Shown in pieces: positions 1-64,000 of a stretch of DNA of 64,000 bases. The translations under genes were made by a program, and so were the position numbers. The notes below the pieces were generated by a model. That model was not told the DNA's origin, ran no database searches, and worked only from the letters and a program-made list of their open reading frames with translations. Within the stretch, counting starts at the first letter, position 1, and every line of letters begins with the position of its first letter. Source of the stretch: Stagnimonas sp. (GTDB lineage Bacteria > Pseudomonadota > Gammaproteobacteria > Nevskiales > Nevskiaceae); contig JAUSQI010000160.1 of assembly GCA_030652575.1 (NCBI GenBank), positions 1-64,000 of the forward strand. Direction: 5' to 3'.

Positions 1-2
1 GC

Positions 3-515
3 GTGAAGATCAACGACAAGCACATCGAGACGATCATTCGCCAGATGCTGCGCAAGGTGGAGATCGCCGAGAAGGGCGATACCCGCTTCCTGCAAGGCGA
101 ACAGGCGGAAATCTTCCACGTGCTGGCCGAGAACCGCAAAGCCCGCGGCAAGGGCGAACAGCCGGCGAAATACAACCGCCAGCTGCTTGGTATCACCAAG
201 GCTTCGCTGTCGACGGAAAGCTTCATCTCCGCCGCTTCGTTCCAGGAAACCACGCGCGTGCTGACGGAAGCGTCGGTGCGTGGTTCACGCGACGAGTTGC
301 GCGGCCTGAAGGAGAACGTGATCGTCGGTCGTCTGATCCCGGCCGGCACGGGCCTGGCGCACCACGAACAGCGTCGCAAGATGCGTGGTGGCTCGCTGCT
401 CGAAGACCTGCAAACCCCGCGCGCCTCGAACCCCATCACCGACATCTTCACGAGCGATCGTGGCGAGACCGTGGGTGGTGGCGACGATGGCGACGAGGGT
501 GGCTCGGAAGAGTAG
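3..515 (+). CDS. rpoC: RNA polymerase beta' subunit, C-terminal fragment
   Basis: The visible 170 residues are the extreme C-terminus of the beta' subunit of RNA polymerase; the rest lies upstream of the window, so the first codon is not a true start. Diagnostic stretches are [19 protein letters not shown], the [20 protein letters not shown] block that follows the trigger-loop region, and [17 protein letters not shown], all near-universal in RpoC. The tail ends in a Gly/Asp/Glu-rich stretch, common in proteobacterial RpoC. A strong hairpin terminator begins about 26 bases after the stop. The next gene is unrelated and not rpsL, the usual gammaproteobacterial neighbour. Confidence 0.97.
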
Positions 516-540
516 TCGGCTGCATTTGTCCGCTTCAAGA

Positions 541-573
541 AAAACGCCGGGTCGGGAGACCCGGCGTTTTTCG
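541..573 (+). terminator. Rho-independent terminator after rpoC
   Basis: A perfect 13-bp stem (aaaacgccgggtc / gacccggcgtttt) with a GGGA loop runs into a short T run. It lies 25 bases past the rpoC stop and should end the rpoBC transcript. Confidence 0.9.
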
Positions 574-608
574 TTGGGCGCACTCATTGCTTGAAAGGGA
601 ACCATCCA

Positions 609-1073
609 ATGAATCTGCAAACCCGTCTGGCGTTGGAACCGCATCCCGAAGGCGGCTACTTTCGCCGCATCTACACAGCGGCGACCACGGTGCAGGCCGC
701 GTATGGCGAGCGCCACGCCGTCAGCTCCATCCACTATCTGCTGACGGCCGAACACCCGCGCGGCCGGTTTCACAAAGTGCGCTCGACCATCCTGCACTAC
801 CTGCAATCCGGCGGCCCCGTGCAGTACGCCTGCGTCGACGAAAAGGGTCGGCTCACCGAAACCGTGCTGGGCACCGCAGACGACCAGCCGCTGTTTCTGG
901 AAGTGCCGGCAGGGGTCTGGAAATCGAGTCGCCTGCTCGACAGCGCAGACCATGCGCTGGTGTCCGAGGTCGTGATCCCGGCTTTCGACTGGGCAGACCA
1001 TGAATACCTCGATGTGGCGTTGCTGCCCGTGGCTTTGCAGCAGCAGTTGCGCGGCGCCGGCTGGGTGGACTGA
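609..1073 (+). CDS. Cupin_5 (DUF985) family protein
   Basis: The 154-residue protein matches the DUF985/cupin_5 family (COG3542): the N-terminal HPEGGYFRRIY block, SSIHYLLT, and a W-K-S-S segment after the barrel strands. Family members are small cupin beta-barrels whose structures are known but whose substrates are not firmly established; binding of a small sugar or nucleotide ligand has been proposed. The ATG at 609 is preferred over an in-frame TTG at 591 because a GAAAGGGA ribosome site sits just upstream of the ATG. The gene stands alone between the rpoC terminator and a wax synthase gene. The family call is firm; the function is unknown. Confidence 0.85.
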   Translation: MNLQTRLALEPHPEGGYFRRIYTAATTVQAAYGERHAVSSIHYLLTAEHPRGRFHKVRSTILHYLQSGGPVQYACVDEKGRLTETVLGTADDQPLFLEVPAGVWKSSRLLDSADHALVSEVVIPAFDWADHEYLDVALLPVALQQQLRGAGWVD

Positions 1074-1175
1074 AGGCGTTTTTCTCCAACAGCTCTTTTG
1101 CCGATGGCGTGCTGGAGCTTGCGCGGCTTCGCTACACTCGAGCGCATAAATTGCCCATAAAAAAGGAGACTGCGC

Positions 1176-2573
1176 ATGGCACGCAAGATCAAACTCAATC
1201 CGCTCGACGCCGCCTGGCTGATGGTGGAGTCGACCGACACGCCGATGCATGTCGGCAGCCTCACCATTTTTTCGCTGCCGCCGGACGCTCCGCAATCCTT
1301 CCTCAAGGATCTGGTGGCCCAGCTGCGCGAGCACCGCCACTTCGCGCCGCCCTTCAGCCTCAAGCTGGCCAGCGCCAAGCTCAAGGCGGTGCTGCCCGCA
1401 TGGGTCGAAGACCACAAGGTCGATCTCGACTATCACCTGCGTCACTCCGCCCTGCCATTGCCGGGTGGTGAGCGCGAACTGGGCGTGCTGATCTCGCGCC
1501 TGCACAGCCATCCGCTCGACTTCAACCGGCCGCTGTGGGAACTGCACGTGATCGAAGGTTTGGAGAACAATCGCTTCGCGCTCTACGTGAAGATGCATCA
1601 CTCGCAGGTGGATGGCGTGGGCGGCATGAAGATGCTGGAGCGCATGCTCTCGCCGGACCCGAAAGCAGGCGAGCTGCTGCCGCCGTGGTCGATCGGCCGC
1701 GGCACCGGCGACACCCCCAAGCGCAAAGGCCCGCGCCTGACGCTGCAAGAGCAGTTGAAGGCGCAGGCAGCGACGCTGCCGGGTGTGATCAAGGCGCTGG
1801 GTGAAGTCGTCGCCAACACTTTCAACCAGCACGATCAGGCCAACGCGGCACCCTTTGTTGCGCCGAGGTCCATCCTCAACCGCAAGATCGGCGGGCAGCG
1901 CCGCTTCGCCACGCAGTTCTACGAGCTGGCGCGTATCAAGGCCGTGGCCAAGGCCGCCAACGCCACCGTCAACGATATTTTTCTGGAGCTGTGCGCCGGG
2001 GCGTTGCGCCGTTATCTCGACGACATCCAGGCGCTGCCCAACCAGCCGCTGACGGCGGGCGTGCCGGTGAGTATCCGCCCCGCCGACGACACCGACAGCG
2101 GCAACGCCATCAGCTTCATCATCGCCAACCTCAACACGCAGATCGGCGATCCGCTCAAGCGGCTGAAAGGCATCAAGGAGTCCATCACCATCGCCAAGGA
2201 CAAGTTGCAGGCCATGCCCAAGGCCGGTCTCGCCAACTACACGATGGTGTTCATGGCGCCCTACATCCTCAGCATGCTGCTGGGTCTGGGCGGGCGCACC
2301 AAGCCGATGTTCAACATCACCATCAGCAACGTGCCGGGGCCGTCGCAGACGTTGTATTTCAATGGAGCCAAGCTCGAACAGATGTATCCAATCTCCCTGC
2401 TCAGCCACGGGCAGGCGCTCAACATCACCGTGGTGAGCTACGCCGGGCAGTTCAACGTCGGTTTCACCGGTTGCCGTGACACCCTGCCGCACATGCAGCG
2501 GCTCGCCACCTACATGGCCGAAGAGCTGGAGGCCTTGGAAGCCGCAGTGAGCAAGAGGAAAACGAAGGCTTAG
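1176..2573 (+). CDS. Wax ester synthase/diacylglycerol acyltransferase (WS/DGAT)
   Basis: This 465-residue protein has the WS/DGAT layout: an N-terminal condensing-type domain starting with LDAAWLMVES and carrying the catalytic HHxxxDG motif (HHSQVDG, about residues 140-146), then a C-terminal DUF1298-type domain with NVPGP and a GQALNITVVSYAGQ block. Such enzymes esterify fatty acyl-CoA with fatty alcohols or diacylglycerol, storing wax esters or triacylglycerol at the inner membrane. An AAAAAGGAG ribosome site precedes the ATG. The length is typical (450-480). No fatty acyl-CoA reductase gene adjoins it, so substrate preference cannot be read from context. The downstream gene is convergent and overlaps the end by 4 bases. 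Confidence 0.93.
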   Translation: MARKIKLNPLDAAWLMVESTDTPMHVGSLTIFSLPPDAPQSFLKDLVAQLREHRHFAPPFSLKLASAKLKAVLPAWVEDHKVDLDYHLRHSALPLPGGERELGVLISRLHSHPLDFNRPLWELHVIEGLENNRFALYVKMHHSQVDGVGGMKMLERMLSPDPKAGELLPPWSIGRGTGDTPKRKGPRLTLQEQLKAQAATLPGVIKALGEVVANTFNQHDQANAAPFVAPRSILNRKIGGQRRFATQFYELARIKAVAKAANATVNDIFLELCAGALRRYLDDIQALPNQPLTAGVPVSIRPADDTDSGNAISFIIANLNTQIGDPLKRLKGIKESITIAKDKLQAMPKAGLANYTMVFMAPYILSMLLGLGGRTKPMFNITISNVPGPSQTLYFNGAKLEQMYPISLLSHGQALNITVVSYAGQFNVGFTGCRDTLPHMQRLATYMAEELEALEAAVSKRKTKA

Positions 2574-5326
2574 CTCGTCGGCCGGCTCGTCGTCGCGAGC
2601 TTGATCAGTGTTTCCGTGCGGTCGGCACCGTACGCCTTTGTAAACGCTTGGCGTGCATCGGCATAGGCAGCATCCGTCCCGTTGCCATGTTGCTGCATGG
2701 TTGCAATCTGTGCGCGCCGCAGTTTGAGCCACGCCCACCGGAAGCTGGCGGACGGCAGCGCGGTTTCGGCCAGATTTAAGGTTTGTTCAAGCAAGGTATT
2801 GGCAGCAGCGGTGTCGCCATCCCGAGCGCGTGCCCACGCGAGGTTCTGCGCGATGTCCAGCGCACGAGGATGCGCCTCGCCGAGTGCTGCGACCGATAGC
2901 TTCCACGCGTGTTCGAGCATTTCGCGCGCCTCACGGTCACGGTGTGCAGAGAGATATGCCTCTGCTAGGCGATTCATTGTCAGATGCGTGTCGTAGTGCG
3001 CTTCCCCATGCAATTCGATACGCAGCGCCAGTGTTTTTTCGAGCAGCGTTATCGCTTCCTGTGTCCGCCCCTCGCGCAGCGCGATCACGCCGAGTACATG
3101 GCGTGCATATTGGCTCATCGGGTGGCGCGCGCCGAGCTTGCTCTCGGCGTGTTGCAGCATCCAGCCATAGATCGCCTGCGCCTCCTCGTAACGACCCGTC
3201 TGCACTTGCACATCCCCGAGCGTGGACTTAAGCCAGTAGATGCGCAGGTCGTCGCGTGCGTCGCTCGCGTTCTCTTGCGCAAGCACCCCGCGAATCAAGC
3301 GCTCGGCTTCCGCATAGCGACCCAGTTCGATGTACGTCTCGGCTAGATACCAGTCGATGTTGCTCCGAAAAATGTGTCCCTCCGGCAGCGTCGTGGCAGT
3401 CTGTCGGCGCAAGCCTTCGTAGGCTGTGGCAGAAGCGGCGTATTGGCCAAGCTCATACTGCACCCAGGCCACGCTACTGGCGGCGCGCAGCGTTTGAAGA
3501 TGATCCGCTCCGAAGTGTTCGCGGCGGAACGTGAATCCTTCGGCGGACAGCGTCCGCGCTTCGTCGAAGTGTCCCTGTAGTACCGCGATCTCACCGAGCG
3601 CGGCGCGCAGGCTGTCGTAGTCCTCGTCGTCGCCGCTACCGGCCTTCAGGTGCGCCATCGAATTCTGCAGCCGCCGTCGTGCGGTGTCTTCGAGTCCGAG
3701 GTTGGTGTAGGCGTCGGCCAAGGTCAGGCTCAGGCGCGTGTACGCTGGCAGGTGATCGCCGAGCCGCGCATCGAGCGTGGCGTTGGCTGCATCGAGCACC
3801 GAGCGCACAGTCACTGCACTGCCACCACCAGCGTGATACGGATCGGCGGCGGCGAGCAGATCCTCATTGAGGAAGCGGTTGATTTCTTCCGCGCGCGCCG
3901 CCTCGCTACGCGCCTCACGGGCGGAAAGCACAGCCTGACGGTACAGCACGGCGCTGATGCCAAGGCCGCAGGCCAGCGACGCAACCAGCGCCCAAGTCCA
4001 GCGGCGGCGCGCCTGCGTCTTCTGCGCCCGTGCGCGCTGGTGGATTTCGTTGGCGCGGCGTTCCTGTTCGCGCTGCCTTTCGGCACGACGCGCGTCAAGG
4101 CTACGTAACCGCAGTGCAAGCAGTGAAGCATCGGCCAGTCGTTGACGCGGATCGGTGTCGGCGGCGGCGGCGATGTCCTCCCGCAGTATTTCGTCATCAA
4201 CCTCGCGTTCCCATCCTGGTGCCAGTGGCCGACGCAGATCGCCCACGGCCAACTGGTACAGCATCACGCCAAGCGCGTAGATGTCTGACTTGATGGTTTG
4301 CGTCTGACCGGCGAACACTTCCGGCGCGAGATATGCGGGTGTTCCGTCGGAACAGTCGGCCGCCAGCGCCTGCGTCAGCCCGAGCCGCGTGATGCGCAGC
4401 GCGTCGAGCCGTGCAGGATCAATGCTGGCGGTGCCGAAATCGCAGATCACGATTGTCGGCGTGCCATCGGCTGCAGTACGGACCAGCAAATTGGCAGGCT
4501 TGATGTCTTTGTGAAGCATGCCGACCGCGTGCGCCGCACCGATCACCTCGGCAGCCTGTGCGAGCAGTTCTATGCGCTGTGCCAGCGGCAACGCCGCCAA
4601 CCCGCCTTGCCGCACGGCCCAGTCGACGAGACTACCGTTTGCCAAATAGGGCAGCTCAATGAACCAAGGCGACTCCTCGAGATTCCAATCCAGTGCCGGT
4701 AGATACCAATCGGAGTTCGGCAGCAGTTCACTGAGTGCGCGCAATACCGCGATCTCGCGCTTGAGTGCGAGCAGGCCTAGCGGATCAAGCGCGAACTTGA
4801 ACACACGTTCGGCGTTGGTTTTCTCATGGCGAGCCAGCCACGTTAATTGCCGCTTGCCGAACGCCTGCACAAGGCGCCAGTTTGCTCGTAGTGGCGGACG
4901 TTGACCGGCTTGCAACTGCGCCGAAGGCACTGCGGTTTCAAGCGCAGGGCGTTCGACGCTGACCGGGCCGAGATAGCGATAGCCGTACCCATGTACTGTG
5001 CGGATCAGGTGCTGTTCGTCATCGTCAAGCACCGCGCGCAGTTTGGTAATGCAGCGTGCTACCACGTTGTCGGTGACGATACGGCCTGCCCAAATTTGCT
5101 CGATCATCTCTTCGCGTGTCACCAACTCGCCGGGATGGCTGAGCAGCAGCATCAGCAAGTCCAGCGGCTTTGGTTCCAAAGCAATCAGTTGTCCGCCGCG
5201 ACGAAGTTCACGCTGATTTCCGTCCAGCGCAAATGCGCCGAAGCTCCAGCGCAGACCATGCGCAGCTTCAGAAAGCCCTGTCATCGCCTCCCGCGTGATG
5301 TGTAAATGCCGGATTTTCTTCGCCAT
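2570..5326 (-). CDS. Winged-helix/Ser-Thr protein kinase/TPR fusion protein
   Basis: A 918-residue protein in three parts. Residues 25-120 form an OmpR/CadC-type winged helix (LEPKPLDLLMLLL, then HLIRTVHGYGYRYLG). Residues 150-410 form a Hanks-type kinase: probable ATP lysine K177, catalytic HKDIKPANLL (D274), CDFG (D296) and APE (334-336). The HRD arginine is lysine and the glycine loop is degenerate. One membrane segment lies at 443-463, followed by TPR-like repeats with A/Y-rich helices to the end. This suggests a one-component DNA-binding sensor with a phosphorylation module. The ATG at 5326 follows a GGGGAGACGGGGA ribosome site; an in-frame ATG at 5284 starts just before the winged helix. 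It is divergent from the lipoprotein gene at 5508, a likely target. Confidence 0.88.
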   Translation of the reverse strand: MAKKIRHLHITREAMTGLSEAAHGLRWSFGAFALDGNQRELRRGGQLIALEPKPLDLLMLLLSHPGELVTREEMIEQIWAGRIVTDNVVARCITKLRAVLDDDEQHLIRTVHGYGYRYLGPVSVERPALETAVPSAQLQAGQRPPLRANWRLVQAFGKRQLTWLARHEKTNAERVFKFALDPLGLLALKREIAVLRALSELLPNSDWYLPALDWNLEESPWFIELPYLANGSLVDWAVRQGGLAALPLAQRIELLAQAAEVIGAAHAVGMLHKDIKPANLLVRTAADGTPTIVICDFGTASIDPARLDALRITRLGLTQALAADCSDGTPAYLAPEVFAGQTQTIKSDIYALGVMLYQLAVGDLRRPLAPGWEREVDDEILREDIAAAADTDPRQRLADASLLALRLRSLDARRAERQREQERRANEIHQRARAQKTQARRRWTWALVASLACGLGISAVLYRQAVLSAREARSEAARAEEINRFLNEDLLAAADPYHAGGGSAVTVRSVLDAANATLDARLGDHLPAYTRLSLTLADAYTNLGLEDTARRRLQNSMAHLKAGSGDDEDYDSLRAALGEIAVLQGHFDEARTLSAEGFTFRREHFGADHLQTLRAASSVAWVQYELGQYAASATAYEGLRRQTATTLPEGHIFRSNIDWYLAETYIELGRYAEAERLIRGVLAQENASDARDDLRIYWLKSTLGDVQVQTGRYEEAQAIYGWMLQHAESKLGARHPMSQYARHVLGVIALREGRTQEAITLLEKTLALRIELHGEAHYDTHLTMNRLAEAYLSAHRDREAREMLEHAWKLSVAALGEAHPRALDIAQNLAWARARDGDTAAANTLLEQTLNLAETALPSASFRWAWLKLRRAQIATMQQHGNGTDAAYADARQAFTKAYGADRTETLIKLATTSRPTS

Positions 5327-5507
5327 TCCCCGTCTCCCCGTTGGAATGGTGTGGCAAGCGGAGCGGCACGGCAACAAGCCAGTGCGCGCTCGATTAAAAC
5401 CATCACATATTCATCACAACTCCATCAAGTTCCCAGCCACGCCTTGGGCGAATTTAGAAATCGGTTAGGTGACCGTCTCACCCCATCCACGCTGCGAGGC
5501 CACGAAC
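5327..5507. promoter_or_regulatory. Divergent intergenic region, kinase fusion / PT-repeat lipoprotein
   Basis: These 181 bases separate two divergent genes and must hold both promoters. The part around 5395-5475 is AT-richer than its surroundings, with runs such as cgattaaaaccatcacatattcatcac. I cannot fix -35/-10 boxes with confidence and see no clear dyad. Confidence 0.45.
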
Positions 5508-6815
5508 ATGAAACTCATTTCCAGACTTGCCATCCAATTTACGCTGGTGACCAGCGTGGTGGCGTTGACTGCCTGCGGTGGCGGCACCTCTGACGCTACC
5601 GGCGGCTTGTCTCCAACCCCAACCCCAACTCCAACCCCAACCCCAACCCCAACTCCAACCCCAACCCCAACCCCAACCCCAACCCCAACCCCAACCCCCT
5701 CTCCCAGCGGATCAGGTCAAGTGGCAACGACCAGCCAAGGGATCATTCCAGGCACAGAGAGTGGAAACGGGGGTGTTCTCGACTTGATTGCCACCAACGA
5801 TGGGCTTTATTTGAATCTCACCCCCTCCGCAGAAGGGGACAACTCCATCGTCAAGTTCAGCTATTCCGAAGCGCCTGTCAGCAGCGCCAGAAATTTCAAG
5901 GTGGCGACGGAACCGGGTGGTTTTTTTGACTATGCACCGACGAATCTATACAGCGAACTCGACGGCGAGATGTCGTTCTACTGGCGCAATTTGAGCCACT
6001 TCGGCAGCTACAATTTTGCAGGCAGCAGGACGAAGTATGCCAATGACATGTTCCTGCAAAATGTTGCCGCCGGACCCACTCAGGGAAGCTCCACCGGACC
6101 TTGGGCAATCGGCAGGGGGCCTGATATTCCGGTCTCGGGTAACACCGGTAATTATTTCGTCTATCTGGACGACCGCAGTTACACGGGCGACAACACAGCG
6201 TCGGACCGTTTCACGACGGCTGCTGATTCACGGCCTGTGCGCGATGCCGGTGCACGCCTGCTTGGAAGTCCGGATGATTTGTATCTTTTCGCGGCGTCCC
6301 TCAGAAATATTGACATTTACTCTCACGATGGCCTGAAGGCGGCTTTTGCGATCAATGGCGTAAATGATTCAGCAACGATCTCGCAACTAACGTGGTTCGA
6401 CAGGGATTTGTGGATCGCCATTGGCAACTATGTGCTGCGCTATGAGACAGACGGCCTCTCAAGTGGGAGCGTCGGCGACGTCAAGGTGTATGCGCAAATC
6501 GAGGACGGCGGAGCGGCAGACCTTCGATCTTCGCCTGGAAATTTCTGCATCAATGGTGACGTTCTTTACACCTCGGATGGCATGGCAAGAGTGATCAGCC
6601 GTGTAGACAACGGAGGAAGGGAATGGAGCTGGATCAGTCAGAACATGCTGTCCAGTGATCAGAACATCACCGCGCAGCTTCTCAAGGCTACCGTAGCGGG
6701 TAGTGGGATTTTCTGCGCCAACAACGGCAAGGGCGGTTACATCTACACCACCGTGCCTCAACAGGATGGCGGCATAGCCTTGATTCTGATCAATCCCCTG
6801 CCGCAACCGCCTTGA
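5508..6815 (+). CDS. Putative outer-membrane lipoprotein with Pro-Thr repeat linker
   Basis: The 435-residue product has a lipoprotein signal: a hydrophobic stretch ending in VVALTAC with the lipidated cysteine at C23, then a GGG tether. Residues about 36-64 are an uninterrupted Pro-Thr repeat coded by hexamers. The remaining 370 residues show recurring strand pairs such as DLWIAIGNYVLRYE and GDVLYTSDG, which look like beta-propeller blades, and four cysteines towards the C-terminus that could pair. No family was recognised. The ATG at 5508 is preferred to an upstream one at 5469 because it starts the signal peptide. Third positions are less GC-rich than in neighbours, a hint of recent acquisition or relaxed selection. 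It probably responds to the divergent kinase fusion. Confidence 0.75.
   Translation: MKLISRLAIQFTLVTSVVALTACGGGTSDATGGLSPTPTPTPTPTPTPTPTPTPTPTPTPTPTPSPSGSGQVATTSQGIIPGTESGNGGVLDLIATNDGLYLNLTPSAEGDNSIVKFSYSEAPVSSARNFKVATEPGGFFDYAPTNLYSELDGEMSFYWRNLSHFGSYNFAGSRTKYANDMFLQNVAAGPTQGSSTGPWAIGRGPDIPVSGNTGNYFVYLDDRSYTGDNTASDRFTTAADSRPVRDAGARLLGSPDDLYLFAASLRNIDIYSHDGLKAAFAINGVNDSATISQLTWFDRDLWIAIGNYVLRYETDGLSSGSVGDVKVYAQIEDGGAADLRSSPGNFCINGDVLYTSDGMARVISRVDNGGREWSWISQNMLSSDQNITAQLLKATVAGSGIFCANNGKGGYIYTTVPQQDGGIALILINPLPQPP
5613..5699 (+). repeat. Hexanucleotide tandem repeat coding Pro-Thr
   Basis: About 14 copies of CCAACC/CCAACT lie in frame inside the lipoprotein gene. Each unit adds Pro-Thr, so slippage would change linker length without shifting the frame. 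Confidence 0.95.
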
Positions 6816-7011
6816 TGCCAAAGTATGCTGCCGCTCTTTGCTTAAAAATGGCAGGCTGGCTACTGCGAGTCGTAAGTGAGACGAAGCTGGAGTGACCTGA
6901 TTTTTCTGGCTGGATATGCTGACACCGCTGCTAGGCATTCCCTGGCCAGCATTTGATGAGCGCGAGCAGAATGTAGCGGTTCGCGCGCATCTGCAGTGAA
7001 TGAAAAGCCGT

Positions 7012-7467
7012 CTAAAGCAGCTTGGTCATGAAGACGCTGTTGGGGTCGGGCCGGTAGTCTGCAAACGGCCCACATCGCACGAAGCCGTTCTTGGCGTAGA
7101 GACGACGCGCGGGCTCGAAAAAATCTTGTGAGCCGGTTTCGAGGCTCAGGCGCATGTAGCCATGTGAGGCCGCCACGACAAGCATGTGACGCATCAGCAC
7201 TGAAGCGACGCCACGCTGACGATAGCTGCTCGCGACCCGCATGGACTTGATCTCCGCGTGCTCCGCATCGTGCTGCTTGAGCGCGCCGCAGCCGGCGAGA
7301 ACCGCGCCGTCCCACACCGTCCAGAACGTGATCTCGGGCCGACGCAGTCCTTCAAGATCAAGGGCGTGCACGCTCTCGCGCGGCGAGGTGGCGTGCATGT
7401 CGGCAAGATGCTCCTGCAACAGTGCGGCGATTTCCGGGCCTCTGAGATCGTCGATGCGGATTTGCAT
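7012..7467 (-). CDS. GNAT family N-acetyltransferase
   Basis: A 151-residue GNAT acetyltransferase. The acetyl-CoA pyrophosphate-binding motif A is IKSMRVASSYRQRGVASVLMRHML (about residues 93-116), with the R-x-x-G-x-A pattern visible as RQRGVA. The later segment RRLYAKNGFVRCGPFADY is the usual motif B region. It resembles small YsnE/PhnO-type acetyltransferases acting on amines or amino acids, but the substrate cannot be told. It begins 3 bases after the E2 gene stop on the same strand, so it is probably the last gene of the 2-oxoacid dehydrogenase transcript. Confidence 0.88.
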   Translation of the reverse strand: MQIRIDDLRGPEIAALLQEHLADMHATSPRESVHALDLEGLRRPEITFWTVWDGAVLAGCGALKQHDAEHAEIKSMRVASSYRQRGVASVLMRHMLVVAASHGYMRLSLETGSQDFFEPARRLYAKNGFVRCGPFADYRPDPNSVFMTKLL

Positions 7468-7470
7468 GGC

Positions 7471-8745
7471 TCAAGCCATAAAGATTGTTGCTGGATGTTC
7501 GAGATACTGTTTGAGTTTCTGGATGAAGCTGGCGGCATCGTAGCCATCGACGATGCGGTGATCGAAGGACGACGAGAGGTTCATCATCGTCCGAATCACC
7601 ACCTGGCCATTGCGCACCATCGGCCGCTCCACCATCTTGTTGACCCCGATGATGGCGACCTCGGGTGCATTGATGATCGGTGTGCTGACGATGCCACCCA
7701 TGGTGCCCAGGCTGGTGATGGTGATGCTGGAGCCGCTCAGTTCATCCCGCTTCGCCTTGCCGCTTTTGGCCGCTTCGGCCACGCGCTTGATCTCCGCGGC
7801 GCACTGCCAGATGTCCATGCTCTCGGCATGTTTGGCGACCGGCACCATCAAGCCCTGCGGCGTCTGTGCCGCCACACCGATATGCAGCACCTGATGACGA
7901 TGGAAGATGCCCGCCTCGTCGTCATAGGTGCCGTTGACGTTGGGAAACAGCGGCACCGCCTTGACCATCGCCCGCATCAGGAAGGGCAGCAGCGTCAGCT
8001 TGGCCTGATCGGGACGCCGGGTTTCGTTCAAATGCACCCGCAGCGCCTCCAGCTCCGTCACATCGATCTCCTCGACGTAGGCGAAGTGCGGGATGCGGCG
8101 CTTGCTGCGCTCCATGCTCTCCGCGATCTTGCGGCGCATGCCGATGATCTTGATCTGCTCGATACCGGTCGCTGGCGCGATAGGGGATGGGGTGCGGGGG
8201 ATAGGGGATGGGGTGGTGCCTTGCGGTGCGCTGCCGTGCGCATCGAGATCTTCATGACCGATACGACCACCCTTCTTGCTGCCCGCGACTTCAGCCAAGT
8301 CGATGCCAAGCTCGCGGGCGCGTTTGCGCACGCTGGGTGCCGCCAGTGGCTTCTCGCCATCGGCGCGCAGCGGGGCTACGGGTTTGGCCACCGCCGCGAC
8401 AGGTGCTGCAGCGGCCTTTGCCGTTGCGGCACTCGCATGCGATGCCGACGATGATGCAGCGGCATCAGGTGCCTGTTCGGCGGGCGCACCCGCAGCCGCA
8501 CCCACCGCGGTCTCGATCAGCAGCAGCACGGCCCCGACGGCGACCTTGTCACCGGCCGCACCGCGCAGTTCCTTCACCACACCCGCGACGGGCGAGGGGA
8601 TTTCCACGGCCGCCTTGTCGGTGAGCATGTCGACCAGCGGCTGGTCTTCTTTCACGGTATCGCCGACCGCCACGCGCCAGGTGGCGATCTCGCACTCGGC
8701 GATGCCTTCGCCGATATCCGGCAGCTTGAAAGTAAAGAGCGACAT
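7471..8745 (-). CDS. bkdB: Branched-chain 2-oxoacid dehydrogenase E2 (dihydrolipoyl acyltransferase)
   Basis: This 424-residue E2 core carries one lipoyl domain (residues 1-76, lipoylated K44 in MLTDKAAVEIP), an Ala-rich linker, a peripheral-subunit binding domain (about 145-185, PSVRKRARELGIDL), a second linker and the acyltransferase domain with HRIVDG (H396, D400). It moves acyl groups from lipoamide to CoA. The ATG at 8745 has a GGAGGAATA ribosome site inside the end of the E1beta gene, 2 bases downstream of that gene's stop. The second linker (TPSPIPRTPSPIAP) is encoded by a copy of the dispersed G-rich repeat. No lipoamide dehydrogenase (E3) gene adjoins it. Branched-chain rather than pyruvate specificity is inferred from the E1 pair. 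Confidence 0.9.
   Translation of the reverse strand: MSLFTFKLPDIGEGIAECEIATWRVAVGDTVKEDQPLVDMLTDKAAVEIPSPVAGVVKELRGAAGDKVAVGAVLLLIETAVGAAAGAPAEQAPDAAASSSASHASAATAKAAAAPVAAVAKPVAPLRADGEKPLAAPSVRKRARELGIDLAEVAGSKKGGRIGHEDLDAHGSAPQGTTPSPIPRTPSPIAPATGIEQIKIIGMRRKIAESMERSKRRIPHFAYVEEIDVTELEALRVHLNETRRPDQAKLTLLPFLMRAMVKAVPLFPNVNGTYDDEAGIFHRHQVLHIGVAAQTPQGLMVPVAKHAESMDIWQCAAEIKRVAEAAKSGKAKRDELSGSSITITSLGTMGGIVSTPIINAPEVAIIGVNKMVERPMVRNGQVVIRTMMNLSSSFDHRIVDGYDAASFIQKLKQYLEHPATIFMA
8181..8214 (+). repeat. Dispersed G-rich repeat, copy D (inside the E2 gene)
   Basis: The plus strand reads as G4-G5 runs separated by AT, TGC or ATA: taggggatggggtgcggggg, then ataggggatgggg. Similar blocks lie at 43221-43255 (opposite strand) and as a pair at 58767-58798 and 58883-58921. 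Here it is read through as a Pro-rich linker of E2. Confidence 0.75.
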
Positions 8746-8747
8746 GC

Positions 8748-9761
8748 CTATTCCTCCATTACTTTCTTGATCGCGCGCGAGACGCGATAGGGACCGGGGA
8801 AGTAATCCCACTCGTAGGCGTGCGGGTAGGGCGTGTCCCAGCCGGTGACGCGCTCGATGGGTGCTTCCAGGTGATAGAAGCAGTGCTCCTGAATCAGGCT
8901 GACCAGCTCCGCCCCGTAGCCGCAGGTCTTGGTCGCTTCGTGGACGATCACGCAGCGGCCGGTCTTTTTTACCGACGTCACCAGGCAGTCGAGATCAAGC
9001 GGCAGCAGGCTGCGCAGGTCGATCACTTCGGCATCGATGCCGCTTTCTTCGGCAGCGGCGAGGCAGACATGCACCATCGTGCCATAGCAGATCACCGTCA
9101 CCTTTTCGCCGGGCCGCACGATCTTGGCCTTGCCGAGTTCGATCTTGTAGTACTCCTCCGGCACCTCGCCGAGATCGTGCTTGGTCCAGGGCGTGAGCGG
9201 ACGGTCGTGATGGCCGTCGAACGGTCCGTTATAGATGCGCTTCGGTTCGAAGAAGATCACCGGGTCGTCGTCTTCGATGGCTGACAGCAGCAGGCCTTTG
9301 GCGTCGTAGGGGTTGCTGGGCATGATCGAGGTCAGGCCGCAGACGTGGGTGAAGATCGCTTCGGGAGATTGGCTGTGCGTCTGCCCGCCGAAGATGCCGC
9401 CGCCGACCGGCGTGCGCACGGTGAGCGGCGCAGTGAAGCCACCGGCCGAGCGATAGCGCAGGCGTGCAGCCTCCGACACCAATTGATCGAAGGCCGGGTA
9501 GATGTAGTCCGAGAACTGGATCTCGACCACAGGGCGCAGGCCATACACGCCCATGCCGACGGCGGCACCGACGATGCCGCCCTCGGAGATCGGCGCATCG
9601 AAGCAGCGGCGCTTGCCGTACTTCTTCTGCAGGCCGGCGGTGGCGCGAAACACGCCGCCGAAGTAGCCGACGTCCTCACCGAAAACGAGCACGTTCGGGT
9701 CGCGCTCCATGGCGATGTCCATCGCGGAATTGATGGCCTGAATCATGTTCATGCGGGCCAT
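8748..9761 (-). CDS. bkdA2: Branched-chain 2-oxoacid dehydrogenase E1 beta subunit
   Basis: The 337-residue protein is a transketolase-like pyrimidine-binding plus C-terminal domain subunit: NVLVFGEDVGYFGGVFRAT (residues 23-41), DAPISEGGIVGAAVGMG, and GGGIFGGQTHSQSPEAIFTH. These match BCKDH E1beta more closely than pyruvate dehydrogenase E1beta. With the alpha subunit it decarboxylates branched-chain 2-oxoacids using thiamine diphosphate and transfers the acyl group to E2. The ATG at 9761 is chosen over 9752 because AGGAAGGAG lies 8 bases upstream, overlapping the E1alpha stop. It is the middle gene of the E1alpha-E1beta-E2 operon. Confidence 0.93.
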   Translation of the reverse strand: MARMNMIQAINSAMDIAMERDPNVLVFGEDVGYFGGVFRATAGLQKKYGKRRCFDAPISEGGIVGAAVGMGVYGLRPVVEIQFSDYIYPAFDQLVSEAARLRYRSAGGFTAPLTVRTPVGGGIFGGQTHSQSPEAIFTHVCGLTSIMPSNPYDAKGLLLSAIEDDDPVIFFEPKRIYNGPFDGHHDRPLTPWTKHDLGEVPEEYYKIELGKAKIVRPGEKVTVICYGTMVHVCLAAAEESGIDAEVIDLRSLLPLDLDCLVTSVKKTGRCVIVHEATKTCGYGAELVSLIQEHCFYHLEAPIERVTGWDTPYPHAYEWDYFPGPYRVSRAIKKVMEE

Positions 9762-9763
9762 GA

Positions 9764-11023
9764 TCAGACTCCTTCCTGGGCGGCAGCGGCGCGCAGCGCC
9801 AGCATTTCTTCGCGCTGGATCAGCAGGCGGCCCGGCACTTCCTTCAGCACGTCCTCAAACATCGAGCCTGGATCGTTCGGCGGCGGGTTGCCCAGCGTGC
9901 CGTGACTGGAGGCTTCCTTGAGCTGTTCCATGACGCGCTCGGTCATCTCGGTGACGAGCGCGGCGTGACGTTCTTCGCTCCATTCGCCGATGGCGATGAG
10001 GTGTTTCTTGAGCCGTTCGATGGGCTCGCCCAGCGGCCAGTTCTTGGCTTCTTCGGCCGGGCGGTAGGCGGCGGGGTCGTCGCTGCTGCTGTGCGGTGCG
10101 GCGCGGTAGGTGTACAGCTCGATTAGCGTCGCGCCGTGGTTATTGCGGGCGCGCTCGGCAGCCCATTCCGTGGCGGCGTAGACGGCAAGGAAGTCATTGC
10201 CATCGACGCGCAGCGCCGGCAGGCCGTAGCCAACGGCGCGGGCGGCAAAGGTGGCCTGCTCGCCGCCGGCCATGCCCTGAAAGGTCGAGATTGCCCACTG
10301 GTTGTTGACGACGTTGAGCACCACCGGCGCGCGGTACACCGAGGCGAAAGTGAGTGCGTAGTGAAAGTCGCCTTCGGCCGTGGAGCCATCGCCCACCCAA
10401 CCGGCGGCGATGCGGGTATCCCCGGAGTAGGCCGAGGCCATCGCCCAGCCCACGGCCTGCGGATACTGCGTGCCGAGATTGCCGCTGATCGAGAAGAAGC
10501 CGTAGTCGGGCTCGCTATACATGATCGGCAGCTGGCGGCCCTTGAGGTTGTCCTGGGTGTTGCTGAAGATCTGGTTCATCAGCCGCACCAGCGGGCAGCC
10601 GCGCGCCACCAGCAGGCCCTGCTGGCGGTAGCTGGGGAAGAGCATGTCTTTATCGTCCAGAGCCATCGCCTGCGCGACACCGATGGCCTCTTCACCCGTG
10701 CACTTGATGTAGAAGCTGGTCTTGCCTTGGCGCTGCAGCTTCATCATGCGCTCGTCGAACTCGCGCGTGAGCACCATGTGGCGTAGGCCCAGGCGCAGGG
10801 TGTCGGCGCTCAGTTTAGGGTTCCATTCCCCGACGGCCTGGCCCTTGTCGTCCAGCACGCGGATCAGCGCATAGGCGTAGTCGCGCATGGCGGCAGCGTC
10901 GATATCGGACGCGGGGCGGGCGACGATGCCAGCGGCGGGTATCTGGATATCGCTGAAATCAACCAGATCACCGGGGCGCGTCTTGGGCTCCGGAATATGC
11001 AGGCTCAGGGGTGCGGTTTTCAT
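9764..11023 (-). CDS. bkdA1: Branched-chain 2-oxoacid dehydrogenase E1 alpha subunit
   Basis: A 419-residue thiamine-diphosphate subunit. The TPP/Mg motif is VGDGSTAEGDFHYALTFA, closing with VVNNQWAIS (GDG ... NN spacing as in the family). The N-terminal RPGDLVDFSDIQIPAAG and SFYIKCTGEEAIGVAQ segments are typical of BCKDH E1alpha. It catalyses decarboxylation of 2-oxoacids from Val, Leu and Ile, feeding branched acyl-CoA pools and iso/anteiso fatty acid primers. A strong GAGGAGAAC ribosome site precedes the ATG. It is first in the operon, and its leader contains a perfect 6-3-6 dyad at 11052-11066. Confidence 0.94.
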   Translation of the reverse strand: MKTAPLSLHIPEPKTRPGDLVDFSDIQIPAAGIVARPASDIDAAAMRDYAYALIRVLDDKGQAVGEWNPKLSADTLRLGLRHMVLTREFDERMMKLQRQGKTSFYIKCTGEEAIGVAQAMALDDKDMLFPSYRQQGLLVARGCPLVRLMNQIFSNTQDNLKGRQLPIMYSEPDYGFFSISGNLGTQYPQAVGWAMASAYSGDTRIAAGWVGDGSTAEGDFHYALTFASVYRAPVVLNVVNNQWAISTFQGMAGGEQATFAARAVGYGLPALRVDGNDFLAVYAATEWAAERARNNHGATLIELYTYRAAPHSSSDDPAAYRPAEEAKNWPLGEPIERLKKHLIAIGEWSEERHAALVTEMTERVMEQLKEASSHGTLGNPPPNDPGSMFEDVLKEVPGRLLIQREEMLALRAAAAQEGV

Positions 11024-11051
11024 GTTCTCCTCATGCGGTTTGGCACGACTT

Positions 11052-11066
11052 GCAACCGATGGTTGC
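11052..11066. promoter_or_regulatory. Dyad upstream of the bkd operon
   Basis: GCAACC-GAT-GGTTGC is a perfect inverted repeat 29 bases before the E1alpha start codon. Its place in the leader fits an operator or small mRNA hairpin. No regulator is identified. Confidence 0.4.
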
Positions 11067-11130
11067 GTCAGGCTCGATAGCGCATGGTAGCCGCAAGTAC
11101 CGGCAGATTCTGTTGTTGTATTTACCTATT

Positions 11131-12627
11131 TCAGGGGCTCGCCGTCGCGTAGCCGATAAAGCCGTCCAGACGCCAAACCCGGTAGTCCAGCGACCAGCCC
11201 GGCACCACCGGCACGTTGATGTCCGGCAGGCGGAGGGCACTCAGAAAGCTGTCGGCCATGCCGGTGGGCAGAGCGGTTTCGCGGCTGACGAACAGGAAAT
11301 TGTGATTGCCCTGACCCTGCATGGTGGTCACCAGCGCGTAATGGCTGTTGATGATGCCCTGCGGGTTCCACCACACGGCGCCGGCGCTTTGCGGACGGGC
11401 GTAATAGCTCAGTTCGCTGATGGTGTCGCGTTCGTTGCTCAGCAGTCGGGTGCCGGGATTCTGCGCCAGCAATCCCGCCACTTTCGCGCCCAGTACATCC
11501 CAGCCTTGCACACGCTTGTAGTAGTCGGTCTTGGCCGTCAGCGCGCGACCGGTGGCGTGGGCGATGGCGTGGTAGTGGTAGGCCGCGACCATCGCCACGA
11601 GGTTGACGACCAGTCCGGCAACCAGCACGCCGCGACGGTTCGCTTGCAGCAGCCAGGCGACGACCCACAGCGTGCCTGCGGCATAGGTCATTGCCGCCCA
11701 GTTGGCGTTGGCGCGGCCCAGCAGGGCCTGCACGCTGATCAGCAGCAGAAAGGGCAGGGTGAAGCAGGCCAGAAAGCGACCGTGTGGGCTTTGCCACCAC
11801 TGGCGGGCTCGGGCGATGAGCACAAGCAGGGCCACGAACAACACCGGCCCCATGATGGCGGCCTGGCCGCTCAGGAACTCCTGCAATTCGTCCCAGTGCA
11901 GGCCGGGGCCGCTTTCGAGGTTGCTGATGTCGGCGGTGTGCTGAAAGGTCGGCCAGCCGTGCGTGTGGTTCCACCACAGATTGGGCGCGAAGACGACCGC
12001 CGCCACCAGCGCCGTGAGGTAGGGGCCGGGTCTGGCGAACTGCTTGCGCAGCCCCGGCGTGATGGCGAACCACAGCAGCGTCGACACGGCGAAGATGCCC
12101 ATCGTGTACTTGGTGAGCAGCCCCACACCGCAGGCGACACCCAGCAGCAGCCACCAGCGCCAGCCGTCTTCGGCCACCGCCCGGTGCAGGGCGTAGAGCG
12201 CGCAAGACCAGCACAGGAACAGCGGCACGTCGGTGGAGATGATGAGCGAAGAGAACGCCACACCCGGCAGCGTGAAAAAACTCAAGGCCGTCCAGAACGC
12301 CACGCGCGCATCGAACAGGCGTCGCGCCAGGGCATAGAGCACCAGCGTGGTGAGCGGATAGACCACCATCGCCCCGCACTTGATGGCCAGCTCGCTATCG
12401 CCGAACAGCGCCGTGGTGGCGGCGATGAGTGCGGCGATCACCGGTGGCTTGGAGTAATAGCCCCAGTCCAGCGCCTGCGCCCACGTCCAGTACTGGGCCT
12501 CATCCACATACAGATTGAGGCCAGACCAGTGCAACGCCAGCGCGCGGTAGAGCGTGCCGACGGCGAGGATGAGCAGTAAGCAAAAAATAGAGCGATCAGC
12601 GGAGTTGTTCATCGGGGAGCAGGGCAT
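11131..12627 (-). CDS. ArnT/PMT-like glycosyltransferase, family 39 type
   Basis: The 498-residue protein is a polytopic membrane enzyme of the PMT_2/ArnT (GT39/GT83-like) type. Near the N-terminus LYVDEAQYWTWAQALDWGYYSKPP carries the DEAQYW motif with the catalytic acidic residue of the first periplasmic loop; a second acidic site is ISTDVP. About ten to twelve hydrophobic helices follow, then a periplasmic C-terminal region of about 130 residues. Such enzymes transfer sugars from undecaprenyl phosphate to lipid A, glycans or proteins. The acceptor is not evident. The start is uncertain: ATG at 12627 or 12612, neither with a good ribosome site. Only 22 bases separate it from divergent lolC. 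Confidence 0.83.
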   Translation of the reverse strand: MPCSPMNNSADRSIFCLLLILAVGTLYRALALHWSGLNLYVDEAQYWTWAQALDWGYYSKPPVIAALIAATTALFGDSELAIKCGAMVVYPLTTLVLYALARRLFDARVAFWTALSFFTLPGVAFSSLIISTDVPLFLCWSCALYALHRAVAEDGWRWWLLLGVACGVGLLTKYTMGIFAVSTLLWFAITPGLRKQFARPGPYLTALVAAVVFAPNLWWNHTHGWPTFQHTADISNLESGPGLHWDELQEFLSGQAAIMGPVLFVALLVLIARARQWWQSPHGRFLACFTLPFLLLISVQALLGRANANWAAMTYAAGTLWVVAWLLQANRRGVLVAGLVVNLVAMVAAYHYHAIAHATGRALTAKTDYYKRVQGWDVLGAKVAGLLAQNPGTRLLSNERDTISELSYYARPQSAGAVWWNPQGIINSHYALVTTMQGQGNHNFLFVSRETALPTGMADSFLSALRLPDINVPVVPGWSLDYRVWRLDGFIGYATASP

Positions 12628-12649
12628 TGATATGGTCTAATTCTCGCCT

Positions 12650-13897
12650 ATGCGAAATCCTTACGAGCTCTACGCGGGCCTGCGGTACACCCGCGCCAAA
12701 CGGCGCAACCACTTCATCTCCTTCATCTCGCTGGCGTCGATGCTCGGCATTGCCATCGGTGTCACGGCACTCATCACCGTGCTGTCGGTGATGAACGGCT
12801 TCGAGCGCGAGCTGCGCACGCGCATCCTGGGCATGGCCTCGCACGCCACCATCTCGGCCCTGCGCGGTGGTCTGGAAGACTGGCCCAGCGTCGCCAGGCT
12901 CGCCGAACACAATCCGCAGATCGAGTCGTTGGCACCCTATGTGGAAGGCGAGGGCATGCTGAAGGCGGGCAGCGACCTCACCGGCACGCTGTTGCGCGGC
13001 GTGCTGCCGGAGGAAGAGGCCAAGGTCAGCGAGATTGCCCAGAAGATGAAGGTGGGCCAGCTCAGCGACCTCAGGGCGGGTGAATACAACATCGTGCTCG
13101 GCAAGGAGCTGGCGACCACACTCGGTGTGGACGTGGGCGACAAGGTGGACCTGATGATCCCGCAGGCGAGCGTGACGCCGGCGGGTGTACTGCCGCGTTT
13201 CAGGCGCTTCACCGTCTCGGGCGTGTTCAGCGTTGGCATGTACGAGTTCGATCGCGGCCTCGTGCTTATCCATCTTGCCGACGCGCAGGCCTTGTACCGC
13301 ATGGGCAGCGACGTGACCGGCGTGCGCCTCAAGCTGCATGACCTGTTCAAGGCACCCCAGGTGGCGCGCGAGTTGGCGGGCGAGCTGCCGGGCATCTACT
13401 ACGTCAGCGACTGGACGCGCCAGCACGCCAATTTCTTCCGCGCCGTGAAGACCGAGAAGATGGTGATGTTCATCATCCTCTCGCTGATTGTTGGCGTGGC
13501 GGCGTTCAACATCGTCAGCACGCTGGTGATGGTGGTGCAAGACAAACAGGCCGACATCGCGATATTGCGCACGCTGGGCGCGACGCCGCGCAGCATCATG
13601 GCGATCTTCATGGTGCAGGGTTCGATCATCGGCATCGTCGGCACCGCGCTCGGGGTTGCGGGCGGTGTGGCGCTGGCGCTCAACGTGCCGGTGCTGGTGC
13701 CGCTCCTGGAGCAGCTCACCAACCAGCAGTTCCTTTCGCCGGATGTGTATTACATCAGCGATCTGCCGTCGGAACTGAAGGTCAACGACGTGATCCGCAT
13801 CGGCCTGCTTTCGCTCTCGCTGGGCCTGCTCTCCACGCTGTATCCGGCCTATCGCGCCTCGCGCACGCAGCCTGCGGAGGCGCTCCGCTATGAATAG
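12650..13897 (+). CDS. lolC: Lipoprotein-releasing ABC transporter permease LolC/LolE
   Basis: A 415-residue inner-membrane permease. The N-terminal YELYAGLRYTRAKRRNHFISFISLASMLGIAIGVT segment carries the first membrane helix, followed by a MacB-type periplasmic domain (about residues 50-235), then three helices of the FtsX domain (about 270-400, DIAILRTLGATPRSIMAIF). It works with LolD to extract mature lipoproteins from the inner membrane and hand them to LolA. Only one permease gene lies before lolD, so the transporter may be a LolF-type homodimer, or a second permease is encoded elsewhere. The start ATG is inferred from the conserved N-terminus. Confidence 0.94.
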   Translation: MRNPYELYAGLRYTRAKRRNHFISFISLASMLGIAIGVTALITVLSVMNGFERELRTRILGMASHATISALRGGLEDWPSVARLAEHNPQIESLAPYVEGEGMLKAGSDLTGTLLRGVLPEEEAKVSEIAQKMKVGQLSDLRAGEYNIVLGKELATTLGVDVGDKVDLMIPQASVTPAGVLPRFRRFTVSGVFSVGMYEFDRGLVLIHLADAQALYRMGSDVTGVRLKLHDLFKAPQVARELAGELPGIYYVSDWTRQHANFFRAVKTEKMVMFIILSLIVGVAAFNIVSTLVMVVQDKQADIAILRTLGATPRSIMAIFMVQGSIIGIVGTALGVAGGVALALNVPVLVPLLEQLTNQQFLSPDVYYISDLPSELKVNDVIRIGLLSLSLGLLSTLYPAYRASRTQPAEALRYE

Positions 13898-13919
13898 CAA
13901 GCGGAGCAGCGTGCAGGGG

Positions 13920-13934
13920 CCCCACGCAGTGGGG
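13920..13934. other. Hairpin in the lolC-lolD gap
   Basis: CCCCAC-GCA-GTGGGG is a perfect 6-bp stem in the 84 bases between lolC and lolD. No T run follows, so it is not a terminator; it may affect mRNA processing. Confidence 0.4.
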
Positions 13935-13981
13935 ATGTTGGCGTCGCGCAGCTTGCCGCCGCGTGTACTGGCAGAAGCTCA

Positions 13982-14680
13982 ATGACTGAAGTGATCCTCA
14001 AATCCACCGGCCTGACCAAGACCTTCGACGACGGCCGTCTCAACCTCACCGTGCTCAACGGGGTCGATCTCGAAGTGGCGCGTGGCGAGCGCATTGCCAT
14101 TGTCGGGGCCTCCGGCAGCGGCAAGTCCACCCTGCTGCATCTCATGGGGGGACTCGATTCGCCGACCGCCGGCGAAGTGTGGGTGGCAGGCGAAAAAATC
14201 AGTGCGCTCAGTGATGCAGCGCGCGGCAAGCTGCGCAATAAATCGCTCGGGTTCGTCTATCAGTTTCACCATCTGCTGCCCGAGTTCACCGCGCTCGAAA
14301 ACGTCGCCATGCCGCTCTTGATCCGCCGCGTGCCCGCCAAGGAAGCCAAGCGCCAGGCGGCGGAATTGCTGGCCCGTGTTGGTTTGGGCGAACGCTTGGA
14401 ACACAAGCCCGGGGAGCTGTCGGGCGGTGAGCGCCAGCGTGCGGCCGTGGCGCGTGCGCTGGTCACCAAGCCCGCCGCAGTGCTGGCGGACGAACCTACC
14501 GGCAACCTCGATGCCAAGACCGCCGAAACGGTGTTCGAGCTGATGCTGGAACTCAACCGCGAGTTGGGCACCAGCCTGGTGGTGGTGACCCACGACATGA
14601 AATTGGCCGCCCGCATGGAACGCCGCTACACCCTGCGCGAGGGGCATCTGTCGGAAGTCCGTGATGATCCGCTACTCTAG
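13982..14680 (+). CDS. lolD: Lipoprotein-releasing ABC transporter ATPase LolD
   Basis: A 232-residue ABC ATPase. Walker A is GASGSGKST (about residues 41-49), the Q-loop region reads [21 protein letters not shown], the signature is [15 protein letters not shown] and Walker B is [13 protein letters not shown]. The [16 protein letters not shown] wording is characteristic of LolD among MacB-like ATPases. It hydrolyses ATP to drive lipoprotein release by the permease encoded just upstream. The 84-base gap from lolC is longer than usual but both genes are likely cotranscribed. Confidence 0.95.
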
Positions 14681-14708
14681 GCGGACCGCAATCAGCGGCC
14701 GATCGCCA

Positions 14709-14728
14709 ACCCGATGAAAGCATCGGGT
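14709..14728. other. Hairpin between lolD and a small membrane-protein gene
   Basis: ACCCGATG-AAAG-CATCGGGT forms a perfect 8-bp stem with a tetraloop, 28 bases after the lolD stop. No T run follows it. Confidence 0.45.
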
Positions 14729-14752
14729 GGTGCCACTTGAAGGGAATGGATC

Positions 14753-14917
14753 ATGGAAGACAAAAAAGTCGAAGACTTCAGCAAGACCACGATGTGGAAG
14801 AAGTCGATCGCCGCTGAAAAAGCCCGCACCAACAGCCTGGTCGGCAAGACCTCGCTGATCGTGTTGACGCTCGGCGCCGCAGTGGCCGTGCTGGCCGGCG
14901 TTTACTTCTTCCTGTAA
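14753..14917 (+). CDS. Small single-pass membrane protein (54 residues)
   Basis: The frame from ATG at 14753 to TAA at 14917 encodes 54 residues. The first 33 are charged (MEDKKVEDFSKTTMWKKS and on), followed by a hydrophobic helix (SLIVLTLGAAVAVLAGVYFFL) that ends the protein, giving a predicted N-in tail-anchored topology. An AAGGGA ribosome site stands 6 bases from the ATG, and codon use matches neighbours with G/C third positions. It lies 72 bases after lolD in the same direction, so it could share the lol transcript. No family was recognised. The ribosome site, clean composition and membrane helix make it likely to be real. Confidence 0.72.
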   Translation: MEDKKVEDFSKTTMWKKSIAAEKARTNSLVGKTSLIVLTLGAAVAVLAGVYFFL

Positions 14918-15005
14918 CCGCTTTCGCCGGGTGGTGCTCAGCGTGCTGATCGCATCCGCGCGGCCCTCAGCCCATCGGCAGCCTCGCACTCGACGGCGAG
15001 GGGTC

Positions 15006-15959
15006 TCATGGTCGACCGAGAAAAAACTCGACGATTTGCGCCGTCGCGTCGATGTTGCTGCTCGGGGCACCGCTGCCGGGTAGCCGGGGTGAACGCGGCG
15101 GCCAGGAGTGGCCCATGCCATTCACGCGATAAACGACCAATCGGGCGCTGCCGGCACAGTGGTAGCTGCGCTTCTGCACCGAGGTGCCGTCGGCTACAGC
15201 GGGCGGTAACTGCTCGATCACTGGCGTGTCGGTGCAGCCAGCGGCAGTACGCAGAATCTCGGCCGAGGTATCAAAACTCACCACGCGCCCACCTTGGCCC
15301 AATATCGGGCCGCCACCGCAGCAATCGCCGCCGGTTTCAGGCACCAGCGAATCTTCGACCCCGTTGATGGTCAGTACCGGCAGGCCAGGCCGTGGCGCGC
15401 AGCTGGGGGCGATGGGCTCGGCAATACTGGCGGCGACCATCGCATAGCCGCGAAACGGCCCGCTGGTTTCGCAGGCCATGCGATAGGTCATGATGCCGCC
15501 GTTCGACATGCCCGCCAGATAGACGCGGGCGGGGTCGATGGCGAGCCGAGAGGCGGCATCAGCCACCAGCGCAGAGAGAAACTTCTTGTCGTCGACGCCT
15601 GCCTCTTCTGCCGGCGTGGTGCCGCGGCCATCGGCCCAGCTGGCGCGATAGCCATCGCCATAGGCCACGGCAAAACCGCGCGCATCGGCGTAGGCATCGA
15701 AACCAAAACTACGTTGCGCATTGCCATCGCTGCCGTGGCCGCCATGCAGCATCACGATCAGTGGCATCGCGCCCGATGGTGCAGCAGCGGGTGTGTGCAG
15801 GATGTAATTTCGGTTGCGGCCATCCACCGAGAGTTTGATGGATTGGTTCTGGCCTCTGCCCAAGAGCCCTTCGAGGGGCCCACCCCAGGCGTGGCTGGTG
15901 GCGAGCAGGCTGGCGGCGAGCGTGAGCACTCGCAAAAAAGTCGTTTGCGATACGGTCAT
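15006..15959 (-). CDS. Exported PHB-depolymerase/LpqC-type esterase
   Basis: A 317-residue secreted alpha/beta hydrolase. Residues 1-26 are a signal peptide ending ATSHAWG. The oxyanion region is LIVMLHGGHGSDG, the nucleophile elbow is AGMSNGGIMTY, and the catalytic histidine is in NGMGHSWPPR; the acid probably lies near NGVEDSLVPETGG. This matches the PHB-depolymerase/feruloyl-esterase (COG3509) family, whose members cleave polyhydroxyalkanoate oligomers or plant-derived esters outside the cytoplasm. A Cys pair (DCCGGGP) and others may form disulfides. Substrate is unresolved. It stands alone between two divergent units. Confidence 0.87.
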   Translation of the reverse strand: MTVSQTTFLRVLTLAASLLATSHAWGGPLEGLLGRGQNQSIKLSVDGRNRNYILHTPAAAPSGAMPLIVMLHGGHGSDGNAQRSFGFDAYADARGFAVAYGDGYRASWADGRGTTPAEEAGVDDKKFLSALVADAASRLAIDPARVYLAGMSNGGIMTYRMACETSGPFRGYAMVAASIAEPIAPSCAPRPGLPVLTINGVEDSLVPETGGDCCGGGPILGQGGRVVSFDTSAEILRTAAGCTDTPVIEQLPPAVADGTSVQKRSYHCAGSARLVVYRVNGMGHSWPPRSPRLPGSGAPSSNIDATAQIVEFFLGRP

Positions 15960-16026
15960 GGCGGTCTCGGTGCGGGTTGTTCAGTCTGCGCCAAGATACC
16001 ACCGTCGCTCAGCGTGATGGCAGAGT

Positions 16027-16908
16027 CTACGGCGAGGGTGAGCGTGCCAGTTGAGGCAGCGACTTCGTGCCTTCGGGCGTCCATTCCGGTGGCCCGAATA
16101 TCCAGCCGAGCTTGTTACGTACGCCCTTTGTGCGCCAAGCCTGCTTGAGCATGAAAGCCCATTCATGGGTGATGACGACGAAAGGGTTGTAGCTGCTGAT
16201 GTTGTGCACCAGCCCATAGCGCACCGGCACGGTCTCGGGCGCGAAGGTGCCGAACCACTTGTCCCACACGATCAGCCAGCCGCCGTAGTTCTTGTCGATG
16301 TATTCCGGGTTGCTGCCGTGGTGGGCGCGGTGGTGGCTGGGCGTGTTCATGAAGCGCTCGAACACGCCGACGCTGCGGATTGATTCGGTGTGGATCCAGA
16401 ACTGGTAGAGCAGGTTAAGGCCCGCGGCGAGTGCCACTGCCACCGGGTGGAAACCGATCAGCACCAGCGGCAGCCAGAGTACCCAGGCCCAGGCCATCTC
16501 GATCACCGGCTGGCGCAGCGCGGTGGAGAGGTTGTAGTGCTGGCTGGAGTGATGGTTGACGTGATCCGCCCACATGAAACGCACGCGGTGCGAGGCGCGG
16601 TGATACCAGTAGAAGGTGAAGTCTTCGGCCAGCCACAGCAGCGGCCAGGTCCACCACAGCAGCGGGTTGAGATCGAACAGGCGGTGCTCGTAGACCGCGA
16701 ACGCCACGGTGATGGTGACGACGGCGAATACCGCACGCATCACCAGATTGAACACGCCGAGACTGATGCTGGTGGCGCTGTCGCGCCAGTGGTAACCCTT
16801 CAGGTGCGTGGCGCTGCGCAGCACCCAGATCTCGTAGGCCATCGCGACCAGAAAATACGGAATGGCGAGGTAGTAGAGGTTTTCGGTCAACCAGTTCAAA
16901 CGGTCCAT
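16027..16908 (-). CDS. Sterol desaturase/fatty acid hydroxylase family membrane protein
   Basis: A 293-residue integral membrane di-iron protein. The histidine clusters of the family are present: WYHRASHR, HVNHHSSQHYN and HRAHHGSN, with an additional HxxxxH-type site further on. Four or five hydrophobic segments surround them. The family oxidises acyl chains, sterols or carotenoids with O2. The specific substrate is unknown. The ATG at 16908 has a GGAGA ribosome site 7 bases upstream and is preferred to 16965, which would overlap the divergent comEC start. Confidence 0.88.
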   Translation of the reverse strand: MDRLNWLTENLYYLAIPYFLVAMAYEIWVLRSATHLKGYHWRDSATSISLGVFNLVMRAVFAVVTITVAFAVYEHRLFDLNPLLWWTWPLLWLAEDFTFYWYHRASHRVRFMWADHVNHHSSQHYNLSTALRQPVIEMAWAWVLWLPLVLIGFHPVAVALAAGLNLLYQFWIHTESIRSVGVFERFMNTPSHHRAHHGSNPEYIDKNYGGWLIVWDKWFGTFAPETVPVRYGLVHNISSYNPFVVITHEWAFMLKQAWRTKGVRNKLGWIFGPPEWTPEGTKSLPQLARSPSP

Positions 16909-16963
16909 CGCTGCTCTCCGTGCGCGGTCGCTGTAGTCCGCGACGTTGCGGCATTCTACGTTC

Positions 16964-19270
16964 ATGCTGCGATGGATCCTCGCCTACACCCTTGCCGTGC
17001 TCGCCACGCAGGCGCTGCCTGCGCTGCCGCCGTGGTGGCTGGGTGCTCTGGTGCTGACGCTGGCGCTTTGGCCGTGGCGCTACCGACCCCTCGCACTGGC
17101 AGTTGCCCTTGGTTTTGCCCTGACGCTCTGGCGTGCCGAAGCACGCCTCGCCGACCGCTGGACAGAGGCGCGCCAAGGCGAGGAAGTGATCGTCACCGGC
17201 CACATCGCCTCGCTGCCCGAGCAGGCGCAGGAGCAATGGGCGGCCCACAACCGCGGCGGTGGCGCAGCACCGCAATACACCTGGCGCTTTACCTTTGAAC
17301 CGGATCGCGGGGACGTGCCACGACGCATCCGCAGCAGCTGGTATCGCACGCCGGAAACGCTGCGCGGCGGTGACTGCTGGCGCTTCACGCTGCGGCTGAA
17401 AAGCCCGCGCGGCTCGCAAAACCCGGATGGCTTCGATTACGAGGCATGGCTCTATCGGCAAGGCCTTGGCGCCAATGCCACGGTGCGCGCGGCCGAGCGT
17501 TGCGACGAGGCTGGGGTTTACCCGGTGCTGCGGCTGCGACAGGCCATCCGCGACCGGCTCGATATCGCGCTGCCGCCCAGCCCGGCGCGCGGCGTGCTCA
17601 CCGCGCTGGTGCTGGGTGATGCGAGCGGTTTGCGCGATGCCGATTGGGATGCCTTCAGGTTGACCGGCACGTCGCATCTGGTCGCCATCTCGGGCTTCAA
17701 TCTCGCCATCGTCGCGGGCTTTGCGTTCTTTCTGCTGCGCTGGTCCTGGGGCGCATGGCCGCCATTCACGCGTCGCCTGCCGGCACAGAAAGCGGCGGCC
17801 CTCGGCGCCGCAGGCATCGCCATCTTCTATGCGCTGCTTGCCGGCTTCGAGCCGCCCGTCACACGCGCCCTGATGATGCTGCTGATCGGTCTCGGCGCAC
17901 TCTTTCTCAACCGCAGCGCGCATCCCTTCCGCGTCTTGGCGCTGGCTTGGGGTGTGATCCTGCTCGCCGACCCCTTCGCCGTGCTGAGCGCCGGTCTCTG
18001 GCTCTCCTTCGGCGCGGTCGCCGCCATTGTCTGGCTCGCCAGTGGGCGGCTGGGCACCGAGAGCGGCTGGCGCACCGCCGTGCGGGTGCAGCTGCTGCTC
18101 ACGCTGCTGCTGGCGCCGCTGACGCTGTTCTTTTTCCAGGGCACCGCCTGGATCGCGCCCTTCGTGAACCTGCTGGCGGTGCCGTGGTTCGCGCTGCTCA
18201 CGCCGCTCGCCTTGGTGGCCGTGCTGCTGTTGTGGATCATGCCTGCACTCGCCATGCCGCTGCTGCATCTCACCGACACCGCACTCGCCGGCACCCACAC
18301 CGTGCTGCGCACGCTGGCCGAAACCCACGCCGATGGCTGGCTGGCCGCAGCACCGCCGTCCGCTGCGCTGCTGCTGGCCTTGCTGGGTGCCGCACTGCTG
18401 ACGGTGCCGCGTGGCGTCCCCCTGCGTGGCTTGGGCTTGCTGTGCCTGCTGCCGCTTGCCGGGCCGCCGCACACGGCGCCAAGGAGCGGCTTCACGCTGA
18501 CGGCACTCGATGTGGGGCAGGGGCTCGCGGTGGTGGTCCGCACCGCAAACCACACCCTGCTGTTCGATACCGGCCCGGCCTATGAAGAGGGCTTCGATGC
18601 CGGACGCTCCGTGGTCGTGCCCTATCTGCTGGGGCAGGGTGTGAGGCAACTCGACATGCTGCTGGTCTCCCACGGCGACCTCGACCACCGCGGCGGCGCA
18701 CCCGCGGTGCGCGCCGCACTCAGTCCGCTGGAAGAGCGCGGCGCTTTTGCCCGCACGCCCTGTGCCGCAGGGCAGGCTTGGCAGTGGGACGACGTACGCT
18801 TCACCGTGCTCAACGGCCCGGCGGATGCGGCGGGTGAGCCCTCGGCCGACAACAACGGCGGCTGCGTGCTGCGCGTCGAGACCGGCAGCCACGCCGCACT
18901 GCTGCCCGCCGATATCGAAAAGGACGCCGAAGCCCGTCTGCTCCGGGATCATCCCGAAGCCTTGAGTGCCGACGTGCTGGTGGCCGCCCACCACGGCAGC
19001 CGCACCTCGTCCACACCGGCCTTTGTCGAAGCCGTGAATCCCGAGGTGGTGATCTTTTCCGCCGGCTACGCCAACAGCTACCGCCATCCACGGCCTGAAG
19101 TGGTGGCGCGGTTCCAGCGCCTGGGCATTGCCATGCACATGACCGGGCATGAAGGGGCGCTCACACTACCTATCGACCCGCAGACGGGTGCAGGCGACGT
19201 GCAGGCCTGGCGGCAGGTGTGGCCGCGCTATTGGTGGGCAGCGGTATTGCCGGTACCGCATCTCGACTAG
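16964..19270 (+). CDS. comEC: DNA internalisation competence protein ComEC/Rec2
   Basis: A 768-residue membrane protein in the order DUF4131 region, Competence channel domain (about residues 200-470, beginning VLTALVLGDASGLRDADW and GTSHLVAISGFNLAIVAG), and a C-terminal metallo-beta-lactamase-like domain (about 500-768: LDVGQGLAVVV, VSHGDLDHRGGAPAV, VAAHHGSRTSS). ComEC forms the inner-membrane channel for single-stranded DNA uptake; the nuclease-like domain may degrade the other strand. All three domains are intact, so the channel is probably functional. The ATG at 16964 has no clear ribosome site; an in-frame TTG lies at 16946. Confidence 0.94.
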   Translation: MLRWILAYTLAVLATQALPALPPWWLGALVLTLALWPWRYRPLALAVALGFALTLWRAEARLADRWTEARQGEEVIVTGHIASLPEQAQEQWAAHNRGGGAAPQYTWRFTFEPDRGDVPRRIRSSWYRTPETLRGGDCWRFTLRLKSPRGSQNPDGFDYEAWLYRQGLGANATVRAAERCDEAGVYPVLRLRQAIRDRLDIALPPSPARGVLTALVLGDASGLRDADWDAFRLTGTSHLVAISGFNLAIVAGFAFFLLRWSWGAWPPFTRRLPAQKAAALGAAGIAIFYALLAGFEPPVTRALMMLLIGLGALFLNRSAHPFRVLALAWGVILLADPFAVLSAGLWLSFGAVAAIVWLASGRLGTESGWRTAVRVQLLLTLLLAPLTLFFFQGTAWIAPFVNLLAVPWFALLTPLALVAVLLLWIMPALAMPLLHLTDTALAGTHTVLRTLAETHADGWLAAAPPSAALLLALLGAALLTVPRGVPLRGLGLLCLLPLAGPPHTAPRSGFTLTALDVGQGLAVVVRTANHTLLFDTGPAYEEGFDAGRSVVVPYLLGQGVRQLDMLLVSHGDLDHRGGAPAVRAALSPLEERGAFARTPCAAGQAWQWDDVRFTVLNGPADAAGEPSADNNGGCVLRVETGSHAALLPADIEKDAEARLLRDHPEALSADVLVAAHHGSRTSSTPAFVEAVNPEVVIFSAGYANSYRHPRPEVVARFQRLGIAMHMTGHEGALTLPIDPQTGAGDVQAWRQVWPRYWWAAVLPVPHLD

Positions 19271-19280
19271 CTCGCATACG

Positions 19281-20894
19281 ATGCCGATTGAACTTCTGTC
19301 AGCACCGACCATGCACTACGACGCTCTGATTCTCGGCGGTGGCCACAACGGCCTCGTCTGCGCCTGCTATCTCGCCCGCGCAGGCTTGAAGGTGCGGGTG
19401 CTGGAGCGGCGCAGCGTGCTGGGTGGGGCTGCGGTGACGGAAGAGTTCGCACCGGGCTTTCGCAATTCCACGGCCAGCTACACGGTGAGCCTGCTGCACC
19501 CCAAGGTCATTCGCGAACTGAAACTGGTCGAGCATGGCTTGAAGATCGTCGAGCGGCCGTTCTCCAACTTTCTACCCCTGGGTGATGGCGCAGGCCAGTG
19601 CATCCGTATTGGCGGTGGGCTGACCGCGACGCAGGCCGAAGTCGCCCGCTATTCCAGGTGCGATGCGGAGCGCCTGCCGGACTATTACGCCCTGCTCGAA
19701 CGCGTTGCCGACGCGCTGCGCGCAATGCTCTTGCAAACGCCACCCAATGTCGGCGGCGGCATCGGGGCGCTGCTGGAGGCATGGAAGAGCGCGAAGGTAT
19801 TCAAGAACCTCGACCTTGCGACGCAACGCGATGTGCTCGATCTTTTCTCGCTGAGCGCCGGCGACCTGCTCAACCGCTGGTTCGAGTCCGCACCGCTCAA
19901 GGCCTGCTTCGGTTTCGATTCCATCGTCGGCAATTTCGCCAGCCCCTATGCGCCGGGCAGCGCCTATGTGCTGCTGCATCACGTGTTCGGCGAGGTCAAC
20001 GGCAAGTCCGGTGTGTGGGGCCATGCGCTGGGCGGCATGGGGGCGATCACGCAGGCGATTGCCGCCGAGGCGCGCGCACTGGGCGCGACGCTTTCGACCG
20101 ATTGCGCGGTGTCGCGCGTGCGCCCGCTGGGCAAGCTGATCGAGGTGCAATTGGAGAATGGCGAGGGGCTGACGGCGTCGCGCGTCGCCAGCAATCTCAA
20201 CCCCAAACTCTTGTTCACGCGCCTGCTCGATGCGAACGAGCGGGATCCGGAACTCACCAAACGCTTCACCGATTACCAGTGCGAGAGCGCGACGCTGCGC
20301 ATGAATGTGGCGCTCAGCGAGCTGCCGGATTTCCGCTGTGCGCCCGGCACGGCGCTGGAAGCGCATCACCAGAGCGGCATCATCCTGGCGCCCTCGCTCG
20401 CCTACATGGAGCGTGCCTACGTCGAGGCGCGTGAGCAGGGTTGGACGAAGCAGCCCATCGTCGAGATGCTGATTCCCTCGACGGTGGACGACTCGCTTGC
20501 GCCCAAGGGCCAGCACGTGGCGAGCCTGTTTTGCCAGCACTTCCGCTACGCCCTGCCGGATGGCCGCAGCTGGGACGACGAACGCGAGGCAGCGGCGGAT
20601 GCGGTGATCGAGGTCGTCAATCACGCAGCGCCCAACTTCAAGGCCAGCGTCGTCGCGCGGCAGGTGCACACGCCGCTCGATCTCGAACGCAAGTTCGGCC
20701 TTGTCGGCGGCGACATCTTTCACGGCAAGCTCTCGCTCAACCAGCTGTTCAGCGCGCGGCCGCTGCTTGGCATGGGCGACTACCGAACACCAGTTAGAGG
20801 CCTTTATCTCTGCGGTTCCGGCACGCATCCCGGCGGGGGTGTCACGGGCATCCCCGGCCACAATGCAGCGCGGGAAATGCTGCGGGATCTCTAA
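19281..20894 (+). CDS. FAD-dependent oxidoreductase, phytoene desaturase/PYROXD2-like
   Basis: A 537-residue flavoprotein. The dinucleotide-binding start YDALILGGGHNGLVCACYLARAGLKVRVLER is the classic GxGxxG-type FAD motif, and the C-terminal LYLCGSGTHPGGGVTGIPGHNAA is the FAD signature of CrtI-like proteins. The middle (SFASPYAPGSAYVLLHH, MGAITQAIAAEARALGA) fits the COG1233 PYROXD2 branch rather than a carotenoid pathway enzyme; no carotenoid genes are nearby. It starts 10 bases after comEC. ATG at 19281 or 19311 are both possible and neither has a ribosome site. The substrate is unknown. Confidence 0.87.
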   Translation: MPIELLSAPTMHYDALILGGGHNGLVCACYLARAGLKVRVLERRSVLGGAAVTEEFAPGFRNSTASYTVSLLHPKVIRELKLVEHGLKIVERPFSNFLPLGDGAGQCIRIGGGLTATQAEVARYSRCDAERLPDYYALLERVADALRAMLLQTPPNVGGGIGALLEAWKSAKVFKNLDLATQRDVLDLFSLSAGDLLNRWFESAPLKACFGFDSIVGNFASPYAPGSAYVLLHHVFGEVNGKSGVWGHALGGMGAITQAIAAEARALGATLSTDCAVSRVRPLGKLIEVQLENGEGLTASRVASNLNPKLLFTRLLDANERDPELTKRFTDYQCESATLRMNVALSELPDFRCAPGTALEAHHQSGIILAPSLAYMERAYVEAREQGWTKQPIVEMLIPSTVDDSLAPKGQHVASLFCQHFRYALPDGRSWDDEREAAADAVIEVVNHAAPNFKASVVARQVHTPLDLERKFGLVGGDIFHGKLSLNQLFSARPLLGMGDYRTPVRGLYLCGSGTHPGGGVTGIPGHNAAREMLRDL

Positions 20895-20974
20895 GGTCGG
20901 CATCACTCAGTTGGGGCTCAGTTTGGGTTTGCAGGATCACCTGCGTGCACTCAAGTCACGCAAGGAGATCACCC

Positions 20975-21217
20975 ATGTATAGCCACTACGCTTCGGTCAG
21001 CGGTTTGCCTTCTTCGATGTCGATGGCGCTCGATTCAATGTTCGATGCCGCCGAAGAAAACCTGTGGAGCGACGACGAGGATCGTCCCGCGGTGCCGGGC
21101 AAGGACGAGCAGGATCTGGACACCGATTACGATCCTGATCCCGCGCAGGAAGCCACGCCGGTCAAAAACGCGCCGGACAAAAAGCCAGTCGCGAAAAAGC
21201 CTGCAAAAAAGCGCTAG
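20975..21217 (+). CDS. Small charged protein with acidic middle and lysine-rich tail
   Basis: The 80-residue product starts with MYSHYASVSGLPSSMSMALD, turns strongly acidic (EENLWSDDEDRP, DEQDLDTDYDPDPAQE) and ends in a Lys/Pro/Ala tail (KKPVAKKPAKKR). It has no signal peptide or membrane helix and is probably disordered. An AAGGAGA ribosome site lies 6 bases before the ATG at 20975, good evidence for expression. The tail resembles nucleic-acid binding extensions but that is inference. The stop overlaps the convergent hisI stop by 4 bases. No family recognised. Confidence 0.7.
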   Translation: MYSHYASVSGLPSSMSMALDSMFDAAEENLWSDDEDRPAVPGKDEQDLDTDYDPDPAQEATPVKNAPDKKPVAKKPAKKR

Positions 21218-21693
21218 AGAATCGTCGGGTTCGGCACGTCGCCGTAGACCTTGAGCGGGTCGAACATCTTTTCGCTTTCTTCGAACTTCAATTCACGCAC
21301 CCCGCCGTCGCCGGTGGGAATGCTGCGGTAGAAGCAGCTGCGATAACCAACGTGGCAGCTGGCATCGCCGGGGATCGATACGCGCAGCCAGACGGCGTCC
21401 TGGTCGTCGTCGATGCGCATCTCCAGCACTTTTTGCACCAGCCCCGATGACGCGCCCTTGTGCCAGAGCACCTTGCGGCTGCGGCTGTAGTAGTGCGCTT
21501 CGCCGGTGGTGATGGTCTTGGTGAAGGCTTCAAGATTCATGTAGCCGAGCATCAGCACTTCGCCCGAGTTGGCGGCGGTGGTGACGCAAGGAATCAGGCC
21601 GTCGGCGTCGAACTTGGGCGCCAGCTCATGGCCTTCTTCCACCTGTTCGATGGTCACGCGGTTGAAGAGCTTCACGTCGTCGGTCATGGTCAT
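21214..21693 (-). CDS. hisI: Phosphoribosyl-AMP cyclohydrolase HisI
   Basis: A 159-residue monofunctional HisI. The core FDADGLIPCVTTAANSGEVLMLGYMN, the segment HYYSRSRKVLWHKGASSG and the metal-site motif ASCHVGYRSCFYR are all diagnostic, with the conserved Asp cluster RIDDDQDAVW. It opens the purine ring of phosphoribosyl-AMP, the third step of histidine synthesis, in the cytoplasm. No HisE domain is fused, unlike the bifunctional HisIE of many gammaproteobacteria, and no other his gene adjoins it. ATG at 21693 or 21687 may be the start. It is divergent from the Zur-like gene with a 52-base gap. Confidence 0.94.
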   Translation of the reverse strand: MTMTDDVKLFNRVTIEQVEEGHELAPKFDADGLIPCVTTAANSGEVLMLGYMNLEAFTKTITTGEAHYYSRSRKVLWHKGASSGLVQKVLEMRIDDDQDAVWLRVSIPGDASCHVGYRSCFYRSIPTGDGGVRELKFEESEKMFDPLKVYGDVPNPTIL

Positions 21694-21745
21694 TTATCCG
21701 GCAGGACACGGCCAAAAATGGGCGCGAAGGATACCATTGCAAGCC

Positions 21746-22228
21746 ATGACGACCGCCCACTTGCACACGCCCCACATCCACACCGCGCATTGCCACAGCA
21801 AAGCCGAGCGGCTGGCCGAGGCAGATGCACTGGTGCAGCGCAAAGGTGCGCGGTTCACCACCATGCGGCGGGCGACCTACGATTTTTTACTCGCGCAGAA
21901 AGCGCCGCTGTCGGCCTACGACATTCTGGCCAAGCTGGAAACCAGGCTCAATAAAAAACTCGCCCCGCCGACGGTTTACCGCGCGCTGGATTTTCTACTG
22001 GAGCAGGGGCTCATCCACCGATTGGAAACCAATAACGCTTACCTCGTCTGCGACCATCCCGGCGCCGCGCACGAGAGCGTGTATCTGGTGTGCACGCAAT
22101 GCGGCAAGACGCAGGAGGTGGATGACCATGCCGTGGCCCATCTGCTCGAAACCAAGGCGCACACTTTTGGATTCACGCCCAGCAAGCAGGTGATCGAAGT
22201 GCAGGGGCTGTGCAGCAACTGCAACTGA
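21746..22228 (+). CDS. zur: Fur family regulator, Zur-like
   Basis: A 160-residue Fur-family protein: a His-rich N-terminus (TTAHLHTPHIHTAHCH), a winged helix with FTTMRRATYDFLLAQKAPLSAYDIL and PPTVYRALDFLLEQGLIHRLE, and a dimerisation domain with structural-zinc cysteines in CTQCGK and CSNC. The HRLETNNAYLVCDHPGAAH wording is closer to Zur than to Fur or PerR. It likely represses zinc uptake genes when zinc is plentiful. The ATG at 21746 is chosen because it fits normal Zur length; upstream frame codes through hisI antisense. A zinc-type exporter gene lies at 49.8-50.7 kb. Zur specificity is probable, not proven. Confidence 0.85.
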   Translation: MTTAHLHTPHIHTAHCHSKAERLAEADALVQRKGARFTTMRRATYDFLLAQKAPLSAYDILAKLETRLNKKLAPPTVYRALDFLLEQGLIHRLETNNAYLVCDHPGAAHESVYLVCTQCGKTQEVDDHAVAHLLETKAHTFGFTPSKQVIEVQGLCSNCN

Positions 22229-22280
22229 AACATGGTTCTTTAGTAATTATCTTTGTTAGGGGTTGCGCAAGCACGCTGAA

Positions 22281-22301
22281 CGGTGCAATTTAGATGCACT
22301 G
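22281..22301. promoter_or_regulatory. Dyad upstream of the ompA-like gene
   Basis: GTGCA (22283-22287) and TGCAC (22295-22299) form an inverted repeat around an AT-rich 7-base centre, 55 bases before the start codon. The left half lies in the 11-mer TGAACGGTGCA, also present before the M36 protease gene. It may be an operator. Confidence 0.4.
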
Positions 22302-22354
22302 GCGATTGCGGATAAATCGCTAGTAACCAATACAACTCAAACAAGGATGTTGTT

Positions 22355-23479
22355 ATGCGCAAAAAAGCCGCATTGCTGTTGATCTTTGCTGGCCTACTGC
22401 CAGCCCACGCCCAAGAACCCGTTGCGGTCGAAGCCGTGCCGGTTGCCGAGGTTGTGGAAGTTTCTGAAACTGCGCAAGACGTTGTACAGGTGTCTGAAGC
22501 CAATCAGTATTTTGCTGTTCTGCCCGGCTATTTCGGCGCAGACAAAAGCCGCGGCGGCACTGGCGACGGCGTCACGGTTTCAGGCATTTACGGCTATCGC
22601 TTCTCGCCGCATTGGGGCGTCGAGCTCAACTTGATGGGCAGCAGCATCGAGACGGGAAATGACAAGGGCACCGACTTTTACCAGCTCGGTGGCACGGCCG
22701 ACCTGGTGTATGGCCTCAAGGACCGCAGCCTGTCATGGACGCCTTTCGTGCTGATCGGCATCGGCGGCGTGAACAACGACATCGTGCCGAACTCGCAGGA
22801 CAAGATCAGCCTGATCGGCAACGTCGGTCTGGGCGTGGTCACAGGCCCTCTCACCAGCCTTGGGTTCAAGCTGCGCGCCGAAGGCCGCTACCAGCGCGAC
22901 CAGTTTCAGGGTGACTACGACGACTACCGCGTGTTGGGCGGCATCGAGTTTCCGTTCGGCACGCGCACCGTTGCTTTGAGCGCGCTGACGCCGCCTGCGG
23001 TTGAAATCCGCGAAGTCTTCGTGCCAGCGCCCTTCATCGACAGCGACAAAGACACGATTGAAGACAGCCGCGACAAATGCGCCGACACGCCCGAGGGGCT
23101 GAAAGTGGATGCCGATGGCTGCGTGATCGAGGGTCAGGCGATGGAGCTGAAGGGTGTGACCTTCGCCTTCAACAGCGCACAGCTCCAGCTCAATGCGCAG
23201 ACAGTGCTCGACTACGTGGTGAAGGGCATGAAGGGCCAGCCGAGCATGACGGTGGAAATCGCCGGCCATACCGACTCAGCCGGCCCACAGGCCTACAACC
23301 AGAAGTTGTCGCAACAACGCGCCGAATCGGTGAATGCCTATCTGACTGCCCAGGGCATCGATGCCGGTCGCCTCACAGCCAAGGGCTATGGCGAGACCGA
23401 GCTGCTGATCAAGCCTGAAATCAGTGACACCGACAAGGAGCGCAACCGCCGTGTTGTGTTCCATGTCGTTGGCAAGTAA
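22355..23479 (+). CDS. OmpA family outer-membrane protein
   Basis: A 374-residue exported protein. Residues 1-19 are a signal peptide ending AHA, followed by a Val/Glu-rich stretch, an eight-stranded OmpA-like beta-barrel (about 50-210, GIYGYRFSPHWGVELNLMG), a calcium-binding type repeat (DSDKDTIEDSRDKCADTPEG), and a C-terminal OmpA peptidoglycan-binding domain (about 265-374: VTFAFNSAQL, VEIAGHTDSAGPQAYNQKLSQQRAESV). It ties the outer membrane to the cell wall. AAGGATG stands before the ATG. Its upstream region carries a GTGCA-N7-TGCAC dyad. A lipoprotein gene follows at 41 bases and is probably cotranscribed. Confidence 0.92.
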   Translation: MRKKAALLLIFAGLLPAHAQEPVAVEAVPVAEVVEVSETAQDVVQVSEANQYFAVLPGYFGADKSRGGTGDGVTVSGIYGYRFSPHWGVELNLMGSSIETGNDKGTDFYQLGGTADLVYGLKDRSLSWTPFVLIGIGGVNNDIVPNSQDKISLIGNVGLGVVTGPLTSLGFKLRAEGRYQRDQFQGDYDDYRVLGGIEFPFGTRTVALSALTPPAVEIREVFVPAPFIDSDKDTIEDSRDKCADTPEGLKVDADGCVIEGQAMELKGVTFAFNSAQLQLNAQTVLDYVVKGMKGQPSMTVEIAGHTDSAGPQAYNQKLSQQRAESVNAYLTAQGIDAGRLTAKGYGETELLIKPEISDTDKERNRRVVFHVVGK

Positions 23480-23520
23480 TCAAACTCTTTATCTCTCGCA
23501 AGGACGCGAAGGAAAATCCC

Positions 23521-24633
23521 ATGAAAAACATCGTCATCAAGAAGCCGCACGACTACAAAATCCATCTGATCGGTGCCGCGCTCACGGCCGTCATGCTCAT
23601 TGGCTGCTCGGCGGATGAAGGCGGCGCGGTGACAGTCCCCGGCGTGCCGGTCCCTGGCACGCCGAATGCCACGCCGCCGACCATCGGCACCCTGATGGCC
23701 ACGCCGAACCCGGTCGCTGCGGGTGCCACGACCACCATCAACTACGAAGCCACCGGTGCGGTGAGTTGCGTGGCGACGGGTCAGTGGGCCGGCACCACGC
23801 TCAGCACCAGCGGCACTGTGGTGGTTACCGCGCCCACAGTTCCGGGTGTTTACACCTACGGCGTGACCTGCACCAACTCCACGGGTCAGCAAACGTCGCA
23901 GTCCATCAATGTCACGGTGGTCGCGGCGCCGAGCGGTGACGGGTCGGATGTGATCGGCGGCGATGACGGCAGCTTGTTGCCGAATGATGGCACCACGCCC
24001 ACGGATGTCACCGATGGCGGAACGCCGATAGCCGGCAATTTCAAGTGCTCCTCCAGCGCGCGCACCTATGGCAACAGCCCCACCACGACGGTCTCGCTCA
24101 ACGGCCTGCTGGGCGGCACGGTGCTCACCACACTGCTTGACCTGCTCGGCGCCGGTACGGTGACCCAGCTGCTGAACAGCGTCACTGCCAAGGAAAACGC
24201 GGTGGATCGCAGCCTCGATACCTTCGCCCAGTACAACCTGACGGCGGGTCTGTTGACGCTGCCGCTGGTCGGCAATCTGGTGTCTTCGGTGGATCTTGTT
24301 GTAGGGCTCAACAGCAAGGTGCCGATGGGTCAATACGCGGTATTCGGGCTGACCTTCCCCAGCGCCACCGTCGAGGCCACGTTGCTGCAGACGCTCACCG
24401 TCACCACCTTCAACGGCACCGAAGTCGCCGAGACACGCGATATCAGTCTGAGTTCGCTGGACCTGCTGGGCTTGGGCCTGGCCGGCGAACCCGCGCTGTT
24501 CGTGGGTTTCAAGACCACCGTGCCCTACGACAGTGTTTCGATCAATCTCGATCCTTCGCTGCTGTCTGTCAATGTCGGCAATGCGATGAACGTGCATGAG
24601 CTGTGCACGGGCGGGTCGTTCGTGGCGCCTTGA
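23521..24633 (+). CDS. Putative lipoprotein with an Ig-like N-terminal domain
   Basis: The 370-residue product has a lipoprotein signal (AALTAVMLIGC, lipidated C29). Residues about 45-140 look like an Ig/PKD-type strand sandwich (TIGTLMATPNPVAAGATTTINYEA to INVTVVAAP) and contain two cysteines. After a Gly/Asp/Thr linker, residues 190-370 are hydrophobic and Leu/Thr/Val-rich (GLLGGTVLTTLLDLLGAGTV), with cysteines near both ends (FKCSSSA, HELCTGG). No family was recognised. It follows the OmpA-like gene by 41 bases with its own GAAGGAAAA ribosome site, then a strong terminator, so the two form an operon. A role at the outer membrane is inferred. Confidence 0.78.
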   Translation: MKNIVIKKPHDYKIHLIGAALTAVMLIGCSADEGGAVTVPGVPVPGTPNATPPTIGTLMATPNPVAAGATTTINYEATGAVSCVATGQWAGTTLSTSGTVVVTAPTVPGVYTYGVTCTNSTGQQTSQSINVTVVAAPSGDGSDVIGGDDGSLLPNDGTTPTDVTDGGTPIAGNFKCSSSARTYGNSPTTTVSLNGLLGGTVLTTLLDLLGAGTVTQLLNSVTAKENAVDRSLDTFAQYNLTAGLLTLPLVGNLVSSVDLVVGLNSKVPMGQYAVFGLTFPSATVEATLLQTLTVTTFNGTEVAETRDISLSSLDLLGLGLAGEPALFVGFKTTVPYDSVSINLDPSLLSVNVGNAMNVHELCTGGSFVAP

Positions 24634-24655
24634 TCGCCGCATTGCGGTGTTCGTG

Positions 24656-24687
24656 AAAAAGCCCGGTCAGTGATGACCGGGCTTTTT
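24656..24687 (+). terminator. Rho-independent terminator after the ompA-lipoprotein operon
   Basis: A 14-bp perfect stem (aaaaagcccggtca / tgaccgggcttttt) with a GTGA loop, 22 bases after the lipoprotein stop. Its A run on the other side means it can also stop transcripts of the convergent PTPS-like gene. Confidence 0.92.
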
Positions 24688-24719
24688 CGTTGCGGCAGCA
24701 GTGGCTTAATGCTTGCGGA

Positions 24720-25568
24720 TCAGCCGCGCCGCGCCAGCGCGCCTTTCATGACGCCTTCGTAGGCGCGCACCGCCACCGCCTGGCCGGGATGCTGCTCGGC
24801 AATGCGGCTGGCGAGGTGTTCGGCGATTTCTTCCACCGTGCTGTCGGTGTTGTGACCCAACAAGTAGCAGCGCGCCTTGGGCAGGCTGAGTTCGAAATGG
24901 CCTTCGGGTGCGTGGTAGGCCACCGACAAACGCTCGCCGTCATCCGCCACCACATGGACGCCGGTGACCAGATAGATATCGCGGAAGGTCTCGGCCCATT
25001 GCGCCTCAAGTGCGACGCTGCGCTGGCCATCCACCGCGATGGCAATGCGTGAGCGATGCCCGTGCGCGATGCGCTGGCAGGCGCCCTGATGCTTGGCAAG
25101 GCCGTGGGTGTAGTGGTAGCTCGCGCCGTCGATGGCCTCATGGCGCAGGCTCACGCTCACGCGCGCGACGTTGGCGGGTACGGCGGCTTTGAGCTGTGGT
25201 TCCAGATGCGCGACGAGTGCCGCCATCGTCACTGCCGGCGCCTCCAGCAAGGTCAAGGCGCAAGGCGGGGCGATGTGTTCGATGCCGCCGGCTTGCGACA
25301 TGAACCAGGTGCGCACGCGACCATCCGGCAGCGTGGTGGTCTGCTGCGCCGGGTAGTGCAGCGGCACGATCAGGGTGTGGTCCGGGCCGCCGTCGATGGC
25401 GCGCTTCAGCTGTTTTTTGACGGCGCCAAAATCCAGCACCATCGATTGCTCGTCGAGCGCGCCTTCAAGCTCCAGATCAACAATCCAGCTCTCGCCCACG
25501 AGACCTCGCACCGGGCAGAGATAGCTGGCGTCGATAACGGTGAGCTGTTCAACAAAGAGAGTGGTCAT
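24720..25568 (-). CDS. Duplicated PTPS/6-carboxytetrahydropterin synthase-like protein
   Basis: A 282-residue protein built from two PTPS-fold halves. The N-terminal half (about 1-140) keeps the MVLDFGAVKKQLKRAIDGGPDHTLIVP segment of QueD-like enzymes but lacks the zinc histidines. The C-terminal half (145-282) has GACQRIAHGHRSR, with catalytic Cys and zinc-ligand HGH pattern, and STVEEIAEHLASRI. The active-site residues are therefore split between halves, suggesting an internal pseudo-dimer. QueD makes 6-carboxytetrahydropterin for queuosine and deazapurine synthesis; no other que gene is nearby, so the exact product is uncertain. The gene is monocistronic between two terminator-bounded units. 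Confidence 0.78.
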   Translation of the reverse strand: MTTLFVEQLTVIDASYLCPVRGLVGESWIVDLELEGALDEQSMVLDFGAVKKQLKRAIDGGPDHTLIVPLHYPAQQTTTLPDGRVRTWFMSQAGGIEHIAPPCALTLLEAPAVTMAALVAHLEPQLKAAVPANVARVSVSLRHEAIDGASYHYTHGLAKHQGACQRIAHGHRSRIAIAVDGQRSVALEAQWAETFRDIYLVTGVHVVADDGERLSVAYHAPEGHFELSLPKARCYLLGHNTDSTVEEIAEHLASRIAEQHPGQAVAVRAYEGVMKGALARRG

Positions 25569-25730
25569 GCAAAGCGGCCTGCAAAATCGACGCGGATTGT
25601 AAGAGCCCCATGCCGGTACCGTGCATGTATCGCCGAGGGATGTAGTGCGTTTACACCATGTCAGTGATGTATTTATCGAGCGGCTGACGGCACGGGGTTT
25701 GCTTGCATCTGGTTTTATTCAATGACAATG

Positions 25731-25763
25731 AACCCAGGTGTGCTTGAACGGTGCACCAGGGTT
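25731..25763. promoter_or_regulatory. Inverted repeat upstream of the M36 protease gene
   Basis: AACCCAGGTG and CACCAGGGTT are arms with one mismatch around a 13-base loop that includes TGAACGGTGCA. It lies 65-97 bases before the start codon, in the 259-base gap. It may be an operator or leader hairpin. Confidence 0.4.
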
Positions 25764-25827
25764 TATTCGTTTTTGGCTCTCCAATTATCAAGATTTAGTC
25801 ATTATCTATTTGCCTGGTCACGAAAGC

Positions 25828-28758
25828 ATGAAAACAAAAATCTTTACTGTCGCCACCGTGTTTGGTGCCTTTTTGGGCACCAGCGTGATGCCCATCTGGG
25901 CGGCGGAATGCACGCCCGATCCGACCAGCAAGGCGCTGGCGCATTCCACCCTCGCTTCGGCTGCGGGTTACAAAGGGCATGGCGAAGCGGGCGCACTACT
26001 CAACTTCGACCGCTTTCACCAGGATACAAGCAGCAGCTTGCTGCCCGTGCCAACCAGCGGTTTCGAGGGTCGTCAGCAATCAGCATTGTTCGACCGCCGC
26101 ATGGGCGTGCCAACCTTCCTATGGGCTAAGACCGACGTAGCACCCGTGGCGGTTGGCGCGCTCACCGCGCGCGAGCAGCTCATTGCCCGCGCCCGCGCGC
26201 ATCTGAAGAACGAAGCGGCGAGCCTGAAGCTGACCGATGCCCTCATCGACGAAGCATTTGTCAGCGATGCCCAGTACAACGGCAACGGCCCGGCCGTAGT
26301 GCGCTTCAAGCAGCGCGTGGCGGGCAAGGAAGTGTTCGGCCGTTCGCTCAATGTGCTGCTCGACCGCAGCGGTAAGCCGATTGCGGTGTCTGGATATTTC
26401 GCTACCGACTTCGCACCGTCGTCGGTTGCTGGCCTCGGCTTCAACCGCAGTGCGGCGCAGGCGGTGGCTGCTGGCTGGAGAAGCTTGGGCGAAGGTCTCG
26501 GCTTGCTGGATGCCGCGCTGATGCAGGTAGCTGCCACCAAGGCGGGCTACGAGTGGTTCTCGACCCCGGCGATCAACGGTAGTCAGGTGTTCGAGCGCAT
26601 GCCGCGCGCCAAGGCGATTTACTACCCGCGCAATGGCCATCTCGAACCGGCGTATTACGTCGAGCTGTTCTCGCTTGCCAAGGCCAACAAGGCGCTCAGC
26701 GCTTTTGGCTTGGTGGTTTCGGCCAGTGACGGCAGCATCCTCAATCGCCGCAATCTGGTCTCGCACGCCGAGCCCTTCACCTACCGCGTGTTCGCTGATG
26801 GCGCGAGCAACGGGTTCACCCCCTACGACTCGCCACTGGGCAATGGCTTCACGCCTTTCCCTGGCGCCGCACCGAGCGACAAGATCGCCCGCACCACCAC
26901 AGTCACGGCAGACCTCATCAGTCTGCCGAGCTTGACCAATCTAGGCGTTACCGATCCCTGGCTGGCCGACGATGCCACCACCACGGTCGGCAACAACACG
27001 GATGCCTGCATTGATGCGGTCGATTCACCCACCTCGGGCCTCATCTCCAGCCCCATCCTCGACCCGATTCTCAACACCTGTGTCACCGCCATTGGCGACA
27101 TTCGCCCTGAGATCACCTCGGCTCGCACCTTCGACTACGCGCTCGCCCCCGACGAAGACCCCAGCAACGAAAATGCCCGCAGTGCCGCTGCCGTAAGCCT
27201 GTTCTACATCAACAACTGGCTGCATGACTGGTGGTATGTGCACGGCTTCAACGAAGAAGCAGGCAACGCGCAAACCAGCAACTTCGGTCGCGGCGGCGCT
27301 GAGGGCGACCCCATCCTTGCGCAAGGCCAGGATGCCTCCGGCCGCAGCAACGCCAACATGGCGACCCCTGCCGATGGCAGCTCGCCGCGTATGCAGCAAT
27401 ATCTGTTTGATGGCGTCATCAACGGTGCGGTGAAGCAGGTCACGCCGACTGTGGGCGAGCCGCTGCTGTTCTCGGTCGGCACCTTCAGTCCTGCTGATTT
27501 CGATGTGCCTGCTACGCCTGTGGTGCTGGCGAATGATGGTTCCGGCGAGCCGACCGATGGTTGCGGCCCGGTGGTGCCTGACCCCACCGGTCTTGGCTTG
27601 ATCCCGAACATCCCGGCTCCCCCACAGGCATCACTGAGGGGTGCGATTGCAATGGTTGATCGCGGCACCTGTTCGTTCACCACCAAGGCGCGCTTTGCGC
27701 AGCTTTCGGGTGCGGCAGGCTTAATCGTCGTCAACAACACCGATGGCGATCCCATCGCGATGGGCAATGCTGATCTGCCGATCAGCTTGCCGCTGCCGGT
27801 TTCGACCGACGACACCTACACGGTGCCCGCAGTGATGATCCGTCGCGCCGATGCCCAGCCGCTCAAAGACCTCATTGCCGCTGGCACCGAGGTGACCATG
27901 ACGCTGCAACGCACCGCCAGCACCGACCTCGATGGCACGCTCGACAACCAGATCGTCGCACACGAGTTTTTCCACTACGTGCACAACCGCCTGGCCGTGG
28001 TCGGCAGCCAGCAGTCGAGCTCGATGGGCGAGGGCTGGGGTGACATCGACGGCTTCATGCTCTCGACCCGCCCTGAAGATCGCCTGATGCCTGGCAACGA
28101 CAAGTATCAGGGTGCGTACGGTCTCGCGGGCTACGTGGTCAATGGCTTCTACAGCGGCATCCGCCGCGCGCCGTACTCCACCGACATGGCCAAGAACGCC
28201 TTCACGTTCAAGCACATGAGCGATGGCACCGCCACGCCGGATGGCGGCGCAGGGGCCACCAACTCCGAGGTGCACAACGCCGGTGAAATCTGGGCCAACC
28301 AGATGTGGGAGTGCTACGTGGGCCTGCTCAACGACCCGCGCCATTCCTTTGCCGAAGCGCAGACACGCATGAAGGACTACATCATCGGCGGGCTCAAGAT
28401 GACGCCCGATGACGCGACCTTTACCGAAGCCCGCGACGCCGTACTTTCGGTGGTTCTGGCGCGTGATTATCTCGACTATGAGGTCTGCTCCAACGGGTTT
28501 GCCAAGCGCGGCAATGGCTTGAACGCGGTGGCGCCAGATCGCGCCAGCACGGATCTGACCGGTGCGGTGGAAGACTTCACGCCGTTCGTATGCAAAGCCT
28601 CAACACCGACCACACCAACGACGCCCACCACGCCGATCTCACCAGCACCGGTCACGGATGCGGGTGCTGGCCGCTTTGGTGGTGCGCTCAACCTGCTGTT
28701 GCTGTTGCCGCTGCTGGGTATGGGCCTGTTGCGGCGCCGAGCGGTATTGCGTCGCTAG
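25828..28758 (+). CDS. M36 (fungalysin) family metallopeptidase with GlyGly-CTERM tail
   Basis: A 976-residue exported protease. A signal peptide (residues 1-28, ending MPIWAAE) and a propeptide of the FTP type (to about 330) precede the catalytic domain. The zinc site is HEFFH (712-716) with the downstream glutamate in GEGWGD. A PA domain is inserted before it (about 590-700, MVDRGTCSFTTKARFAQLSGAAGLIVVNN). After a Thr/Pro linker the C-terminus is AGRFGGALN, a hydrophobic helix and an Arg-rich end, matching the GlyGly-CTERM signal processed by rhombosortase and linked to type II secretion. The ATG at 25828 opens the signal peptide. A terminator follows. Confidence 0.9.
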   Translation: MKTKIFTVATVFGAFLGTSVMPIWAAECTPDPTSKALAHSTLASAAGYKGHGEAGALLNFDRFHQDTSSSLLPVPTSGFEGRQQSALFDRRMGVPTFLWAKTDVAPVAVGALTAREQLIARARAHLKNEAASLKLTDALIDEAFVSDAQYNGNGPAVVRFKQRVAGKEVFGRSLNVLLDRSGKPIAVSGYFATDFAPSSVAGLGFNRSAAQAVAAGWRSLGEGLGLLDAALMQVAATKAGYEWFSTPAINGSQVFERMPRAKAIYYPRNGHLEPAYYVELFSLAKANKALSAFGLVVSASDGSILNRRNLVSHAEPFTYRVFADGASNGFTPYDSPLGNGFTPFPGAAPSDKIARTTTVTADLISLPSLTNLGVTDPWLADDATTTVGNNTDACIDAVDSPTSGLISSPILDPILNTCVTAIGDIRPEITSARTFDYALAPDEDPSNENARSAAAVSLFYINNWLHDWWYVHGFNEEAGNAQTSNFGRGGAEGDPILAQGQDASGRSNANMATPADGSSPRMQQYLFDGVINGAVKQVTPTVGEPLLFSVGTFSPADFDVPATPVVLANDGSGEPTDGCGPVVPDPTGLGLIPNIPAPPQASLRGAIAMVDRGTCSFTTKARFAQLSGAAGLIVVNNTDGDPIAMGNADLPISLPLPVSTDDTYTVPAVMIRRADAQPLKDLIAAGTEVTMTLQRTASTDLDGTLDNQIVAHEFFHYVHNRLAVVGSQQSSSMGEGWGDIDGFMLSTRPEDRLMPGNDKYQGAYGLAGYVVNGFYSGIRRAPYSTDMAKNAFTFKHMSDGTATPDGGAGATNSEVHNAGEIWANQMWECYVGLLNDPRHSFAEAQTRMKDYIIGGLKMTPDDATFTEARDAVLSVVLARDYLDYEVCSNGFAKRGNGLNAVAPDRASTDLTGAVEDFTPFVCKASTPTTPTTPTTPISPAPVTDAGAGRFGGALNLLLLLPLLGMGLLRRRAVLRR

Positions 28759-28773
28759 TTCTTGCTGCAATTC

Positions 28774-28804
28774 AAAAGCCGCGACTCATCCTCGCGGCTT
28801 TTTT
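28774..28804 (+). terminator. Rho-independent terminator after the M36 protease gene
   Basis: AAAAGCCGCGA and TCGCGGCTTTTTT form an 11-bp stem with a 7-base loop and a T6 tail, 16 bases after the stop. Confidence 0.9.
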
Positions 28805-28870
28805 GTGGCTGCTGGCGTGCGCACATGGCAGGCTTGCATCACATCTTCTCCAAAATCCGGAAGCCCCGCG

Positions 28871-30652
28871 ATGCGCCTGCAAGGCCTTCTCCTGCCTTTA
28901 TTGCTGCTGTCTTTGAATCTCAACGCCATGACCACACCAACCACGGATGCCAGCTTGTTGACCACCGCTGAGCGCTCTGACTTCATCCACACCGGCCGCT
29001 ACGTCGAAGCCGAACGCCTCTGCGCCGCCTATGCTGCCCAATGGCCTGATGCCGTCCGCTGTTTCGACTTTGGGGTAACCCCCGAAGGCCGCACGCTGCG
29101 GGCGCTGATCGTCAGCCGCACGGGTGCGCTGGATGCGAAGGCACTTCACACGCAGAACGTGCCGGTTCTGGCCCTGCAAGGCGGCATCCACCCCGGCGAG
29201 AGCGACGGCAAGGACGCGGGTTTCATGGTGCTGCGCGATCTGCTCGGCAAGCCGGCAAAGGACGATCCGCTCAAGAAGATCGCCATCCTCTTCATCCCCG
29301 TGTTCAACGTCGATGGCCACGAGCGTTTCGGCAAATGGAACCGCCCGAACCAAGTCGGCCCGGCGGAAATGGGCTGGCGCACCAATGCGCAGAACCTCAA
29401 TCTCAACCGCGACTACATGAAGGCGGACGCGCCCGAGATGCAGGCGATGCTGCGGCTGCTGACGGCGTGGGACCCGATCCTCTACGCCGATCTGCACGTC
29501 ACCGACGGCGCGGACTTTCAGCACGACGTCTCCGTGCAGCTCGAACCCATCCAGCAGTCCGCGGTGTCGATGCGTGCCACCGGCATCGCCATCCGCGATG
29601 CGGTGATCGCCGACCTGGCTGCCCAGGGCTCGCTGCCGCTGTCGTTCTATCCCAACCTGATCGAAGAGGACAACCCGGCTTCGGGCTTTGCCGAATCGGC
29701 CTATCTGCCGCGCTTCTCCACCGGCTACTGGGCCCTGCGCAACCGCTATTCGCTGCTGCTCGAAACCCATTCGTGGAAGGACTACAAGACCCGCGTGCGC
29801 GTCACCGTCAACACGCTCGTCTCCTTGGTGCAGCAGACCGCCGCGCACGGCGCGGCCTGGCTCAAGCTCGCCAGGGTGGCCGATGCGGAGGCCATGCAGC
29901 TCGGCGGCAAGCAGGTCGAACTCGACCACGAGGCCGGCCCGCACGTCACCATGATCGACTTCAAGGGCTACGCCTACACGCGCGAGCCTTCGGCGATTTC
30001 TGGTGGCCTCGTGACGCGCTACGACCCCGCCACGCCGCAGGTCTGGCACGTGCCTTATCACGACACGGTCGTGCCGACGCTCAGCGTGCGCGCGCCGAAG
30101 GCCGGCTATGTGGTGGCGGCGGGCTACGCCGCACCCATCGCCGAGCGCCTCGCCGCCCACGGCATCGCCTTCCAGACCCTCGCCGCGCCCAAGTCTGCAC
30201 AGGTGCTGGAAACCTTCCGCGCCACCGAAGCCAAGCTCACGCCCGGCACCTTCGAGGGCCGCAGCATGATGGCCGTGAAGGGTGCCTGGGCAGCCGAGAC
30301 GCGCGCACTGCCCGCCGGCTCGCTGTTCATCCCCATCGCGCAGCCGCAGGCGCGCGTCGTCGCGGCGCTGCTGGAGCCACAGGCGCCCGACAGTTTCCTG
30401 AGCTGGGGCTTTTTCAACGCTGCCTTCGAGCAGAAGGAATATGCCGAGCCCTACGTGGCCGAGCAGATGGCGCGGGAGATGCTTGCGAAGGATGCCGCAC
30501 TCGCCGCCGAGTTCAACGTCAAGTTGAGCAGCGACAAGGCTTTCGCGGCGAGCCCCGCGGCGCGGCTGGAGTTCTTCTATCGCCGCCATCCCTCCTGGGA
30601 CGAGCAGTACTTCCTGGTGCCGGTGTATCGACTGGATGTCTTCACACCCTGA
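28871..30652 (+). CDS. Exported M14 family zinc carboxypeptidase
   Basis: A 593-residue peptidase with a signal peptide (MRLQGLLLPLLLLSLNLNA). The M14 zinc site is HPGES (107-111), with the third ligand in the LYADLHVTDG segment; substrate-binding NLNRDY and the general-base glutamate in LLLETHSW (about 298) are in place. The remaining 290 residues are a family-typical extension without recognised motifs. It removes C-terminal residues from peptides, probably in the periplasm or outside the cell. A GGAAG ribosome site lies 8 bases before the ATG at 28871. It begins after the M36 terminator, so it has its own promoter in a short gap. Confidence 0.9.
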   Translation: MRLQGLLLPLLLLSLNLNAMTTPTTDASLLTTAERSDFIHTGRYVEAERLCAAYAAQWPDAVRCFDFGVTPEGRTLRALIVSRTGALDAKALHTQNVPVLALQGGIHPGESDGKDAGFMVLRDLLGKPAKDDPLKKIAILFIPVFNVDGHERFGKWNRPNQVGPAEMGWRTNAQNLNLNRDYMKADAPEMQAMLRLLTAWDPILYADLHVTDGADFQHDVSVQLEPIQQSAVSMRATGIAIRDAVIADLAAQGSLPLSFYPNLIEEDNPASGFAESAYLPRFSTGYWALRNRYSLLLETHSWKDYKTRVRVTVNTLVSLVQQTAAHGAAWLKLARVADAEAMQLGGKQVELDHEAGPHVTMIDFKGYAYTREPSAISGGLVTRYDPATPQVWHVPYHDTVVPTLSVRAPKAGYVVAAGYAAPIAERLAAHGIAFQTLAAPKSAQVLETFRATEAKLTPGTFEGRSMMAVKGAWAAETRALPAGSLFIPIAQPQARVVAALLEPQAPDSFLSWGFFNAAFEQKEYAEPYVAEQMAREMLAKDAALAAEFNVKLSSDKAFAASPAARLEFFYRRHPSWDEQYFLVPVYRLDVFTP

Positions 30653-30657
30653 GTGGC

Positions 30658-30687
30658 AAGGGCGCGCTGCTAAACTGCGCGCCCTTT
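30658..30687 (+). terminator. Probable terminator between the M14 gene and gltX
   Basis: AAGGGCGCGC and GCGCGCCCTTT pair over 10 bases with a 9-base loop, 6 bases after the carboxypeptidase stop. The T tail is only three bases, so termination may be partial. Confidence 0.65.
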
Positions 30688-30703
30688 CGGTCTGTAGCCG
30701 CCC

Positions 30704-32131
30704 ATGTCCGTCGTCACCCGCTTCGCCCCATCGCCCACCGGCTTCCTGCACATCGGCGGCGCGCGCACGGCGCTGTTTTCGTATCTGTATGCCAAGCGCT
30801 TCGGCGGCAAGTTCTTGCTGCGCATCGAAGACACCGACCGCGAGCGCAGCACGCAGGCGGCAGTGGATGCGATTTTCGAGGGCATGCAGTGGCTGGGCCT
30901 GACCAGTGACTTCGGCGAGATCTACCAGACCCAGCGCTTCGACCGCTACGCGGAAGTGATCGCGCAGATGCTTGAAGCCGGCACCGCCTACCACTGCTAT
31001 GCCAGCCGCGAAGAGCTGGACGCGATGCGCGCCGAACAGCAGGCCCGCAAGGAGAAACCCCGCTACGACGGCCGCTGGCGCCCCGAGCCGGGCAAGGTGC
31101 TGCCGCCCATCCCCGAGGGTGTGAAGCCAGTGGTGCGCTTCAAGAATCCGCAGGAAGGCGAGGTGGTGTTGAACGACCTCATCAAGGGCAAGATCGTTTT
31201 CAGCTCCGATGAGTTGGACGACCTCATCATCGCCCGCGGCGACGGCGTGCCCACCTACAACTTCTGCGTCGTCGTCGACGACATGGACATGGGCATCACC
31301 CACGTCATCCGTGGTGATGACCATGTGAACAACACCCCGCGCCAGATCAACATGATCAAGGCGCTGGGCGCGACGCCGCCGCAGTACGCGCATGTGTCGA
31401 TGATTCTCGGCAGCGACGGTGCGAAGCTCAGCAAGCGCCACGGCGCGCTGGGCGTCATGGAATACCGCGCGATGGGCTTCACGCCCGATGCGATCCTCAA
31501 CTACCTCGTGCGCCTGGGCTGGAGTCACGGCGACCAGGAGTTGTTCACGCGCGAGGAGATGATTGCCAAGTTCGACTTCGAGCACGTCTCGGCCTCGCCC
31601 GCGCGCTTCGACATGGAGAAGGCGTACTGGGTGAGTCACCAGTATTTGAAGTCGGCTGATGTCGCGGTGATCGCGCCCGAGTTCGACTGGCACCTGCGCC
31701 AGCAGGGCGTGGACCCCACCAACGGGCCGAAGCTCGAAGACGTGATCGCGCAGCAGCGCGAGCGTTGCCGCACGCTGCTGGAAATGGCGGAGAAGTCGAA
31801 GTTCTTCTACGCCGACATCACGGGCTACAACGAGAAGGATGCGGCCAAGCATCTGGGTGCCAAAGCTGTGCCAGTGCTGGCTGGTTTGATCGAGGGTCTG
31901 ACCGCGTTGAGCGACTGGCAGGCCGAGGCCATTCACGGTGTCGTGCACGCCACCGCCGAAAAGCTGGGCCTGAAGCTGGGCGATGTCGCGCAGCCGATCC
32001 GCGTCGCGGTGTCGGGCGCGGCGGTCTCGCCGCCCATCGATCAAACCTTGATGTTGCTGGGCCGTACGGCCACTTTGGCGCGGCTTGCCGCCGCCGCTGC
32101 CTTTGCTGCCAAAGCCGCGCCCGCCGCCTGA
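30704..32131 (+). CDS. gltX: Glutamyl-tRNA synthetase
   Basis: A 475-residue class I synthetase that charges tRNA-Glu. The HIGH-type motif is FLHIGGARTALFSYLYA (residues about 14-30), the KMSKS-type loop is KLSKRHG, and the RIEDTDRERS segment is universal in GluRS. Full length with an anticodon-binding helical C-terminus that ends in an Ala-rich stretch. The ATG at 30704 follows a GC-rich hairpin by 16 bases and gives the conserved MSVVTRFAPSPTGFLH start. It is followed at 42 bases by thrS, so the two synthetases may share a transcript. Confidence 0.97.
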   Translation: MSVVTRFAPSPTGFLHIGGARTALFSYLYAKRFGGKFLLRIEDTDRERSTQAAVDAIFEGMQWLGLTSDFGEIYQTQRFDRYAEVIAQMLEAGTAYHCYASREELDAMRAEQQARKEKPRYDGRWRPEPGKVLPPIPEGVKPVVRFKNPQEGEVVLNDLIKGKIVFSSDELDDLIIARGDGVPTYNFCVVVDDMDMGITHVIRGDDHVNNTPRQINMIKALGATPPQYAHVSMILGSDGAKLSKRHGALGVMEYRAMGFTPDAILNYLVRLGWSHGDQELFTREEMIAKFDFEHVSASPARFDMEKAYWVSHQYLKSADVAVIAPEFDWHLRQQGVDPTNGPKLEDVIAQQRERCRTLLEMAEKSKFFYADITGYNEKDAAKHLGAKAVPVLAGLIEGLTALSDWQAEAIHGVVHATAEKLGLKLGDVAQPIRVAVSGAAVSPPIDQTLMLLGRTATLARLAAAAAFAAKAAPAA

Positions 32132-32173
32132 GCCGGGCGCTCAACGCAACACACCGAATACCAGAGGTTCACC

Positions 32174-34096
32174 ATGTCGATTCAAATCACCTTCCCCGAT
32201 GGCGCCGTCAAACCGTTTGACGCCGGCATCACCGCACTCGCGATTGCGCAGGGCATCTCGCCCGGCCTCGCCAAGAAAACCGTTGTCGCCAAGGTCAACG
32301 GCCAGCTGTGGGATCTGACGCGGCCGATCACCGCCGACAGCAAGCTCGAACTCATCACCCGCGACAAGCCGGAAGCACTGGAAGTGATCCGCCACGACGG
32401 CGCGCATGTGATGGCGCAGGCGGTGCAGGAGCTGTTCCCCGGCACCCAGATCACCTTCGGGCCTTCGACCGATTCCGGTTTCTATTACGACTTCGCCCGC
32501 GCGGAATCCTTCACCGATGCCGATCTCGAAAAAATCGAGCAGCGCATGCGCCACATCGTGAAGCAGGACCTGCCGATCACGCGCGAGATCTGGCCGCATG
32601 ACAAGGCCATCGCGCACTTCGAGAAAGCGGGTGAAAAGTTCAAGGCCGAGTGGATTCGTGAAGGCATTGCAGCCGATGCCGAGATCAGCATCTACAAGCA
32701 GGGCGAGCAATGGCTGGACATGTGCATGGGTCCGCATCTGCCTTCCACCGGCAAGCTCGGCACCGCCTTCAAGCTGACGAAAGTCAGCGGCGCTTACTGG
32801 CGCGGTGACAAGAACAATGCCCAGCTACAGCGCATCTACGGCATCTGCTTCGCCAATGACGAAGACCTGAAGAACTACATCAAGCAGCAGGAAGAAGCCG
32901 AGAAGCGCGACCACCGCAAGCTCGGCCGTGCGCTCGATCTGTTCCACTTCCAGGAAGACGCACCCGGTTCGGTGTTCTGGCACCCCAAGGGCTGGGCGGT
33001 GTTCCAGTCGCTCATCGCCTATGTGCGAAAGAATCTGATCCAGAACGGCTATCAGGAGGTCAACACGCCGGACATGATGGACCGCAGCCTGTGGGAGAAG
33101 AGCGGCCACTGGGAAAACTACGGTGTGAACATGTTCACCACCGCGCGCGACGAAGAGCGCGTGCTGGCCTTCAAACCCATGAACTGCCCCGGCCATGTGC
33201 AGGTGTTCAATCAGGGCCTGCGCTCGTACCGCGAGCTGCCGCTGCGCATCTCCGAGTTCGGCAAGGTGCATCGCTTCGAGCCCTCCGGTGCGCTGCATGG
33301 CCTGCTGCGCGTGCGCAGCTTCACGCAGGACGACGGCCACATCTTCTGCACGCCCGAGCAACTGTTGGAAGAGGCGGTGGTGTTCTGCCGCATGACGCTC
33401 GCGGTCTACAAGGACTTCGGCTTCGACGACGTGCGCATCAAGCTCTCCACGCGCCCCGAGAAGCGCATCGGCGACGATGCGCTGTGGGACAAGGCCGAGA
33501 AAGCGCTGGCCGATTCGCTCGATTCGCTTGGCATCCCCTTCACGATCTTCGAGGGCGAGGGCGCGTTCTACGGGCCGAAGCTGGAGTTCGTGTTGCGCGA
33601 TGCGATTGGCCGCGACTGGCAGTGCGGCACGCTGCAGGCCGACTTCAACCTGCCGGGCCGTCTCGGTGCGGAGTACGTCGGTGACGACGGCGCCAAGCAC
33701 GTCCCCGTGATGCTGCACCGCGCGATGCTGGGCTCGCTCGAACGCTTCACCGGCATCCTGATCGAGAACTTCGCCGGCACGCTGCCGTACTGGCTCTCGC
33801 CGGTGCAGGTGATGGTCGCACCCATTGTCAGCGATGCCGATGGCTATGCCATCGAGGTGCGTGACGCCCTGCGTAAAGCCGGCATCCGCGCCGAGGCCGA
33901 CACCAGCAACGAGAAGATCACCTACAAGATCCGCGAGCACAGCTTGCAGAAGATTCCGGTGATTGCGGTGGTGGGGCGCAAGGAGGCGGAAGAAAAGACC
34001 GTCACCCTGCGTCGTCTGGGCAGCGAGCGACAGGAGATGCTGACCCTCGCAGACGCCGCGCAAACGCTGGCAGCCCAAGGCATGATCGGCGGGTAA
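32174..34096 (+). CDS. thrS: Threonyl-tRNA synthetase
   Basis: A 640-residue class II synthetase that charges tRNA-Thr and edits Ser-tRNA-Thr. Domains in order: TGS (1-61), editing domain with RHDGAHVMAQAVQELFP, catalytic core with zinc ligands in NCPGHVQVF, DDGHIFC and the late MLHRAMLGSLERF, then the anticodon-binding domain from about 540. GAGGTTCACC precedes the ATG. In most gammaproteobacteria infC, rpmI and rplT follow; here an S9 peptidase gene follows after 53 bases. That gap contains a 7-bp hairpin around 34108-34126 without a T run on this strand. Confidence 0.97.
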   Translation: MSIQITFPDGAVKPFDAGITALAIAQGISPGLAKKTVVAKVNGQLWDLTRPITADSKLELITRDKPEALEVIRHDGAHVMAQAVQELFPGTQITFGPSTDSGFYYDFARAESFTDADLEKIEQRMRHIVKQDLPITREIWPHDKAIAHFEKAGEKFKAEWIREGIAADAEISIYKQGEQWLDMCMGPHLPSTGKLGTAFKLTKVSGAYWRGDKNNAQLQRIYGICFANDEDLKNYIKQQEEAEKRDHRKLGRALDLFHFQEDAPGSVFWHPKGWAVFQSLIAYVRKNLIQNGYQEVNTPDMMDRSLWEKSGHWENYGVNMFTTARDEERVLAFKPMNCPGHVQVFNQGLRSYRELPLRISEFGKVHRFEPSGALHGLLRVRSFTQDDGHIFCTPEQLLEEAVVFCRMTLAVYKDFGFDDVRIKLSTRPEKRIGDDALWDKAEKALADSLDSLGIPFTIFEGEGAFYGPKLEFVLRDAIGRDWQCGTLQADFNLPGRLGAEYVGDDGAKHVPVMLHRAMLGSLERFTGILIENFAGTLPYWLSPVQVMVAPIVSDADGYAIEVRDALRKAGIRAEADTSNEKITYKIREHSLQKIPVIAVVGRKEAEEKTVTLRRLGSERQEMLTLADAAQTLAAQGMIGG

Positions 34097-34149
34097 AAAA
34101 GCCAAGTCGCGCACTCGGCGTGCGCGGCCACTTTCAAGGGAGTTTTGCC

Positions 34150-36333
34150 ATGCTGAAACTGCACGCGCTGCGGGCCTTGCTGCTGTCTTTCGCGCTGGCG
34201 GGATGTGCCACAACACCGTCGCAAACAACGTTGGCACAGGCTATCGCCCTGCAGGCGGCCAGCGTCGCACCGGTTGCCGCGCAAAAGCCGCATGAGGTCG
34301 ACTCGCCCAACGGCAAGCGCAGCGATCCGTATTACTGGCTGCGCGACGACAAGCGCGAAAACCCCGAGATGCTGGCGTATCTCAAGGCCGAAAACGCCTA
34401 CGCCGATGCGCAGATGGCGCCGCTCAAGACCTTGCAATCCCGCCTGGTGACCGAGCTGCGCAGCCGCCTGCGCGAGGACGACAGCACCGCGCCGACCTAC
34501 AGCAACGGCTGGTGGTACTACACGCGCTACGAGACCGGCAAGGAATACCCGATCCATGCCCGCAAGCTCGGCACGCTGGAGGCCGCCGAGCAGGTGCTGC
34601 TGGATGGCAACGCGATGGCCGAGGGCAAGGGGTTTTTCCAGATCGGCGGTCTGGAGGTCAGCCCCGACAACCAGTGGCTGGCCTATGCCGAAGATACGGT
34701 GGGCCGTCGCCAGTTCGTGCTGCACATCAAGAACCTCGTGACCGGCGAGACGCTGGCAGATGCCATCACGCCGATCCAGGGCGACCTCGCCTGGCTCAAC
34801 GACAACAAGACGGTGCTCTATACCGAGACCAATCCTGAGACCTTGCTGGGCTACCGCGTGCGGGCGCACAGCGTGGGCCAGCCGATGGCGGCGGATGCGA
34901 TCGTCTACACCGAGAAAGACAACACCTATTACATCGGCACCGGCCGCTCCAAGTCCGGGCAGCAGGTGTTCATCATGGCGCACAGCACGCTGCAAAGTGA
35001 GCAGTTCTATGCCGATGCCAAGGGACTGCCGCTGAAGTTCAAGCCGATCCTGCCGCGCGAGGCGGGGCACGAATACTTTGCCGAGCATCTGCCGGGTGCC
35101 AAAGGGCGGGGCGAGTTCATCATTCGCAGCAATTGGAAGGCGCCGAACTTTCGTGTGATGTCGGTGCCGGTGGGCAAGAGTGCGAACAAGCGCAACTGGA
35201 AGACCCTCGTCGCTCATCGCGACAAGGCCTTCATTGAAGAAATGGATGTCTTCAGCAACTACCTCGTTCTCAACGAGCGCAGTGGTGGCCTGCTGAAGCT
35301 GCGCATCAAGCCCTTGCAGCGCGGCGGCAAGGAGTCGTTGATCGCCTTTGACGAGCCCGCCTACACCGCGCAGCTCGTTGCCACACCGGAGCTGGGCAGC
35401 AAGACGCTGCGCTACGTCTACACCTCGCTGACCACGCCGGAGACGACGGTCGATTACGACCTCGCCACCGGCGCGCGCACCGAGCGCAAGGTGCAAGCGG
35501 TGCTGGGTGGGTTCGACAGCAAGAGTTATGTCACCGAATACCTGTGGGCCCCGGCGCGTGACGGCACCCTGGTGCCGGTGTCGCTGGTCTACCGCAAAAG
35601 CACGCGGCTGGATGGCACTGCGCCGCTCTACCAGTACGCCTACGGCTCGTATGGCTACTCCAGTGATCCCACCTTCCGCAGCGAACGGCTGGCCTTGCTG
35701 GATCGCGGTTTCGTCTACGCCATTGCGCATGTGCGTGGCGGGCAGGAACTGGGCCACGACTGGTACGAAAACGGCAAGCTGCTGAAGAAGATCAACACCT
35801 TCAGCGACTTCATCGACGTCACCGGCTTTCTGGTTGGCAAGGGCTATGTCGCCAAGGACAAGGTGTTCGCCGAGGGGCGCAGCGCCGGCGGCCTGCTGAT
35901 GGGTGCGATCAACAACATGGCCCCCGAAACCTATCGCGGCATCATCGCCGGCGTGCCGTTCGTGGACGTGGTGACGACGATGCTGGACGAGTCCATCCCG
36001 CTTACCACCGGCGAGTTCGACGAGTGGGGCAACCCCAAGCAGAAGCCGTATTACGACTACATGCTCGGCTACTCGCCCTACGACAACGTCAGCGCCAGGG
36101 CTTACCCAGCGCTCTACGTCCATACCGGTCTCTGGGACAGCCAGGTGCAGTACTACGAGCCCAGCAAATGGGTCGCCAAGCTGCGCACCGCCGACACCAC
36201 GCCGGCCACACCCATCATTTATCGCGTCAACATGGAGGCGGGCCACGGCGGCAAGTCCGGGCGCTTCCAGCGGCTGCAGGACACCGCCGAGCAATACAGT
36301 TTCGTGCTCGGCCAGTTGGGTCTGGTCGAATAG
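34150..36333 (+). CDS. S9 family oligopeptidase B-like lipoprotein
   Basis: A 727-residue prolyl-oligopeptidase family serine peptidase. The N-terminus has a lipobox (LLLSFALAGC, lipidated cysteine about residue 19), so it is likely membrane-anchored in the periplasm. Oligopeptidase B features follow: SDPYYWLRDD near the start of the propeller, EGRSAGG with nucleophile S578, the catalytic aspartate expected near HTGLWDSQVQYYEP, and MEAGHGGKSGR with H699. Oligopeptidase B cuts short peptides after Lys or Arg. AAGGGAG stands 9 bases before the ATG at 34150. It is followed 13 bases later by an M23 peptidase gene, a likely operon. Confidence 0.91.
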   Translation: MLKLHALRALLLSFALAGCATTPSQTTLAQAIALQAASVAPVAAQKPHEVDSPNGKRSDPYYWLRDDKRENPEMLAYLKAENAYADAQMAPLKTLQSRLVTELRSRLREDDSTAPTYSNGWWYYTRYETGKEYPIHARKLGTLEAAEQVLLDGNAMAEGKGFFQIGGLEVSPDNQWLAYAEDTVGRRQFVLHIKNLVTGETLADAITPIQGDLAWLNDNKTVLYTETNPETLLGYRVRAHSVGQPMAADAIVYTEKDNTYYIGTGRSKSGQQVFIMAHSTLQSEQFYADAKGLPLKFKPILPREAGHEYFAEHLPGAKGRGEFIIRSNWKAPNFRVMSVPVGKSANKRNWKTLVAHRDKAFIEEMDVFSNYLVLNERSGGLLKLRIKPLQRGGKESLIAFDEPAYTAQLVATPELGSKTLRYVYTSLTTPETTVDYDLATGARTERKVQAVLGGFDSKSYVTEYLWAPARDGTLVPVSLVYRKSTRLDGTAPLYQYAYGSYGYSSDPTFRSERLALLDRGFVYAIAHVRGGQELGHDWYENGKLLKKINTFSDFIDVTGFLVGKGYVAKDKVFAEGRSAGGLLMGAINNMAPETYRGIIAGVPFVDVVTTMLDESIPLTTGEFDEWGNPKQKPYYDYMLGYSPYDNVSARAYPALYVHTGLWDSQVQYYEPSKWVAKLRTADTTPATPIIYRVNMEAGHGGKSGRFQRLQDTAEQYSFVLGQLGLVE

Positions 36334-36346
36334 CCAGGGTTACCGC

Positions 36347-37183
36347 ATGCACCTGAAGTCATGGCTGTCCGCAGTGCTCGCCCTGTGTTGTGCCGCAGCG
36401 GTCGCGCAAGACCCGCCGCCGCTGCAACTCAAGGGCAGTTTCGAGCAGGGCGCACTCATTTTCGGCAGCACCGCGCCGGGGGTGGCGGTGTCGGTGGATG
36501 GCCGGGTGTTGCGCACCACCGCACAGGGCCGCTTCGTGTTCGGGCTGGATCGCGATGCGGCCACCGAAGTCACGCTGGTGCTGACGAGCCCCGGCGGCGT
36601 GCCTTCGACGTTGCGCTATCCGGTCGCCAAGCGCAGCTACGCCATCCAGCGCCTCAACGGCCTGCCCCCGAAGCTGGTCAACCCAGACCCGAAGATGGAC
36701 GAGCGCATCGCCCGAGAGAGTGCGAGCAATCGTGCTGCGAGAGCCCGCGACACGGCGGTGGACTACGTGTTTCAGCAGTTCGTTTGGCCCGCTAAGGGGC
36801 CGATCACCGGCGTGTTCGGCAGCCAGCGCATCATGAACGGCGATCCCAAGCAACCGCACTACGGTGTGGATGTCGCAGGCCCGGTAGGTGCACCTGTAAT
36901 CGCACCGGCCGATGGCATCGTCAGCCTCGCCAACCCGGATATGTTCTTCAGCGGCGGCACGCTGTATCTCGATCATGGGCATGGCGTATCAAGTGCCTTT
37001 CTGCACCTCTCCAGGATTCTGGTGAAGCCGGGCCAGACGGTGAAGCAAGGCGAGAAGATCGCACTGATCGGCAAGACCGGCCGCGTCACCGGCGCGCATC
37101 TGGACTGGCGGGTGAACTGGTTTGAGTCGCGGGTTGACGCTGCCCAGCTGGTGCCTGCCATTCAGAGTGGTCGTACCCCCTAA
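36347..37183 (+). CDS. Exported M23 (LytM-type) peptidase
   Basis: A 278-residue protein with a signal peptide (residues 1-21, ending AAAVAQ), a beta-rich linker domain to about 95, and a LytM domain (about 140-265). The zinc-site motif HYGVDVAG (HxxxD) is present. The second motif reads GAHLDWRVNWF, with HLD where peptidoglycan-cleaving members have HxH. This HLDW form occurs in a subset of proteobacterial M23 proteins, so it may still be active. A role in cell-wall remodelling is likely. The gene lies 13 bases after the S9 gene and 33 bases before another. Confidence 0.87.
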   Translation: MHLKSWLSAVLALCCAAAVAQDPPPLQLKGSFEQGALIFGSTAPGVAVSVDGRVLRTTAQGRFVFGLDRDAATEVTLVLTSPGGVPSTLRYPVAKRSYAIQRLNGLPPKLVNPDPKMDERIARESASNRAARARDTAVDYVFQQFVWPAKGPITGVFGSQRIMNGDPKQPHYGVDVAGPVGAPVIAPADGIVSLANPDMFFSGGTLYLDHGHGVSSAFLHLSRILVKPGQTVKQGEKIALIGKTGRVTGAHLDWRVNWFESRVDAAQLVPAIQSGRTP

Positions 37184-37216
37184 AAGTAGAATTAGAAATA
37201 ACCTGAGGAGATCGAT

Positions 37217-39238
37217 ATGCGTTTTTTCAGATTTTTTCTGGCGCTGGGCATAGCACTCTTTGCCAGCCAAAGCCAAAGCCAAAGCCAAAGCCAAGCCTTG
37301 CAGGAGCTGTCGGTGGACGGGCCGCTGACCGCCCGTCACTTTGCGCGATTCTCCTCGTATCAATCCGTAGACATGTCTCCCGATGGCCGTTATCTGGCCG
37401 TCAGCGCGCGACTCGATGGGCAGGCTGCCCTGCTGTTTCTAGGACTGCCGAACAAGAATCTGGTCTATGGCATGCGCTTTCAGAACGACCGTGTGGCGGG
37501 CCGAATCAACTGGGTGTCCAACGAACGCGTTGTGGTATCGCTGGCTTATCAAGAAGGGGCTGCGGACGCCCCCAGTTTCACGGGCGAGCTGTTTGCAATC
37601 AATGCGAACGGCAGCGGCATGCGCTATTTGTTCGGGACCTCCGCTGGGTCAAGCATCGGCACGCGATTGGGTGGCCCCGAGCCGGAGAGAGGGTTCGCCT
37701 ACCTCGAAGCCCCGATTCTGGATGATCCTGATTACGCGCTGATTCGCGTGCTGAAAAATACCGTGAGAACGGCTGCTGGCCGCTATTACGATGAAAGCTT
37801 CACCTCGCTGTCCCGTATCCACTTGCTCACCGGCAAAAGAAGCGAAGTGGCGAGCGCCCCAGTGCGTGATGTGAGTCGTTACTTTGCCGATACCCGTGGT
37901 CGCGTCTTCATGGTGTCTGGCACCGGCGATGACAATTACGAGATCCAGACTTTTTGGCGTCCGGGCGTGGGTGACTGGCAACGTCTGCCATTCAAAGCGA
38001 CCGTACTGAAGCCGATAAAACTTTCTGCAGATGGGCAGCGCGCCTACTTCGATGCAGAGTACGACAGCGGCCGCGAGTGCCTGCTGGAGTGGACATTGCC
38101 GACCACCGCAACCGCGGCTGCCGTGCCGCCGCGCGAGGTGATCTGCAAGCCGGATGCCTTTCTCGGCACGGTCTATTTCACCGGTGATGACCGCCCTTAT
38201 GGCTACAACGGCGGCGAAGAGAAAGGCGTGGTCCTGATTGATGCCAAGCCGCCGGAGGCGCAGGCGATGGCGGCGCTGCAAGCCCAGTTCAAGGACCAGT
38301 TGGTGTATCCGCAAGACGCGACGCGCAAGCACGACAAGCTGATCTATCACGTCTACAGCGACCGCAATTCCGGCGAGTACTACCTGTTCGACCTTGCCAA
38401 GCAAGAGGCGACTTTTTTCGATGCCGTGCAGATCTGGCTGGACCCCGAGCGCATGGCCAGCGTGCGCCACATCGATTACCTGGCTCGTGATGGTTTGAGG
38501 ATTGATGGCTACCTCACCCTGCCGCCCGGCCGTGGCGACAAGAACCTGCCGATGGTGGTGCTGCCGCACGGTGGCCCGATCGGTGTGCGTGACAGTTGGG
38601 ACTGGGATGACGATGCGCAGTTCCTCGCCTCGCGCGGCTACGCCGTGCTGCAAATGAATTACCGAGGCTCCAGTAATCATGGCGATGCCTTCGAGAAAAA
38701 GGGTTTCGGCGAGTGGGGCGGCAAAATGATTGACGACATCACAGACGGCGCGCGGTGGGTAGTGTCGCAGGGCATTGCGGATGGCAAGCGTCTGTGTATT
38801 TTTGGCGCCAGTTACGGCGGCTACGCGGCTTTGATGAGCGCGGTGCGCGAGCCGGATCTGTATCGCTGTGCCGTGGGCTACGCCGGTGTGTATGACCTCA
38901 ACCTGCTGTATGCAGAAGGTCTCGGCAGCAAGAAGGCTTCAGGCCGGCTGTTCTGGGAAGACGCGATGGGCAAGACCGCCGAAGTGCGCGCGCAGCAATC
39001 GCCGCTGACCTACATCAGCAAACTCAAAGCCGCTGTGATGATTGTGCACGGCGAGGACGACATCATCACGCCGCTGTCGCAGGCCAAAGTGCTGCGCAAG
39101 GCGCTCGATGCCCAGAAAACACCCTACGAATGGCTGGTGAAAGCCCGCGAAGGCCACGGCTTCGTCAATGAAGACAATCGCGTCGAGCTATACGAAAAAC
39201 TCGCAGCGTTTCTCGACAAGAACATCGGCAAGAAATAG
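37217..39238 (+). CDS. Exported S9 family peptidase (acylaminoacyl-peptidase/DPP type)
   Basis: A 673-residue exported serine peptidase. The signal peptide (MRFFRFFLALGIALFA) runs into five Ser-Gln repeats coded by a tandem hexamer at 37265-37294. A beta-propeller (about 45-400) precedes the alpha/beta hydrolase domain: PMVVLPHGGP, nucleophile motif FGASYGGYAAL (S532), catalytic Asp in IVHGEDDIITP and His in REGHGFVNEDN. It probably releases dipeptides or N-blocked residues from oligopeptides. A strong GAGGAGATCGAT ribosome site is present. It is convergent with hinT, whose stop is 9 bases from its own. Confidence 0.91.
   Translation: MRFFRFFLALGIALFASQSQSQSQSQALQELSVDGPLTARHFARFSSYQSVDMSPDGRYLAVSARLDGQAALLFLGLPNKNLVYGMRFQNDRVAGRINWVSNERVVVSLAYQEGAADAPSFTGELFAINANGSGMRYLFGTSAGSSIGTRLGGPEPERGFAYLEAPILDDPDYALIRVLKNTVRTAAGRYYDESFTSLSRIHLLTGKRSEVASAPVRDVSRYFADTRGRVFMVSGTGDDNYEIQTFWRPGVGDWQRLPFKATVLKPIKLSADGQRAYFDAEYDSGRECLLEWTLPTTATAAAVPPREVICKPDAFLGTVYFTGDDRPYGYNGGEEKGVVLIDAKPPEAQAMAALQAQFKDQLVYPQDATRKHDKLIYHVYSDRNSGEYYLFDLAKQEATFFDAVQIWLDPERMASVRHIDYLARDGLRIDGYLTLPPGRGDKNLPMVVLPHGGPIGVRDSWDWDDDAQFLASRGYAVLQMNYRGSSNHGDAFEKKGFGEWGGKMIDDITDGARWVVSQGIADGKRLCIFGASYGGYAALMSAVREPDLYRCAVGYAGVYDLNLLYAEGLGSKKASGRLFWEDAMGKTAEVRAQQSPLTYISKLKAAVMIVHGEDDIITPLSQAKVLRKALDAQKTPYEWLVKAREGHGFVNEDNRVELYEKLAAFLDKNIGKK
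37265..37294 (+). repeat. Hexanucleotide tandem repeat coding Ser-Gln
   Basis: Five exact copies of AGCCAA just after the signal peptide of the S9 peptidase gene. Length changes would stay in frame. Confidence 0.95.
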
Positions 39239-39247
39239 CGGCGCGTG

Positions 39248-39589
39248 TCAGGCGGGCGGCCACTTCAGCGGCCGCCCGCCGATGATGTGCAAATGCAGAT
39301 GCGCGACGCTCATGCCGGCCTTGGCCCCGTTGTTCACCACCAGGCGATAGGCATCGCCCAGGCCTTCGAGCGCGGCCACCTTGGTGGCGGTGAGCATCAA
39401 GTGCCCGAGCATGGCCTGGTCTTCAGCCGTCGCATGGCTGAGCTGTATCAGCGGCTTCTTCGGCACCAGCAGCGTGTGCAAGGGCGCGCAGGGGTTGATG
39501 TCTTTGAAGGCGAGGCAGAGCTCGTCCTCGTAGACGATCGTGGCCGGGATCTCGCGGGCGATGATTTTCTCGAACAGGGTCTTGCTCAT
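39248..39589 (-). CDS. hinT: HIT domain purine nucleotide phosphoramidase
   Basis: A 113-residue HinT. It begins MSKTLFEKIIAREIPATIVYED and contains the histidine triad motif HLHLHII with the GGRPLKWPP tail of the family. HinT hydrolyses adenosine phosphoramidates and acyl-adenylates in the cytoplasm. The frame continues upstream, but the start at 39589 gives the standard N-terminus. The 3' end contains an 11-bp perfect hairpin. It is divergent from msbA with an 81-base gap holding both promoters. Confidence 0.95.
   Translation of the reverse strand: MSKTLFEKIIAREIPATIVYEDELCLAFKDINPCAPLHTLLVPKKPLIQLSHATAEDQAMLGHLMLTATKVAALEGLGDAYRLVVNNGAKAGMSVAHLHLHIIGGRPLKWPPA
39251..39280. other. Strong hairpin in the hinT 3' end
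   Basis: GGCGGGCGGCC and GGCCGCCCGCC form a perfect 11-bp stem with an 8-base loop, between the convergent S9 peptidase and hinT stops. No T run follows on either strand, so it may act as a Rho-linked stop or 3'-end stabiliser. Confidence 0.6.
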
Positions 39590-39670
39590 GATCTGGGCAG
39601 CAGGCGGGTATGAGCGGGCAGAATGCCAGCGGAGTGCAGTTGTTACCATGCGCGCCACGATTGAACTGCG

Positions 39671-41470
39671 ATGACCATGGATCTGCTCTCCACCCCTGAA
39701 TACCGCGCCGGCAAGGTCTACCGGCGCCTGCTGGGCTATGCGGCACCGCACTGGCGCATGTTTCTGCTGGCGGTGCTGGGCATGGTGCTGTTCTCGGCCA
39801 CCGACGTGGCGGTGGCGCGGCTGATGAAGCCGCTGGTGGACGGCACCTTCGTGCAGAAGGACCTCGCCGTGATCCGCTGGCTGCCGCTTGCCATCTTGGG
39901 CTTGTTTCTGGTGCGCGGGGTGGCGGGCTATCTCTCCAGCATGGGCATGGCGGTGGTGGGGCAGCGGGTGGTGTCGAAGCTGCGGCTGGAGGTGTTCGAC
40001 CACCTGCTGCATGTGCCGGTGAAGCATCACGACCGCTCGACCAACGCCGAGATGCAGACGCGCCTGACCTTCCAGGCCAACGCGCTGTCGGATGCCGCGA
40101 TGGGGGTCACCACCGCCATCATCAAGGATGGCCTCACCGCCATCGGCCTGCTGGGCTTGATGTTCTACACCAGCTGGCAGCTGACGCTGTATGTGCTGGT
40201 GATTGCACCCGTGCTCGCGGTGTCGGTTACCTGGGTCAACAAGCGCTTTCGCCGCTTGCAGCAGTCCCTGCAAAGCTCGATGGGCAGCATCGGCCACGCG
40301 GCGGACGAGGCGATCACCGGCCGTCGCATCGTCAAGATCTATGGCGGCGAGCGCTTCGCGGCGCAGCAGTTCGGCAGCATCAACGAACAGTTCCGCAAGT
40401 TCTCGGTGAAGCTGGCCGGCAACAACGCGCTCTCGTATTCCATTCTGGAGTTCATCGCCGCACTCGGCATCTCCTCGCTGGTGTTCGTGGCGACGCGGCC
40501 GGAAACACTGGCGCAGATGTCGGCCGGCACCTTCACCAGTTTCGTGGTGGCGATGCTGTCGCTGCGCGCGCCGATCTCCAACATGAGCAATCTCAGCGAG
40601 CGCCTGCAGCGTGGCTTGGTTGCCGGTGCCGACATCTTCCATTTCATCGACCGCCCGCGCGAGATGGACAAGGGCACGCATACGGTGGAGCGCGCCGCTG
40701 GTGCCCTGCAGTTCGAGAACGTGCACTTCCGCTACAGCGACGAGGCGGCCGAGGCGCTGAGTGGCGTGAGCCTGCAAGTGCCAGCGGGCAAGACGGTCGC
40801 CTTCGTCGGCAAGTCGGGCTCGGGCAAATCGACGCTGCTGTCGCTGATCCCGCGCTTCTACGACCCCACTGAAGGCGCGGTGCGGCTGGACGGCGTGGAC
40901 CTGCGCGACTACCCGCTGAAAAACCTGCGCCAGCAGCTGGCGCTGGTCGACCAGAACGTAGTGCTGTTCAACGCCACGGTGGGCGAGAACATCGGTTATG
41001 GCCAGGGCGAGGTGACGCGCGAGCAGCTCGAAGAAGCGGCACGTGGGGCCAACGCCTGGGAGTTCATCGCCAAGCTGCCGCAGGGTCTCGATACGCCCAT
41101 CGGCCAGGCCGGCGTGATGCTCAGCGGCGGCCAGCGCCAGCGCATCACCATTGCCCGCGCGCTGCTCAAGAACGCGCCGATCCTGATTCTCGACGAGGCC
41201 ACCTCGGCGCTCGATACCGAAAGCGAGCGGCTGATACAGACCGCGCTCGATGCGCTCAAGCAGGGGCGCACCACGCTGGTCATCGCGCACCGGCTGTCCA
41301 CCATCCAGAACGCCGATCTGATCGTGGTGATGCACGACGGCGTCGTGGCCGAGCAGGGCACGCACGCCGAGTTGCTGGCGCACGACGGTGCCTATGCCGC
41401 GCTGCACCGCCTGCAGTTCCGTGAGGCGGAAGACGCGCCGGTCGTCACGCCCGAAACCCTGCTGGCGTGA
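39671..41470 (+). CDS. msbA: Lipid A export ABC transporter MsbA
   Basis: A 599-residue half-transporter: six-helix membrane domain (about 20-320, ending with SLRAPISNMSNLSERLQRGL) and an ATPase domain with Walker A GKSGSGKST, Q-loop LVDQNVVLFNATVGENIGYG, signature LSGGQRQRI and Walker B ILILDEATSALD. It flips lipid A-core across the inner membrane. Start at 39671 or 39677 gives nearly the same protein. The next gene, lpxK, starts inside the msbA stop (GTGA overlap), the usual msbA-lpxK pairing. Confidence 0.95.
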   Translation: MTMDLLSTPEYRAGKVYRRLLGYAAPHWRMFLLAVLGMVLFSATDVAVARLMKPLVDGTFVQKDLAVIRWLPLAILGLFLVRGVAGYLSSMGMAVVGQRVVSKLRLEVFDHLLHVPVKHHDRSTNAEMQTRLTFQANALSDAAMGVTTAIIKDGLTAIGLLGLMFYTSWQLTLYVLVIAPVLAVSVTWVNKRFRRLQQSLQSSMGSIGHAADEAITGRRIVKIYGGERFAAQQFGSINEQFRKFSVKLAGNNALSYSILEFIAALGISSLVFVATRPETLAQMSAGTFTSFVVAMLSLRAPISNMSNLSERLQRGLVAGADIFHFIDRPREMDKGTHTVERAAGALQFENVHFRYSDEAAEALSGVSLQVPAGKTVAFVGKSGSGKSTLLSLIPRFYDPTEGAVRLDGVDLRDYPLKNLRQQLALVDQNVVLFNATVGENIGYGQGEVTREQLEEAARGANAWEFIAKLPQGLDTPIGQAGVMLSGGQRQRITIARALLKNAPILILDEATSALDTESERLIQTALDALKQGRTTLVIAHRLSTIQNADLIVVMHDGVVAEQGTHAELLAHDGAYAALHRLQFREAEDAPVVTPETLLA

Positions 41471-42489
41471 GTGCTGCGCTGACCACCGCGCTGCAGGCGA
41501 TCTGGTGGCGGCCAGAGCCACCGCCACGGGCCCTGCGTGCACTTGAACGGGTTTACGCAGGTGTTGCCGATGGCATCGCGCAACGCCGCAAGGCACGTGC
41601 CGTGCGACTGCCGGTGCCGGTCATGGTCATCGGCAACATCGCCATCGGCGGCACCGGCAAGACGCCGATCACCCTGGCGCTGATCGAACAGCTGCAAGCG
41701 ATGGGCGCGACACCGGGCGTGCTCTCGCGCGGCTATGGCGGCTCGGGGCCGTTCCCTCTGCTGGTGACGGCCGGCACGCTCGCCGCGCAAGCCGGCGATG
41801 AACCTGCCTTGATCGCCCAGCGCGCCGGTGTGCCGGTGTGCTGCGCGCCTTCGCGTGCCGAGGCCGGGCGCGTGCTGCTGGCCGCACACCCCGAGGTGGA
41901 TGTGCTGCTCTGCGACGACGGCTTGCAGCACTACGCCCTGGCGCGTGACGTGGAGCTTTGCGTCATCGATGGCGTGCGCGGACACGGCAACGGCCATCGC
42001 CTGCCCGCAGGCCCTTTGCGGGAGTTGCCCGCACGCACCGCCACCTGCGCGCTGGTGCTGGTCAATGGCGGCGAGGCCACGGCCTATGGCCGCAACGCGC
42101 TGCGCTTCGATCTGGTGGCAGACCATGCGGTGCTGCTGCGCAGCGCTGAACGCCGGCCGTTGTCTGCATTTGCAGGCATGACGGTCGAGGCTGTAGCAGG
42201 CATCGGTCGGCCACAGCGGTTCTTCGAGTTGCTGGCTGCAAAGGGGCTGTTGGCGCGCGCGCATCCCTTTGCCGATCACCAGGCTTTCAGCGCCGAAGAC
42301 CTCGCGTTTTCAGGCACGGCACCGATCGTGATGACCGAGAAAGATGCTGTGAAATGCCGCGCACTGAATCTGTCTACCGATCGTGCGTATTGGTACGTGC
42401 CGGTGACGGCGGTGTTCACACAAGACGCAACGATGCGTGTGCAAGAATGCCTGCGCTCCTTTCTTGCGCTGCGCCGCAGCCGCCACTGA
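41467..42489 (+). CDS. lpxK: Tetraacyldisaccharide 4'-kinase LpxK
   Basis: A 340-residue kinase that adds the 4'-phosphate to lipid A precursor at the inner membrane. The N-terminus has the amphipathic/hydrophobic region and LERVYAGVADGI, the P-loop is GNIAIGGTGKTP (about 57-68), followed by GVLSRGYGG and DVLLCDDGLQHYAL. It starts with GTG at 41467, overlapping the msbA stop by 4 bases, showing translational coupling. A phosphatase gene follows 23 bases later. Confidence 0.95.
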   Translation: MSAALTTALQAIWWRPEPPPRALRALERVYAGVADGIAQRRKARAVRLPVPVMVIGNIAIGGTGKTPITLALIEQLQAMGATPGVLSRGYGGSGPFPLLVTAGTLAAQAGDEPALIAQRAGVPVCCAPSRAEAGRVLLAAHPEVDVLLCDDGLQHYALARDVELCVIDGVRGHGNGHRLPAGPLRELPARTATCALVLVNGGEATAYGRNALRFDLVADHAVLLRSAERRPLSAFAGMTVEAVAGIGRPQRFFELLAAKGLLARAHPFADHQAFSAEDLAFSGTAPIVMTEKDAVKCRALNLSTDRAYWYVPVTAVFTQDATMRVQECLRSFLALRRSRH

Positions 42490-42512
42490 CGATTGCGTCC
42501 TTCCGCAGACCC

Positions 42513-43220
42513 ATGACCCCGACCAAGATCATCCCGCGCGCGCCGCTGTCACCGCCGGTCATTCCGCCACTGTCAGCCTGGCGACGCTTCGTGGTGTGGC
42601 TCAATTCGACCTTCATCGACCATTCGTTCTTCCGGTTTTTCTACAACCTGCGCTCGCGCGTGGGGCGTGACCTGTTCCGCTCGGCGCACCCCATGCCCTA
42701 CCAGGTGCGCGCGGCCCAGAAGGCGGGCATTCGCAGCATCATCAGCCTGCGCGGCATCGAGCCGCACCTGGGCAGCAATGTGCTGGAGTGGGAAGCCTGC
42801 CGGGAGATCGGCCTGCCCATCGTGCACCTGCCCATCGGCTCGCGCGAGGCGCCACACCGCGACGCGATCCTCGGCCTGGATCAGCTGTTCGACACGCTGC
42901 CCAAGCCGATTCTCGCGCACTGCAAATCGGGCGCGGACCGTGCGGGCCTGGCCAGCACGCTGTATCTGCTGCTGAAGGAAAACGCGCCGTACGAAGAGGC
43001 GATCAAGCAGATGGCATTCTGGCGTCACGGTCATATCAAGCAGGCCAAGACGGGCGTGCTCGACCACTTCTTCGAAACCTATCGCCAGCACCATGCCGCG
43101 CACGGCACGCCGTTCCGCGAATGGATCGAACACCACTATGACCGCAAGGCGGTCGAGAAGAGTTTCCACTCGCAGTGGTGGGCCAATCACATCGTCGATC
43201 GCATCCTGCGCCGCGAATAG
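42513..43220 (+). CDS. Dual-specificity/tyrosine phosphatase family protein
   Basis: A 235-residue phosphatase with the CX5R signature AHCKSGADRAG (catalytic C137, R143). A hydrophobic N-terminal segment (AWRRFVVWLNSTFIDHSFFRFFYN) could attach it to the membrane. GRDLFRSAHPMPYQVRAAQKAGIRSIISLRG is typical of COG2365-like predicted dual-specificity phosphatases. Lying between lpxK and trm112 it may act on an envelope phospho-substrate, such as a lipid A or lipid phosphate, but protein tyrosine phosphatase activity is equally possible. It ends directly at a G-rich repeat copy. Confidence 0.82.
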   Translation: MTPTKIIPRAPLSPPVIPPLSAWRRFVVWLNSTFIDHSFFRFFYNLRSRVGRDLFRSAHPMPYQVRAAQKAGIRSIISLRGIEPHLGSNVLEWEACREIGLPIVHLPIGSREAPHRDAILGLDQLFDTLPKPILAHCKSGADRAGLASTLYLLLKENAPYEEAIKQMAFWRHGHIKQAKTGVLDHFFETYRQHHAAHGTPFREWIEHHYDRKAVEKSFHSQWWANHIVDRILRRE

Positions 43221-43255
43221 CCCCCATCCCCCGTACCCCGACCCCCATAACCGCT
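43221..43255 (-). repeat. Dispersed G-rich repeat, copy A
   Basis: Begins at the base after the phosphatase stop. On the minus strand it reads AGCGGTTATGGGGGT, then CGGGGTACGGGGGATGGGGG. It matches copy B at 58883-58921 nearly throughout. Confidence 0.8.
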
Positions 43256-43265
43256 TCCTGAAAAA

Positions 43266-43451
43266 ATGGACAAACGCCTGCTCGATATTTTGGTCTGCCC
43301 CGTTACGCAGACCGCTCTCGTCTACAAGCCTGCCGCGCAGGAGCTATGGTGCCGCGCCTCCCGCCTCGCCTATCCCATCCGCGATGGCGTGCCGGTGATG
43401 CTGGAAGACGAGGCGCGTCCCTTGACCGACGAAGAAGCCGCGACGCTTTGA
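43266..43451 (+). CDS. Trm112/YcaR family small protein
   Basis: A 61-residue protein starting [20 protein letters not shown], with the [18 protein letters not shown] segment that defines the YcaR/Trm112-like family. In many proteobacteria it sits between lpxK and kdsB. Only two cysteines remain, as in bacterial members that have lost the zinc ribbon. Its role is unclear; the eukaryotic relative activates methyltransferases. No kdsB follows; instead a terminator and the convergent rne gene. Confidence 0.9.
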
Positions 43452-43575
43452 GTGCTAAGGCTGTCGTCCCGGCTTGCCGGAGTTCCTGCTCGGTTGCCCG
43501 CGAACGCGCCTGTAAGCCTGCGAGGGCCAGGCAGTCCGACTGATCTGAGGTGCCGACGCAATGAAGTGCGTACAC

Positions 43576-43602
43576 AAAAAAGCCCGCGATGCGGGCTTTT
43601 TT
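43576..43602. terminator. Bidirectional terminator between trm112 and rne
   Basis: AAAAAAGCCCGC-GAT-GCGGGCTTTTTT has a 12-bp perfect stem with A and T runs on both sides. It ends 14 bases from the rne stop and can serve both convergent transcripts. Confidence 0.92.
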
Positions 43603-43616
43603 GTGGCTGCCGTTGA

Positions 43617-46600
43617 TCAGACCAGAGGCTTCTGCTCGGCATCGTCCTGCGGCGTGCTGGCGTCCGCGATGGGCGCTGACTCCGCTGCAGTTGCAGTCGC
43701 CACCACGGCCATCGCCTCCTCACCCGCCAGGACGGATGCCACGGAGGCGCCCGTCTCGGCTGCGGGTGCATCGACGAGCGGCGCGGGCGCCACCGGATCA
43801 GGACGGCGCTCGCGTCGTGCGCGGGAGTCTTCGCGACCCGACACGATCAGGCGCGGCATGAAGTTGCCCGCAGGCGCTGCCGGAGCGATCTGCGGCGAGG
43901 CCGAGAGCACCGGCAGCGAGGTGGGTGCACCGTCGCCGCTGGCAATCAGGCGCGGCGCGAAGCCCTTCGGCACAGCGGCGGTCAGCGGCGTGCTCTCGCT
44001 CACCATCTGCGGCGCATCACTCTCCAGATCGCCGTCACCGCTGGCCACCAGGCGCGGCATCTGCTCGCCGGTCACTTCCTCGGCGCGCGCGACGATGACG
44101 GGCACCGCAACCGGTGCTGGCGCGGCGACTTCTTCACGCGGGGCGCTGGGCTGGGCGCGCGGACGGCCCGAGGGCGTATCCATCGCGGCCTGCATCACCG
44201 CGGCGCTGGGCTGGAAAGCCGGCGCAGGTGTCGGCACTGGCGCCGCAACCACGGGAGCTGCGACCGGGGCCACGAAAGGCGCAGCGGCGGGTGCTTCGAC
44301 TTCGACCGTGCTGACGGCCTCGCTGGCTGGGATGCTGGCTACTTCCGGGCTGCGGTCTTCGCCAGCATCGGCTGTGTCGTCGCCCTCGCTGCCTTCAGCG
44401 GCTTCAGTGCCGTCGGCCAGCAACTGGCCTTGGGCATCGCGACCACGGCCGCCGCGGCGGCGGCGATTGCGACGGCCACGCAGGCTGCGACCGCCGGAGA
44501 CGTTGTCGCGGCCTTCGGCGTCGCCTTCTGCCGTGCCGGACTCTGCCGACGGGCTGCCTTCGGTCGCGTCAGTCACTGTCGGTTCGATCGCCGGCGTGCC
44601 GCTCAGCAGACCTGGCATGAAGGTTGTCGCAGGCGCATCGGCCAGCGGCGGCAGGGCGATGACGGTGCCCGCAACGGTTGCCTGCTCGATGCTGCTGGTA
44701 GCGGCAGCTTCCGGCAGCGCGCGGGGCGGACGACCGCCGCTGTCGCGTGCAGGGCGACCGCCTTCAGCGGCCTGACCTGCAGCCTGCTCGGGACGCGGGG
44801 TGCGCTCGGGGCGCGGCGGACGGCCTGCGCCATCAGCCTCGTTGCGCGGCGGGCGACCACCTTCGGGGCGGCCTTCGCCACGTTCCGGGCGCGGGCCACG
44901 CTCGGGGCGCGGCTGCTGCGGCGCACCGGCAGCGGGCTGAGCGGCCAGCGGCTGGCTGCCTTGCGCGTTCTGCGGCGGACGACCGTCACGACGCGGCTCG
45001 CCCTGCGGTTTGCCATCGCGGCGCTGCTGATTCTGCTGCTGCGGCTGGCCGGGACGGCCGTCCCGGCGTTGCTGATCGTGCGGCTTGCCATCACGACCCT
45101 GCGGACGCTCGTCGCGTTTGCCGTCACGACGCGGGTCGTGACGGTGACCATCCCGCTTGCCATCGCGGCCACCCTTGTCATCGCGCTTCGGCTCGATGAC
45201 GGGCTTGGCGCCAAAGCCGAACACGTAGGCGATACGCGCCCAGAGGCTGTCCTTGGTCACTGCAACCTGCTGCATCACCAGCGCGGGCGCAGGGATAGGT
45301 GCGGGGGCGACCACGGGTGCGGGCACATGCACCGGCGGCGGGGTCGAGGGCAGGATGCCCTGCACCGCGGCCTCGTTGAGCGGCTTGCCGGCAGCGATGG
45401 TCACGATCGGCATGCTCAGGCGTTCGTCGGCCTTGTAGTCGACCGCGATCTTGTGGCTGACGGCGCTGTTGTTGCCTTCGCCGACGTGATCGCCCTTGAT
45501 GCGGGCGATGTGGAAGTGCGGGCTGTCGAGCGTTTCGTTCGGCACCAAAGTGACGGCAATCTTGTAGCTCTTTTCGATCTCGCTGAGCTTGGCGCGCTTT
45601 TCGTTGAGCAGAAAGGTGCCGACATCGACCGGCACCTGGGCGACGACGCGGGCGGTGCGGTCCTTCATGCCCTCTTCTTCGATCAGGCGCAGGATCGACA
45701 GTGCGAGTGATTCGACGCTACGGATGTGGCCAAGGCCAGAGCAGCGCGGGCAGGTGATCTGGGTGTGTTCGACCAGGGTTGGGCGCAGGCGCTGGCGGCT
45801 CAGCTCCAGCAAACCAAATTTGCTGATCTTGCCGAGCTGGATGCGCGCGCGATCCATCTCGACGTGCTTTTCGAGACGCTTCTCGACTTCGCGCTGGTTC
45901 TTGTTCGACTCCATGTCGATGAAGTCGATGACCACCAGGCCGCCCAAGTCGCGCAGGCGCAACTGGCGGGCCACTTCTTCAGCGGCTTCGAGGTTGGTGC
46001 GGAACGCGGTTTCTTCAATGCCGCCGCCGCCGGTGCTCTTGGCCGAGTTGATGTCGATGGCGGTGAGCGCTTCGGTGTGGTCGATCACGATCGAACCGCC
46101 CGAGGGCAGCTTGATGGTGGACTCGTGCGCGGCTTCGATCTGGCTCTCGACCTGATAGCGGCTGAAGAGTGCGACCTCATCCTTGTATTGCTTGAGCTTG
46201 TGCAGATCGGCCGGCATGGTGGCCTCCATCTGCTGCTTGGCCTGCTGGTAGGTTTCCAGGTCATCGACCCAGATCTCGCCGATGTCCGGGCGCAGATAGT
46301 CGCGCAGCGCGCGCAGCACCACGTTGTTCTCCTGGTAGACCAGGAAGGGCGCGGGCTTTTTGGCCACGGCCTCGGTCACGGCCTTCCAGATTTCAGCGAG
46401 GTAGTTGCAGTCCCACTGCAATTCCTCGGCAGTGCGGCCGACGCCGTTGCTGCGCACGATCACGCCCATGCCCTGCGGCAACACGAGGGCATCGAGTGCT
46501 TCGCGGGTTTCTTCGCGGGCTTCGCCTTCGGCGCGGCGGCTGATGCCACCGGCCTTGGGATTGTTGGGCATCAGCACCAGGTAGCGGCCGGCGAGGCTGA

Positions 46601-46955
46601 CGTAGGTGGTGAGTGCCGCCCCCTTGTTGCCGCGCTCTTCCTTTTCCACCTGCACGATGATCTCGGTGCCTTCGGCCACGAGTTCCTTCATGTTCGGCGC
46701 CGAGTTCGGCGCACCCGGCTTGTAGTAGCTCTTGTGGATTTCTTTCAGCGGCAGGAAGCCGTGGCGCTCGGCACCGTACTCGACGAAGCAGGCTTCGAGC
46801 GAGGGTTCTACCCGGGTGATCTTGCCTTTGTAGACATTCGACTTGCGCTGCTCGCGGGCAGCGGTTTCGATGTCAAGGTCGATTAACTTCTGGCCATCGA
46901 CGATGGCGACCCGCAGCTCTTCCGGCTGGGTGGCATTGATGAGAATACGTTTCAT
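43617..46955 (-). CDS. rne: Ribonuclease E
   Basis: A 1112-residue RNase E. The catalytic half has [24 protein letters not shown], an S1 domain (about 35-120), a 5' sensor, the DNase I-like site TAIDINSAK and VVIDFIDM, and the Zn-link CPRC (about 410). It starts bulk mRNA decay and rRNA/tRNA processing, anchored at the inner membrane. From about residue 520 the tail is disordered, with Arg-rich RRDGRP/RRDGKP repeats (likely RNA-binding) and later an Ala/Pro/Val-rich stretch. A motif like [10 protein letters not shown] occurs three times near the end. The ATG at 46955 gives the standard N-terminus. Autoregulation via the leader is known in enteric RNase E; here it is inferred. Confidence 0.95.
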
Positions 46956-47404
46956 GGTTTGTTCTTTCTGGTGGTGCGTGCGACCACGGTGAGGCAGGTG
47001 CAATCACGAAGTGCCTTGACTCGGTTCTGCTGCGGCGCGGCAAGTTGGCATAGGCCAACACGGGCACGGCCACCAGACGTTGAACTGTCTGGGAAGGCAG
47101 CAGGCACAGCAGCGACGCAAGCCCGTGGCAGAGTTGCCAGAGCACATCACGGCTGATTGGGAGAAGGTTTTTCATCATCGCGTCCGCTCTTTGGGCGACG
47201 CTAAGGGTGGAACACAACGCTTGTCGCGAAGTGCGTGGCAGACCGGTTGTAGAGGGTCGCTTCGCACGGCAACAAACACTTTTGAAAAGGTCGGGGGCCG
47301 GGTGGTTTGTTAGCATCACGGCTTACAAACACCGGCGACCGGCTTGCAGCGACTTCATAAACCTCATGAAGTGCCTCAGGTTTGGTGCCTAAAGCTCAGG
47401 AATT
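46956..47404. promoter_or_regulatory. Long intergenic region between divergent rne and rluC
   Basis: These 449 bases hold the promoters of both genes and probably a long rne leader. On the plus strand TTGAAA (47282-47287) and TTTGTT (47306-47311), 18 bases apart, are a weak promoter candidate for rluC. Frames that cross the region look like chance. I see no recognised RNA family here. Confidence 0.5.
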
Positions 47405-49054
47405 GTGACACAAAAAAAAGCAGGCGGGCGCAAGCCATCAAACGCGAGTAACGAGACCCGCCCAGCGCGGTCACCCTCCAGATCAGCCCCTAAATCAGCT
47501 TCCAAGCCAACTTTTCGGACAGGCCCCAAAGCCGCTTCGGGCGGCACTTCTCGGTCTGCTGCCGGTGGCGCACGCGCCGCGCCGCGTTCAGCTTCTGGCC
47601 CACGTTCAGCCGGCGATGCACCCGCACCCCGTCGCGCGCCGTCGCGCACGGCCTCGTCGCTGAGTGCCAGCCCGACCTACGGCAAAAAGCGTCCGGTCGG
47701 GGATTTTGAACCGCGTTCGGAGTCGAGCCGCGAAGCGCGCCCGGCCGCACGTTCAGAGCCACGCCCGGAGTCTCGTGCAGACGGCCGTCCGTCCAAGCGC
47801 CCCGCATCTGCCGCTCCCCGCAGTGAGCCGCGCGGCAGCGTGCATGCCAAGCCGCGCAAGACTGATCGCAGCGCACCGCGCCAAGCTGAAGAAGCACCGG
47901 GTGGTCGCCGCGGCCGCGTGCCTGCCGAGCGTCCACATCGCACGACGGACGCCAAGAAGCGCCCCAGCCGGGCCGCCAGCGGCTTTGGTGCCAGCACGCG
48001 GCCCGCGAGCCGCAGCGGTGCTGGTCCTGCAAGCCGCACGCGCGTCGGTGCAGGCGCTGCGCCGCGTGCCCGTCCGCCGCGCAAGCACAGTGTGGATCGC
48101 AACGCTGCACCCGAGGCCCCGCGCCCGATGGAATGGAACGAGGTGCGTCACATCAAGGTGGACGCCAACAGCGACGGCCAGCGCATCGACAACTTTCTGA
48201 TGAAGCATCTGCCCGGCGTGCCGAAATCGGCCGTCTACCGTCTGGTGCGGTCTGGCCAGGTGCGGGTGGATGGCGGTCGCGCCAAGCCCGAGCGCAAGCT
48301 GGTCGCCGCCGAAAGCGTGCGCATCCCGCCGGTGCGCCTGCAAGACCCGGCCGAGGCCGTGCGTCCGCCGGATCGCGTGCTCAACGAGCTGCGCGAATCG
48401 GTGATCCACGAAGACGAGCACTATCTGGTCATCAACAAGCCCGAGGGTCTGTCGAGCCACGGCGGCACCGGCCAGCTCTATGGCGTGATCGAAGCCATCC
48501 GCGCCTGGGAGAAATACGAGTTCATAGAGCTCTGCCATCGCCTGGATCGCGACACCTCCGGCGTTCTGCTGCTCGCCAAGAACCGCAAGGCGCTGCTGCG
48601 CGCGCAGCAGGCGTTCAAGAACCACGAGATCACCAAGCGCTATTTCGCGCTGGTGCATGGCCGCTGGAAAGGCGAAGACCGCGACTGCGATGCCGCGCTG
48701 GTCAAGGTGCGCCTCGGCGACCAGCACCACGTGCAACTCGACGAAGAGGGCAAGCCCTCGCTCAGTCGCTTCTCGCCGCGCAGCAAGTTCAAGGATGCCA
48801 CCCTCTGCGAGGTGGAGATTTTTTCGGGCCGCACGCACCAGATTCGCGTGCACGCCTTGGCGCTCGGTCATCCGGTGGCGGGCGATGCCAAATACGGCGA
48901 GCGCGACCAGAACCACCCGATGCGCGAGAAGGGCCTGAAGCGCATGTTCCTGCACGCGCACTTCCTGCAGCTCAAGCAGGAAGGTGACTTCCCCAAGCTG
49001 CTGCTCAACGCGCCGATGCCGGACGAGCTCAGAAACTTCCTGCAAAAACTGTGA
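47405..49054 (+). CDS. rluC: 23S rRNA pseudouridine synthase RluC with a long basic N-terminal extension
   Basis: A 549-residue protein. Residues 242-549 are standard RluC: S4 domain (VRHIKVDANSDGQRIDNFLM, SAVYRLVRSGQVRVDGG), catalytic motif HRLDRDTSG (D381) and SGRTHQIRVHALALGHPVAGD. RluC makes pseudouridines in 23S rRNA helices around 955, 2504 and 2580. The first 241 residues are a Ser/Pro/Ala/Arg-rich low-complexity extension without a fold. The GTG at 47405 has AGGA 5 bases upstream; an in-frame ATG at 48128 would give a normal-length enzyme. The even composition and lack of stops over 720 bases favour the long form. A HAD gene overlaps its stop by 4 bases. Confidence 0.88.
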   Translation: MTQKKAGGRKPSNASNETRPARSPSRSAPKSASKPTFRTGPKAASGGTSRSAAGGARAAPRSASGPRSAGDAPAPRRAPSRTASSLSASPTYGKKRPVGDFEPRSESSREARPAARSEPRPESRADGRPSKRPASAAPRSEPRGSVHAKPRKTDRSAPRQAEEAPGGRRGRVPAERPHRTTDAKKRPSRAASGFGASTRPASRSGAGPASRTRVGAGAAPRARPPRKHSVDRNAAPEAPRPMEWNEVRHIKVDANSDGQRIDNFLMKHLPGVPKSAVYRLVRSGQVRVDGGRAKPERKLVAAESVRIPPVRLQDPAEAVRPPDRVLNELRESVIHEDEHYLVINKPEGLSSHGGTGQLYGVIEAIRAWEKYEFIELCHRLDRDTSGVLLLAKNRKALLRAQQAFKNHEITKRYFALVHGRWKGEDRDCDAALVKVRLGDQHHVQLDEEGKPSLSRFSPRSKFKDATLCEVEIFSGRTHQIRVHALALGHPVAGDAKYGERDQNHPMREKGLKRMFLHAHFLQLKQEGDFPKLLLNAPMPDELRNFLQKL

Positions 49055-49749
49055 GTGCCGAAATCACCGGTGCCGATAGCGGCACGAAGCCCTACGACCT
49101 GCTGATCTTCGACTGGGATGGCACGCTGGCCGACTCGATCGGCCAGATCGTGCGCTCCATGCAGATCGCCATTGCCGAGCTGGGCTGGGAGCCACGCACC
49201 GACCTCGAAATCGGTCAGCTGATTGGTCTGGGCTTGAGCGATGGCTTGCGCAAGCTCTATCCCGACATCGGCCAGCGTGAGGTCAACGAACTGCTGGGCT
49301 GCTTCCGGCAGCAGTGGATGACCTTGGGCACCGGTCAGGCCGAAGCGCCGTTTTTTGCGGGCGCCGAGGCCGTGCTGCAACAACTGTTCGATGCCGGTTA
49401 TGTGCTGGCGGTAGCCACCGGCAAATCACGGCCGGGGCTCAATCGCGCCCTGGGCTGGCACCGCGGCATGCACAGTCTGTTCATGGCCACCCGCACGGCG
49501 GACGAAACGGCCGACAAGCCGAATCCGCTGATGCTCGAAGAGCTGCTGGTGGAGCTGGAAGTGCCTGCCGGGCGCGCGCTGATGATCGGCGACACCGAGT
49601 ACGACGCGGCGATGGCGACGGCCATCGGCATGGACTCGATCGGTGTGGCGACCGGTGTGCACGAGGCCGGTCGCATCCAGCGCGCAGGGGCTCTGGCGGT
49701 GCTGGGCTCGGTGCGCGATTTGCCGCAGTGGCTGGCGGCGCGCGCTTAG
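49051..49749 (+). CDS. HAD-superfamily hydrolase, phosphoglycolate phosphatase-like
   Basis: A 232-residue HAD-IA phosphatase. Motif I is FDWDGTLADS (nucleophile Asp), motif II is in VATGKSRPG, the lysine is in TADKPNPLM and motif IV is MIGDTEYDAAMA. It resembles the Gph-like enzyme often encoded after rluC. It may remove 2-phosphoglycolate or another phospho-metabolite. It starts with GTG overlapping the rluC stop (GTGA), indicating translational coupling. Confidence 0.9.
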   Translation: MSAEITGADSGTKPYDLLIFDWDGTLADSIGQIVRSMQIAIAELGWEPRTDLEIGQLIGLGLSDGLRKLYPDIGQREVNELLGCFRQQWMTLGTGQAEAPFFAGAEAVLQQLFDAGYVLAVATGKSRPGLNRALGWHRGMHSLFMATRTADETADKPNPLMLEELLVELEVPAGRALMIGDTEYDAAMATAIGMDSIGVATGVHEAGRIQRAGALAVLGSVRDLPQWLAARA

Positions 49750-49758
49750 GGATTCTGC

Positions 49759-50724
49759 TCAGTGGCCGTGCGCCGGATCGCAATCCGGGTCGGCGCATTC
49801 GCCGGTTTCCACCTGCACCGTGACGTGCGTGATGCCGTAGCGCTTGAGCGCGACCCGCACGGCTTCGAGCAGTTCCGGCGTCTGCACGCTGCCGTCCGGG
49901 GTGACATGCAGCGTCATCAGTTTCTTGGTCTGCGACAGCGACCAGGCGTGCAGGTGATGCACGCTCGCCACGCCCGGCACTTGCTGCGGTAAACCCGCCG
50001 CGATTTTTGTCAGGTCCAGGCCGCGGGGCGTGCCTTCGAGCAGGATGTGTGCCGACTCGCGCACGATCTTCAAGCCCATGCGCAGCACCAGTCCGGCCGC
50101 GAGCAAAGACAGCAGCGGATCGGCCGGCAACCAGCCGGTCTTGAGGATGATGAAGGCTGCGACGATTGCCGCCACCGAGCCCAGCAGGTCCGACAGCACA
50201 TGGGCGGCCGCGCCGCGCCGGTTGAGGTCTTCCGCATCGCCACCGTGCAGCAGCGCGAACGACACCACGTTGGCGGTGAGGCCGATGGCCGCGACGATCA
50301 TCATGGTGCTGGCGTCCACCGCCGCCGGGGTGATGAAGCGCTGCACGGCTTCGAAGGTGATCCAGGCGCTGGCCAGCAGCAGCAGGGTGCCGTTGACAAA
50401 GGCAGCCAGCACCGGCATGCGCTCGTGGCCGAAGCTGTGGCCCGCATCGGCCGGGCGCAGCGCTTGGCGCGCGGCGAGCAGGCTCAGGCCCAGCGAGCCG
50501 GCATCCGCCAGCATGTGGCCGGCGTCGGCGATGAGCGCCAGCGAGCCGCTGATGAGTCCGCCGGCAATGCCCACCACCATCGCCACCACGGTGATGCCCA
50601 GCGCCCAGGCCAGGCGTCGGTGCGAGGCGTGCGCGGCATGGTTGTGGTGTTCGTGTTCGTGTTCGTGCGCAGCATGGGCATGGCCTGCGTGATCGTGCGG
50701 ATCGTGTGCGTGGGAGTGATTCAT
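49759..50724 (-). CDS. Cation diffusion facilitator, zinc exporter type
   Basis: A 321-residue CDF transporter. The first 35 residues hold 15 histidines, a likely metal-binding segment. Six membrane helices carry the zinc-site pairs in SGSLALIADAGHMLADAGSL and AAHVLSDLLGS (HxxxD type). A cytoplasmic ferredoxin-like domain follows (about 220-300, with SVHHLHAW), and a Cys/Asp/His tail (CADPDCDPAHGH) may bind metal. CzcD/ZitB-type members export Zn2+, Cd2+ or Co2+ in exchange for protons. It could be regulated by zinc status. The maf gene lies 12 bases upstream and is probably cotranscribed. Confidence 0.91.
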   Translation of the reverse strand: MNHSHAHDPHDHAGHAHAAHEHEHEHHNHAAHASHRRLAWALGITVVAMVVGIAGGLISGSLALIADAGHMLADAGSLGLSLLAARQALRPADAGHSFGHERMPVLAAFVNGTLLLLASAWITFEAVQRFITPAAVDASTMMIVAAIGLTANVVSFALLHGGDAEDLNRRGAAAHVLSDLLGSVAAIVAAFIILKTGWLPADPLLSLLAAGLVLRMGLKIVRESAHILLEGTPRGLDLTKIAAGLPQQVPGVASVHHLHAWSLSQTKKLMTLHVTPDGSVQTPELLEAVRVALKRYGITHVTVQVETGECADPDCDPAHGH

Positions 50725-50736
50725 TTTTCGATCGGG

Positions 50737-51327
50737 TCAGGGCAGGGTGAAGCCGGCTTTGCGCAGCAACTTGGCGGTGGCGATCAGCGGCAGGCCGATG
50801 AGTGCCGTGGGGTCGCGCGACTGCACTTCAGCGGTGAGCGTGATGCCAAGGCCCTCTATTTTCGCAGAGCCTGCGCAATCGTATGCGGGCTCGGCATCGA
50901 CATAACGGATGATCTCGGCATCGCTCAGCTTGCGAAACTTGACCGCCGTGGTGTCGAAGTCGCGATGGGTCGCGCCGCCCTGTCGCATCAGCACCACGGC
51001 GGTGATGAAAGCCGAATACTTGCCGGACAGGAATTTCAGCTGCTCGATCGCATTCGCACGCGAGCCCGGCTTGCCCAGCAGACGACCTTCACAGGCGCAC
51101 ACCTGATCCGAGCCGATCACCCAGGCACCCGGCACCTGGGCTGCAACTGCCTGGGCCTTGCTGAGCGCGAGTCGGGTTGCCAGCGGGGCGGCGGCTTCGT
51201 CGCGCAGCGGTGTTTCGTCGACATCCGGGCTCTGCTGCGTGAAGGGCAGGCGCAGACGAGCGAGCAACTCCGCGCGGTAAGGCGAACCGGAGGCGAGGAT
51301 CAACTGAGGCGGGGACAGGGTGGACAC
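50737..51327 (-). CDS. Maf-like nucleotide pyrophosphatase, YceF type
   Basis: A 196-residue Maf/Ham1-fold protein: LILASGSPYRAELLARL at the N-terminus, the DVDETPL block, IGSDQVCACEGRLLGKPG and the late IEGLGITLTAEVQSRDPTALIGLPL. The SDQV form points to the YceF branch, which hydrolyses 7-methyl-GTP, rather than the YhdE branch acting on dTTP/UTP. The position beside yceD-rpmF-plsX is the conserved one for yceF. It is divergent from yceD. Confidence 0.9.
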   Translation of the reverse strand: MSTLSPPQLILASGSPYRAELLARLRLPFTQQSPDVDETPLRDEAAAPLATRLALSKAQAVAAQVPGAWVIGSDQVCACEGRLLGKPGSRANAIEQLKFLSGKYSAFITAVVLMRQGGATHRDFDTTAVKFRKLSDAEIIRYVDAEPAYDCAGSAKIEGLGITLTAEVQSRDPTALIGLPLIATAKLLRKAGFTLP

Positions 51328-51360
51328 TACAATGACGCTCGCAAAAATCAGATGCCAAGT

Positions 51361-51957
51361 ATGAAAGACCCAGCCCCATCAGAGAAGCGCGCCGACAAGC
51401 TGCCCGCGCGATTCAAAGCCGCCGAGGCGGTTGCGCGCCGTCAGCAAATCAACGGTGTGCTGCCCATTGCGATGCTGCCGCGCCTCGCTGAAGCGCTATC
51501 AGCGCCGGCCGAGTTGCTCACCGTCACAGCGCAATTCAGTCCCCACCCGCGCTCGGTCGGCCGTGCCGACGGCCGCATCACCGGCCTGCTGCCGCTCACC
51601 TGCCAGCGCAGCTTGCAGGTGTTTCAATGGCCGCTCGACATCACTTTCGACTGGATCATGGTGCGCGACGAGGCCGAGGAAGAGCGCCTGCTGGCCGACG
51701 CCGACCCGGTGATGCTGGAAGACGAGCAACTCAAGCTGCACGAGGCGATCGAGGACGAAGTGCTGCTGGCAATCCCGCTGATTCCGCTCGCCCCCGATGC
51801 TCCGATGCCGACGGTGCCAGAGGCGGCAAGCGCGCCGCTCAAGACCAAAAAGCAGGGCAGCAAGACAAAAGCCCCTCAAATCGGCGATAATTTCCAGCTC
51901 GACGACTCTCGTCCAAACCCGTTTTTGGCGCTGAAGGGCAAGTTCACCAAGGACTGA
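51361..51957 (+). CDS. yceD: YceD family (DUF177) protein
   Basis: A 198-residue protein of the DUF177 family. [23 protein letters not shown] contains the conserved Cys-x-R-x-L core, and the terminal [10 protein letters not shown] motif is typical. YceD proteins bind 23S rRNA or take part in its accumulation, and the gene almost always precedes rpmF, as here (103 bases). ATG at 51352 is an alternative start; neither has a strong ribosome site. Confidence 0.9.
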
Positions 51958-52060
51958 CCCACCAGCACCGGACAGTTGGCATGGCTTCGATTCACGGCTG
52001 CAAGTTCGCTTAAGGCCACGCTTATCACTGCATCATCTACAGGACCGACCGGAGCTTTCC

Positions 52061-52264
52061 ATGGCCGTTCAACAAGACCGTAAATCCCGTTCCAAGCGCG
52101 GCCACCGCCGCAGCCACGACGCCCTCTCCCTGCCTGCGCTGTCGATCGACCCGACCTCGGGCGAGACGCATCTGCGTCACCACGTCACCGCCGAAGGCTA
52201 CTACCGCGGCCGCAAGGTGATCGACAAGGCTGGCAAGGCACCCGCTGCCGAAGAGTCCGCTTAA
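52061..52264 (+). CDS. rpmF: 50S ribosomal protein L32
   Basis: A 67-residue L32: [22 protein letters not shown] is the diagnostic start, and [17 protein letters not shown] the conserved C-terminal region. It lacks the zinc cysteines found in some phyla. An extra acidic/Ala tail ends the protein. GGAG lies 8 bases before the ATG. Confidence 0.97.
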
Positions 52265-52280
52265 AGCCCTAACAGGCTTT
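52263..52280 (+). terminator. Weak hairpin between rpmF and plsX
   Basis: AAAGCC-CTAACA-GGCTTT is a 6-bp stem overlapping the rpmF stop, with no real T run. It could reduce readthrough into plsX. Confidence 0.4.
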
Positions 52281-52308
52281 GCTTCGCCCTGAGCCAACGC
52301 TGCGGCGC

Positions 52309-53328
52309 ATGGACAGGACGACCACTCTCGCCATAGACGCCATGGGCGGCGACCACGGTCTGCAAACGACCCTGGTTGCGGCCCTTTTGGCGTTGCGCGC
52401 CGCACCAAGGCTGCGTTTGCTGCTGGTGGGCGATGAAGCGCTCGTGCGCAAGGCGCTGCCCGCGCACAGCGCTGCCGAGGCTGCTCGCCTGACGTTCGTG
52501 CATACCACCGAGGTGGTGACGATGGACGAAGCGCCGTCGAAAGCGCTGCGCAACAAAAAAGATTCCTCGATGCGCGTCGCCATCAATCTGGTGAAAGAGG
52601 GGCGTGCGCAGGGGGCGGTATCGGCGGGCAACACGGGTGCCTTGATGGCGACGGCCAAGTTCGTGCTGAAGATGCTGCCAGGCATCGATCGCCCCGCCAT
52701 TTGCGCACCGATGCCCGCATCCCAGGGGCGTCCCTACATGCTCGATCTCGGTGCCAATGCCGAATGCACGCCCGAACAGCTCGGCCAATTCGCCTTGATG
52801 GGCACGGCGCTGGTCACGGCACTGCATGGCGTGGCACAGCCCCGCGTGGCGCTGCTGAACATCGGTGAAGAGGAGATCAAAGGCAACGACGCCATCAAGG
52901 CGGCGGCGGCGTACCTGCGCAAATCCGGCTTGAACTACACCGGCTACATCGAAGGCGACGGTATTTTCCGCGGTGAGGCCGACGTGGTGGTGTGCGATGG
53001 CTTCATCGGCAACATCGCGCTCAAGACCGGCGAAGGGGTCGCCAAGCTGATCCGCGATTTCATGAAAGCCGAGTTTCTGGCCTCGCCGTTTTCAAAGGTG
53101 GCAGCGCTCATCGCCAAGCCGGTGCTGCTGCGGCTGGCCGCCCGCATCGACCCGCGCAACTACAACGGCGCAGCACTACTGGGCTTGAACGGTCTGGTCA
53201 TCAAATCGCATGGCAGTGCCGATGCGCCGTCGTTTGCCAATGCCATCGCCGTGGCGGTGAACGCGGTCGAGCACGATCTGATCGGCCGCACCCGCGAGTT
53301 GATTGCCGCTGCGACCCGCACGACATGA
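52309..53328 (+). CDS. plsX: Phosphate acyltransferase PlsX
   Basis: A 339-residue enzyme converting acyl-ACP to acyl-phosphate for phospholipid synthesis. TLAIDAMGGDHG, GAVSAGNTGALMATA, LNIGEEEIKGND and YIEGDGIFRGEADVVVCDGFIGN are diagnostic. The ATG at 52309 gives the usual start. fabH normally follows; here an MFS transporter gene overlaps the stop (ATGA). Confidence 0.96.
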   Translation: MDRTTTLAIDAMGGDHGLQTTLVAALLALRAAPRLRLLLVGDEALVRKALPAHSAAEAARLTFVHTTEVVTMDEAPSKALRNKKDSSMRVAINLVKEGRAQGAVSAGNTGALMATAKFVLKMLPGIDRPAICAPMPASQGRPYMLDLGANAECTPEQLGQFALMGTALVTALHGVAQPRVALLNIGEEEIKGNDAIKAAAAYLRKSGLNYTGYIEGDGIFRGEADVVVCDGFIGNIALKTGEGVAKLIRDFMKAEFLASPFSKVAALIAKPVLLRLAARIDPRNYNGAALLGLNGLVIKSHGSADAPSFANAIAVAVNAVEHDLIGRTRELIAAATRTT

Positions 53329-54536
53329 AGGCCACGGCCAGACGCCTGGCACCCCTGCTGGCGGCATTGGCGATGCTGGGCCCGTTCTCGATCGACACCT
53401 TCTTCCCCGCGTTTCGGGTCATGGGCGCGCACTTCAATGTCTCGCCTGCCGCCATGCAGCAGACCATCAGCATCTATCTGGCGGTGTATGCCGGGATGTC
53501 GCTGTTTCACGGGCCGCTGTCGGACGCCTACGGTCGCCGCCGCGTCATCATCTTCTTCAGCAGCCTGTTCGCTGTCGCGTCCCTGGGCTGCGCACTCGCC
53601 CCAACGTTTGGTGCCCTGTTGGGTTTTCGCGCGCTGCAAGGTGTGGCCGCCGGTGCGGGCTTGATTGTCGGCCGCGCCATCATCCGGGATCGCTTCGGCG
53701 GGGCCGACGCACAACGCCTGATGTCGCAGGTGACGCTCATTTTCGGCATCGCCCCGGCCATCGCGCCGGTCATCGGCGGCTGGCTGCTGACGCTGACCGG
53801 CGAATGGCGACCGCTGTTCGGATTTCTCTGCGGCTTCTCGCTGCTGCTGACCGGCTGGTGTGTGTGGATGCTGCCGGAGACGCACGCTGAAACACTGCGC
53901 ACGCCACTCAGGCCACGCATCCTGACGCGCACCTATGCCGCCATGCTGCGGGACGGCCCGTTTCGCTGGCTCGCGCTCGCGGCCGGCTTCAACTTCGGGG
54001 CCTTGTTCATCTACATCGCCAGCGCGCCCGCGCTGATTCTGGACGTGCTCAAGCTCGGCGAGCGCGACTTCGCCTGGCTGTTCGTGCCGACCATTGGCGG
54101 CATGATGATCGGCGCCGCTGTTGCCGGCCGCCTGGCGGGCAAGCGCACGCCGTCGCAGATGATGCGCCTGTGCTACCGGCTGATCGCCATCGGCGCGGTG
54201 GTGAATCTGCTCATCAACGTGCTGTTGCCACCCGGCGTGCCGTGGACCGTGCTGCCGATCTGCATCCTCGGCATCGGCATGTCACTGGGTTTTCCAACGC
54301 TCAGCCTCGTCATTCTGGATCGCTTCCCCGCCACGCGCGGTGCAGGCTCCTCGCTGCAAACCGCACTCAGCCTGTTGATGATGTCGGTGCTGTCGGGCGT
54401 GGTCTCGCCCTGGGTCGCTCACCACCCGATGGGGCTGGCCCTCACTTCGGCAGGGCTCAGCACGCTGGGTTACCTCTGCTGGAAGCGCGCCAAAAGCACG
54501 CTGGATATTCCGGCGCTGGTTCCCACTTCAGCGTGA
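53325..54536 (+). CDS. Bcr/CflA-type multidrug MFS transporter
   Basis: A 403-residue proton-coupled exporter with twelve predicted helices. LGPFSIDTFFPAF is the Bcr/CflA-type helix 1 wording, and GPLSDAYGRRRVIIF is the MFS loop 2-3 motif; GRAIIRDRFGG is also typical. Members export drugs such as bicyclomycin, or small peptides and metabolites. The start overlaps the plsX stop by 4 bases, so it is translationally coupled to a lipid-synthesis gene, an unusual pairing. Its end overlaps the convergent gene by 9 bases. Confidence 0.9.
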   Translation: MKATARRLAPLLAALAMLGPFSIDTFFPAFRVMGAHFNVSPAAMQQTISIYLAVYAGMSLFHGPLSDAYGRRRVIIFFSSLFAVASLGCALAPTFGALLGFRALQGVAAGAGLIVGRAIIRDRFGGADAQRLMSQVTLIFGIAPAIAPVIGGWLLTLTGEWRPLFGFLCGFSLLLTGWCVWMLPETHAETLRTPLRPRILTRTYAAMLRDGPFRWLALAAGFNFGALFIYIASAPALILDVLKLGERDFAWLFVPTIGGMMIGAAVAGRLAGKRTPSQMMRLCYRLIAIGAVVNLLINVLLPPGVPWTVLPICILGIGMSLGFPTLSLVILDRFPATRGAGSSLQTALSLLMMSVLSGVVSPWVAHHPMGLALTSAGLSTLGYLCWKRAKSTLDIPALVPTSA

Positions 54537-55031
54537 AGGCGCGCGCCAGTCGGCGAGCTTGCCGTTGGTGAACAGAACTTGCGCGCGCGACGACGCCCCG
54601 CACTTGCCGTAATGCCAGATGACATTGCTGCCACCACGTTCGTCGTAGTGCTCGACACCCAGCAGCTTTTCCACTTCGGCCGGCGACTGGCCCTTTTCCA
54701 GGTCCAGCCAGCGATCGCCTTCCTGCCATTGCGCCGGATCAATGCCCTTGAACAAGCCCCTGCTGCAGCCGCTGCGGCTGTAGGGCTCTTCGATCACCAG
54801 CGTCGCGGTGGCGGCAGGTTTAGCGGCAGTGCCGGGCAGGGCGGCAGCCTGCGGCGGAGCGGTGCTGACGGGCGACAGCGCGGCTTCGAGCGTGCGCACC
54901 TTGGCGCGCAGGGTTTCCACCTCGGCGTGCAGTGCGGTGCACTCGGCACCCTCGGACGCGGCGAAACTGTTCATCGCAGTCAGACAGGGGAGGGCAAGCA
55001 GCAGGGGAATCACCGGCACAATGGGTCGCAT
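54528..55031 (-). CDS. Exported protein with a coiled-coil N-terminus, unknown function
   Basis: A 167-residue protein with a signal peptide (MRPIVPVIPLLLALPCLTAMNSFA). Residues 30-50 form a short coiled coil (ECTALHAEVETLRAKVRTLEAAL), followed by a Pro/Ala linker and a C-terminal domain (90-167) with GDRWLDLEKGQSPAEVEKLLGVEHYDE and NVIWHYGKCG. That last part resembles SmpA/BamE-like or DUF2845-type small domains, where G-x-S-xx-EVxxLLG recurs, but identity is uncertain. Two cysteines (SGCSRG, GKCG) could pair. TGGAG precedes the ATG. Confidence 0.72.
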   Translation of the reverse strand: MRPIVPVIPLLLALPCLTAMNSFAASEGAECTALHAEVETLRAKVRTLEAALSPVSTAPPQAAALPGTAAKPAATATLVIEEPYSRSGCSRGLFKGIDPAQWQEGDRWLDLEKGQSPAEVEKLLGVEHYDERGGSNVIWHYGKCGASSRAQVLFTNGKLADWRAPSR

Positions 55032-55145
55032 GGAAACTCCATAAAAATCGAATCGTCGAAACAGCCTCGCATCAGAGCGGCCCAGTTTGCACCACCGTTG
55101 GCGAGTGCTTATCGTCATCGCACTTTCACCACGCAGGGCAAGACC

Positions 55146-55502
55146 ATGCAAACCTCAGACAGCATCGCCTCCACTCCCGAGGCAGGCAGCGAAGCCGAGC
55201 GCAGCACCTTGCTGCTCACCTATGTGTTGCATGCGCTCGGGCCGTTCACGGGTGCGCTGACGGGACTGATCGCGGTCATCATCAGCCACATCAAGGTGCG
55301 CGAGACCCAAAGCGAGTTCATCCGCAGCCATCACAGCTGGTTGATCCGCACATTCTGGTGGGCTGTGCTGTGGGTCGCCATCAGCTACGTCCTGATGATC
55401 GTGGTCGTCGGCTTCTTCACCTATGGGGTGCTGGCGCTCTGGTGGCTGTATCGCACCATCCGCGGCTTCATCCACTACAACGAAAAGAAGCCGATGCCCT
55501 AA
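55146..55502 (+). CDS. DUF4870-type small membrane protein
   Basis: A 118-residue protein with three predicted helices. HALGPFTGALTGLIAVIISHIKVRE, then SHHSWLIRTFWWAVLW and a final RTIRGFIHYNEKKPMP match the DUF4870/Tic20-like family of short bacterial membrane proteins without known function. The ATG at 55146 follows AGGGCAAGACC. The stop overlaps the convergent AsmA gene by 4 bases. Confidence 0.82.
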   Translation: MQTSDSIASTPEAGSEAERSTLLLTYVLHALGPFTGALTGLIAVIISHIKVRETQSEFIRSHHSWLIRTFWWAVLWVAISYVLMIVVVGFFTYGVLALWWLYRTIRGFIHYNEKKPMP

Positions 55503-57433
55503 TGTGTCGCTGGCTGTTTCGGCGCGGTCATCTCCGCCTGCGCCAGCAGGGTCTGGCAGTCGCGGTCTTCGCCGGGGCCGAGTTGCAGCGTCGGCAGCAG
55601 GGCGGCGAGCGGGGTCAGCAAGGTGCCAAGCACCACAGCCGCCGCACCGCGCATGCCGATATCGAGCAGATCGGGACGAATGCGCGGGTCGGCGAAGGTG
55701 CCGTCGATGTGGATGGGCGCTTTCAGGCGGCCCACGTTGGCGCGCTTGGGCTGTGTGCGCAGCCGCAGGGCCAGTGTTTCGTCCTTGAGGCTGGCACCGC
55801 CGTCGAGCAGCAGATTGGTGTTGCCGGTATCGAGCACGAAGCTGCGGGTGTCGAGCTTGCCGTTGGCGAGCGCGAAATCGCCGACCAGACAACGCACCTC
55901 GGTGCGCTTGCCGATGCCGATCGCCGAGAGCAGGGCATTGCCGAAATCGAGGCCCGAAAGATCCAGCAGCAGGGCCGAGAAATCACCGCCCGCCATTGCC
56001 AGTTTCAGCTCGCCATCGCCATTGCCCAGCAGCTCTGCCGCCGAGCGACCCTTGCTTTTCAGCGCGGCAATGCCGCCAATGCGGCCGCTGCCCTGATAAC
56101 CGGTTTTTTCCATCAGGCGCGAGATATCGACGCGGCGCAATTCAGCGGTGGCGTCGATGCCCAACTGTTCGCCGCGCGGATCAAGCGTGGCGTAGAAGCG
56201 CAAGGTGCCCTCGCCGATGCCGAAGTCGACCGGCGATACGCGCAAGAGACCATCGTCGAGCAGCAGCTTGAAACTCAGCCGATCGAATGGCAGCTCGTCG
56301 CCGACGATATGCGCGCCCGTGAAGTCGAGCTGCACGTCGGCCATTTGCAGCCGCGGCACGTTGATGGGCGTGGCCGGCAGCACGCGACCCGTGCCCTTGG
56401 CCTGGGTCTCTGCCGGCACATTCGGGTCGGCACCGATCAGGCCAGCAAGATCGACCAGCCTGACCTGCTTGGAGTGCACGGTGGCCTCAAGCCGGGGCCG
56501 TGGCGACTGCATCAACACACGGATGTCGCCGGCCAGATCGCTCTCGCCCATCAGCCCCGAAAAGTTCTTGAAGAAGATGCGGCGGGCGCTGTAATCCAGA
56601 TCGCCCTCCAGTCGGTAGGGCGGCGTGTTGGGCAGCGGCAGCTGGGTCAGGGGCGATAGCGCCGAGAGATTCTGGCCCTGCAGGACCAGACGCAGACGCG
56701 CCCCGGCGAACTGCAAAGGGTCGAGCAGGCTGCCTTTCAGCGTGATGCGTGTCGCGCCGCTTTCGGCGCTGAGATCGACGGGATAGGGATTTTCAGGGGT
56801 GTGCAGCCGCAGTACCGAGCCGCCGATGAAGCGCGCCTTGAGCGGCTGGCCGTCGTAGCGGCCTTCGGTTTCGGCGCGGATTCGCGACTCACCGCCCGCT
56901 TGAACGGGCTCGGTGCGCAGCGTGCCTTTCAGGTCGGCCTTCAGTGCCGGATCAACCAGCGCAAAACGGCCGTCGCGGATGGTCAGCGCCTCGATCTGCA
57001 CATCCCAGGGTTTCGCATCGGAATCGGCCGGGGGCAGGGAAAACTGCCAGTTGCGCAGGCCCTTGGGGCCGGTGCGCAAATCGGCCTGCGGTTGATTGAT
57101 GTCGAGGCTGACGATGCGCACGCGACGGTCGAACAGGTCGCGGATGCCGAAACGCACCGCCACGCTGCTGACTGCGGCCAGCGGCAATGCGTCGGCGGCA
57201 AACTCCGGTGGATTGGTGACCGTGATGCCACTCAGGGTCACCTGCGGCTGCATCGACAGCTTCACGTCCAGATCGTCGATCAGCACGGTTCGGTTCAAGG
57301 CGTTCGACGCCTGCCTCTCCACGAGTGGCCGGAACCAGTTCCAGTCCCACAGCAGCAGGATGATGACGAGGATGAGGAGTGGAAAAAGGGGCCAGAAGCG
57401 ACGGGCAAGCGAGCGGCGGTCGGTGCTGTTCAT
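55499..57433 (-). CDS. AsmA family protein
   Basis: A 644-residue protein with an N-terminal signal anchor (FWPLFPLLILVIILLLWDW) and a long periplasmic repeat-beta-groove region. RTVLIDDLDVKLSMQPQVTLSGITVTNPPEF near the N-terminus and the C-terminal ALRLRTQPKRANVGRLKAPIHIDGTFADPRI block are AsmA hallmarks. AsmA-type proteins are thought to carry phospholipids between membranes or affect outer membrane assembly. It starts 76 bases after gspF on the same strand; cotranscription is possible. Its link with secretion is inference only. Confidence 0.9.
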   Translation of the reverse strand: MNSTDRRSLARRFWPLFPLLILVIILLLWDWNWFRPLVERQASNALNRTVLIDDLDVKLSMQPQVTLSGITVTNPPEFAADALPLAAVSSVAVRFGIRDLFDRRVRIVSLDINQPQADLRTGPKGLRNWQFSLPPADSDAKPWDVQIEALTIRDGRFALVDPALKADLKGTLRTEPVQAGGESRIRAETEGRYDGQPLKARFIGGSVLRLHTPENPYPVDLSAESGATRITLKGSLLDPLQFAGARLRLVLQGQNLSALSPLTQLPLPNTPPYRLEGDLDYSARRIFFKNFSGLMGESDLAGDIRVLMQSPRPRLEATVHSKQVRLVDLAGLIGADPNVPAETQAKGTGRVLPATPINVPRLQMADVQLDFTGAHIVGDELPFDRLSFKLLLDDGLLRVSPVDFGIGEGTLRFYATLDPRGEQLGIDATAELRRVDISRLMEKTGYQGSGRIGGIAALKSKGRSAAELLGNGDGELKLAMAGGDFSALLLDLSGLDFGNALLSAIGIGKRTEVRCLVGDFALANGKLDTRSFVLDTGNTNLLLDGGASLKDETLALRLRTQPKRANVGRLKAPIHIDGTFADPRIRPDLLDIGMRGAAAVVLGTLLTPLAALLPTLQLGPGEDRDCQTLLAQAEMTAPKQPATH

Positions 57434-57509
57434 GGCGGGTAGCGGCTGAAACTGAACAGCAGGCTAGGCAACAGCGAGTGAATCCGCTGTGAACGCAGGT
57501 CCTAATGGC

Positions 57510-58754
57510 TTATTTGACCAGTGTGTTGAGATCGAAGATCGGCAGCAGGATCGCCAGCACGATGACGAGCACGATGCCGCCCATGACCACCGTCATGACC
57601 GGCTCCATCAGCTTCATCAGCACGCCGATGCGCAGCTCGACTTCCTTCTCCTGGTTGTCGGCCGAGCGCTCCAGCATTTCGCCGAGCCGACCGGACGATT
57701 CGCCGCTGGAGACCAGGTGCACGACGATCGGCGGGAACAGCTTGCTGGCTGCCAGGCTGCGGCCCAGGCCGGCACCTTCGCGCACGCGCTTGGCGGCGTC
57801 TTCGATGGCTTCGCGCATCGGCAGGTTTTCGACCACCTGCGCGCCGATGCGCATGGCTTCCAGAATCGGTACGCCGCTGCCGAAGAGAATGCCCAGCGTG
57901 CGCATGAAGCGACCGGTGTTGGCCCCGCGCACCAGCTTGCCGATCACCGGCCAGCCGAGCTGGCGCTGGTGCCAGCTGCGACGGAAACCCTCGCTGGTGC
58001 GCAGCGTGCGGCGAAACAGCCAGACTCCGGCAATGCCGCCAAAGATGATGACGGGCCAGGCTTTGCGCAGGAAGTCCGAGAGGCCGATCATGCCGCGCGT
58101 GAGCAGCGGCAGCTCGGCGTTGATGCCCTGGAACACCTCGACCACCTGCGGCACAACGTAGGTCATCATGCCCATCACAACACCTGTTGCGACCACCAGC
58201 ATGATGATCGGGTAGATCGCCGCCTGGGTGACCTTGCTGGCCATCTCCTGCGAGCGCTCGACGTAATCGGCGAGACGTTCCAGCACGTGGTCGAGCTTGC
58301 CCGCCTGCTCGCCCGCCTCGATGGTGGAGCGGAACAGGATCGGGAAGGCATTCGGGAACTGTTCGAGTGCTGAAGCCAGGCTGTCGCCCTCGGTCACCCG
58401 CGAGCGGATGCCCAGCGTGATGCGCTGCACCTTGGCACTTTCGCTCTGCTGCGAAACCACCGTGAGCGCTTCATCCAGCGGCAGGCCCGAACGAAACAAT
58501 GTGGCGAGCTGGCGCGTGAACAGTGCGAGTTCGGCGGATGAAAGAGAGCCGCCACCGCGCTTGAAAAAGCCACCGTTGGCCGCGTCGTTGCCGGAGTGCT
58601 TCGCGCTGTCGCGTTCGGCAACTTCCTTAAGCTCCGTGGTCATCAGGCCACGGTCGCGCAGCAGCTGCCGCGCCTGTCGAGCGGTTTCGGCCTCGATCAG
58701 ACCTTTTTCGTTCTTGCCCCGGGCATTGAGGGCGACGTATTCGAAGGCGGACAT
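57510..58754 (-). CDS. gspF: Type II secretion inner-membrane protein GspF
   Basis: A 414-residue polytopic platform protein: MSAFEYVALNARGKNEKGLIEAET start, two T2SSF domains (about 75-200 and 280-400) with LFRSTIEAGEQAGKLDHVLERLADY and VVHLVSSGESSGRLGEMLERSA, and three membrane helices ending LVIVLAILLPIFDLNTLV. It couples GspE to pseudopilus assembly. The gene is separated from gspE by 168 bases rich in inverted repeats, much longer than the other gaps. No gspG follows. Confidence 0.95.
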   Translation of the reverse strand: MSAFEYVALNARGKNEKGLIEAETARQARQLLRDRGLMTTELKEVAERDSAKHSGNDAANGGFFKRGGGSLSSAELALFTRQLATLFRSGLPLDEALTVVSQQSESAKVQRITLGIRSRVTEGDSLASALEQFPNAFPILFRSTIEAGEQAGKLDHVLERLADYVERSQEMASKVTQAAIYPIIMLVVATGVVMGMMTYVVPQVVEVFQGINAELPLLTRGMIGLSDFLRKAWPVIIFGGIAGVWLFRRTLRTSEGFRRSWHQRQLGWPVIGKLVRGANTGRFMRTLGILFGSGVPILEAMRIGAQVVENLPMREAIEDAAKRVREGAGLGRSLAASKLFPPIVVHLVSSGESSGRLGEMLERSADNQEKEVELRIGVLMKLMEPVMTVVMGGIVLVIVLAILLPIFDLNTLVK

Positions 58755-58766
58755 GCTTAGGTGAAG

Positions 58767-58798
58767 CGGTGCTGGGGGATGGGGGATGGGGGATGGGG
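58767..58798 (+). repeat. Dispersed G-rich repeat, copy C
   Basis: The plus strand reads AGCGGTGCTGGGGGAT and then two more GGGGGAT units and GGGG. It starts 12 bases upstream of gspF and pairs with copy B on the other strand. Confidence 0.82.
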
Positions 58799-58807
58799 CG
58801 CAGCGAG

Positions 58808-58828
58808 GTGGTCACAGGCTGTGACCAC
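58808..58828. other. Palindrome inside the gspE-gspF gap
   Basis: GTGGTCACA-GGC-TGTGACCAC is a perfect 9-bp stem with a 3-base loop, nested within the inverted G-rich repeat pair. Confidence 0.7.
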
Positions 58829-58882
58829 TTTCACTACGTCCATTTTTGCTAGTCCTTGCAATCCGTTCCCCAAAGCCGTCGT

Positions 58883-58921
58883 CCATCCCCCATCCCCCAT
58901 ACCCCAACCCCCAGCCCCGCT
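58883..58921 (-). repeat. Dispersed G-rich repeat, copy B
   Basis: On the minus strand it reads AGCGGGGCTGGGGGTTGGGG, then TATGGGGGATGGGGGATGG. It abuts the gspE stop and is inverted relative to copy C, so the pair could fold into a stem of about 30 bases around an 84-base middle. Confidence 0.82.
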
Positions 58922-58922
58922 T

Positions 58923-60422
58923 CTAGTCCTCAATCGTCACGCGCAGCACTTCTTGCAGGGTCGTCTTGCCGCTCAACACCTTGCGCCGACCACTTTGCAG
59001 GATGCCGGGGCTGGAGGTGCGGGCGTAGGTTTCCAGCTGCTGTTCGCTGGCCCCGTCGTGGATCATCTCTTCGAGCTTCTTGTCGACTTCGATCAGCTCG
59101 TGGATGCCGCTGCGGCCGGCATACCCGGTGTGGCGGCAATGGCCGCAGCCTTCGGCCTTGTAGAGCGTCAGCGGCTCGGCGGGGTCCACGCCGAGCATCT
59201 CTTTTTCGTTGCGTGTCGCGTCGTAGGGCGTCTTGCATTTGCTGCACAGGGTGCGCACCAGGCGCTGTGCCATGAGGCCCACCAGCGAGCTTGAGAGCTG
59301 GTAGGGCTCCATGCCCATGTCGCGCAGGCGGGTGATGGCGCCGACGGCCGTGTTGGTGTGCAGGGTGGAGAGCACGAGGTGACCGGTCTGGCTGGCTTGC
59401 ACCGCGATCTCGGCAGTTTCCAGATCGCGGATTTCACCGATCATCACCACGTCCGGATCCTGGCGCAGAATCGCGCGCAGACCGCGTGCGAAGGTCATCT
59501 CCACCTTGGTGTTGACCTGCGTCTGGCCGACACCTTCCATGTAGTACTCGATGGGGTCTTCCACCGTCATGATGTTGCGGCTCTTGTCGTTGAGCACGCT
59601 CAAGGCCGAATACAGCGTGGTCGATTTACCCGAGCCGGTCGGGCCGGTGACCAGCAGAATGCCGTGCGGGCGGAAGATGATCCGCTTGAGAGTCTCGATC
59701 TGGGTCGGGTCGAGGCCCAGCAGTTCGAGGTCGATGCGTTCGGATTGCTTGTCCAGAATACGCATCACCACCCGCTCGTTGCTGGTGCCGGTGGGGATGG
59801 TCGAGACACGCACGTCCACCTTGCGGCCGCCGAAGGCGCGGCTGATGCGGCCATCCTGCGGCAGGCGCTTTTCGGCGATGTCGAGCCGCGCCATGATCTT
59901 GATGCGGCTGACCAGCTTGGGCGCGAGCGTCTTGGCGGCGCTGATGACCTCGCGCAGCACGCCGTCGACGCGGAAGCGAACCACCACTTTCTGCTCGTAG
60001 GTCTCGACGTGGATATCCGAGGCGTTTTCCTTGATCGCCTCGACCAGCAGCCCGTTGATGAACTTGATGATCGGCGCGTCGTCGTCGCTTTCCAGCAGAT
60101 CCTGCGCTTCGCTCAGGGCTGCGGCGAGATCATCGACCTCGATCTGCTCGTCCTTGAGGCCCGAGGCGAGCGCGGCGGTCGCACCGGTCGCGCCCTCGTA
60201 GGTCTTCTGCAGCAGCTTGTCGAACTCTTCGATGCTGATGGTCGAGAGCTTCACCGGGCGGCGCAAAAAGCGGCGGGCTTCCGCCAGCGCCGTCACGCTT
60301 ACGCCGGGACGGGCGAATACGGTGACGTGCTCTCCATTCAACTCGCCGACGATCAGGCCGTGGCGTTTGGCAAAGGCAAAGGGCGGGCGACGCAACGCGT
60401 CGGCAGTGGCTTCAACAGACAT
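58923..60422 (-). CDS. gspE: Type II secretion ATPase GspE
   Basis: A 499-residue cytoplasmic ATPase. An N1E-like domain (1-90) precedes the catalytic region with Walker A GPTGSGKST, the Asp box RVSTIPTGTSNERVVMRIL, Walker B VVMIGEIRDLETAEIA, and the tetracysteine zinc motif CSKCKTPYD ... CGHCRHTGYAGR. It powers pseudopilus extension. The ATG at 60422 gives MSVEATADALRR; a TTG at 60428 is nearer an AGG. It starts 18 bases after gspD and is followed by the repeat-rich gap before gspF. Confidence 0.95.
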   Translation of the reverse strand: MSVEATADALRRPPFAFAKRHGLIVGELNGEHVTVFARPGVSVTALAEARRFLRRPVKLSTISIEEFDKLLQKTYEGATGATAALASGLKDEQIEVDDLAAALSEAQDLLESDDDAPIIKFINGLLVEAIKENASDIHVETYEQKVVVRFRVDGVLREVISAAKTLAPKLVSRIKIMARLDIAEKRLPQDGRISRAFGGRKVDVRVSTIPTGTSNERVVMRILDKQSERIDLELLGLDPTQIETLKRIIFRPHGILLVTGPTGSGKSTTLYSALSVLNDKSRNIMTVEDPIEYYMEGVGQTQVNTKVEMTFARGLRAILRQDPDVVMIGEIRDLETAEIAVQASQTGHLVLSTLHTNTAVGAITRLRDMGMEPYQLSSSLVGLMAQRLVRTLCSKCKTPYDATRNEKEMLGVDPAEPLTLYKAEGCGHCRHTGYAGRSGIHELIEVDKKLEEMIHDGASEQQLETYARTSSPGILQSGRRKVLSGKTTLQEVLRVTIED

Positions 60423-60440
60423 GAGCAACAGACCTGGGTT

Positions 60441-62678
60441 TTAAGGGTTGGTGCCGGTCTGCGGGGCGATTTGCACCGGGGTGGGCTCGCCGGGGCGCTG
60501 CGCCGGGACGACGATCACGTTCGACGGCGTCGCGCTGCGCGTTGCGGTGGGCGCCGGGGCAGGTGCGGGTGCGGGTGCGACGGGAGCCGGTGCCGGGCCC
60601 GGAGTGGGATCGAAGTTGGCTGCCGCAGCACCAGGCGACGCCGATGGCGCGCTGCCCTCGTTGCCGGAGGCTGCCGAGGTTTTGGCCGCCGGCGCCGGCG
60701 TCAAGGACTTGGGCAGGGCGTTGGCGCGGATGTAGGCGTCGATTTCCGGCATCACCAACCGTTGGCCCACGCCCAGCGGCAGGTTGCCGCGCTCGGCGGC
60801 CAGGAGCTGCACGTTGCGCACGCTGTCGTACTTGCGGCGGGTGTAGAAGTCGCCTTCGTCCTGCGTGCGCAGCACGGTGGGGTGGATGAACACCATCAGG
60901 TTGCGCTTCATGCGCGAGACGCTGCGCGACTTGAACAACTCGCCCAGCACCGGGATGCTGCCCAGCAAAGGCACCTGCGATTTCGATTCGTTGGAGTTGT
61001 CGTCGGTGAGGCCGCCGATGACCAGTACCTGGCCGCTTGCGACGTTCACGGTGTTGTTGATGGTGCGCTTGTTGGTGACGAGGCTGGCGGTGCCGACGGT
61101 GCCGGTGTCGCTCGCCACACTGGACGACTCCAGCTTGATCTTCAGCTTGATGACGCCGCCGACGTTGATCTGCGGCGTGACGCCGAGCTTGAGGCCCACG
61201 TCCTTGCGCTCGATGGTCTGGAAGGGATTGACGCTGCCACCGGTCGAGGTGCCGGTGTTGCTGAAAGAGCCGGAGAGGAAGGGGACTTCCTGCCCCACGC
61301 TCACTTCACTTTCCTCGTTGTCGAGCGAGGTCAGTGTGGGTGTCGAGAGCACATTGGTGTCGCTGTCGCCTTGCAGGGCTTTCAGCAGCAGGCCGAAGCT
61401 GGTGCCGCTGCGGCCGCCGTCGCGGATCACGCCGCCGCCCAGGCTGATGCCCTGGCCGATGCCGCTCAGCGCCGCCAGCGGCGTGCCTGCCGTGACCGCG
61501 CCGGTCACCGCGTTGAGCGTGGTCGAGTTGAGGATGCTCGCCACCGCACCGCCCTCGGGGTCGTAGACGGCAAAGTCCAGACCGAGCTGGCTGGATTTGC
61601 TCTGCGAAACCTCGGCGATGATGGCTTGCACCAGCACCTGCGCGCGCTGGATGTCGAGCTGCTCGATCACGCCCTTGATCTGCCGCATGGTCTTGGGCGG
61701 GGCGGTGATCACCAGGGCGTTGTTGTCCTTGTCGGCGATCACGCGGGTTTTCTCGAAACCGCCCGCGCCGCCGCTGGATGCTGCTGCCGTGGCAGGCGTG
61801 CCGCTGGTGCTGCCGGGTGTGGAGGCCGTCGCGGCCTGCTGGGCATAGCCTTCGAGGATGGGGGCCAGGTTTTCGGCCGAGGCATAACGCAGGTAAACCA
61901 CCTGCGTGTTGCCGTCGGAATCCTTCAGCGGCCCGTCGAGGCGCTTGATGAGCGCCACCACGCGCTCGCGCTCGCCCTTGTCGCCGCCCACCAGCACGGC
62001 ATTGCTGCGCTCGTCGGCCAGCACCGTTGCCGATGCGGCCGTCGGGTCTGCGGCTTTGGCCTGCTGGATGAAGGTGGTGAGGATGCGCACCACTTCAGAC
62101 GCCGCCGCGTTTTCGAGCGGCACCGATTCCACATCGCGGTCGCCGTCGCCGTCGAGTTTCTTGATGATCTCGATCATGCGTGCGACGTTTCCGGCGCGGT
62201 CGACCAGTACCAGCATGTTATTGCCAGGGTAGGCGGCCAGATGTGCCGACTGCGCCATGAGGGGGCGCAGCACGGGAACCAGCTGTGAGGCCGAGATGTT
62301 CTTGACCGGGTAGACATAGGTCACCAGATCGTCGAGCGCCATCCCCGCACCGCTGCGGTTCAGGATGCCGCCGTCCGAGCGCGCATTGGTTTCCGGGATG
62401 ATCTTGATCGCATTGCCGGCCGGGATGGCGGCGAAGCCCTGCACCTGCAACACCGCCAGGAAAGTCTCGTAGACCGCCTGCTGGTTCATGGGTGCTGCGC
62501 TGATGACCGTGACCTTGCCCTTCACGCGCGGGTCGACGATGAAGTTCTTGCCGGTCACCTCGCTGACCGTGGAGATCAGGGTATTGATCTCGGCATCTTT
62601 CAGGTTGAGCGTGACATCCGCATGGGCGCTGACGAGGACGAGCGAGAGCGCAATCAGGGAGGCAATGCGGAGTTTCAT
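60441..62678 (-). CDS. gspD: Type II secretion secretin GspD
   Basis: A 745-residue outer-membrane secretin. After a signal peptide (MKLRIASLIALSLVLVSAHA) come N0 (VTLNLKDAEINTLISTVSEVTGKNFIVD), N1-N3 repeats with VPVLRPLM and APILEGYA segments, and the secretin core (about 350-630: GLDFAVYD, TPTLTSLDNEESEVSVGQEVPF, KRNLMVFIHPTVL). A Pro/Ala-rich tail of about 110 residues ends the protein, longer than in most GspD, and no pilotin-binding S-domain is apparent. The start at 62678 is chosen for the signal peptide; an upstream ATG at 62711 adds 11 residues. Confidence 0.95.
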   Translation of the reverse strand: MKLRIASLIALSLVLVSAHADVTLNLKDAEINTLISTVSEVTGKNFIVDPRVKGKVTVISAAPMNQQAVYETFLAVLQVQGFAAIPAGNAIKIIPETNARSDGGILNRSGAGMALDDLVTYVYPVKNISASQLVPVLRPLMAQSAHLAAYPGNNMLVLVDRAGNVARMIEIIKKLDGDGDRDVESVPLENAAASEVVRILTTFIQQAKAADPTAASATVLADERSNAVLVGGDKGERERVVALIKRLDGPLKDSDGNTQVVYLRYASAENLAPILEGYAQQAATASTPGSTSGTPATAAASSGGAGGFEKTRVIADKDNNALVITAPPKTMRQIKGVIEQLDIQRAQVLVQAIIAEVSQSKSSQLGLDFAVYDPEGGAVASILNSTTLNAVTGAVTAGTPLAALSGIGQGISLGGGVIRDGGRSGTSFGLLLKALQGDSDTNVLSTPTLTSLDNEESEVSVGQEVPFLSGSFSNTGTSTGGSVNPFQTIERKDVGLKLGVTPQINVGGVIKLKIKLESSSVASDTGTVGTASLVTNKRTINNTVNVASGQVLVIGGLTDDNSNESKSQVPLLGSIPVLGELFKSRSVSRMKRNLMVFIHPTVLRTQDEGDFYTRRKYDSVRNVQLLAAERGNLPLGVGQRLVMPEIDAYIRANALPKSLTPAPAAKTSAASGNEGSAPSASPGAAAANFDPTPGPAPAPVAPAPAPAPAPTATRSATPSNVIVVPAQRPGEPTPVQIAPQTGTNP

Positions 62679-62730
62679 GGCGGTACGGGTGCGGCGAAAA
62701 ATAAGAGACATCTATTTAGAGTGAGGCTGA

Positions 62731-63645
62731 TTAGGGTGAGGCTGAAACATTCACGCTCTGCGACACGCCGTTGCGATCGACAGTGAGGCTCATGCTGCTG
62801 GACTGCGACAGGCTTTGCAGCAATTGTAGGGCTTGGCCCGGGTCGCTCAACGACGTGCCGTTGATGGCCGTCACCACATCGCCGGGCTTGAGGCCCGCGG
62901 CGTTGAAGGCACCGCGCTCGGGGCCGGGATAGACGCGATAACCCTTCATGCCGCCCTCGCCCGAGATGGGCTGCACGCGGATGAAGTTGGCGGCTTTCGA
63001 CGGGTCGGTCAGCACCTGGGCCTTGATCTGCGCCAACATCTGCGCAGCGGCCACCGTGCCTTCCTGCGGTTCGCTGCTGTTGGCGACGGCGGCGTTGAAG
63101 ACGGTGGCGTTGCTGGGTGCGTCCTTGTCCAGCCGCAGGGTTTCGAGTCGGCCGTTGCGCGAGAGGATCACCCGGTCGGGGAAGATCGCCTGAAGGTTCA
63201 CACCCGAAGAGACGTCATCGCCGATGGCATAGGGCGCTTCGTCGTTGTCCTTGGCGATCAGCGCCAGCGATTCCCGCTCGGTCGAGCCGGCCAGAATGCC
63301 CAGCAGCGTGAAGTTGAGCTGGGTGTCTGGCGCATTGGCGAGCGAGGCGGTGCTGGCGCTGCTCTGCAATTGGCCAAACACATGCGCCGAGGCCAAGGCG
63401 TCCATGTTGAGCGGCGGTTTGGTGGGTGCGGGGTCGACAAAGCCGGGGGCGGGCGTCCAGGCCGCGGATTTGGGTAGCGGCACCAGCGTCCAGAGCAGGC
63501 TGGCGAGTTGCCAGGCCAGCACGGCGACCAGCAAGAGGGTCACCACCGGCGGCAGTTTGCTGCCGTGGCGGCGATACAGGGCAGTCGCCCGCACCAGCAC
63601 GGCAGCCAGGGCCGGGGGCAGGGCAGGTAAGGCAGTGGCAGTCAT
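62731..63645 (-). CDS. gspC: Type II secretion protein GspC
   Basis: A 304-residue bitopic protein: a membrane helix at about 32-52 (PPVVTLLLVAVLAWQLASLLW), the HR domain (about 90-165, LNFTLLGILAGSTERESLALIA) and a C-terminal PDZ domain (GPERGAFNAAGLKPGDVVTAING). It links the GspD secretin with the inner-membrane platform and may select substrates. ATG at 63645 is chosen; 63657 and 63714 are in frame and ribosome sites are weak. It is the first gene of the gspC-D-E-F unit, divergent from a CHASE2 sensor gene. Confidence 0.92.
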   Translation of the reverse strand: MTATALPALPPALAAVLVRATALYRRHGSKLPPVVTLLLVAVLAWQLASLLWTLVPLPKSAAWTPAPGFVDPAPTKPPLNMDALASAHVFGQLQSSASTASLANAPDTQLNFTLLGILAGSTERESLALIAKDNDEAPYAIGDDVSSGVNLQAIFPDRVILSRNGRLETLRLDKDAPSNATVFNAAVANSSEPQEGTVAAAQMLAQIKAQVLTDPSKAANFIRVQPISGEGGMKGYRVYPGPERGAFNAAGLKPGDVVTAINGTSLSDPGQALQLLQSLSQSSSMSLTVDRNGVSQSVNVSASP

Positions 63646-63762
63646 GCGCGCGATCATACCGTGAGCTTGCGGGTTTATTGCTGTAACAGGGCTCGGCGCG
63701 CTAACGTCGGGCACCGAGCCTGCACTTAAAGCATGGCCTGCAAATCACTCAAGGGGGCGCTG

Positions 63763-64000
63763 ATGGGCGCGCAACGCACGCTGGTCCGGCTCGGCATCGC
63801 CGCCGCCATGTTTCTGGTTTTTGTTTTGCAGATCGGCCGCGTCTTGCCGCTCTCGCTGGTGGACAACATCGAGCGCGCGACCTACGACGCGCGCATTCTG
63901 CTGACGATGTCCAACACCGTCGACCCGCAGGTGGTCATCATCGACCTCGACGAAAAAAGCATCATCGCCGAAGGCCACTGGCCCTGGCCGCGCGACAAAT
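63763..64000 (+). CDS. CHASE2-domain sensor protein, N-terminal fragment
   Basis: The frame from 63763 runs off the window after 79 residues. A membrane helix (GIAAAMFLVFVLQIGRVLPL) is followed by LVDNIERATYDARILLTM and VVIIDLDEKSIIAEGHWPWPRDK, the characteristic start of an extracytoplasmic CHASE2 domain. Such sensors end in adenylate cyclase, histidine kinase, Ser/Thr kinase or GGDEF modules; the output lies beyond the edge. ATG at 63763 is preferred over 63733 because AAGGGGG stands 6 bases upstream. It is divergent from gspC; the gap of 117 bases holds both promoters. Confidence 0.85.
   Translation, partial: MGAQRTLVRLGIAAAMFLVFVLQIGRVLPLSLVDNIERATYDARILLTMSNTVDPQVVIIDLDEKSIIAEGHWPWPRDK

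What the first reader, a model, noticed from the sequence alone, without database searches (positions are those of the whole stretch)
58755..58922. Nested inverted repeats between gspE and gspF
Copies C and B of the G-rich repeat face each other across about 84 bases, giving a potential stem of some 30 bases, and a perfect 9-bp palindrome (58808-58828) lies inside. The other gsp gaps are 18 and 52 bases. Such a two-headed element inside an operon resembles a REPIN or MITE-like unit and could separate gspF expression from gspCDE.
Basis: partly seen in the sequence, partly recalled or inferred. Interest (0 to 1): 0.55.

Follow-up and report, generated by a model that had tools for sequence, protein, structure and literature searches.

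The report
Facing seven-base repeats between secretion genes
Between two secretion genes of an uncultured Nevskiaceae-like bacterium sits one of about forty copies of a G-rich repeat made of seven-base units, often arranged as two arms facing each other, a kind first described in Xanthomonas whose origin and purpose are still unknown.

Summary
The 168-bp gspE-gspF gap carries two facing 36-nt arms (92% complementary, 89 nt apart) and a perfect 21-nt palindrome. Each arm is a GAAGC head and five G-tracts spaced seven bases apart. About 40 such sites lie in this genome. In the nearest relative (GspF 91% identical) the gap is 6 bp, an empty site.

By layout and placement it is a variant of the heptameric G-tract repeats, often convergent pairs, described for Xanthomonas (Rehm 2015), which mark xpsF, the gspF counterpart. 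REPIN membership fails: no palindromic core in the arms, no arms beside the one RAYT-like gene. MITE membership is unresolved.

New here: (1) arms of a pair are no more alike, and fold together no better, than arms swapped between pairs, so no pair-specific hairpin is kept; (2) a rough coding model puts 10 of 34 classable sites inside reading frames; (3) the same gap in other genera often carries period-7 DNA with other heptads, some without runs of three G.

Most likely a lineage-specific insertion, transcribed with the operon, that uncouples gspF from gspE and hinders but need not stop read-through. Gain direction, transcription and effect are inferred; how copies arise is unknown.

The parts
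58755..58922 (.). gspE-gspF intergenic gap holding the element; 6 bp in G001 / ND3_Bin_16
58763..58798 (+). arm 1: head GAAGC, then five G-tracts (the first degenerate) at 7-nt period; C-rich on the coding strand, ending 8 nt before the gspF ATG
58799..58887 (.). 89-nt spacer; its middle (58808-58870) has no other match in this genome at E up to 1, its edges match other arms' surroundings; no hit in plasmids
58808..58828 (.). perfect 21-nt palindrome inside the spacer; one place in the genome; no exact hit in viral contigs
58888..58923 (-). arm 2: head GAAGC overlapping the gspE stop codon, then five G-tracts; G-rich on the coding strand directly after gspE
58923..60428 (-). gspE (name by sequence recognition; no family search run on it)
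57510..58754 (-). gspF (name by sequence recognition); found after gspE in the relatives where the gap could be read
8183..8213 (+). single-arm copy lying in frame inside an E2 acyltransferase-like gene (7471-8811, -), coding for a TPSPIPRTPSPI stretch
43221..43246 (-). single-arm copy between two + strand ORFs (42354-43220 and 43266-43451)

Best explanation
The gap holds one copy of a dispersed heptameric G-tract repeat: two arms, each a GAAGC head plus five G-tracts at 7-nt spacing, facing each other across a spacer. It is a variant of the kind known in Xanthomonas as convergent GGGAATC repeats. SHOWN: about 40 sites in this genome; a gap of only 6-11 bp in the four congeners examined; nearly constant G positions with variable bases between; in this copy, the placement relative to genes that Rehm reports. 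INFERRED: it was gained on this lineage rather than lost in the congeners; it broke the tight gspE-gspF spacing and so probably translational coupling; it is transcribed with the operon; in mRNA the arms can form a very stable stem, and the G-rich arm alone a G-quadruplex, which slows polymerase or exonuclease and alters the amount or stability of parts of the message without being a true terminator. It is probably a tolerated insertion with a modest effect rather than a dedicated gsp regulator. How new copies arise is not known.
For: Anatomy: of 59 arms 38 have five G-runs and 17 have four. All 20 neighbouring arm pairs closer than 140 nt are convergent. Empty site in G001 = ND3_Bin_16; gaps of 6-11 bp in G001-G004. 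Of 29 G000 sites tested, 22 had both flanks in G001, and 19 of those 22 had no chain of three or more G- or C-tracts there. Of 39 sites, 34 could be classed by a rough coding model: 18 between codirectional genes, 10 inside a frame, 3 convergent, 3 divergent; Rehm 2015 reports the same shortage between divergent genes (sections 10 and 13 read). The window copy fits Rehm's placement: G-rich on the coding strand right after a stop, and on the non-coding strand right before a start. Coding-strand fold -109 kcal/mol, z -7.1. G-rich arm alone: -43.9 kcal/mol with a G-quadruplex allowed, -10.9 without. Rehm found transcripts starting or ending more often at G4-capable repeats (section 15).
Against: No expression data for this organism. 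With the whole gap folded, the hairpin wins over the G-quadruplex (same energy with and without G4 allowed). Three of the 22 comparable G001 sites do hold tracts: an eroded facing pair (L104), tracts at L086, another repeat type at L108; L102 shows an eroded single arm by eye. So some copies predate the split, and loss in G001 is possible. Rehm found 83% of repeats kept in place between two Xanthomonas species, unlike here. G conservation is partly ascertained, since sites were found with a G-tract pattern.
Confidence: 0.7

Rival explanations
1. A REPIN- or MITE-like mobile element: the two arms are terminal inverted repeats recognised by a transposase acting in trans, and doublets are the mobile unit.
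For: Two-headed layout, doublets and singlets, empty sites, dispersed copies; a RAYT-like Y1_Tnp gene of 175 aa in the genome, 28.4 bits against a cut-off of 23; REPIN spacers too are less conserved than the REPs (PMC3116915, passages seen).
Against: No palindromic core in the arms; no arms in the 1.95 kb around the RAYT-like gene; spacers of 10 nt or more share only one 11-mer (L094/L104) and three 8-mer matches; arms of a pair no more alike than arms of different pairs; at L082 the 102 nt between the arms is native coding sequence matching G001, so those arms did not arrive with that spacer as one unit; no clear target duplication by eye.
Confidence: 0.17
2. Ordinary simple-sequence repeats grown in place by polymerase slippage and kept because the G-tracts form G-quadruplexes.
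For: Seven-base tandem units; G positions far more constant than the bases between them; long perfect arrays in G002 and G035.
Against: Arm length in G000 is nearly fixed at four or five tracts (55 of 59 arms) and a common head, AGAAGC or TGAAGC, precedes 22 of 60; units within an arm differ; in G014 and G025 the same gap holds GTGAGGC or GTGATTC units, G4Hunter 0.71 and 0.14 against 2.86 for GGGGGAT.
Confidence: 0.18
3. A selected RNA hairpin (attenuator or processing site) that sets gspF output separately from gspCDE.
For: Very stable predicted stem; period-7 DNA at the same gap in 10 of 13 family genomes with gaps of 60 bp or more.
Against: Across 19 pairs own partner arms fold no better than swapped ones (mean -50.5 against -51.7; 82% of permutations at least as good); no promoter or terminator match; many relatives have almost no gap; the same elements sit at unrelated junctions and inside frames.
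Confidence: 0.08
4. Assembly artefact or chance.
For: Some contig ends stop in the repeats and share flanks (L076/L083 and L083/L101; L082/L107 by eye), so repeats did confuse the assembler.
Against: The window copy lies inside a 72-kb contig with gspE and gspF open and in the order of the relatives; shuffles exclude chance.
Confidence: 0.02

Closest known systems
Heptameric G-rich repeats of Xanthomonas and Nostoc (Rehm et al. 2015, PMC4692102; abstract, sections 10, 13, 14, 15, 16 and passages read)
   Same: Seven-base G-tract units with a preference for four units, dispersed, mostly intergenic, few between divergent genes; convergent pairs (70 in Xcc, 75 in Xac); xpsF marked as a repeat-associated gene; transcribed.
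   Different: Unit GGGGNNN rather than GGGAATC (Nostoc: GGGGA(C/T)T); a GAAGC head; 10 of 34 classable sites in frames by a rough model (Rehm 7-11% intragenic); mostly not kept in place in the nearest relative (Rehm 83% shared between two species); the authors report such repeats in Xanthomonas but not in other gammaproteobacteria.
REPINs / REP doublets with RAYT transposases (PMC3116915, passages)
   Same: Two inverted heads with a variable spacer; singlets and doublets; dispersed; predicted hairpin.
   Different: No palindromic core; no arms beside the RAYT-like gene; arms are tandem heptads; arms and spacers are not copies of a master.
MITEs, in particular Rickettsia palindromic elements (PMC10969869, passages)
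   Same: Inverted-repeat DNA found in frame inside genes.
   Different: Rickettsia elements are about 150 bp and fall into ten families; here tract spacing and part of the head are what copies share.
TAACTGA heptanucleotide repeats of Beggiatoaceae (PMC4679880, passages)
   Same: Abundant intergenic seven-base repeats.
   Different: Direct repeats mostly upstream of start codons, not G-rich, one inverted case.

Membership tests
Heptameric G-tract repeats (Rehm 2015) | tandem seven-base units with G-tracts | tested here: met
   period-7 score 20 of 21, 0 of 200 shuffles; periods 4-6 and 8-10 score 9-13; arms
Heptameric G-tract repeats (Rehm 2015) | dispersed, mostly intergenic, few between divergent genes | tested here: met
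   of 39 sites 5 at contig ends unclassed; of 34, 18 codirectional, 3 convergent, 3 divergent, 10 inside a frame; rough model
Heptameric G-tract repeats (Rehm 2015) | convergent pairs common | tested here: met
   20 pairs and 19 singles after dropping one chance chain; 20 of 20 close neighbours convergent
Heptameric G-tract repeats (Rehm 2015) | unit sequence GGGAATC (Xanthomonas form) | tested here: not met
   0 hits of GGGANTCGGGANTCGGGA with up to 1 mismatch in G000. The paper itself joins two units (GGGAATC, GGGGA(C/T)T), so I call this a variant of the kind, not the Xanthomonas repeat
Heptameric G-tract repeats (Rehm 2015) | G-quadruplex formation in vitro | not testable with these tools
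   only predicted
REPIN | each head a REP with an imperfect palindromic core | tested here: not met
   no inverted repeat of 12 nt or more within either arm of the window copy; other arms read by eye
REPIN | RAYT gene flanked by the same repeats | tested here: not met
   one Y1_Tnp match in the genome (95% complete); 0 GGGGNNNGGGG in the 1950 bp around it
REPIN | two inverted heads with a variable spacer | tested here: met
MITE | terminal inverted repeats | tested here: met
   36-nt arms, 92% complementary, in the window copy
MITE | target-site duplication and shared internal sequence | tested here: inconclusive
   no duplication evident by eye, but flanks have diverged; spacers unrelated
MITE | autonomous partner with the same ends | not tested
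   the whole genome was not available as a file
Rickettsia palindromic element | in-frame presence inside genes | tested here: met
   rough model, 10 of 34; window copy at 8183 in frame. Shared sequence with those elements was not tested

The most novel reading that the evidence does not exclude
In this bacterial family a heptad element is written de novo rather than copied: genomes differ in their main heptads, arms of about five units appear singly or facing each other around native DNA at operon junctions and in protein linkers, and the same junctions (gspE-gspF, hisA-hisF) are filled again and again with different heptads. This would need a machine, for example a templated 3'-end extension acting at breaks or nicks, that adds a short seven-base repeat.
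Probability: 0.1. Interest if true: 0.85.

Novelty: new variant of a known kind. Interest (0 to 1): 0.42.

Why it matters
The paper that described heptameric G-tract repeats left their origin and role open. Here is a pair of relatives (GspF 91% identical) in which one genome has about 40 sites and the other lacks tracts at 19 of 22 comparable ones; that makes gain, effect on the operon and mechanism testable. The lack of pair-specific complementarity argues against a selected hairpin, and same-gap units without runs of three G argue against quadruplexes as the general reason for the layout.

Tried and rejected
REPIN/RAYT: one Y1_Tnp gene, no arms beside it. Palindrome as a repeated operator or mobile motif: one place in the genome, no exact hit in viral contigs, spacer not in plasmids (phages were not searched). 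Promoter or terminator: none matched. Inverted duplication of one arm: rejected across 19 pairs (non-G columns 0.342 within against 0.357 shuffled, sd 0.030). The window pair itself is 92% complementary, yet its own partner ranks only 8th of 19 right arms by fold energy. Hot spot peculiar to gspE-gspF: weakened by the hisA-hisF control, where period-7 DNA is found in G000, G021 and G022 (0 of 500 mononucleotide shuffles each) and not in G013, G015, G018, G024 (79 or more of 500); so 3 of 24 family genomes, the other gaps being 50 bp or shorter, G017's misread by the script, and G004 of the 25 left out because its match was split. Heptads strictly one per lineage: not borne out; GTGAGGC hits occur in 7 of 18 genomes and GGGAGAC arrays in G002, G021 and G035.

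Paper searches: (the last held no paper); in these listings only Rehm 2015 described facing heptads; most subscription journals are not held.

Rows dropped: the gap survey gave 58 rows of 61 genomes (G048, G054, G059 had no usable gspF start); G023, G029 (family) and G041, G057 (outside) were not resolved by the script, and G034's gap is cut by a contig end. One chance chain in L102 was dropped from the arm counts but not from the head count. L078 gave no chain; L109 (three runs, inside a frame) is probably a chance match but is still counted. Pair L097, cut by a contig end, was left out of the pair tests. Ten of the 39 sites (L076, L101, L107, the first site in L106, L097, L109, L080, L098, L103, L096) were left out of the G001 flank test as contig ends, weak, or to save space. 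In one search the alignments for L077, L089 and L086 were misplaced by an offset error; redid them.

Full report
What is there. The gap between gspE and gspF (58755-58922, both genes on the minus strand) holds two facing arms, 58763-58798 and 58888-58923, 36 nt and 92% complementary with 89 nt between. Each arm reads GAAGC followed by five G-tracts with a period of seven bases; the first tract of the left arm is degenerate. The right arm's head overlaps the gspE stop codon and the left arm ends 8 nt before the gspF ATG. Inside the spacer is a perfect 21-nt palindrome found at one place in the genome.

Genome-wide family. GGGGATGGGGGATGGGG with up to two mismatches gives 79 partly overlapping hits (33 + 46 by strand) against one for the reversed control. 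I fetched 37 stretches around the hits. A script that chains G-runs found 40 sites, one of them a chance chain in L102, leaving 39: 20 convergent pairs and 19 singles. All 20 neighbouring pairs closer than 140 nt are convergent. A few singles at contig ends share flanks and may be duplicates. Of 59 arms 38 have five G-runs, 17 four, two three, one six and one seven; the six bases before the first tract are AGAAGC or TGAAGC in 22 of 60 arms, the chance chain included. Spacers are 3-102 nt, mostly 6-36; those of 10 nt or more share one 11-mer and three 8-mer matches.

Arms are independent modules. In 57 full-length arms the central G positions are nearly invariant while the bases between vary. 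Arms of one pair match each other at non-G columns no better than arms of different pairs (0.342 against 0.357, sd 0.030, 19 pairs), and an arm folds with its own partner no better than with swapped partners. So neither an inverted duplication nor a pair-specific RNA stem is supported; the tract pattern is what is kept. This rests partly on arms found by a G-tract pattern.

Empty sites. Its gspE-gspF gap is 6 bp; G002-G004 have 9-11 bp. Flanks of 28 other G000 sites were searched in G001 and, with the window site, compared: 22 of 29 had both flanks; in 19 of these 22 G001 has no chain of three or more tracts, and in three (L086, L104, L108) it has, an eroded facing pair at L104 and a different repeat at L108. 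At L102 an eroded single arm is visible by eye. At L082, in coding sequence, the 102 nt between the arms is native and aligns with G001, so those arms did not come in with that spacer as one unit. The exact five-tract pattern (GGG every seven bases) has no hit in G001, which is 87% complete; the 37 fetched G000 stretches hold it in 30 arms of 25 stretches (G000 itself was not).

Inside genes. A rough coding model put 10 of 34 classable sites inside an open frame. Examples, named from their sequence and not by a family search, look like hrpA, murB, ddl and nitrite reductase. In this list L099 has a weak left signal, L088's strand call may be wrong, and L109 is probably a chance match. The window copy at 8183 codes for TPSPIPRTPSPI in an E2 acyltransferase-like protein.

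Relatives. I read the gspE-gspF gap in 58 of 61 genomes, four of them unresolved. In family f1 (37 genomes) 13 gaps are 60 bp or longer, G034's being cut by a contig end; 10 of these 13 have period-7 DNA that 0 of 200 shuffles reach (G000, G007, G008, G013, G014, G020, G021, G025, G034, G035), three do not (G026, G027, G033). Inverted arms reach 0 of 200 in six of the ten; G013, G025 and G034 are weaker (11, 8 and 15 of 200) and G008 has a single array (182 of 200). G019 (57 bp) shows a similar array by eye. Four long gaps outside the family (G044, G047, G051, G052) were reached by 2 to 58 of 200 shuffles. The units differ: GGGAATC (G007, G034), GGGACTC (G020), GGGAGTC-like (G021), GGGAGAC (G035), GTGAGGC (G014), GTGATTC (G025).

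Unit types by genome. In 18 genomes searched, GTGATTC arrays occur only in G025 (5 hits); GGGANTC arrays in G007, G020, G021 and G034, with one hit each in G003, G012 and G035; GTGAGGC arrays in seven of 18, mainly G014 and G035. GGGAGAC arrays occur in G002, G021 and G035 among 22 searched. So genomes differ in their main units, but units are not private to one lineage. GTGATTC and GTGAGGC lack runs of three G, so quadruplexes cannot be the general reason for the layout. At hisA-hisF, where G000 has another pair, period-7 facing DNA occurs in G021 and G022 too (3 of 24 family genomes), so gspE-gspF is a frequent but not a unique place.

What it is. Rehm et al. 2015 (PMC4692102; sections 10, 13, 14, 15, 16 read) describe GGGAATC heptamer repeats in Xanthomonas: four units preferred, intergenic, few between divergent genes, 70 and 75 convergent pairs per genome, xpsF marked as repeat-associated, function unknown. 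The present element fits in layout and placement but not in unit sequence, head or conservation between relatives. I file it as a variant of that kind. In outline it works like a REPIN but fails two REPIN features tested here, the palindromic core and a RAYT gene flanked by the repeats.

How it most likely acts. The gap is 168 bp where congeners have 6-11 bp, so translational coupling from gspE to gspF is probably lost (inference). No promoter or intrinsic terminator is matched. The message can fold into a very stable stem (-109 kcal/mol, z -7.1); if the G-rich arm folds before the C-rich arm is made, a quadruplex is favoured (-43.9 against -10.9 kcal/mol), while in the whole gap the stem wins. 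In Xanthomonas transcripts start or end more often at G4-capable repeats. I expect a partial roadblock and altered message stability, not separate transcription units. None of this has been measured here.

Noticed in passing
window 8183-8213, gene 7471-8811 (-): A single heptad arm lies in frame in an E2 acyltransferase-like gene and codes for a proline-serine-rich stretch.
   Followed up: partly
L113 1366-1893 (G000:C143): One RAYT-like Y1_Tnp gene of 175 aa with no heptad arms in the 1.95 kb held around it.
   Followed up: partly
L076, L083, L101, L107: Contig ends fall in perfect (GGGGATG)n arms and share flanks with other contigs; C49 near 1278 (L083) looks like a join of two unrelated loci, since its two flanks map to different G001 contigs.
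   Followed up: partly
L200 (G001), orthologue of L108: Where G000 has facing GGGGNNN arms, G001 has a different facing repeat containing GGGAGAGGGGCAGGGGTGAGGG.
   Followed up: no
G035:C2:653277-653448; G035:C1:2353060-2353369; G002:C23:26726-26819: Very long heptad arrays (GTGAGGC, GGGAGAC), more than ten units, in relatives.
   Followed up: no
L060 (G026), gspE-gspF gap: A 183-bp gap with a long A/T-rich inverted repeat that is not period-7.
   Followed up: no
L094 and L090: Elements sit at conserved operon junctions that look like hisA-hisF and ptsH-ptsI (names by sequence recognition only).
   Followed up: partly
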